Under the pieces are notes generated by a model. That model made no database searches, had not been told where the DNA came from, and saw only the letters and a program-made list of their open reading frames with translations. Source: a virus. From it: a stretch of DNA of 25,104 bases. Of the stretch, positions 1 through 25,104 are shown piece by piece. Location of the stretch: the IMG/VR virus record IMGVR_UViG_3300035698_001575, positions 1 to 25,104 of that record, one strand, 5' to 3'. Numbering within the stretch: the stretch's first letter is position 1; every line of letters begins with the position of its first letter. Position numbers and translations under genes: made by a program.

Positions 1-625
1 CTGTTGCCGTTATAGCTCCGCTGACTGTTAGATTATTAAGTATTGCCACATCTTCTATAGCAGTTATAGCTCCGCTGACTGTTATAGTTCCTCCGACTGT
101 TAGGTTTTTTTTAATGGATGTGCCACCCTCAACTATAAAAGCACCCGTAGATTCGGATGTAGATTCTGCTGTTCCTTTAACATTAAGCATCCCGTTAGAT
201 ACTATATCATCTTCAATTGTAACTAATGTACTACCATCCCAACTATGGAATCCATACGCCCCAAGGATGCCAGCTACGGGAGGTCTAAATAAAAAACCCC
301 AATTTTCATCACTATATGGCAATGATCCTGCTTGATAGGCGTCATTTATTTTTATTGCGTTTGTTGTATTAACAGTCAATGCCCCTGTCATAGTATCGCC
401 AACTTTCTTAACTAGTTCATTATCAGTAACAGTCTCAAAGTAATTTATCCAAAGATATGAGAATCTAGCTATCCAGTTAAAATACTGATACACTGGTTTT
501 TCTAATCTTTCAAACCCTTCATTTTTCTTAGTCTCTCCTGGTGCAATAACGTTGTTTAGTCCCGTAGTTCCATCTATAACATCATTTCTAGCAAATTCCG
601 GTTTATCCGTGGGCTTTGTTGCCAT
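1..625 (-). CDS. Tail fibre protein, N-terminal part (runs off the window)
   Basis: An open frame of 208 codons starts at the ATG at 625, behind the ribosome site AAGGAGTT, and stays open to base 1, so the C-terminus is missing. The N-terminal ~70 residues look like the baseplate-attachment part of phage fibres (KPEFARND, then an aromatic FNWIARFSYLWINYFE). Next comes the fibre motif GDTMTGALTV, and near the window edge short repeats LTVGGTITVSGAITA and LTVSGAITA, which fit a beta-structured shaft. It is the last gene of the tail operon, the usual place for the receptor-binding fibre. Tail fibre is well supported; receptor and full length are unknown. Confidence 0.85.
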   Translation of the reverse strand, partial: MATKPTDKPEFARNDVIDGTTGLNNVIAPGETKKNEGFERLEKPVYQYFNWIARFSYLWINYFETVTDNELVKKVGDTMTGALTVNTTNAIKINDAYQAGSLPYSDENWGFLFRPPVAGILGAYGFHSWDGSTLVTIEDDIVSNGMLNVKGTAESTSESTGAFIVEGGTSIKKNLTVGGTITVSGAITAIEDVAILNNLTVSGAITAT

Positions 626-651
626 ATGTAACTCCTTAAATTATTTTATTT

Positions 652-1218
652 TTATATTACAATTGTTTGTAACTCTCCACCAATGTCTTCGCCTATACTG
701 TTAAATCCAAATGCCATTATGTCACCTTCAAATCCAAATGGTATATTAGAACCCGATGTCAATAGTACTTCCACACCTGCTGGACAAAATGCTTCTATTA
801 AAGTAGAAGATCCTATAGTAAATACTACATTTGCATTTATCTGTAGTACACCGTTTCCTACATTTAAGATCTGTACAGAACTTGCTCCAAATATCCGTTG
901 TATAGCAAGTATAAGGATTTCAGGTGTACCACTACCATTATTTATTACAACTTTTGTTTCTATCAATTGCCTGTAGGGTTTATCAGCTAAACCATTTCTG
1001 ACTATACCTTGTATATCACCTAATACATCTAGCTGTACACCTTCTGCAGTATCTAGCCAATAATTATCTCTGATTTCAAATAAAGCCGTTTCAATATCTG
1101 TAGCCTGTACATTATCAGATTCTAAAACATCAACAAATCTAGGTTTATTTTTATACTGATCTATCAGTAATGGTAAATTAACATCATAATCAGTGATTTG
1201 TACAATTTCTTTACTCAT
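652..1218 (-). CDS. Baseplate wedge protein, DUF2612 / gpI-gp48-like
   Basis: 188 aa. The segment YWLDTAEGVQLDVLGDI, then YRQLIETKVVINNGSGTPEIL, is the signature of DUF2612 proteins, the counterpart of P2 gpI and Mu gp48: first a helical part that closes the wedge, then a small beta domain. Known role of the family: it joins the J-type wedge protein to the fibre. It sits exactly between those two genes here, 9 bp after the J-like gene and 26 bp before the fibre. The start has an AGGAGTTT ribosome site. Family assignment is good; the exact contacts are inferred. Confidence 0.82.
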   Translation of the reverse strand: MSKEIVQITDYDVNLPLLIDQYKNKPRFVDVLESDNVQATDIETALFEIRDNYWLDTAEGVQLDVLGDIQGIVRNGLADKPYRQLIETKVVINNGSGTPEILILAIQRIFGASSVQILNVGNGVLQINANVVFTIGSSTLIEAFCPAGVEVLLTSGSNIPFGFEGDIMAFGFNSIGEDIGGELQTIVI

Positions 1219-1227
1219 TTTAAACTC

Positions 1228-2682
1228 CTATGGTGTTAGTACTTCTACAGTGATTCTATCAGTAGCAAATACTGCTTTTTCTCTATCAGTTATAGCAATA
1301 TTAGAACTACTGTAAGTAGGCGTATCTCCTGGATTTGTTGTAGCATCTATAGTAATTTCAATACTACTAATTCCGGGAACTGTATAAACTGGTATAGCAA
1401 TCCTTTGTGTGATAACATTTGCACTTACTGATATATTAGAAGTATCTAAACTCCAGTCTACAATTGCTTGTTTAATTTGATCGTCACCACCTACGGGGTA
1501 TGTCTCTTCGTTATATAAATCACGTTTTACTTTTACATGTACGTACTGTGGTACGGCTCTACTAAATAAAATAGCCTGATCAAACCCTTGGCTATCTTGT
1601 ATAGTTACACTTTCATTTCCGTAACTAGCAATTCCTGCAGGTTGTATCCTCCAAATATTATCAGCAATATCATTATCAGTACCCCCTTCAATTACAGTTT
1701 CAAAACTTTTTGGGGGCCTACCTTCTGAATCAATTACACTTGTTCTATTGGAGTAAATTGCTACACTTGTAACATCTTCAACATCATTAAGTAAACCACT
1801 TCTAATAGATTCTTCTGTGGCAAAACCCTGTATTACAGATCGCTGTCTTCTTATACGTAGTTCTGCATCGGTTTCAGAAAATCTACCTGTGATTCCTGCC
1901 TCCCTATTGTTTATACTGTCCCAGCCTGTAACAGGAGTACCTATAATAGTCAATGTATTAGCAGGTAATGTAAAAGCTCCCGCATTTACGGCTGTAAAAT
2001 TACCTATACTTCCAACTAATTCAATGTCTATATTACTAGTTACAATAAAACTAAAATCTAGTACATCATCTATAGTAAGTTCTAATTCTACTATGTCTAC
2101 TGTAGTGTTTCCTGTAAAGGTGCCAGCATCTATAAGTACTTTTAATCCATTTAAGATTTCTAGTTCTGTATCAACCCCTACAGCCGTGTAGGCATAAGGT
2201 GTACCATCTATAGTTACAGTGTAATCATTTCCTATAGTAACATCATTTATAATTATTAAACCATATTGTGCTATTGCCTTTGTAATAGTTGTAACAGCTT
2301 CTAAAGCATACGCAAATTCCGTATCTTTCTGTTTTGCTAATTTCATAGCATCTACTACTGTACCATCGTCACCAATCAATAAAGCATTATTTACTGTAGT
2401 AGATGTAGCTCCCAATCTTTGTACACTGTTTTCTGCTACTATACCGTCAAGACTAGTACCCGTGGATGTATTAGGATTCCTTGAAGTGTAAATCTCTTCT
2501 GCTCCGTCCCACAAATCAGCATCTCTTTTGGATAATAAACCAATTAATTGCCCAAATCTACTAGAAGCATCTAGGTCAATATCATCCCCAAATATATTTT
2601 TGAATGCCGTTTCTAATTCTGTCTTTGTTTCCGCCAATGTTTTCTTTTGAAAACCTGTACTCGTTACAAATATATTACTCAT
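1228..2682 (-). CDS. Baseplate wedge protein J / Mu gp47-like
   Basis: 484 aa. The N-terminus (TLAETKTELETAFKNIFG, FGQLIGLLSKRDADLWD, GTSLDGIVAENSVQRLGATST) is the classic Baseplate_J start. The C-terminal half carries the core ETDAELRIRRQRSV and AIYSNRT. Residues ~147-232 look like an inserted beta domain (DYTVTIDGTPYAYTAVGVDT) that resembles the domain in the sheath and cement proteins of this window. Family knowledge: two or more copies per wedge form the main baseplate periphery. Neighbours agree (gp46/gp25-like before, DUF2612 after). Segment 1894-1914 shares 21 identical bases with 20082-20102. Confidence 0.93.
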   Translation of the reverse strand: MSNIFVTSTGFQKKTLAETKTELETAFKNIFGDDIDLDASSRFGQLIGLLSKRDADLWDGAEEIYTSRNPNTSTGTSLDGIVAENSVQRLGATSTTVNNALLIGDDGTVVDAMKLAKQKDTEFAYALEAVTTITKAIAQYGLIIINDVTIGNDYTVTIDGTPYAYTAVGVDTELEILNGLKVLIDAGTFTGNTTVDIVELELTIDDVLDFSFIVTSNIDIELVGSIGNFTAVNAGAFTLPANTLTIIGTPVTGWDSINNREAGITGRFSETDAELRIRRQRSVIQGFATEESIRSGLLNDVEDVTSVAIYSNRTSVIDSEGRPPKSFETVIEGGTDNDIADNIWRIQPAGIASYGNESVTIQDSQGFDQAILFSRAVPQYVHVKVKRDLYNEETYPVGGDDQIKQAIVDWSLDTSNISVSANVITQRIAIPVYTVPGISSIEITIDATTNPGDTPTYSSSNIAITDREKAVFATDRITVEVLTP

Positions 2683-2694
2683 ACACTTTTACTC

Positions 2695-3057
2695 CTATAT
2701 TAAAATTGTATTGCTTATAGTAGTATCATCTACTAAAACTTTATAAGATACCTGAAAGTTTCTTGTATCTGGAAAATATTGTGTTTCAAAACTAATTACT
2801 TCTTGTATTTCTGTAATGGAAACAATCTGTGTTAAAAAGATGGTATTTATTAAATTGATATCTGGATTTTTTACTAAGACTGATTCAAAATATGGTACAC
2901 CTTGTGTTCTATCTAGAAACCATTCGCCTTTAAAAAAAGAAAGTTTGTTTTCCATTTTAGTACTGACAAATTCACTATTATTTTCAGTGAATTTTAAATC
3001 AAAATTTGTAGTAGTAGCTAAATCTTTTGTATTAAAATCTAAATATAAATCTTTCAT
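2695..3057 (-). CDS. Sheath initiator / baseplate wedge protein, gp46/gp25-like
   Basis: 120 aa. The core FFKGEWFLDRTQGVPYFESVLVKNPD matches the conserved block of Mu gp46, P2 gpW and T4 gp25-type proteins, which sit at the baseplate centre and template the first sheath ring. Residues 1-25 (DLYLDFNTKDLATTTNFDL) also fit the family. It lies between the PAAR-like gene (2 bp gap) and the J-like gene (12 bp gap), the usual order. The protein is small, as expected. A generic baseplate protein is the only realistic alternative. Confidence 0.82.
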   Translation of the reverse strand: MKDLYLDFNTKDLATTTNFDLKFTENNSEFVSTKMENKLSFFKGEWFLDRTQGVPYFESVLVKNPDINLINTIFLTQIVSITEIQEVISFETQYFPDTRNFQVSYKVLVDDTTISNTILI

Positions 3058-3058
3058 A

Positions 3059-3457
3059 TTATTCTCCTGTTATCTTGGTTTGCCCTGCAGCTATAACCTC
3101 TACAGTTATGTTATATGTACAGGCTTTAGTACCACTTGGTGACGTTGGTTCTGTACCGGTCATTAAGATTGGAACTAGATTTTTATCACCTGTTCTAATT
3201 ACCGACTTGTTTTCTACTTTATTTTTAATAGATGTAGGTACTATACTACCACCACCCGTAGCCTTTGCAGAAGTTCCGCAAGATCCGTTTACACCATTAG
3301 ATACAGCTATAATCATATCACCACTATATATACCTTTACTTTCTGGGACTTTTTTAGCTTTTATAGATGGTAAAGTGGTTATTGATATATCACCAGTTCC
3401 CCCGCCTGCTTGAATTGATAATGTACAACCATCTACAGCAAGTTCTTTTTTAGCCAT
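3059..3457 (-). CDS. PAAR-like spike-tip protein
   Basis: 132 aa, rich in Gly, Ser and Thr. It contains VDGCTLSI near the start, then KGIYSGDMIIAVS, GSCGTSAKATGGGSIVPTS, and KSVIRTGDKNLVPI. Short beta hairpins with a late RTGD-type turn are characteristic of PAAR and PAAR-like tips. Its ATG overlaps the TAA of the spike gene (TAATG), so the two are translationally coupled, as expected if it caps that spike. Four cysteines (in GCT, SCG and ACT contexts) could hold a metal, but this is not proven. The PAAR-like call rests on pattern and position. Confidence 0.62.
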   Translation of the reverse strand: MAKKELAVDGCTLSIQAGGGTGDISITTLPSIKAKKVPESKGIYSGDMIIAVSNGVNGSCGTSAKATGGGSIVPTSIKNKVENKSVIRTGDKNLVPILMTGTEPTSPSGTKACTYNITVEVIAAGQTKITGE

Positions 3458-4062
3458 TATTGTGTCACCTCTAAATTACCATTTATAGTGGTAGTAATAC
3501 CTGTCATCTCCACTGTATTACCTGTTAAATCTTCTAGTAAAATGCCATTGCTATCTACTGTAATTTTATTACCGTTTTTATCTTCTATAATAAAATTATT
3601 TGTTTTATCTTCTATAATAATTTTGGTATCTTGGAATTGTAGTATGAACCCTGCATCATCCGCTTTTATATCAGGTACTTTTTTAAAACTGTAAAGTCCT
3701 GGAATTGCTATACAATCTGTTAAATCAAATCTGTTAGCATCGTCAGCTTCCTGTATTCCTCCTTGACTTAAAAAATTACCTATACTAGATTCACTAAATA
3801 CAAGTAGTACACCATCTCCCTTTTTTAGTGGGTACAACATATTAAAAGCGGATGATGATGGGAACATAACAGGTACATTTTCAATAGGATCTATTTGTAC
3901 TACTTTGTTTAATGATGTACGTATCTTAATAAGTGGTTGTACCTTAGCGTTACGTTCTTTATGTCCACTATATTCTACTATCTCGCCTGGAATTATAGTG
4001 TGTAAATCATCTAAACGTCCGTCAAGCCACATATCCATGATATCAACAATGTTTTCTTTCAT
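3457..4062 (-). CDS. Central spike, Gp138 N-terminal domain protein
   Basis: 201 aa. Residues ~20-110 form an OB-like domain of the Gp138_N type (PGEIVEYSGHKERNAKVQPL, LKKGDGVLLVFSESSIGNFL). From ~125 on there are repeated short beta strands (IIIEDKTNNFIIEDKNGNKI, GILLEDLTGNTVEMTG), as in a triple-stranded helix that pierces the outer membrane. Family knowledge: trimeric spike below the hub. Coupled by overlap at both ends with hub and PAAR-like tip, consistent with one hub-spike-tip complex. A spike suggests a Gram-negative host, but this is weak evidence. Confidence 0.85.
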   Translation of the reverse strand: MKENIVDIMDMWLDGRLDDLHTIIPGEIVEYSGHKERNAKVQPLIKIRTSLNKVVQIDPIENVPVMFPSSSAFNMLYPLKKGDGVLLVFSESSIGNFLSQGGIQEADDANRFDLTDCIAIPGLYSFKKVPDIKADDAGFILQFQDTKIIIEDKTNNFIIEDKNGNKITVDSNGILLEDLTGNTVEMTGITTTINGNLEVTQ

Positions 4063-4898
4063 TATTCAACCGCCTCTAAATCTACAAGAAAGTCCCCACC
4101 ATAATTATTCCCATAAAATCTTACTTTTTCTAGGATATAAGAACCATTTAAACCACTGCTAGATACATTTATTAAACCATTAGGTCTAAGTTTAGGGTTC
4201 ATTAAAACAGTCATATTTACCCTTGCTCTAGTATCGTCTTCATTTTCATTATTTACTTTTTCAACCGTACCGATAAGCCCCGAACTTGGAGTGATACGTG
4301 TGACACCGAACTTACTACTTTTACCCCCCTGTTTAAATATTACCATTTCATTACTATCAAAATATAGTTGCGTTTCATCTACCTGTAATGTTTTATTTAT
4401 TTTCCGTATTAAATTGTTTAAAGTACCAACAAATACAAAGCCATTATTTAATTTTATATTAGCATTCTCTACACCAGCTACAGGTATGGATAAAATACCT
4501 GCTAAATCATTTATAACTTGACTTAAATTACTACCTTTTTTATATGAGAAATTAAAAGATCTGTTAGCTAAGCCCTCTTGATTGGAACTAATATCTTTCG
4601 CCTGTATTGTAGTTATCCAATCAACACCTTGTTTTTTACTGTTTACTTTGTCCACAGTACCAAAAAATATAATTCCTATATTACCTTCATCAGCATAACC
4701 CGCTTTAAATCTTATGTTACTATCTTTTTTTAGTATCTCTGTACGTGTGGATTCTTTAGCATTGTAAACTGTAAAAGTAGCTGTATTGTTTGCTTGTGTA
4801 GTAGACCTAGAAATGTCAAAGTCTATATCTAATTTAGCTATTTCTAATCCTACATCCCCTTGGCCAACTATCAATTCAATTTCTCTTTTAAATGCCAT
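4062..4898 (-). CDS. Baseplate hub protein (gp27/gp44-like)
   Basis: 278 aa from the ATG at 4898, chosen because GGAG lies 8 nt upstream; an earlier in-frame ATG at 4916 lacks such a site. The order of blocks (KLDIDFDISRSTTQANNTATFTV, FFGTVDKVNSKKQGVDWITTI, then GSNLSQVINDLA) is that of phage hub proteins of the gpD/gp27 superfamily, seen as XkdQ- or Mu gp44-like. Role: trimeric hub between tube and spike. It overlaps the plug gene upstream by 11 bp and the spike gene by 1 bp, consistent with coordinated baseplate expression. Confidence 0.8.
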   Translation of the reverse strand: MAFKREIELIVGQGDVGLEIAKLDIDFDISRSTTQANNTATFTVYNAKESTRTEILKKDSNIRFKAGYADEGNIGIIFFGTVDKVNSKKQGVDWITTIQAKDISSNQEGLANRSFNFSYKKGSNLSQVINDLAGILSIPVAGVENANIKLNNGFVFVGTLNNLIRKINKTLQVDETQLYFDSNEMVIFKQGGKSSKFGVTRITPSSGLIGTVEKVNNENEDDTRARVNMTVLMNPKLRPNGLINVSSSGLNGSYILEKVRFYGNNYGGDFLVDLEAVE

Positions 4899-5238
4899 TT
4901 GTTGTACTCCAAGCATCCACTTCAGTAGAAGTTAAATATTGTAGTACCCAATCTACACCGAAATTATCATATGTTAATTCTGTACTATCTACATCTGTAA
5001 TTCTAGTCACTAAAAAGTCACCTTTTAAATCTGATATTATAGCTTTATTTTGATACAATAATGGAAAATCTTCTACTAATCTTACACCTTGTATCGATGA
5101 TGATGCTGTAACCAAATCCATAAACCAACTACCATTCCGGATATTATATATTAAACGTACTGTGCAACTTATTAAATCTAAATCTATATTAAAAGTAAAA
5201 TCTGAACTACTGTTTTGAAATATTGGCAATTCTATCAT
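4888..5238 (-). CDS. Baseplate plug protein, Pam3 gp18-like (DUF6983)
   Basis: 116 aa. It starts MIELPIFQNSSSDFTFNIDL, then CTVRLIYNIRNGSWFMDL, then QGVRLVEDFPLL. This beta-sandwich pattern, with a Trp after RNG and a late PLL, is typical of the small baseplate plug family described from cyanophage Pam3. The gene sits between the Dit-like and hub genes, overlapping both, which is the position seen in simple contractile tails. Recognition is by pattern only; a generic tail-baseplate connector remains possible. Confidence 0.68.
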   Translation of the reverse strand: MIELPIFQNSSSDFTFNIDLDLISCTVRLIYNIRNGSWFMDLVTASSSIQGVRLVEDFPLLYQNKAIISDLKGDFLVTRITDVDSTELTYDNFGVDWVLQYLTSTEVDAWSTTNGI

Positions 5239-5765
5239 CTAGTAACTCCTGTCCGTTTCCCTACATTTACGTTTGGACTTGATTGTTTATTTTGATCTGT
5301 ACCCATATCAGCAAGTTTTATTTTAGCATCTAATTCTACTTCTTGTAAACTTACTTTTGTTACAGTTTGAAAACTAAAATCAGCAATTAAAGCCTCACCT
5401 GTGTCACTATCTCTATTTGTACTGATAGATGTTATAGCAACGTCCTCATAGACCTTTAAAATAGTTACTACAGTCACTAATTCATTAGATTTATATAATT
5501 GTTCAATTTTATTAAACGCATCTTGTGCCTTGTTTATAGATGGTGTACCCTCGTAAATACTAAAGTTAGTAATTAACCCTGCTACAGTTCCAGTTCTTGT
5601 CTGATTTTCAATATGGTCACTTATTGTACTGCCGTTTTCTATAGGGTAAGATGTAACAGAACTGGTAAAAGAATGTCCTTCACTTAATATCAAATCAAAT
5701 GTAATTGCCCCCGCACTATATGTTCTATTGCCTTTAAATAGTAAGGTCGTTGGAATTTTAGCCAT
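5235..5765 (-). CDS. Dit-like baseplate/tail protein
   Basis: 176 aa. The stretch FDLILSEGHSFTSSVTSYPI, followed by ENGSTISDHIENQTRTGTV, is the typical N-terminus of Dit-like proteins of contractile tails (state, prepare, then DHI). These rings link the tube end to the hub. The C-terminal ~30 residues (DQNKQSSPNVNVGKRTGVTR) are polar and probably disordered. It follows the tape measure gene by 1 bp and overlaps the plug gene by 4 bp. Family call fairly sure. Confidence 0.75.
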   Translation of the reverse strand: MAKIPTTLLFKGNRTYSAGAITFDLILSEGHSFTSSVTSYPIENGSTISDHIENQTRTGTVAGLITNFSIYEGTPSINKAQDAFNKIEQLYKSNELVTVVTILKVYEDVAITSISTNRDSDTGEALIADFSFQTVTKVSLQEVELDAKIKLADMGTDQNKQSSPNVNVGKRTGVTR

Positions 5766-5766
5766 A

Positions 5767-7464
5767 TTATACCTTCCTAGCGACTAATAATTTTTGCAAT
5801 TCAATTTGGAATATTGCTTGTGCATCCTGTACACCTCTTTTTGTCTGTGCTGGATCCCCTGCTCCTGTTACGTTTATATTACTATTAATATTTACATTAC
5901 CAGCGGATTTATCAGGTGTAAGTCCTGCAATAATTTGTGCCGTATCAATAGGTTCTAGGTTATCTATATTCACTCCTGGGATACTGTTTAATCTATTGAT
6001 AGTTTTATTTAATATTTCAAAAACCCAATTTATTATGCCTAATATACCCGTGATTATCTTCATCATTGAATCGTTAATAAACTTAGTTACTTTTTCAAAT
6101 ACGCTACCAAGTTTTTCAAAGATAGGAATTAAATATTTACTTACAACCGCTACTAAAAAACGTACTAGTTTAATTATAAGTGCAATACCTTTTCCCATGA
6201 TTTTAAAAAACACCATAAACATCATCATTCTAAGTCTAATAGATAGTGCTATCATTTTTGCCATAAAACTTATAATAGGTTTTAATAAGGGCATGATTAA
6301 AGCTAAAACATCCGATATTAACGCACCTAGTTCTTCAAATATTGGTAACATATCACCAAATACTTCCGCTAGTATATCTCCTATAGCACCTAGAACTTCA
6401 TTAGCAATTATAACCAACAATTCTATAATAGTACTTAGTACTTCTACTATAGGTTTTAATGTAGCTTGTAGTATTGCCATTAGGGGTGTAACTATTTGTG
6501 TAATTACTTCCCCTAGTTTTTCAAACAAAGGAATTAACGGATCTACTAAACTAAATATATTAGCTATTATTTCTAGTAATGGATTTATTATAGCAAATAA
6601 TGGTTTAATTAAACCTAGTAATACAGGTACTAATTTCATCACTATTTTTATAATAGGTAGTAATGCTTTTGCAATAGATTCTAACATAGAACTAAGGTCT
6701 GTCTGTATCAGTGTTATTAAATCCAAAGCTATTTCTTTTATCGGTTCTAGTAAAGTAGTACCTACACCTGCTAATGCTAGTTTTACGTTATCTTTTAAAG
6801 TACTGATTATTCCAAATAATGTTTTACTTTGTTTTATCATTCCTTCAAAAAATATACCGCCTTCTCCTGTCATTGATTTAAATGCTTGTGTTACGTCATC
6901 AGCTGATATAGCACCTTTACTAACTGCTTTGAAAAATTCATCACCTACTAAACCAGTTTGTTCTTTTAGTGTTTTAAATATCGGGATTCCACGTTCAGCA
7001 AACATGTTTAATTCTTCCATAGATGCTTTACCTTTTGTTTGTGTTTTACCGTAGGCTAATACTAAACCTTTTAATTTTTCAGTATTTCCACCGGCGGAAT
7101 CCCCTAACATTTTCATTCTATCAATTACCTGATCTTCAGCAACACCAAACGATAAGAGGTTCTGTGTACCTGTAGCTAAATCTTGTAAAGAAAATGGTGT
7201 AGATGATGCGAAATCTTTTAATTTTTCCATCATTTCAGTAGCCTTATCTGCACTACCTAACATAACTTCAAACTGTACCGTAAGCATTTCCATGTCGCCA
7301 GCAATCTTAATAGCCGATACACCTATAGCCAGTATACTACCAACTATAGCTGCACCTACTGCTACCATAGAGCCTTTAAACTTAGAAATCTTTTTTTCTG
7401 CACCTTTCATTTTAGCTTCATCTACTTCAAAGCCTATTACATTTACAAGTTCCCTAACTGTCAT
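5767..7464 (-). CDS. Tail tape measure protein
   Basis: 565 aa from the ATG at 7464, chosen because AGAGG lies 7 nt upstream and the stop of the chaperone extension is 1 bp away. A longer in-frame start (7554) would overlap that gene. The N-terminal third has the tape measure signature (AGDMEMLTVQFEVMLGSADK, FASSTPFSLQDLATGTQNLL, KGKASMEELNMFAERGIP). Residues ~250-480 are almost pure hydrophobic helix (Leu, Ile, Val), likely membrane-active on ejection. It is short for the family, so the tail should be short. It directly follows the frameshifting chaperone gene, as in most tailed phages. Confidence 0.95.
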   Translation of the reverse strand: MTVRELVNVIGFEVDEAKMKGAEKKISKFKGSMVAVGAAIVGSILAIGVSAIKIAGDMEMLTVQFEVMLGSADKATEMMEKLKDFASSTPFSLQDLATGTQNLLSFGVAEDQVIDRMKMLGDSAGGNTEKLKGLVLAYGKTQTKGKASMEELNMFAERGIPIFKTLKEQTGLVGDEFFKAVSKGAISADDVTQAFKSMTGEGGIFFEGMIKQSKTLFGIISTLKDNVKLALAGVGTTLLEPIKEIALDLITLIQTDLSSMLESIAKALLPIIKIVMKLVPVLLGLIKPLFAIINPLLEIIANIFSLVDPLIPLFEKLGEVITQIVTPLMAILQATLKPIVEVLSTIIELLVIIANEVLGAIGDILAEVFGDMLPIFEELGALISDVLALIMPLLKPIISFMAKMIALSIRLRMMMFMVFFKIMGKGIALIIKLVRFLVAVVSKYLIPIFEKLGSVFEKVTKFINDSMMKIITGILGIINWVFEILNKTINRLNSIPGVNIDNLEPIDTAQIIAGLTPDKSAGNVNINSNINVTGAGDPAQTKRGVQDAQAIFQIELQKLLVARKV

Positions 7465-7465
7465 A

Positions 7466-7777
7466 TTAAAACCTCTTACCAGCTTGTTTTTGTTTAGAAC
7501 TTTCATCCATTTTTTTGTCCTGATATGCATTAGATACTTTTTCGTAATCATCAAACATATCTAGTACAGCATTAGCTTTTTGAATATCTACAAAACTAAT
7601 GCTATCTTGATGTAATAGAAGCTCCATATCTTTTGATACTAACCTCCAATACATCCACTCTTCTTCAATTTCTGGATCTAATGTACCCACTGGACCCATA
7701 TCTTTTATTAATTTTGACCGTTTAAGTTCAAATTCTTTAGAAAGTTTGTTTTCAACGTTCCTCCACCCACCAATTCG
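7466..7777 (-). CDS. -1 frame extension of the tail assembly chaperone (T domain)
   Basis: This frame has no stop from the slippery site at 7777 to the TAA at 7466. It would add 103 residues to the first 136 of the upstream gene, giving a 239-aa fusion. Residues near the junction read RIGGWRNVENKLSKEF; the rest is acidic and helical (DPEIEEEWMYWRLVSKDMEL). An ATG at 7699 could give 77 residues alone, but it has only a weak ribosome site. Known logic (lambda G/GT): the short form coats the tape measure and the fusion recruits tube protein. Position, directly before the tape measure, fits exactly. Confidence 0.72.
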   Translation of the reverse strand, partial: RIGGWRNVENKLSKEFELKRSKLIKDMGPVGTLDPEIEEEWMYWRLVSKDMELLLHQDSISFVDIQKANAVLDMFDDYEKVSNAYQDKKMDESSKQKQAGKRF

Positions 7778-8184
7778 AAAAAAGCAAACCTATTCGCCTT
7801 CATAATTTCAACTAAAAGTTTAATTATTGTAAGGTTCTTACCGGCGAATACATCGTTAAATATAATTTCTTTATTTAACGGTTGTACACCCCCATCTTCA
7901 CCATTCATTCCTACAAAGTTTATAGATGTTTTCTCTACTAAATTGGAAACCAATCTTTCAAGTGTAGCGTCATCCAAATCTAGTAGCATACTTTGTACAA
8001 CATCTGCTAGACCTTTCATATCCATATCACTTTCTGCTACATCTTTTACACCGTCCAATGCTTTTAGCATCGGCGCCATTAAAGTTAATATTCTTTTCTC
8101 TAATTTTAGACCAACCATTCCCCCAAATTGTAAAATATGAAATTTTAAACCGTCTATTTCAACATCAATTGTGCTAAGTGCCAT
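7708..8184 (-). CDS. Tail assembly chaperone (G-type product)
   Basis: 158 aa, mostly helical (LKLEKRILTLMAPMLKALDG, LVEIMKANRFAFFELVGGG), in the fixed slot between tube and tape measure genes. These chaperones bind the tape measure during tail assembly and are absent from the virion. Codons 135-136 (TTT TTC), preceded by T, form the slippery heptamer T-TTT-TTC in the zero frame; the -1 frame is open beyond it. Without slippage the protein ends 22 residues later. Its ATG lies at the stop of the tube gene. The chaperone call rests on position, size, helical content and frameshift layout. Confidence 0.78.
   Translation of the reverse strand: MALSTIDVEIDGLKFHILQFGGMVGLKLEKRILTLMAPMLKALDGVKDVAESDMDMKGLADVVQSMLLDLDDATLERLVSNLVEKTSINFVGMNGEDGGVQPLNKEIIFNDVFAGKNLTIIKLLVEIMKANRFAFFELVGGGTLKTNFLKNLNLNGQN
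7760..7783 (-). promoter_or_regulatory. Programmed -1 frameshift signal: slippery heptamer plus G-rich stimulator
   Basis: On the minus strand T-TTT-TTC (7783 to 7777) is in the zero frame of the chaperone gene: 8184 minus 7779 equals 135 codons. After a 5-nt spacer GAATT follows GGTGGGTGGAGG (7771 to 7760), which fits a two-tetrad G-quadruplex with 1-nt loops, at a distance typical for frameshift stimulators. An SD-like AAGG also lies upstream. The heptamer is the XXXYYYZ type used in many phage chaperones. The G-quadruplex role is inference. Confidence 0.68.
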
Positions 8185-8618
8185 TATACATTACCTCCAA
8201 TGTATGTAACCGTTTGTGCGCAAGTAAGTTTCCATTCTCTACCTTCTATTCCATCACTATATGTGATATCAGGTTCACACATAATATAAGCATAAGGGGA
8301 AAAGAAAAGAGAAGTTCCACTACTATCTTTTACAGTAAGTGGTAAAACACCCGCATTTGTTTCTTTATCAAGTAAGTGTTGCACCATAAATAAATCATTT
8401 GTTATACTAGTTTGCATAATAGTAATAGTTACTTCTTTACTAGTGACATTTTTATTTACTCTGTTTGTAGTTCCATCAGCACCAACTACCAATTCAAATG
8501 CTTCTCCTGTAGTAGCATTAAAAAATGTACCACTCATAAAACCCACTACTAAAATAGGTCCTAATATAATGGTAACTTTTTTCGGATCGTATGTTTTTAG
8601 TGTTAAATCATTAGCCAT
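8184..8618 (-). CDS. Tail tube protein, DUF3277-like
   Basis: 144 aa. The order YDPKKVTIILGPILVVGFMSG, then VVGADGTTNRVNKN, then TITIMQTSITNDLFM, and a late REWKLTCAQ is the DUF3277 pattern: a beta-barrel tube subunit of contractile tails. It lies directly after the sheath gene and before the chaperone and tape measure, the canonical place. It would form the hexameric inner tube through which DNA passes. The start has a GGAGAACAT-type ribosome site. Confidence 0.84.
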   Translation of the reverse strand: MANDLTLKTYDPKKVTIILGPILVVGFMSGTFFNATTGEAFELVVGADGTTNRVNKNVTSKEVTITIMQTSITNDLFMVQHLLDKETNAGVLPLTVKDSSGTSLFFSPYAYIMCEPDITYSDGIEGREWKLTCAQTVTYIGGNV

Positions 8619-8641
8619 ATATGTTCTCCTTTATATTAAAA

Positions 8642-9985
8642 TTAAACTGATACAGTACCTTGTATTTGTACTGTATGAATTGCACCCTGTAGTGTTGCTG
8701 TAAACTTTACATCTGGCAAGTTTCTAGCTATTTTATCAGCTTGTGATATAGTAGCAACTTTTGGGACTGTGACTACATACCCTGTAGTAAGTAAACCCGC
8801 CGTGACTGCATTACTTAATGATTCACGTACAAGTCCTTCAATAATTGTAATTCCATCGTCTGTATAAGGTATCTTTCTAGTATTAACTAATCTACCAAAG
8901 ATATTTTCAGCCATTCTAGCTTCTAACCAGTCTAAACCTCTAATGATATCTATGTATTCACCACCTACTACAGTTCCAGATTCTGTAATGTTTACACCGG
9001 CAGTAGTTGTATAAATGTTACAATTTTTGTCTAGTGCAAATGTACGTTCTCCACTTGTTAAAGCGTAACTGGATAAGCCTGCAATCCCTTTATATGCCCA
9101 AGTTTGTGAGCCAGGATCGTAAGGTAATGCTTCACCAAAAAATCCCTCTGCAAAATAGTTATCATCTTGTAAACCTGAATGATAACAAGCTACTGTTCTA
9201 TCAAGTGATTTGTCTTTTAAAACACTTACTATATCAATAGTAGAATTAGTAACTACATCAGCATCATTAGTAGTAAAAAAGTAAATCTTCTTTTGTGTTT
9301 CTGCCCATGTAGAAACCTCTTCAATATCTTCACCTGTTTCAAATGATATTGTAGCTGTAGGTTGTGTCGCACCTAAAGTAACTACAGAAGTTAATAGTGT
9401 GATATCACCACTTTCAATTTCTACCAGTAAAGTTCTACCTGTAACATCTGCGGGATCTACTGTAGCTGTAGAATCTGTAATGTCTGCTTCTATTTGTGCC
9501 TTTAAAGCCAACATAGTAGTAGCGTGATCTGTATCAAATGTTACTGAACTAATTGCTACACCATTTACAGACACATTTATTACATTATCTGTAACAAAAT
9601 CGCCAGTATAAACGATTTTTCCCTCTGCCGTTGGGTTAATAGTAAAAGCATACCAATCATTAGACTGAGATACAATAGCAGTCAATGCCTCTGTCCAAGT
9701 TTCTACTAGTTCACTTTTAGGGTTTTTCCTTCCAATCATAATCCTGTCAACCGATGGATTCTGTGCAAATACAAAATTAGCTCGTTTGTATTCTTCTGTA
9801 GTTGTTCCCCATCCATCACTCACCATTTCTGCCAAATCGCTATAGTATCTATAACGGTCAAAAGTAGCTGTAGTAGCGTCGCTTGCGAATTCCGATATGA
9901 TTCCCGGCGTACCAAATCCAGCTACCGCAATGGATTGCGTTTCCCTTGTAATACTGATCTGTACAATGTCTGTAATATTACTCAT
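8642..9985 (-). CDS. Tail sheath protein, DUF3383-like, with inserted domain
   Basis: 447 aa from the ATG at 9985 (AGGAGGT 5 nt upstream; the codon before it is TTG). N-terminal QISITRETQSIAVAGFGTPG, then YKRANFVFAQNPSVDRIMIG, and C-terminal VPKVATISQADKIARNLPDV are the sheath signature (DUF3383). Residues ~125-216 form an extra beta domain (VYTGDFVTDNVINVSVNGVA) that recurs in the cement protein with identical DNA over 79 bp. The domain is probably on the sheath exterior. The gene overlaps the stop of the tail terminator gene. The sheath contracts to drive the tube. Confidence 0.93.
   Translation of the reverse strand: MSNITDIVQISITRETQSIAVAGFGTPGIISEFASDATTATFDRYRYYSDLAEMVSDGWGTTTEEYKRANFVFAQNPSVDRIMIGRKNPKSELVETWTEALTAIVSQSNDWYAFTINPTAEGKIVYTGDFVTDNVINVSVNGVAISSVTFDTDHATTMLALKAQIEADITDSTATVDPADVTGRTLLVEIESGDITLLTSVVTLGATQPTATISFETGEDIEEVSTWAETQKKIYFFTTNDADVVTNSTIDIVSVLKDKSLDRTVACYHSGLQDDNYFAEGFFGEALPYDPGSQTWAYKGIAGLSSYALTSGERTFALDKNCNIYTTTAGVNITESGTVVGGEYIDIIRGLDWLEARMAENIFGRLVNTRKIPYTDDGITIIEGLVRESLSNAVTAGLLTTGYVVTVPKVATISQADKIARNLPDVKFTATLQGAIHTVQIQGTVSV
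9535..9613 (-). repeat. 79-bp duplicated segment, copy 1 (in sheath gene)
   Basis: Bases 9535-9613 are identical to 13704-13782 as read by eye, in the same reading frame, and encode VYTGDFVTDNVINVSVNGVA and the next six residues. Identity ends sharply at both edges, though weaker likeness continues across the domain (for example CACCTAAAGTAACTAC is also shared). Confidence 0.93.
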
Positions 9986-10544
9986 CAATTACCTCCTGTG
10001 TTTCTATATCTAATTTTAATTCTATAGGATGTTCCTCTACACTGCCATCTAAATCACCTGCGATTTCAATAGTTTTAATGTAGCCTGGAATATAAGAATC
10101 TTCTTCTACATACGAGACTATAAAATCCCACATCGCCCGTAGTTCTATGTAATTATCACCGGTGTTTACTGTAATATCTTGTACTGTATTACCCGATAAT
10201 AAACTCACATTGTTTGTACTAAATAAGTCTAATATATCTTGCTGATTTCTAGTACGCAATAACTTTTTTAATAGTGTACCATCACCGCCAACTTCAGTAA
10301 GACTTATAGATGCATTATATTGTGTAAAGTAAGTTACTTTTCCAGTAGCATCACTGTCGCTTTGATTACCTTCGCCCATCTCTTCATTATTGATAGGGGG
10401 GTACTGCATTGTAATATAGGGTATAGCTGGTCTAGGTGCGTTCATATTGGTTTTTATAATCTTAGACTCATCTGCACCTAAATCCGTTGCTAAGACACTA
10501 TATATCCATGTATGTAGAAACTCATATAATCCATCTAGTGTCAT
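9978..10544 (-). CDS. Tail terminator / neck protein (gp12-like, LIC_12616 type)
   Basis: 188 aa. It has the layout of phage neck terminator proteins: an N-terminal helix LDGLYEFLHTWIYSVLAT, then PAIPYITMQYPPI, a central beta region with YNASISLTEVGGDG, and an LLKKLLRTRNQQDILDLF helix followed by RAMWDFIVSYVEE. Family role: a ring that ends tube and sheath growth and meets the head connector. Located between the connector genes and the sheath gene, overlapping both. Family call moderately sure; the neck role follows from place. Confidence 0.7.
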   Translation of the reverse strand: MTLDGLYEFLHTWIYSVLATDLGADESKIIKTNMNAPRPAIPYITMQYPPINNEEMGEGNQSDSDATGKVTYFTQYNASISLTEVGGDGTLLKKLLRTRNQQDILDLFSTNNVSLLSGNTVQDITVNTGDNYIELRAMWDFIVSYVEEDSYIPGYIKTIEIAGDLDGSVEEHPIELKLDIETQEVIDE

Positions 10545-10885
10545 ACATTTTTCCTTAATTCCCCAATATAAAAATTATGTGGTAATAGTCCATGATCCCA
10601 ATTTTCAAAACCTATAATTTCATAATTTTCATTGTGGTATGTTACTAAATCGCCATTCTGTTTTGTTGTTTCATCTGCTATATTAAAAACAGTATCAGTA
10701 ATTACTATTACTTTACCAAGATTGTCTCTTCCAATACTTAATACTACAGCTTTCTTTTGATCCATTGCTTGTATATCACCTGTAAATTCTACTACAGTTT
10801 CAGTACCTTCTGTCCATGTACCTTTTACCCACGTTCCAGGACTTCTTTGTATATAACTATGTGTTTTTGGAAAAAGTGACGGCAT
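10541..10885 (-). CDS. Head closure / head-tail connector protein
   Basis: 114 aa. A mostly beta protein with PGTWVKGTWTEGTE, FTGDIQAMDQKKAVVLSIGRD and a late YEIIGFENWDHGLLPHNFYI. Small connector (stopper) proteins of tailed phages have this build, including a GDIQ step and a C-terminal aromatic strand. It overlaps the neck terminator gene by 4 bp and the upstream morphogenesis gene by 1 bp. No exact family recognised with certainty; role is inferred from size, fold signs and gene order. Confidence 0.58.
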   Translation of the reverse strand: MPSLFPKTHSYIQRSPGTWVKGTWTEGTETVVEFTGDIQAMDQKKAVVLSIGRDNLGKVIVITDTVFNIADETTKQNGDLVTYHNENYEIIGFENWDHGLLPHNFYIGELRKNV

Positions 10886-11337
10886 TATCGTTTCCTTATT
10901 TTGTAGTTTTCTGCTTGTCTCATTTCGCCTGTATTTATAAGTGGGCTAGTACTACCTTTTATAGCAATTGTTACTGGACTATTAGGTGCAAAATTACCCG
11001 TAGTAATAGTCCGTTTTATCTGATCGCTGGTATATACACCTAATCTATTTAGCATTTTAACTGTAGTACTAGTACCTGCTAAAACTTTGTTGTACTGTAT
11101 ATCTGTAAACTTGTTAGTAGCATTTTTATTACTATCAAATGCTTGTCTTGTAAAGGGTCTAGCGGGGGTATTATCATGGCCAACTTCATTTATAATACCC
11201 CTATACGCTACATTGGTTTCTGGGTTGGGTGATTCTGTACCAAATAAACCAGAAGCTACTTCCATTTCGTTTAAAATACTAAGTTGTTTTTTTATCTGTT
11301 TCCAACCTAGATCTTTATCTATTATAGTACTACCCAT
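10885..11337 (-). CDS. Virion morphogenesis / HK97 gp10-like neck protein
   Basis: 150 aa. Features: EVASGLFGTESPNPETNVAY, then GIINEVGHDNTPARPFTRQA, then SPLINTGEMRQAENYKI. The triad of GLFG, ARPF(M/T)R and (L)I(D/N)TG.MR is the hallmark of gp10-like and gpG-like virion morphogenesis proteins that act in the neck during head-tail joining. A basic C-terminus (KIRKR) is also usual. It starts just after the DUF4054 gene. Good family match; exact ring position is not known. Confidence 0.8.
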   Translation of the reverse strand: MGSTIIDKDLGWKQIKKQLSILNEMEVASGLFGTESPNPETNVAYRGIINEVGHDNTPARPFTRQAFDSNKNATNKFTDIQYNKVLAGTSTTVKMLNRLGVYTSDQIKRTITTGNFAPNSPVTIAIKGSTSPLINTGEMRQAENYKIRKR

Positions 11338-11340
11338 ATT

Positions 11341-11712
11341 TTACCCACCACATAAAAACAAGTTTAGACCTGTAACACCTATTACTAAACCAGTAGCAGT
11401 AATTAAAGCTTGTAGTTGTAAACCGTAACTAGTCTGAGACAAGTCATCGTTCGCTGATTGACGACTACTTCCAAAACTTATACGCAAATTACTTTCTGTT
11501 TTACCTGATACACTACCTGCTACACCTGTTCTCTCAGGAGATGATAATGTCATCATGTGGGCAGTACGTAATGCTACAGCTTGATTATAGTTTACACCAA
11601 AACATGATGCCGAAGTCTGATTCTTTGCCAATTTTATAAATACATCCTTGGTAGTAGATGTATTAAATTGCGGTGCAATTGCCTCTAATATCTGTTCTAT
11701 AGTCGATGCCAT
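11341..11712 (-). CDS. Head-tail adaptor, DUF4054-like
   Basis: 123 aa. VFIKLAKNQTSASCFG, followed by NYNQAVALRTAHMMTLSSPE, then SGKTESNLRISFGSS and YGLQLQALI, matches the DUF4054 pattern (helical adaptor, AL.AAHML block). These proteins attach to the portal as the first connector. The C-terminal ~25 residues (GLVIGVTGLNLFLCGG) are hydrophobic. It lies in the connector block between the capsid and neck genes. Confidence 0.75.
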   Translation of the reverse strand: MASTIEQILEAIAPQFNTSTTKDVFIKLAKNQTSASCFGVNYNQAVALRTAHMMTLSSPERTGVAGSVSGKTESNLRISFGSSRQSANDDLSQTSYGLQLQALITATGLVIGVTGLNLFLCGG

Positions 11713-11747
11713 TACCTTCTCCTTTTAGAGTTTTTTACATATAAAAG

Positions 11748-12167
11748 TTAGTCCTGATTCGCCATATTATTTTCCTTAGAATTATAGTTTTTAATTTCTT
11801 TAATTCTATCCTGTATAGTTGCTCTGATATCAGGTCTACTATCAACTTTTTTCCATTTTTTAAGTGTAACAATACTAACTGTTTTAGCTACTAACTTTTC
11901 AGCTTCAATCTGTGACAATTCTTTAAACTCTGTTGTAATTTTTAAACCATTTGTAGTCTTTTTCTTTACAGTTACTTCAATCAAAGATTCTACTTTTAAA
12001 TCACGTTTGATACTAGAATATTCTTTTACAACTTCCCATATTTTATCTTCTATATCGTTAATTCCTGGAAGTAAAATAAGTGTAGATTTTTTATCTACAG
12101 CATCTTTTCTTGCTTCAGCTATCAGGGGGATTACTTTTACCCTATCGTTTTTCCAATCAATAAACAT
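11748..12167 (-). CDS. Hypothetical protein between capsid and connector genes
   Basis: 139 aa, not recognised. Lysine-rich with alternating helix and strand (RVKVIPLIAEARKDA, STLILLPGINDIEDKIWEVV, ESLIEVTVKKKTTNG), then a basic helix and an Asn-rich tail. The start has AGGAG 8 nt upstream. Proteins of this size between major capsid and adaptor genes are common in Mu-like heads and are often capsid-associated or assembly factors, but nothing here shows which. The block GTCCATAACATGT at its start recurs in the terminator loop behind the capsid gene. Confidence 0.6.
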   Translation of the reverse strand: MFIDWKNDRVKVIPLIAEARKDAVDKKSTLILLPGINDIEDKIWEVVKEYSSIKRDLKVESLIEVTVKKKTTNGLKITTEFKELSQIEAEKLVAKTVSIVTLKKWKKVDSRPDIRATIQDRIKEIKNYNSKENNMANQD

Positions 12168-12195
12168 GTTATGGACTCCTCTTATCCGTTATTAT

Positions 12196-12237
12196 AAAAA
12201 AGATGTATAGGGGGTACATGTTATGGACCCCCTATAC
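12196..12237 (-). terminator. Intrinsic terminator after the major capsid gene
   Basis: Minus strand: perfect 11-bp stem GTATAGGGGGT / ACCCCCTATAC (12237-12227 with 12215-12205), 11-nt loop, then ATC and six T (12201-12196). It lies 23 bp after the capsid stop and before the connector genes, so it may lower tail and neck expression relative to capsid. Outer bases AAAAGATG and CATCTTTT could extend the pairing. Confidence 0.8.
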
Positions 12238-12259
12238 ACACTACAAAAAAGGGCATCTT

Positions 12260-13198
12260 TTAAATACCATCTCCGTATGCTATCGCTAGTGGATAGTATA
12301 CAGTTACTCCAGCACATTTTGCTTCTGTAAGGATTTGGAAACCATATCCTTTAGCTTGTGCGGGTAGTTGTTGAAATGGATCTGGCAAATCTAACGTAAG
12401 ATGATCGTCATCTTTTACATAAACCATTAGCCTGTCAGCTCCAGCAGTACCGGCGCCTTTCAATTCTGATAACCATTCTACAGTATTGATGTATGGGTTG
12501 TTTTCTAAAAAGAACTTTAAAATAGTTTTTGCACCACCTCCAGCCATTCTAGTACCAGCAATATAGTTATACTGTTCAATGGGCATTAACATAGTATCAG
12601 GGGTTTCTACACCGTTGGTAGGTTCCATTACACCTTTAGATACGATATCATTCATATCAGCAATAATTTCATCAGGTGTTTTTGTATTCCACTCTGAATT
12701 AGTAGATGCACCATCAACAATTGTATGTTCTGTAATTCCAGGATAATCAATAAATCCAGGCATGTTATAGTTTAAATCTCCCGCCCACGCCATGGAATCA
12801 ATTTTCTGATCCGTAGCTCTTTTTGCTGTATTAGCTTTTTTCTGGTTTAGATTTCTCTTAGCCCTCATTGCTCTTTTGATTTCATCTTTATCATAACCGT
12901 AAGAATTACCAATTCTGTAAACTTTTTTAGTTTGTTCTGTACCATATACATCTACCCTAGGAGCGTCATCTGCATAATCAGAAATAATTTTACTTACTCC
13001 GATACTTGTAAATGATTGAAAAGTAATGCTTGCAGAAGCAGGGTCATCACTTGTATCTACGGGTATTAGTTCCATAGCTTTTAAGTTTTTGTACTTAGTA
13101 TCATATGTCTTTTTCTTAACTGATTCCAATTCCCTTGCAAAAAATGCAGTTTCTCCAGCATCAAAATGTGGAGATTCTGGTATAATCTCTTTTCTCAT
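12260..13198 (-). CDS. Major capsid protein (HK97 fold, DUF2184-like)
   Basis: 312 aa. Features of the DUF2184/Mu-like capsid group: N-terminal FARELESVKKKTYDTKYKNL, then MELIPVDTS, SITFQSFTSIGVSKIISDYA, a long basic helix RAMRAKRNLNQKKANTAKRA, and MPGFIDYPGI. The C-terminus ends with GYGFQILTEAKCAGVTVYYP. It would form the icosahedral shell. Start at ATG with AAGGAG upstream. It is flanked by the cement gene 11 bp before and a strong terminator after, typical for a highly expressed capsid gene. No separate prosequence is obvious. Confidence 0.9.
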   Translation of the reverse strand: MRKEIIPESPHFDAGETAFFARELESVKKKTYDTKYKNLKAMELIPVDTSDDPASASITFQSFTSIGVSKIISDYADDAPRVDVYGTEQTKKVYRIGNSYGYDKDEIKRAMRAKRNLNQKKANTAKRATDQKIDSMAWAGDLNYNMPGFIDYPGITEHTIVDGASTNSEWNTKTPDEIIADMNDIVSKGVMEPTNGVETPDTMLMPIEQYNYIAGTRMAGGGAKTILKFFLENNPYINTVEWLSELKGAGTAGADRLMVYVKDDDHLTLDLPDPFQQLPAQAKGYGFQILTEAKCAGVTVYYPLAIAYGDGI

Positions 13199-13209
13199 CT
13201 TCTAACTCC

Positions 13210-13959
13210 TTATGCCCAAACAATTACAGAAGCTAATTTTTTAGAACCTTTTAGTTCTACCTTAGCTAAATTATCTGAACCTATTACTGTATTATCTGAT
13301 TTAAATATAACGCCAACGTCAACTCCGTTTGTATCTGAGAATAATGATCCGTTTACTTTAGCAATTTCAAAAGCATTTGCAGTATTATCATTAAATGTCC
13401 AAATAATACCAATTGCCATAACTGAAACAGCCTCATCTTGTAAATACCCAGCAGTAGTACAACTACCTGATTTTTGTATAAACATAGCTACACCAACAAA
13501 TGCCTGATCTGAAATGTATGTAGCTGATGCCGTAACTTGTGTCTCACCTAAAGTAACTACCGAACTAGATACATTATTAACATACCTAGTCCTAATTAAA
13601 ATAGTTCTATTGTTTACATCTGTAACATCCAACACCGCTTCTACACCTGTTAAACCATCAATTCCAGCAACTACTAGTGCAATAGTAGTAGTGTGGTTTG
13701 TAGCAAATGTTACTGAACTAATTGCTACACCATTTACAGACACATTTATTACATTATCTGTAACAAAATCGCCAGTATAAACTAGAGTAGCTGTATCTAG
13801 TTTATATGTACTAACTTTATCCTCCTCACCTAAATATGAGTAGACTGGTACACCAAATGCAATGTCTTCTTGTGCTGATTTACTTTCTATTCTAGTTACA
13901 GAGTTGTTATCTGCTTTCAAACCCGCAACGGCTATATTCATATCTCCGTATGCTCCCAT
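13210..13959 (-). CDS. Structural cement / head decoration protein with inserted domain
   Basis: 249 aa. The N-terminus (NSVTRIESKSAQEDIAFGVP, VYSYLGEEDKV) and the part after residue 150 (ISDQAFVGVAMFIQKSG, EAVSVMAIG) fit the Gp24-type cement proteins encoded just before the capsid gene in Mu-like heads. Residues ~58-147 are an insertion, VYTGDFVTDNVINVSVNGVA onward, nearly the same as in the sheath. Its DNA is identical to the sheath copy for 79 bp, so the duplication or conversion was recent. Family role: locks capsomers; the insert is likely surface-exposed. Confidence 0.8.
   Translation of the reverse strand: MGAYGDMNIAVAGLKADNNSVTRIESKSAQEDIAFGVPVYSYLGEEDKVSTYKLDTATLVYTGDFVTDNVINVSVNGVAISSVTFATNHTTTIALVVAGIDGLTGVEAVLDVTDVNNRTILIRTRYVNNVSSSVVTLGETQVTASATYISDQAFVGVAMFIQKSGSCTTAGYLQDEAVSVMAIGIIWTFNDNTANAFEIAKVNGSLFSDTNGVDVGVIFKSDNTVIGSDNLAKVELKGSKKLASVIVWA
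13704..13782 (-). repeat. 79-bp duplicated segment, copy 2 (in cement gene)
   Basis: Identical to 9535-9613 in the sheath gene, same frame, constant offset 4169. On either side the two genes diverge at once, although the domains stay recognisably alike at the protein level. Confidence 0.93.
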
Positions 13960-14525
13960 TATTTACCTCCTCTTGAATTCTTTTCTAAGTCCATCTTATA
14001 CTGTGTATAAGCATCAACATCAGAATCAATTTTAGTTTCTGGTTCTTTTGAATCTAAAATCTTTTTCTGATTTTCTTCTTCATTTTTCTTTGGAATGGTT
14101 GCAAGTGCAGAATCAAATGCTACACCGATATACAATTCATCTTTTCCATCTAGGTTTAAACTAGGTACAAGTTTATTGATTACAGCTGTTTTAATTTCCA
14201 CTGTACTCATGTCTTCTTTTAGTTCAACCTCTGCTTTTTTAGCGTGTGCAAGTAGATCAAATCTAGCCTTTACCGCTTTATTGATTTCAGCCTCATCAAG
14301 TTTTGGAGAGTTTTCCCACTGTTCAATCTTTTGAATTGCGTCATCAAGTTTTGTTTTTGTGACATCTAAATCAGCCTGTAATGTAGTCTGTACTTTTTCA
14401 GAATCTGACTTTAGTATATCCAATTTAGCACCGGAATCTAAAGCAAGTTTCTTAGCAGATTTTAATTCTGCAATTACAGCTTCATCAGCTTGATATTCAA
14501 CATCATCAAGTATAATTTTTCGCAT
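13959..14525 (-). CDS. Nested in-frame scaffold protein (internal start)
   Basis: An in-frame ATG at 14525, codon 219 of the protease gene, is preceded by a full AGGAGGT (14536-14530) with 4 nt between, as strong as any site in the window. It would give a 188-aa product starting MRKIILDDVEYQADEA, rich in Lys, Glu and Asp and probably coiled coil. The arrangement copies lambda C/Nu3 and Mu I/Z, where a free scaffold is made from the 3' part of the protease gene. The ribosome site is seen; translation from it is inferred. Confidence 0.72.
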   Translation of the reverse strand: MRKIILDDVEYQADEAVIAELKSAKKLALDSGAKLDILKSDSEKVQTTLQADLDVTKTKLDDAIQKIEQWENSPKLDEAEINKAVKARFDLLAHAKKAEVELKEDMSTVEIKTAVINKLVPSLNLDGKDELYIGVAFDSALATIPKKNEEENQKKILDSKEPETKIDSDVDAYTQYKMDLEKNSRGGK

Positions 14526-15179
14526 CGTTACCTCCTGTGTATTAGTATTTATTTTTGTCTGCGAATCCCCTTTTAACTGCGAATCCTCTTTTAACTGGAT
14601 AGATTTTCCTGTACAAATTACCCGTGAAAGTATTGCGTCTTTACTATCCATTTTTATCTTAGATAAATCACCAGCTCTACCTTTATCAACTAAAGCTACA
14701 TGATTGTATTTTATGTTTCTTTGTATACCATCGTAATTTATGCCCATCCATACTCCCTGAGTCATTTCAACTTCTGCCGTATAACCACAAGACAGCGCCC
14801 TTTTCCCGTTCATAACGTCCTGTATAGCATCTTTCTTTGTAATTGTTAGCGGTATTGCTACAGCGTAACTATCGTTGTTTACAGCCGTTCCAGTACTACC
14901 TATACCATACTGATCTATATTATCTACATTTACCAATTCGGTAGGATGGTTGTTAGTAAGTGGTATCATCTTCAAACTGTTTAAAGACGCGCTATCAAAT
15001 ACTTCTTCCGGTGGGCGTAATTCTCTTATTACTGTACCGTCCGGATGTCTGTATTCAAATACACCTACATTTGTCACAATAGCGTCACCTTTTAGATAGC
15101 CCTCTATTGTTTCCATAAAATTGTTAGTCAACCAGTACTCTGTTTCATCCATTACATCATATCTATTAAATGCTTTCAT
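13959..15179 (-). CDS. Prohead protease-scaffold fusion, DUF2213-like
   Basis: 406 aa. Residues ~25-180 match DUF2213: TIEGYLKGDAIVTNVGVFEY, RPPEEVFDSASLNSLKMIPL, TNNHP (a likely active-site His), KRALSCGYTAEV and YNHVALVDKGRAG with a second conserved His. That arrangement is known from phage prohead proteases. Residues ~219-406 are charged and helical (AELKSAKKLALDSGAKLDIL), like a scaffold. A strong internal start lies at codon 219. It precedes cement and capsid genes as usual. AGGAG lies 5 nt before its ATG, which overlaps the upstream small gene. Protease chemistry is inferred from the family. Confidence 0.85.
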   Translation of the reverse strand: MKAFNRYDVMDETEYWLTNNFMETIEGYLKGDAIVTNVGVFEYRHPDGTVIRELRPPEEVFDSASLNSLKMIPLTNNHPTELVNVDNIDQYGIGSTGTAVNNDSYAVAIPLTITKKDAIQDVMNGKRALSCGYTAEVEMTQGVWMGINYDGIQRNIKYNHVALVDKGRAGDLSKIKMDSKDAILSRVICTGKSIQLKEDSQLKGDSQTKINTNTQEVTMRKIILDDVEYQADEAVIAELKSAKKLALDSGAKLDILKSDSEKVQTTLQADLDVTKTKLDDAIQKIEQWENSPKLDEAEINKAVKARFDLLAHAKKAEVELKEDMSTVEIKTAVINKLVPSLNLDGKDELYIGVAFDSALATIPKKNEEENQKKILDSKEPETKIDSDVDAYTQYKMDLEKNSRGGK

Positions 15180-15357
15180 ATTTTCTCCTATTGTATACAG
15201 AAGACATAGTCCCGAAAAATGTAGGTGTTGTCCCTGAATATTGCCAGCCTATAGAATCTATACGTCTGTTAGGCATTAGATAAACCTGTTCTTCTATAGC
15301 GTAAACTCCGTTATCTGATACATTATACTTTAATGTTTTTATCATATCCTGTGGCAT
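15166..15357 (-). CDS. Small head-region protein, unknown
   Basis: 63 aa from the ATG at 15357, chosen because AAGGA lies 8 nt upstream; the longer in-frame start at 15387 falls inside the terminator hairpin. It reads MPQDMIKTLKYNVSDNGVYA, then QVYLMPNRRIDSIGWQYSG, probably a small beta protein. Its last 14 bases overlap the protease-scaffold gene and contain part of that gene's ribosome site, so the two are coupled. No family recognised. It is the first gene after the hairpin leader at 15377-15526. Confidence 0.6.
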   Translation of the reverse strand: MPQDMIKTLKYNVSDNGVYAIEEQVYLMPNRRIDSIGWQYSGTTPTFFGTMSSVYNRRKYESI

Positions 15358-15376
15358 GTACAAATCCTTATAAATC

Positions 15377-15418
15377 AAAAAAGGCAACCTAATACAATTG
15401 GTATGTACTAAGTCGCCT
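15377..15418 (-). terminator. Terminator or attenuator hairpin before the head operon
   Basis: Minus strand: 15-bp stem (AGGCGACTTAGTACA with TGTATTAGGTTGCCT, three G-T pairs), 7-nt loop, followed by a T run (15382-15377). It lies between a promoter (15498-15526) and the next gene start (15357), so a transcript from that promoter must read through it. Confidence 0.8.
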
Positions 15419-15433
15419 CTGTTTTTCAGTTAG

Positions 15434-15485
15434 CTAACTAATATTATTTAAAATGAACTCTAACTAATATTATTTAAAATGAACT
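15434..15485. repeat. Two tandem 26-bp direct repeats
   Basis: Two exact head-to-tail copies of a 26-bp unit (15434-15459 and 15460-15485; unit starts CTAACTAATATTATTTAAAA). A 12-bp palindrome AGTTAGCTAACT at 15428-15439 overlaps the first copy. They lie between the promoter at 15498-15526 and the hairpin at 15382-15418, inside the predicted leader. Confidence 0.92.
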
Positions 15486-15497
15486 CTATTTAATACA

Positions 15498-15526
15498 ATT
15501 ATACTACAATTACAAATAAAAAACAA
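15498..15526 (-). promoter_or_regulatory. Sigma70-type promoter reading toward the head genes
   Basis: Minus strand: TTGTTT (15526-15521), 17-bp spacer, TATAAT (15503-15498). The predicted start near 15491 gives a leader carrying the tandem repeats and the terminator hairpin before the gene at 15357. Confidence 0.62.
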
Positions 15527-15554
15527 GCATTATTTTGTAATAAATATAAAATTG

Positions 15555-15719
15555 TTATCCTTTGTGGTATTTATCATCACTTTTATTAAATCTAGTCCTT
15601 CTTTCTGTAATCACATCTATTTTATTAAATGTTTTATTTACTTCAATAATTATCTTGCCGTATTCTAAACCCCTGTACTCATTTTTAATTGTCTCTACTA
15701 CATTTGCTGGTAATTCCAA
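15555..15719 (-). CDS. DUF2292-like small protein
   Basis: 54 aa with a TTG start at 15719; AAGGGG lies 6 nt upstream. It reads ELPANVVETIKNEYRGLEYG, then KIIIEVNKTFNKIDVITERR. The scheme (helix, YGxIIIEV strand, I-D/E-xxxR end) is that of DUF2292, small proteins of unknown role common in Firmicutes and phages. It starts 11 bp after the MuF-like gene ends, so it is last in that operon before the promoter/terminator leader. Family likeness is a judgement from pattern. Confidence 0.65.
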   Translation of the reverse strand: MELPANVVETIKNEYRGLEYGKIIIEVNKTFNKIDVITERRTRFNKSDDKYHKG

Positions 15720-15729
15720 TATTAACCCC

Positions 15730-16707
15730 TTATGCTATTATTTGTTTATTTACATCAGCTATAACTTCATTCCAATATGCTTCTGCATAACATCTACATT
15801 GATAGTCTTGTCCTGGATGGAGTTCTACTGCTCCAATACTACTTCTACTTTGCCATGTTTTACCACCATCTGTAGAATATATTGTAACATTATTCCATTT
15901 ACATAATTTATCGTGTAAAGGTTTATGTCTACTTCTTACCCTTTCATCAAATGCTGTAATCCAGATATACCAAGATACACCAACGTCACGTTGTTTCTGT
16001 TCTACTACCTGGCTATGTAATTTGCTTACCTGATCTCTAGCTATTAAGTTTACTCTTGTATCAGTGAACTTTTTATTTATCTTTTTTAGATCTTCTTTTA
16101 AACTTGCTACGGTTTGTTTTGTTGTGATGCCATTAGAAACTGAATTATATATTGCTTTTCTATATTCTTCAGATAATCCTGTAATTAAGTTTACATTGTT
16201 TTTTACCCACTGATTTATAAAAGGACTTTCCCAAGCATCTACAGTAGGTACAGTAACACCAAATACACTTTGTACTACTTTGTCCCACTGCTTACTTGTA
16301 AAGCCATAAACTGCACTTCCTATAAGGAATAGTTCTTCTAGTATACTTTCTTTCTCTTGTTCTTTTAACCTTGTCTGTGTATCTATATACTGTTTATTAA
16401 CATCATCTAATTCATCTTCCCATGCATCATACTTTATAATACTAGAATCTGTGCTGTAATCAATACTATCTATTAAGAACTTTTGATCTTGTTTCCATCG
16501 GTTTAGATTTGGGAATATTTCATCTTTTACTATATTTTCAAATCTTTTCATTATAGATGTTAAATATCTTTTATACTTTTTTTCTATTGCTATAGGGTAT
16601 TGTATTGTAGATTGTTTTTTAGGGTATTTTATAGGTTTAGAAGATTGTAATGCTATAGATGTAGCAAATCGTTTTGCTGATGCTTTACCATCATATTTAA
16701 TTGGCAA
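15730..16707 (-). CDS. Phage head morphogenesis protein, MuF / SPP1 gp7-like
   Basis: 325 aa with a TTG start behind AAGGAG. The C-terminal domain has the MuF/gp7 signature: KLHSQVVEQKQRDVGVSWYI WITA..D RVRSRHKPLHDKL and, near residue 297, HPGQDYQCRCYA. The N-terminal half is helical with many Lys. Family role: minor capsid protein bound to the portal, some copies ejected with DNA. It follows the portal gene, as in SPP1 and Mu. No toxin domain is fused to it. Confidence 0.87.
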   Translation of the reverse strand: MPIKYDGKASAKRFATSIALQSSKPIKYPKKQSTIQYPIAIEKKYKRYLTSIMKRFENIVKDEIFPNLNRWKQDQKFLIDSIDYSTDSSIIKYDAWEDELDDVNKQYIDTQTRLKEQEKESILEELFLIGSAVYGFTSKQWDKVVQSVFGVTVPTVDAWESPFINQWVKNNVNLITGLSEEYRKAIYNSVSNGITTKQTVASLKEDLKKINKKFTDTRVNLIARDQVSKLHSQVVEQKQRDVGVSWYIWITAFDERVRSRHKPLHDKLCKWNNVTIYSTDGGKTWQSRSSIGAVELHPGQDYQCRCYAEAYWNEVIADVNKQIIA

Positions 16708-16789
16708 AATTAACTCCTTTTATACAGTTTAAAAAATACTTGTTTCTCATATATAAATGTATATTCTTTATGTGTGTAAGATACCCCTT

Positions 16790-18118
16790 TTACTCCTCTA
16801 CATCTACTACAGTATTGCTACTGTAACCATTTGAAAATCTGTTTTCTCTTACATCCGTGGTATCTAATACACCAGCATTCATATAGATCTGGTCAGTTTC
16901 AGCTACTACTTTTCTATTAGCAATTTCTTGTGTCTCTGTAAGTTGTACAAGTGGATTAAATATAATTTTAGGATCTTGTACTCTTTTACCTGTTACTAGG
17001 GACATATTTAAATAGTTTACTAATACCTGTAAAGGGGGCTGTAGTATATTATACTGTTCTGCTTTTACCCTATCATAGTATTGATCTCTGTCACCTTCAC
17101 CAGTCGCATTTAATCCGGCAGAACTTTTTCCAAATAGTTTTGATACTGGATATCTACTCACTGAAGACATCAACATCATAAACCTATCTATAATATCCGC
17201 TAACCCTGTAATAGTACTAGTAATTTTATCAAAATCTTCTTCACTATCTAGTACTACAGCATTTATAGTACTTTTAGACTGGTCAATAGCATTTAATCTA
17301 GCTCTAAATAATGCCTTAGCTTCATCATTATTAGCAATCATACTACTAAGGTTTTTAAACTTGTAAACTATAACAATTAATTCATTTACTATCTGTGTTA
17401 CATTAGCGATTGTTTCTCCGAATCTACTTAGCATATCATTTGTATGTTGTAGTTCATTTATACCCCAAAACCACCAATCATAAGTTTCACCACTGTATAC
17501 ACTTGTAGTTGGTATACCTTTAAACGTTAAGACTCTGCTTCTATGTACTGTATATGTACTCCCATCTTTTGGAGTGATTACATAATAGGTAGGTTCTCCA
17601 TAAAATGGACTTTCATGATCAGTAACCTTTGTAGAACTAGGTTGTACTTCTGTTCTATCATAAACCCGTAAATAGCCGATATTTTTTATACTGGTTTCTA
17701 CTACAGCCTCTTCTAATTTGTGACCATCTGCTATACCCATTATAATGATAGACCCTCCATACAGATTCCTCCACTTGGTTGCTAAATTAAAATGTTTAGG
17801 TGAAAATAATTCCATAAGTTTATTACCTAGGTGATTATCAGTATCATTTTCTATTGATATCCATTTCTTAGTCATATCATCAGCAATTATATCCACTATG
17901 TTTTTACCTATACCATCGGAGGTGTATATATCAGATAATTCCCTGTCGGAGAGTATCCTACTTCTACTAAAATATGTATGTTCGTGTTTATCTCTTACTG
18001 TACCTATCATAGATTGGAAGTTTGACCAGCCATCTTCTCCAAACTTATGGACTATATGGTCTTTTACAACGTCGCCCAATGCTGAATCTAGTATTACTTT
18101 ACCTTTGTTCTCCGCCAT
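16790..18118 (-). CDS. Portal protein, DUF1073-like
   Basis: 442 aa. SDGIGKNIVDIIADDMTKKW, then NLATKWRNLYGGSIIIMGIA, then a late SSVSRYPVSKLFGKSSAGLN, GEGDRDQYYDRV form the DUF1073-type portal pattern. The dodecameric portal is the DNA entry ring of the head and the terminase docking site. ATG with GAGGAG upstream, which lies within the end of the small upstream frame (18099-18296). Pfam groups this family with an N-terminal region of Acb1-type entries, but no anti-CBASS enzyme motifs are visible here. Confidence 0.9.
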   Translation of the reverse strand: MAENKGKVILDSALGDVVKDHIVHKFGEDGWSNFQSMIGTVRDKHEHTYFSRSRILSDRELSDIYTSDGIGKNIVDIIADDMTKKWISIENDTDNHLGNKLMELFSPKHFNLATKWRNLYGGSIIIMGIADGHKLEEAVVETSIKNIGYLRVYDRTEVQPSSTKVTDHESPFYGEPTYYVITPKDGSTYTVHRSRVLTFKGIPTTSVYSGETYDWWFWGINELQHTNDMLSRFGETIANVTQIVNELIVIVYKFKNLSSMIANNDEAKALFRARLNAIDQSKSTINAVVLDSEEDFDKITSTITGLADIIDRFMMLMSSVSRYPVSKLFGKSSAGLNATGEGDRDQYYDRVKAEQYNILQPPLQVLVNYLNMSLVTGKRVQDPKIIFNPLVQLTETQEIANRKVVAETDQIYMNAGVLDTTDVRENRFSNGYSSNTVVDVEE

Positions 18119-18296
18119 CTTGTATCTCCTCTGTATCTTGTTTTATCAATATCTTGTTTATAAAGTATTTGCATGTTTTATTAGCTTTTAAATCTTCGGG
18201 GTTAATATGTACATTATATCTTTTTGTATATGTATGTATGTATAAGCTGTATAGTGTACCATACACAGTGATTTCTACATTTACATATAATATCAA
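18099..18296 (-). CDS. Small ORF before portal, possibly the 3' part of a split gene
   Basis: 65 codons from a TTG with only a weak ribosome site. It includes YTKRYNVHINPEDLKANKTC and KYFINKILIKQDTEEIQDGG, which look protein-like. It overlaps the portal start by 20 bp and carries the portal ribosome site. Another frame, starting at 18339 with a good GGGG site, covers the 5' half and dies just after a short TATG repeat. Loss of one 4-bp unit would join both frames into one protein of about 78 aa. Confidence 0.42.
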   Translation of the reverse strand: MILYVNVEITVYGTLYSLYIHTYTKRYNVHINPEDLKANKTCKYFINKILIKQDTEEIQDGGEQR

Positions 18297-18339
18297 TATC
18301 TCTATTTAAAAGTACTACACCGTTACATATATTGTACAT
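18214..18339 (-). CDS. Short Cys-rich ORF, possibly the 5' part of the split gene
   Basis: 41 codons starting MYNICNGVVLLNRDIDIICK with GGGG 5 nt before the ATG. It has Cys at CKC and NHC. It runs through the TATG repeat at 18229-18243 and stops shortly after it, in the +1-shifted frame relative to 18099-18296. Function unknown. Confidence 0.4.
   Translation of the reverse strand: MYNICNGVVLLNRDIDIICKCRNHCVWYTIQLIHTYIYKKI
18229..18243. repeat. TATG tetranucleotide repeat
   Basis: About three and a half units of TATG (plus strand). It sits at the point where two overlapping small frames could be joined by the loss of one unit. Confidence 0.8.
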
Positions 18340-18393
18340 ATTAACCCCATTTACTTATTATACTACTTTACTGTAAAAAAACATAGTATTACT

Positions 18394-19674
18394 TTATAGT
18401 TGCCATAAATCGTTATCATCATCATAAAGCATTTTTCTAATTAGAGAACTAGCGGAATCTGGGCAATCATCGGGTTCAGAACCTTCCATGTAATCAAGTA
18501 TTTGATTTAGGTATTCGGGGTCTGTATCTGGATCCCAATCTATTTCACTCCAATGCCTGTATAAAAAAGTACTGATTTTAATATGTTTGTTTAGTCTTTC
18601 ATGATAGGTGTCTACGCGTATACCTTGGTCCGATATATTTTCTGCTAAGTAACCTTTATCGGCATTAGTTTCATTGTACATCATTTTACATTTATATTTA
18701 CATACTTTACTTTTTACAAATCCACTGTCTATCCATTTATCTATATGTTCTGTACTAGTAAACCCTATTGCCTGTATTCTACCATCTTTTTTCTTTTCCA
18801 TAAATGTTAGACCGTTTGTATCTTGTCCAGAATACTTCGCATCTAGGTGACTATAACATCCAGTTTTTTCAGTAAAAGACCATCGTTTAAAAGTAAGATC
18901 CTTAAACATGGTATCTTCAGATGCTATGTGTTCTAGTTCGTAGTTAGCAGAGAATAGTGAAGGAGATGTTAGTTTCTTTTTTGCCTGTATATCTTCTGCA
19001 GTTAATATCTTTGTAGTGTATACGTCATACTGTAGTGGTTTTGGACATAATCCCCAAGCATCATCTTTATGCCACGGAGTACCTACAAATGATATCGGTT
19101 TTCTTGGATCTATGATGTTTGTCTGTAATTCCTGTACAATTAGTTTTACCTTTTCCCTTTCAGCTTTACTTATACGATCTCTAATAGTGATTATATCATC
19201 ACATATAATTTTATCGTAGTGTTTACCAGTGATACCAGTATCAATACCATAAGCATCGATATTCCCTTCTGGAGTAGATGTTTTTTTAGCTTCTAATGTC
19301 AGTTTATTATCTCTATCAATTATTAACCTTGGGATTTTACCTTGTACATTGTAGAATATATACTGGATTGTTTCCATCTTTAAAATGTTTGATATTGTTT
19401 TAAGTAGTTCAGAGGCATCATTATAGGATTTCCGAATTATAGCTATTCTGTCATCAGGATTAAATAGTAACCACCATACACAACCGATTTGAAGTATAGC
19501 TGTAGATTTATACGCCCCTCTGTGTGCTTGTAAAGATCTGAAATCATTTGTGTCCCAGATATAACGAATCATAAAAGAGTGTAATTGTGTTAGTTTATCT
19601 TTTCCGACTAAATGACCTAAAATATGAGGATAGTTTCTTATTTGTGTTATTTCTTTTTCACCTATGTTTATCAA
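18394..19674 (-). CDS. terL: Terminase large subunit
   Basis: 426 aa with a TTG start; an in-frame TAG lies seven codons upstream and no better start is seen. Walker A-like HRGAYKST at 51-58, Walker B IICDD at 156-160, coupling motif GTPW at 198-201. Nuclease residues: Asp278 in YSHLDAKYSG, Glu335 in YNETNADKG, and the PDDCPDSASS block at 401-410. It pumps DNA into the prohead at the portal and cuts concatemers. The ribosome site is weak (AAGG far upstream), so translation may be coupled to upstream small frames. It is separated from terS by thyX and small genes. Confidence 0.93.
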   Translation of the reverse strand: MINIGEKEITQIRNYPHILGHLVGKDKLTQLHSFMIRYIWDTNDFRSLQAHRGAYKSTAILQIGCVWWLLFNPDDRIAIIRKSYNDASELLKTISNILKMETIQYIFYNVQGKIPRLIIDRDNKLTLEAKKTSTPEGNIDAYGIDTGITGKHYDKIICDDIITIRDRISKAEREKVKLIVQELQTNIIDPRKPISFVGTPWHKDDAWGLCPKPLQYDVYTTKILTAEDIQAKKKLTSPSLFSANYELEHIASEDTMFKDLTFKRWSFTEKTGCYSHLDAKYSGQDTNGLTFMEKKKDGRIQAIGFTSTEHIDKWIDSGFVKSKVCKYKCKMMYNETNADKGYLAENISDQGIRVDTYHERLNKHIKISTFLYRHWSEIDWDPDTDPEYLNQILDYMEGSEPDDCPDSASSLIRKMLYDDDNDLWQL

Positions 19675-19752
19675 CGTTTTATTATATACCTTCTATATCC
19701 CTAATTATAATTTCATTCATCTAATTTTCCTCATTTTATCCATTTTTATCAA

Positions 19753-19929
19753 CTAATAAATTATAATATATTCCACCAGTGTACAGAGTTCAATAGTACA
19801 TATAGGATCGAATTGTATTATGCATTCTATCTCTAGGTCTTCTAATACACGCTTTAGTATCGTTCTAAGGTCTGTTAAATCATTTGTGATGGTATTGTAT
19901 TGTTTTATTACATTGTCTGTTTTATGCAT
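19753..19929 (-). CDS. Small helical hypothetical protein
   Basis: 58 aa. The ATG at 19929 has AGGTGA 7 nt upstream and overlaps the stop of the zinc-ribbon frame (ATGCATAA), a usual sign of coupling. It reads MHKTDNVIKQYNTITNDLTD, then LRTILKRVLEDLEIECIIQF: an amphipathic helix region followed by a Cys-containing hydrophobic end. No family recognised. The 78 bp from here to terL hold only very short frames (for example 12 codons starting MNEIIIRDI). Confidence 0.55.
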   Translation of the reverse strand: MHKTDNVIKQYNTITNDLTDLRTILKRVLEDLEIECIIQFDPICTIELCTLVEYIIIY

Positions 19930-20072
19930 CTACATCACCTGCTAGTACGTTGTTACATGTATCACAATAAGTATCGTCAAGTTTACAGGATCTGCATACT
20001 TGTATTTCTCTTTACTGTTTTATGTGTAGTGTCTGATAATGCCCTACCATATATTTTTACATCATTTACCAA
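19922..20072 (-). pseudogene. Small zinc-ribbon protein interrupted by a +1 frameshift
   Basis: Two frames fit one protein. The first begins at a TTG (20072) with AGGA 9 nt upstream and reads VNDVKIYGRALSDTTHKTVK. Within AAAGAGAAA a +1 shift leads to IQVCRSCKLDDTYCDTCN, a CxxC-x6-CxxC ribbon, which ends at the TAA at 19922-19924, overlapping the next gene by 8 bp. The second frame has no start codon of its own after an in-frame TAA. It could be a real indel, a sequencing error in a short A/G run, or a programmed shift. Function unknown; CxxC pairs usually bind zinc. Confidence 0.5.
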
Positions 20073-20098
20073 GTTGTCAAATCCTGCCTCCCTATTGT

Positions 20099-20326
20099 TT
20101 ATGCCTCTTCTTTTTTAGTATCTTCTTCTAGTTTAGGTGCTGGAGAAAGTAGATGTTTAAAGATATCGCTAAATACTTTAATTGTTTCCTCTTGTGTTTT
20201 CCCCTTGAAAATTAGTATAGGTCTTTTTTTACTTTTTAAGTGTAGATAGATTCTCTTTTTTCCAACTATTTCTACATTAGAAAAGTCATCCTCTCTGTAA
20301 AGCACTTGCATTAAATTTCTGTACAT
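20099..20326 (-). CDS. Small hypothetical protein
   Basis: 75 aa. The ATG at 20326 has AAAGGAT 5 nt before it. It reads MYRNLMQVLYREDDFSNVEI, then a basic strand part (KKRIYLHLKSKKRPILIFKG), then a helix and an acidic tail with EEDTKKEEA. No family recognised. It is the first gene after the hairpin at 20349-20401 and may start an operon running to terL. Its stop overlaps a 21-bp segment (20082-20102) also found in the J gene. Confidence 0.6.
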   Translation of the reverse strand: MYRNLMQVLYREDDFSNVEIVGKKRIYLHLKSKKRPILIFKGKTQEETIKVFSDIFKHLLSPAPKLEEDTKKEEA

Positions 20327-20348
20327 CTTTTATCCTTTGTTTTTAGTA

Positions 20349-20401
20349 AAAGACAAGGTTATCACAAATGGGGTTTTATGTCACTCGTGAGCCTTGTCTT
20401 T
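20349..20401 (-). terminator. Terminator-like hairpin
   Basis: Minus strand: arms AAAGACAAGG (20401-20392) and CCTTGTCTTT (20358-20349), inner pairing TCAC/GTGA, ending in TTTT. It lies upstream of the small gene starting at 20326. TAGTTAGCTAA occurs 10 nt before it, as it does 11 nt before the hairpin at 15418. Confidence 0.6.
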
Positions 20402-20442
20402 CCAAGTTGTCATTAGCTAACTACTTCTAATTTTAAGTTTAC

Positions 20443-20511
20443 TTATTTTCCGCCATAAGCATCGATGACTACATTATAAACATAGTTTGTCGCCCCATCC
20501 CTTTTAGTCAT
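20443..20511 (-). CDS. Very short ORF, doubtful
   Basis: 22 codons reading MTKRDGATNYVYNVVIDAYG and two more residues. The in-frame open stretch extends upstream to the edge of the tRNA-like element without a start. No ribosome site before the ATG. It looks like the end of a beta protein, so it may be a remnant. The rest of 20327-20733 has no gene apart from the hairpins and tRNA-like element listed. Confidence 0.25.
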   Translation of the reverse strand: MTKRDGATNYVYNVVIDAYGGK

Positions 20512-20554
20512 ATATATGTATTTATTGGTTGTTTTACATACTGTACGGGATCAT

Positions 20555-20633
20555 TAGCATATACAGGAATCGAACCTGTTTTTCCCTATAACCTTTACAG
20601 TTTTAGAGTACATTGCCATAATGTTAATATGCC
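20555..20633 (-). tRNA. tRNA-like element with degenerate anticodon arm
   Basis: 79 nt, minus strand. The acceptor GGCATAT pairs with ATATGCT (one G-T), the T arm ACAGG-TTCGATT-CCTGT is perfect, and the D arm ACAT-TATGGCA-ATGT has 4 bp. The middle is weak: the loop CTGTAAA would give anticodon GTA (Tyr) but with two A-G mismatches at the loop edge, and D-to-T spacing is 30 nt. No CCA is encoded. It is a decayed or unusual tRNA, or a tRNA mimic. Its 5' end touches a perfect 17-bp hairpin. Confidence 0.5.
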
Positions 20634-20719
20634 ATATAATGTAGGTAGGATTCAACAACAAAGTAAAAAGAGTTTCGTCTTTGAGAAGGTTTACAACTTT
20701 CCTCCTACCTACATTATAT
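20634..20719 (-). ncRNA. Structured RNA element: perfect 17-bp hairpin next to the tRNA-like element
   Basis: Arms at 20634-20650 and 20703-20719 are perfectly complementary over 17 bp. The 52-nt loop can fold further (AAAGA/TCTTT with a 6-nt loop; GTAAA/TTTAC). It lies 14 bp after the thyX stop and directly abuts the tRNA-like 5' end. No T run follows on either strand, so it is not a standard terminator. Function unknown; the RNA reading is inference. Confidence 0.55.
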
Positions 20720-20733
20720 TATTAAACATATTT

Positions 20734-21336
20734 TTATTTTTTTGTTAAAAATTTATATATTTTTTCATCTTTTAATTTTTCTTTAATTAGTTTAGCAAGA
20801 TGCTGTATCTCATAATGAGCTTTATTATCATCACGTAATTCTAAAAAATTTATAAGTGATCGTAAATTGATAGTAGTTACCAGTCCGGTTCTAAAACTTT
20901 CTGGTAGAATATATTTTACATCGTCATTAGGTATACCCTCTAGTAGCATTAGCTGTATATTACGCAGATTACCTGATAATACATTATATATTATATTTAC
21001 TACACGTATACCCCTTTCCAACATTGGGATTACACAATAATCTTTAGGATCTATTACTTTTGTATCTTTTAATAGTTTTTTTAGTGTAAATCTACTACTT
21101 TCTACTGTATAAGATGCTATACGATGACGTACTAATTCCTGTAAGCATAATCTACTGATACCCACTATTTCTAATGATATGTTTATATGCTCCATAACGG
21201 ACTCATGCTTGTAGACTTTACCTACCTTGTAAAAAAGATCTTCTGTAACGTCTTCTAATTTGTATGGTTTACCTACTGCCTTTAAAGCTACCCCAATTGG
21301 TGTTACTTGTAATTTATTTACTTGTATTCTGTCCAT
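20734..21336 (-). CDS. thyX: Flavin-dependent thymidylate synthase
   Basis: 200 aa, slightly short for the family. The ThyX motif is RHRIASYTVESSRF at 70-83 (RHRxxSx4SxR). Other conserved parts are HESVMEH at 44-50 and NLRSLINFLELR at 157-168, followed by AHYEI where AQxEI is usual. It makes dTMP from dUMP with FAD, NADPH and methylene-tetrahydrofolate, supplying thymidine for an AT-rich phage genome. It lies 13 bp after terS with its own AAAGGAT site. Standing between the two terminase genes is unusual. The upstream MazG-like gene also acts on nucleotides. Confidence 0.93.
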   Translation of the reverse strand: MDRIQVNKLQVTPIGVALKAVGKPYKLEDVTEDLFYKVGKVYKHESVMEHINISLEIVGISRLCLQELVRHRIASYTVESSRFTLKKLLKDTKVIDPKDYCVIPMLERGIRVVNIIYNVLSGNLRNIQLMLLEGIPNDDVKYILPESFRTGLVTTINLRSLINFLELRDDNKAHYEIQHLAKLIKEKLKDEKIYKFLTKK

Positions 21337-21349
21337 TGTTTATCCTTTT

Positions 21350-22006
21350 CTATAGTCCGTCGGTTATCTCAAATACGTTCATCAGCTGTGATTCTGCTTC
21401 TTTAGATACTTGGAACTGATTATTGTTTACTGTAGTGTTGTTTACTGTATTTGTAGGTTCTATGAACTGTACATACTTATTCAGCATGTTTAATGCTTTG
21501 TCCCTGTCTGGCAGTTTGATTGTAGTTACTTTTGTATTAGCGTCTTTTCCGTAATACTTCATTTCTAAACTATCTAGACATGCTTTACGCCATTGTACTG
21601 GTATAGTATTTAGTTTTTTTACAGTATTGTCTTCATTAAAAAAGTCAGCTAAATCATAAAAAGCCCTTCTGTACCAGTAATCGGCTAATCTTTGTTTTAT
21701 AGGTGATTTTATAACAGTGATATTTTCACCTATAATCCGTTTAATTGATTCCTGCACGTTTTTACTTTTATATACCTGACTAGCACCTGCTACATTAAAC
21801 GGGTTGTTATCCGTTTTGTATGTATATCCTGCTTTTTCATAAGCATCTAATTTATCAAAGTTGTTTATACAAAAATAAAATGCAAACTTTCTTTGTTTAT
21901 TAGATAATTGTGGAATATCATCTAGGTATGTAGTTAGTTTCTTGATCTGTCCAAGTGCATAAGTTACATTTAATTCGTTGTCTAGTAATTCTTGTTTAAA
22001 ATTCAT
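21350..22006 (-). CDS. terS: Terminase small subunit
   Basis: 218 aa. The helix-turn-helix near 34-62 (QLSNKQRKFAFYFCINNFDK, LDAYEKAGYT) is the Terminase_2 start; next come VAGASQVYKSKNVQESIKRI and a helical oligomerisation part with WYRRAFYDLADFF. The C-terminus is Asn/Thr-rich (TNTVNNTTVNNNQFQVSKEA). It recognises the packaging site and recruits TerL. No ribosome site precedes the ATG; instead a promoter -10 ends 6 bp before it, so the mRNA may be leaderless. Confidence 0.85.
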   Translation of the reverse strand: MNFKQELLDNELNVTYALGQIKKLTTYLDDIPQLSNKQRKFAFYFCINNFDKLDAYEKAGYTYKTDNNPFNVAGASQVYKSKNVQESIKRIIGENITVIKSPIKQRLADYWYRRAFYDLADFFNEDNTVKKLNTIPVQWRKACLDSLEMKYYGKDANTKVTTIKLPDRDKALNMLNKYVQFIEPTNTVNNTTVNNNQFQVSKEAESQLMNVFEITDGL

Positions 22007-22012
22007 ACTATA

Positions 22013-22041
22013 ATTATAGTAAAAATACTAAAAAAAGTAAA
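22013..22041 (-). promoter_or_regulatory. Promoter for terS-thyX, placed for a leaderless mRNA
   Basis: Minus strand: TTTACT (22041-22036), 17-bp spacer, TATAAT (22018-22013), then 6 nt to the ATG at 22006. The -10 lies in a perfect 14-bp palindrome ACTATAATTATAGT (22007-22020). Confidence 0.6.
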
Positions 22042-22105
22042 GTAGTAATTTATTATATTTTCAATTTTGAACACTTTTTTAGTACTTTTTTAGGTGTTTT
22101 TATAC

Positions 22106-22149
22106 AAAAATATAGCCTTTTTGTAATAGTTTAAACAAAAAAGGCTATA
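22106..22149 (-). terminator. Intrinsic terminator after the MazG-like gene
   Basis: Minus strand: TATAGCC then a T run pairs with an A run then GGCTATA (13 bp, one bulged base), followed by TTTTTG. It lies 78 bp after the stop at 22227 and before the terS promoter. Between stop and hairpin only a 10-codon frame with a GAGGA site is seen. Confidence 0.65.
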
Positions 22150-22226
22150 AAACGTTGTTATTTTGTAATGTTTAATGGGATCGGTGTCTTTTCTTATACA
22201 TACTGTTGAAAGTTGAATTTTGACAT

Positions 22227-22748
22227 TTATTTTTCCTCTTTTCTATTTTTTGATGCTGTACTACTAAAGCCATCTTTATATCTACCATCTTTTGGAGCTT
22301 GTAACTTTTTTAAATTACCCTGTAGTACTTTTCTAATATCTACTCCTAGCTGTGAGGCAAGGTTAATTACTAAATACATCATATATGTAAATGTACTATT
22401 ATTAGGAGTATCTACAAACTTTCCAATACGTACCCAAATATAATTCGCTGTTATCTGTGGGCTTTGTATATGGAAGCCGTAATTTAATAGTGTAAAGTGT
22501 CTTAAATCGTATAACCTAGAAGCGTACCACATAAAGTCACCAAACTCGTTTTCTAGTTTTTTCATATCTAAATCATGTTTATGATCCCAATGTTTTTTCA
22601 GTATACTGTAAACTTCTCCAAACTCTTCGCCCAAACATCCAGCATACCTTAGTAACTTTGTATCTAAAGTAATTTTCTGATTACAGGTTTTTCTTGATGC
22701 CACACAGTATTCTTGCCATTGCACATTAAATAGTAAATCTTTGTACAT
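22227..22748 (-). CDS. MazG-like nucleotide pyrophosphohydrolase
   Basis: 173 aa. The metal site is EEFGE at 41-45 and ENEFGD at 66-71 (ExxD), spaced as in the MazG fold, inside helices YAGCLGEEFGEVYSILKKHW and KLENEFGDFMWYASRLY. Family role: splits (d)NTPs, or in some phages (p)ppGpp, to monophosphate and pyrophosphate. One MazG domain only. The start has GGGAG 9 nt upstream. With thyX nearby it suggests that the phage adjusts nucleotide pools; the substrate cannot be read from sequence. The C-terminus is basic (KNRKEEK). Confidence 0.83.
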   Translation of the reverse strand: MYKDLLFNVQWQEYCVASRKTCNQKITLDTKLLRYAGCLGEEFGEVYSILKKHWDHKHDLDMKKLENEFGDFMWYASRLYDLRHFTLLNYGFHIQSPQITANYIWVRIGKFVDTPNNSTFTYMMYLVINLASQLGVDIRKVLQGNLKKLQAPKDGRYKDGFSSTASKNRKEEK

Positions 22749-22789
22749 ATTGTTTTACTCCCGTTTTTTAATCTATTAAATCTATATAG

Positions 22790-23458
22790 TCATTTTTTAA
22801 TCCCCTTATCTATTATACTATATTTTTGATTATTGTCAAACCATTTTTTGTAAAAGTTATATAACTCTTTGTTTTCTTGTAAGACAAACTGCTCAACACT
22901 GTTTGAGCTCCTTAAATTTGCCGACCCTGACAAAACCAAATAAATGTTTGATATTTGCATTAAACATATTTTTGTATGATTACGCATAACCAGTAAATCA
23001 AATTTATTATCAATATCACATTTTTTTAAAACATAAGGAATTAATTTATTTTTTTCGTGAGAATAAAAATAATTACTTATCATAAGATTTAATTTGTTTT
23101 TTATATAACCATTTTCAATTAATCCTGCAAGGCTGTCAACATTGTTTTGACTCATTGACAATGTTGATACATACATCTCATTACATATTACATTTTTCTC
23201 AACTAATAAAGCTTCTATGAAATCACCAAAAATAAAATTCCCTTGCACGATGTAGTGTAATTGCTCTCTAGGAAATAATTTTACATTTAACGCCAATTCT
23301 TTAGCATTTTTATAATGTATTTTTGTTTCTAATTTTGTAAGTTTAGGTTTTATATATCGATTGTCTATTTTTTCAATACCATCAAAATCAAAATCTTCCA
23401 TTTTGAAATCTAGTTTAATGTCATCTGCACCCAAAAAATCATTAAAATCTAAATTCAT
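22790..23458 (-). CDS. Phospholipase D-like (HKD) protein
   Basis: 222 aa. The C-terminal half has a single HKD half-site: His161-Thr-Lys163 in RNHTKICLM, then LVLSGSANLRSSNSVEQF with Gly178-Ser-Ala-Asn181 and Glu189. The usual Asp four residues after Lys is Gln here. PLD-like proteins with this GSAN..EQ pattern are often phage-encoded and may act as nucleases as dimers. The N-terminal ~50 residues are acidic with DFDFDG repeats. It overlaps the VRR-NUC gene by 17 bp with AGGAG before its ATG, so the two are co-made. Confidence 0.72.
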   Translation of the reverse strand: MNLDFNDFLGADDIKLDFKMEDFDFDGIEKIDNRYIKPKLTKLETKIHYKNAKELALNVKLFPREQLHYIVQGNFIFGDFIEALLVEKNVICNEMYVSTLSMSQNNVDSLAGLIENGYIKNKLNLMISNYFYSHEKNKLIPYVLKKCDIDNKFDLLVMRNHTKICLMQISNIYLVLSGSANLRSSNSVEQFVLQENKELYNFYKKWFDNNQKYSIIDKGIKK

Positions 23459-23777
23459 TTAAAACTCCTCTTACATCATCAACAGATTTTACAATAAAAT
23501 AATTAAAGCCGAGAATTTTAATCTTTTCTTCAAAAAGTACTTGAGGTTTTGACTGCTTCCCTGTTTCTGCTTTGACTTCTAATGATATTAATAAACCATC
23601 ATTGAGAAATAAAATTAGATCTGGTGCACCGCTTCGCAAACCCATACTTTTTAATTTTGACATTCTTATTTGGGCGTCACGACCTGCACCTGCCGCTTCA
23701 TTCGGAATGCTACAAAAGAAGATTTTTTTTGATTGTAAATATTTGACGATATTTGTTTGTATTTTTGCTTCACTCAT
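23442..23777 (-). CDS. VRR-NUC domain nuclease
   Basis: 111 aa from the ATG at 23777 (a GTG two codons earlier is possible). It contains SEAKIQTNIVKYLQSKKIFF, then AGAGRDAQIRMSKLKSMGLR, SGAPDLILF and ISLEVKAETGKQSKPQ. Asp of PD, Glu and Lys of ExK, and a following Gln are the catalytic set of the PD-(D/E)XK VRR-NUC type, which cut branched or structured DNA. Stand-alone versions are common in phages. It starts 6 bp after a promoter -10 and has no ribosome site, so it may be leaderless. Overlaps the PLD-like gene. Confidence 0.87.
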   Translation of the reverse strand: MSEAKIQTNIVKYLQSKKIFFCSIPNEAAGAGRDAQIRMSKLKSMGLRSGAPDLILFLNDGLLISLEVKAETGKQSKPQVLFEEKIKILGFNYFIVKSVDDVRGVLNEFRF

Positions 23778-23783
23778 ACCCAC

Positions 23784-23812
23784 ATAATAATATTTTTTCT
23801 TAAAAAAGTCAA
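23784..23812 (-). promoter_or_regulatory. Promoter for the VRR-NUC/PLD operon
   Basis: Minus strand: TTGACT (23812-23807), 17-bp spacer, TATTAT (23789-23784), then GTGGGT and the ATG at 23777. The expected start site falls on or near the start codon. Confidence 0.7.
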
Positions 23813-23817
23813 GCCTT

Positions 23818-23886
23818 GTTTTTGTTGATGGGAGGGGGACACCCCCTTAAGGGGGGGTGTCCTCCCCCTCTACTCAACACAAAAAC
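23818..23886. repeat. GC-rich imperfect palindrome between divergent operons
   Basis: A long inverted repeat centred on TTAA (23847-23850). The inner arms are runs of G and C (GAGGGGGA, CACCCCC and their complements), the outer arms GTTTTTGTTGA and its complement with a 2-base insert. It is the most GC-rich spot of the window. It lies upstream of both the leftward VRR-NUC promoter and the rightward region, so it does not end either operon. Confidence 0.85.
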
Positions 23887-23904
23887 CACTAAAGGTAATT
23901 CTAA

Positions 23905-24152
23905 AACTCGATTGTAAAACACTAAAAATTGCAATCGAGTAAAAAAAACAATCGAGTAAAACTACACTCGTATTATCATTATAACGACAATATAGATGAT
24001 TTTTTTGTAAAACACGATTGTAATAGTTTTTTTGAGCTTTTTTGTAGTCGAGTAAAACTGCAAAAACTACAAGTGTAATACTCTCTCATTTACTCGATTG
24101 CATCACGCTTACTCGATTAGTGTTTTTATAGTTTTACAATCGAGTAAATGAG
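23905..24152. repeat. CTCGATTG repeat cluster (iteron-like)
   Basis: Core CTCGATTG or its complement occurs exactly at 23907, 23932, 23949, 24093 and 24137, with degenerate copies near 24012, 24047 and 24112, in both directions, often flanked by TTTTAC or GTAAAA. A perfect 16-bp inverted pair is at 24085-24100 and 24137-24152. The stretch 23784-24255 has no gene. Irregular spacing excludes CRISPR. Likely protein-binding sites (origin, partition or control). Confidence 0.8.
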
Positions 24153-24255
24153 CTATACTCCTACTATATAGCTAATACAGTGTAAATGTAAAAAAAATGT
24201 AAAATTATACAACAATAAGTCGTTTTAACTCTTTTTACATTTTTTAAAATAAATA

Positions 24256-24284
24256 TTGACATTATCGCTTTATTATATTATATT
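24256..24284 (+). promoter_or_regulatory. Promoter for the RHH operon
   Basis: TTGACA at 24256-24261, 17-bp spacer, TATATT at 24279-24284, leading to the ATG at 24313. It overlaps a long inverted repeat. Confidence 0.75.
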
Positions 24285-24300
24285 GTGTAATATAATATAA
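24273..24300. promoter_or_regulatory. Inverted-repeat operator over the -10
   Basis: Perfect 12-bp arms (TTATATTATATT and its complement) around GTGT. It covers the -10 and start site of the promoter of the RHH gene, as expected for autorepression. Confidence 0.65.
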
Positions 24301-24312
24301 AGGGGTTTTTGT

Positions 24313-24480
24313 ATGAAAAGAAATATGGCTTTTTCATTAAGTGATGATGTGATTGAGAAAATTGGTAATCTAGCAAAAATTAAAAAATGGAAGAAAACGA
24401 CTCTAATAGAAGAGTTAGTTAGAAGTATTGAAATCAATGAAAATGGAAAATTTTTCTTGAAAGGAATTAATAATGAATGA
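24313..24480 (+). CDS. Ribbon-helix-helix (CopG/Arc-type) DNA-binding protein
   Basis: 55 aa. The ATG at 24313 has AAAGGGG 7 nt upstream. It reads MKRNMAFSLSDDVIEKIGNL, then AKIKKWKKTTLIEELVRSIE. A short N-terminal strand (NMAFSLS), a first helix (DDVIEKIGNLAKI) and a second helix after KKTT are the RHH layout of plasmid copy-control, antitoxin or phage Arc-like repressors. It is preceded by a palindromic operator on the -10, so it probably represses itself. It overlaps the next gene by 8 bp; the pair resembles a copy-control or toxin-antitoxin unit. Confidence 0.72.
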   Translation: MKRNMAFSLSDDVIEKIGNLAKIKKWKKTTLIEELVRSIEINENGKFFLKGINNE

Positions 24481-24976
24481 TTTTGATTTTATTTTCAAAA
24501 ATGTTGAGCGTGACGAATATGAAGAGATTAATCAAAAAGAGTGGCTTGATGCGTACCCTGAACAATTTAATGATTTTCATCAAAAATGTGGAAAAAATCA
24601 TTGTACGCTAGTTGATGTTGATGCGATGTTAGAAAGAGAAACCGATGAAAATATTAAAAAAATGCTAGGTGATTGGCTGTATTTAATGCATTCTGGAATT
24701 AGAAGTTACGAAAGAAAAAAAGTAATTAAAAATCTTTGTAAATTAATGGCTTGTGCAGAAAGTACCGCGTCAGATTATTTAAAAATTAGTAATAAAAACG
24801 GAATGTTATATTTATTTATCAAAAATGGCTTGATTGCACTTTGTGGGAATGAAAGAGATAGATCGTATAACGATTACACGCTCACAAGTAAGCGATTTGA
24901 TTATATGTTAAGTCGTTTCGATTTTGCAAATTGGACAGAATTTAAAACAAAAACCAATTCTAATTTTGAAGTATAA
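24473..24976 (+). CDS. Unknown protein with possible helix-turn-helix
   Basis: 167 aa; AAAGGA precedes the ATG, which lies inside the end of the RHH gene. Not recognised. N-terminal ~60 residues are acidic (NVERDEYEEINQKEWLDAYP). A helix pair around 85-105 (KVIKNLCKLMACAESTASDY) fits a helix-turn-helix, followed by a basic and aromatic end (YNDYTLTSKRFDYMLSRFDF). It has no PIN, RelE or Fic signs, so a toxin role is not supported. With the repeat cluster upstream it could be an origin or partition protein, which is inference. Confidence 0.6.
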   Translation: MNDFDFIFKNVERDEYEEINQKEWLDAYPEQFNDFHQKCGKNHCTLVDVDAMLERETDENIKKMLGDWLYLMHSGIRSYERKKVIKNLCKLMACAESTASDYLKISNKNGMLYLFIKNGLIALCGNERDRSYNDYTLTSKRFDYMLSRFDFANWTEFKTKTNSNFEV

Positions 24977-25013
24977 TTAAAACAAATAAACTTCATATAT
25001 TTATAAATAAAGC

Positions 25014-25042
25014 TTGACTTTTTATAAATAATTGAGTATACT
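25014..25042 (+). promoter_or_regulatory. Strong sigma70-type promoter
   Basis: TTGACT (25014-25019), 17-bp spacer, TATACT (25037-25042), followed by AAGGAG and the ATG at 25075. Nothing else is seen in 24977-25074. Confidence 0.82.
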
Positions 25043-25074
25043 ATATATAGAGAGTAACAAAAAAGGAGTTTATT

Positions 25075-25104
25075 ATGAAAAGATTAACTAGAATTGAGAG
25101 ATTA
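25075..25104 (+). CDS. Start of a rightward gene, cut by window end
   Basis: Ten codons, MKRLTRIERL, with AAAAGGAG 7 nt before the ATG and a near-consensus promoter just upstream. Too short to name. The Lys/Arg-rich start would fit a DNA-binding protein, but this is not evidence enough. Confidence 0.6.
   Translation, partial: MKRLTRIERL

Follow-up and report, generated by a model that had tools for sequence, protein, structure and literature searches.

A predicted programmed -1 frameshift in a phage tail assembly chaperone gene, with a G-rich block as candidate stimulator

The tail assembly chaperone gene in a 25,104-nucleotide stretch of viral DNA, the whole of which is termed the window here, very probably uses a programmed -1 frameshift. 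A slippery heptamer in the zero frame and the open -1 frame beyond it are both kept in diverged relatives, and the -1 domains of metagenomic lineages are homologous; the case for a programmed frameshift is therefore solid. A G-rich block lies shortly downstream of the heptamer, and the chances that it contributes to the frameshift as a stimulator appear evenly balanced; that it would do so by way of a folded quadruplex is a more tentative proposal.

The chaperone locus and its frameshift site

The chaperone ORF was read directly from the minus strand of the window (Table 1). It matches PF21822 Phage_TAC_15 with an E value of 2.3e-11 (44.7 bits vs. a cut-off of 22) and phrog_1613 with an E value of 1e-12, both of which are tail assembly chaperones. 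The gene is flanked by a sheath gene and a tube-like gene on one side and by the tape measure gene on the other, which is the gene order of the G/GT type, and the remaining window is the structural module of a contractile-tail phage. The family matched by the tube-like protein, phrog_280, carries the name virion structural protein, and we infer a tube role from the position of the gene between sheath and chaperone.

Table 1. Features of the chaperone locus in the window.
Feature	Position	Strand	Basis
Tail tube-like structural protein gene, 5' of chaperone	8184..8618	-	phrog_280, E 5e-31
Tail assembly chaperone, zero-frame product (TAC-N / gpG analogue), 158 aa	7708..8184	-	ORF, PF21822 and phrog_1613
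Weak Shine-Dalgarno-like AAGG, 13 nt upstream of heptamer, possible auxiliary	7797..7800	-	direct reading
Slippery heptamer T_TTT_TTC, in frame (X_XXY_YYZ)	7777..7783	-	read GCT TTT TTC
5-nt spacer GAATT	7772..7776	-	direct reading
G-rich block GGTGGGTGGAGG, potential two-tetrad G-quadruplex, candidate stimulator	7760..7771	-	direct reading
-1 frame extension (T domain of TAC-NC / gpGT analogue), 103 codons and stop	7466..7777	-	open frame, homologous domain
Tape measure protein gene	5767..7464	-	phrog_9959, E 2e-49; TMP_3, E 4e-28; ATG at 7464

The -1 frame starts RIGGWR and ends with a TAA (7468-7466) 1 nt before the tape measure start; the predicted fusion comprises 136 + 103 = 239 aa. A first-pass annotation had given the heptamer at 7783-7777, a 103-codon -1 frame, a 239-aa fusion, and a G block after 5 nt, all of which were right, and it had called the genome AT-rich, which agrees with a GC content of 32%. 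Sixty-two in-frame XXXYYYZ heptamers occur in the genes of the window; the one in the chaperone gene is the sole TTTTTTC and has the longest open -1 frame among them (103 codons vs. 38 for the next). No family was matched in an Rfam search over the frameshift site, and a PHROG search with the T domain gave no match.

We infer slippage, and any level it would reach, from this anatomy: the tRNAs on TTT and TTC (7782-7777) would slip back one base, and the G-rich block 5 nt past the heptamer would probably make this more frequent by acting as an obstacle at the ribosome's mRNA entrance. It could act either as a folded two-tetrad G-quadruplex or as a plain G-rich stretch, and it occupies the spot where several relatives carry a hairpin.

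The structural genes also contain a repeat: 101 nt of the tail sheath gene (9513-9613) are 96% identical to 13682-13782 in a head-side gene (13210-13959, encoding VYTGDFVTDNVINVSVNGVAISSV...), and a further matching pair lies at 9354-9396 and 13529-13571, respectively. The same repeat is 97% identical in L001 and only 77% in L002, both near-identical contigs described below, and it suggests a recent duplication or gene conversion, with a domain common to a tail and a head protein. The nearest solved fold to the chaperone model in a PDB fold search was 5ir0 (TM-score 0.67 by target length, probability 1.00, E 0.07), a protein encoded as ORF19 by a PICI-like satellite of Vibrio cholerae. With an E value of 0.07, it was set aside as a fold assignment; a satellite protein with a likeness to a tail chaperone might nonetheless deserve attention.

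Relatives and conservation of the frame arrangement

Relatives were gathered from IMG/VR using the chaperone, the sheath, and growing alignments as queries. They comprise two near-identical contigs (L001/L011 and L002/L009), the diverged relatives L003, L017, L019, L021, L025, L028, L029, L032, L035, L036, L038, L054, and L056, and the more distant L024; the L003 contig is also present as L010 and L014, and that of L036 as L037. The named phages with a distantly related chaperone are the V5 group, Otagovirus (phiPsa374), and FP_Brigit. Searches of genome collections by protein and by DNA pattern yielded no relative, nor did a plasmid search, and none was found in named-phage searches with the T domain and some of the chaperone queries.

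At the homologous place, every listed relative except phiPsa374 holds an in-frame heptamer, in the versions TTTTTTC, CCCTTTC (C_CCT_TTC), TTTTTTA (L024), and TTTTTTG (L056); the phiPsa374 site, GGTTTTTC, departs from the XXXYYYZ form. Past the heptamer, the -1 frame of the diverged relatives is open, usually as far as the tape measure gene, and the sheath, tube-like, chaperone, and tape measure genes remain syntenic. The -1 product is homologous across the aligned metagenomic lineages: W5, N10, G28, G31, and D77, counted from the junction on, are invariant in an eight-lineage alignment, and an eleven-lineage alignment that begins after the Trp agrees with it. Chance and sequencing error are excluded for the frame arrangement because relatives keep the heptamer, the open -1 frame, and a homologous -1 product. 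The earlier proposal that this is a chaperone with a -1 frameshift is thus strongly backed by the position of the heptamer, the open frame, and the -1 domain in diverged relatives; loss of the heptamer or of the open frame in relatives, which would have spoken against it, was not seen, both being kept.

Two annotated phages may be read in the same way. In V5 (L007), the chaperone occupies 2483-2956, with T_TTT_TTC at 2851. The separately annotated hypothetical protein ORF50 (2848-3216) overlaps the chaperone in the -1 frame and is probably the frameshift extension. Faecalibacterium phage FP_Brigit (L057) has T_TTT_TTC at 2911-2917, followed 6 nt on by a 10-bp hairpin, and its chaperone and the next small hypothetical gene, annotated as two genes, are probably one frameshift pair.

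The G-rich block, hairpins, and competing explanations

A compact G motif was defined as 4xGG within 14 nt or less. One is found on the mRNA strand of the window, vs. 0.09 expected from Markov shuffles, and a compact 4xGG starts 4-13 nt after a given point at 0.08% of positions in the window's genome (across lineages, the frequency at random positions is 0.0008-0.0027). The compact motif is present at the same site in six lineages: the window (Table 1), L003 (GGTGGGTGGGTCGG), L017 (GGTGGGGGGTGGAGG), L032 (GGCAGGGGGTGG), L036 (GGTGGGGGGTGGCGG), and L025 (GGCGGAGGGTGG). The spacer from the heptamer to the first GG is 5 nt in 6/6 of these, and also in L028, L029, and L035, which, together with L038 and L056, carry looser G-rich versions. 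In the window, a G4-capable motif is present at about 5-8 nt past the heptamer. When the window was compared with L003 over 14 kb (their chaperones share 36% identity), a single significant DNA match appeared, 49 nt at 94% spanning the heptamer and the G block, although the protein 5' of the heptamer is also at its most conserved there. Within this matching stretch, 13 of 15 shared codons are identical vs. 7.4 expected (P 0.0014, with the region chosen post hoc).

Stems starting +4 to +10 past the heptamer were sought by an exhaustive closing-pair scan, with thresholds chosen once the data had been seen. The window has no stem of 4 bp or more that begins at these positions and closes within 56 nt, which bears out the first-pass remark that the usual stem-loop is missing, and its 60-nt region folds less stably than shuffles do (MFE z +1.66). 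The same scan found no stem at +4 to +10 in L003 and L017, and weak stems, matched by 17-18% of random positions, in L032 and L036. Good stems (0-11% of random positions) are present in L025, L029, L035, L038, L021, L019, L054, and FP_Brigit; L028 has none at +4 to +10, yet it folds further downstream (z -2.64), and V5 and L056 have no strong stem at +4 to +10. By lineage, a compact G block occurs without a hairpin in five and with one in one, seven have a hairpin alone, and three have neither (Fisher test, P = 0.059 one-sided and 0.12 two-sided, with post hoc thresholds). The compact G block underwent at least five state changes on the best topology of a nearly unresolved tree, on which an independent-pairs phylogenetic test of G block vs. 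hairpin has no power.

With five G blocks lacking a hairpin and eight hairpin lineages, the two may substitute for each other, and the pattern is suggestive, in small numbers, of an exchange of stimulators at one position. The stronger proposal, that a natural G-quadruplex is a downstream stimulator in this chaperone family and swaps with a hairpin at the same position, is put forward only tentatively. In L025 (2375-2430), a compact 4xGG and a strong hairpin occur together, the same G tracts forming the 5' arm; this lineage may represent a transitional state between the two types of stimulator.

When the quadruplex option of ViennaRNA was used, the 32 nt past the heptamer in the window folded at -10.4 kcal/mol vs. 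0.0 without it, the parameter set being approximate; L017, L032, and L036 also gain from the option, and L003 hardly does. In mammalian systems, G4s designed to lie 5 nt past a slippery site increase -1 frameshifting, and the best G4 spacer is 6-8 nt (PMC3919603). In reticulocyte lysate, frameshifting was 0.54% with (GGU)4, 2.7% with (GGA)4, and 4.5% with (GGGU)4 (PMC12710887); two-tetrad RNA quadruplexes are mostly weak stimulators in published tests, which counts against a role for the G block. A weak stimulator could suffice because a chaperone needs just a few per cent of fusion; the lambda chaperone ratio is 30:1 (PMC5009743). The first-pass suggestion that a G-quadruplex stimulates slippage is thus compatible with a block that recurs in six lineages, five of them without a hairpin, but its G tracts could be a by-product of Gly, Trp, and Arg codons in the overlapping frames, the tendency of hairpin and G block to exclude each other falls short of significance, and (GGU)4 RNA is a weak stimulator (PMC12710887). 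The alignment of relatives that it recommended upheld the heptamer, whereas the compact G block is confined to the six lineages.

The most serious alternative, to which we give somewhat less than an even chance, is that the frameshift is real and coding alone accounts for the G block, slippage needing the heptamer alone, plus perhaps its upstream context. The glycine codons of the zero-frame LVGGG tail and of the -1 RxGGW start overlap, and G tracts result. In a simulation in which synonymous codons were drawn for each encoded peptide and the compact 4xGG was scored, the -1 peptide alone yielded the motif with probability 1.0 in L003, L017, L036, and L025, where GGGW or GGWVG forces it, and with P 0.43 in the window, where the zero-frame peptide alone gave it in 13% of codon draws. 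In L032, however, the -1 peptide GRGW gives the motif with P 0.027 (zero-frame peptide, 0.30). The -1-frame Trp and the later Asn are invariant in the eight-lineage alignment even without a G4, and neither V5 nor L024 carries a compact G4 or a strong hairpin at the site, so a stimulator there may be dispensable. On the other hand, in the hairpin lineages the residues separating the R-x start from the Trp are QQG, RGH, GFG, GSY, or QGQEPL, and their zero-frame tails are unrelated, so the glycines are no fixed protein need. Both readings of the block are also predicted to be disordered: AlphaFold2 pLDDT is <50 for zero-frame residues 140-158 and -1-frame residues 1-7 (low-depth alignments, with the frames modelled apart and not as the fusion), and the block would therefore code for an unstructured tail or linker. 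Because the simulation yields the motif from the peptides, sequence alone cannot show selection on the RNA; the loss of the glycines in hairpin lineages and the disorder in both frames nevertheless make us lean towards an RNA role.

It is unlikely that the main stimulator is instead the internal AAGG, pairing with 16S rRNA as in E. coli dnaX. Like the window, dnaX combines a heptamer with a possible upstream Shine-Dalgarno-like element, but it carries a downstream hairpin, whereas none was found in the window, and the upstream element is lacking in several relatives. Besides the AAGG of the window, xAGG or GGAGG lies 13-16 nt upstream in L003, L017, L021, L019, L029, L038, L056, and V5; it is absent in L025, L028, L032, L035, L036, and L054, and as a family-wide stimulator the element was rejected on account of these six relatives. 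Moreover, the AAGG lies in codons for the conserved protein stretch E-[VI]-M-[KR]-x-N, and constraint on the protein is sufficient to account for it. L032 and L036, having neither the upstream element nor a good hairpin, offer the clearest setting for testing the G block.

Still less probable is a reading in which the G block pairs with a remote downstream strand, as the 5' side of a hairpin or pseudoknot. In L025 and L029 the G-rich block does supply the 5' arm for a hairpin of 8-13 bp, but the window has no closing stem at +4 to +10 in a scan of simple stems with partners within about 65 nt, and its weak 60-nt MFE also opposes this reading. Last, it is very improbable that no frameshift occurs and that the locus holds two separate genes, for which an internal ATG would give a 77-aa ORF (7699-7466), or a decayed or mis-assembled frame, since diverged genomes share the arrangement, the homologous -1 domains, and the in-frame heptamer in the same alignment column, and the two near-identical contigs match the window base for base over the site. 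Transcriptional slippage was set aside, the run being just six T and many relatives having CCCTTTC.

Known systems and significance

The frameshift itself is of a known kind and belongs with the chaperone frameshifts described earlier. The lambda heptamer is G_GGA_AAG; the window has another heptamer, another chaperone family, a contractile-tail gene set (DUF3383-type sheath), and a G-rich block, as opposed to the undefined context in lambda. Common to both are a chaperone gene directly before the tape measure gene, a -1 slip near the 3' end, and a long minor fusion with a C-terminal T domain (for its role, see PMC5009743). A 2025 paper on Pseudomonas phage Adele reports that Vandenendeviridae and Andersonviridae chaperones have a conserved -1 frameshift at a GTTTTT site, the -1 frame being conserved through to the tape measure, as it is here (PMC12846349); the window and its relatives have T_TTT_TTC or C_CCT_TTC and not GTTTTT. 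The Otagovirus phiPsa374, whose chaperone is distantly related by sequence to that of the window, has its site at the homologous place and no G block. Synthetic G4 frameshifting likewise involves a G-rich motif about 5 nt past a slippery heptamer (PMC3919603, PMC12710887), but those motifs were designed inserts in mammalian systems and strong effects needed the three-tetrad (GGGU)4, whereas the motif in the window is natural, two-tetrad, and from a phage.

A 2016 recoding review stated that natural use of a G-quadruplex for productive frameshifting was not known, but anticipated it (PMC5009743), and the 2013 synthetic study closed by leaving the question of natural use open (PMC3919603); we found no case of a natural G-quadruplex-stimulated frameshift in the open-access literature. 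Here, a single gene family offers G-block sites, hairpin sites, and one site with both at the same distance from the heptamer, so that a simple bacterial reporter could address the question directly. Were the G block to prove inert, the set would remain a clean example of overlapping frames creating a quadruplex-like motif without function.
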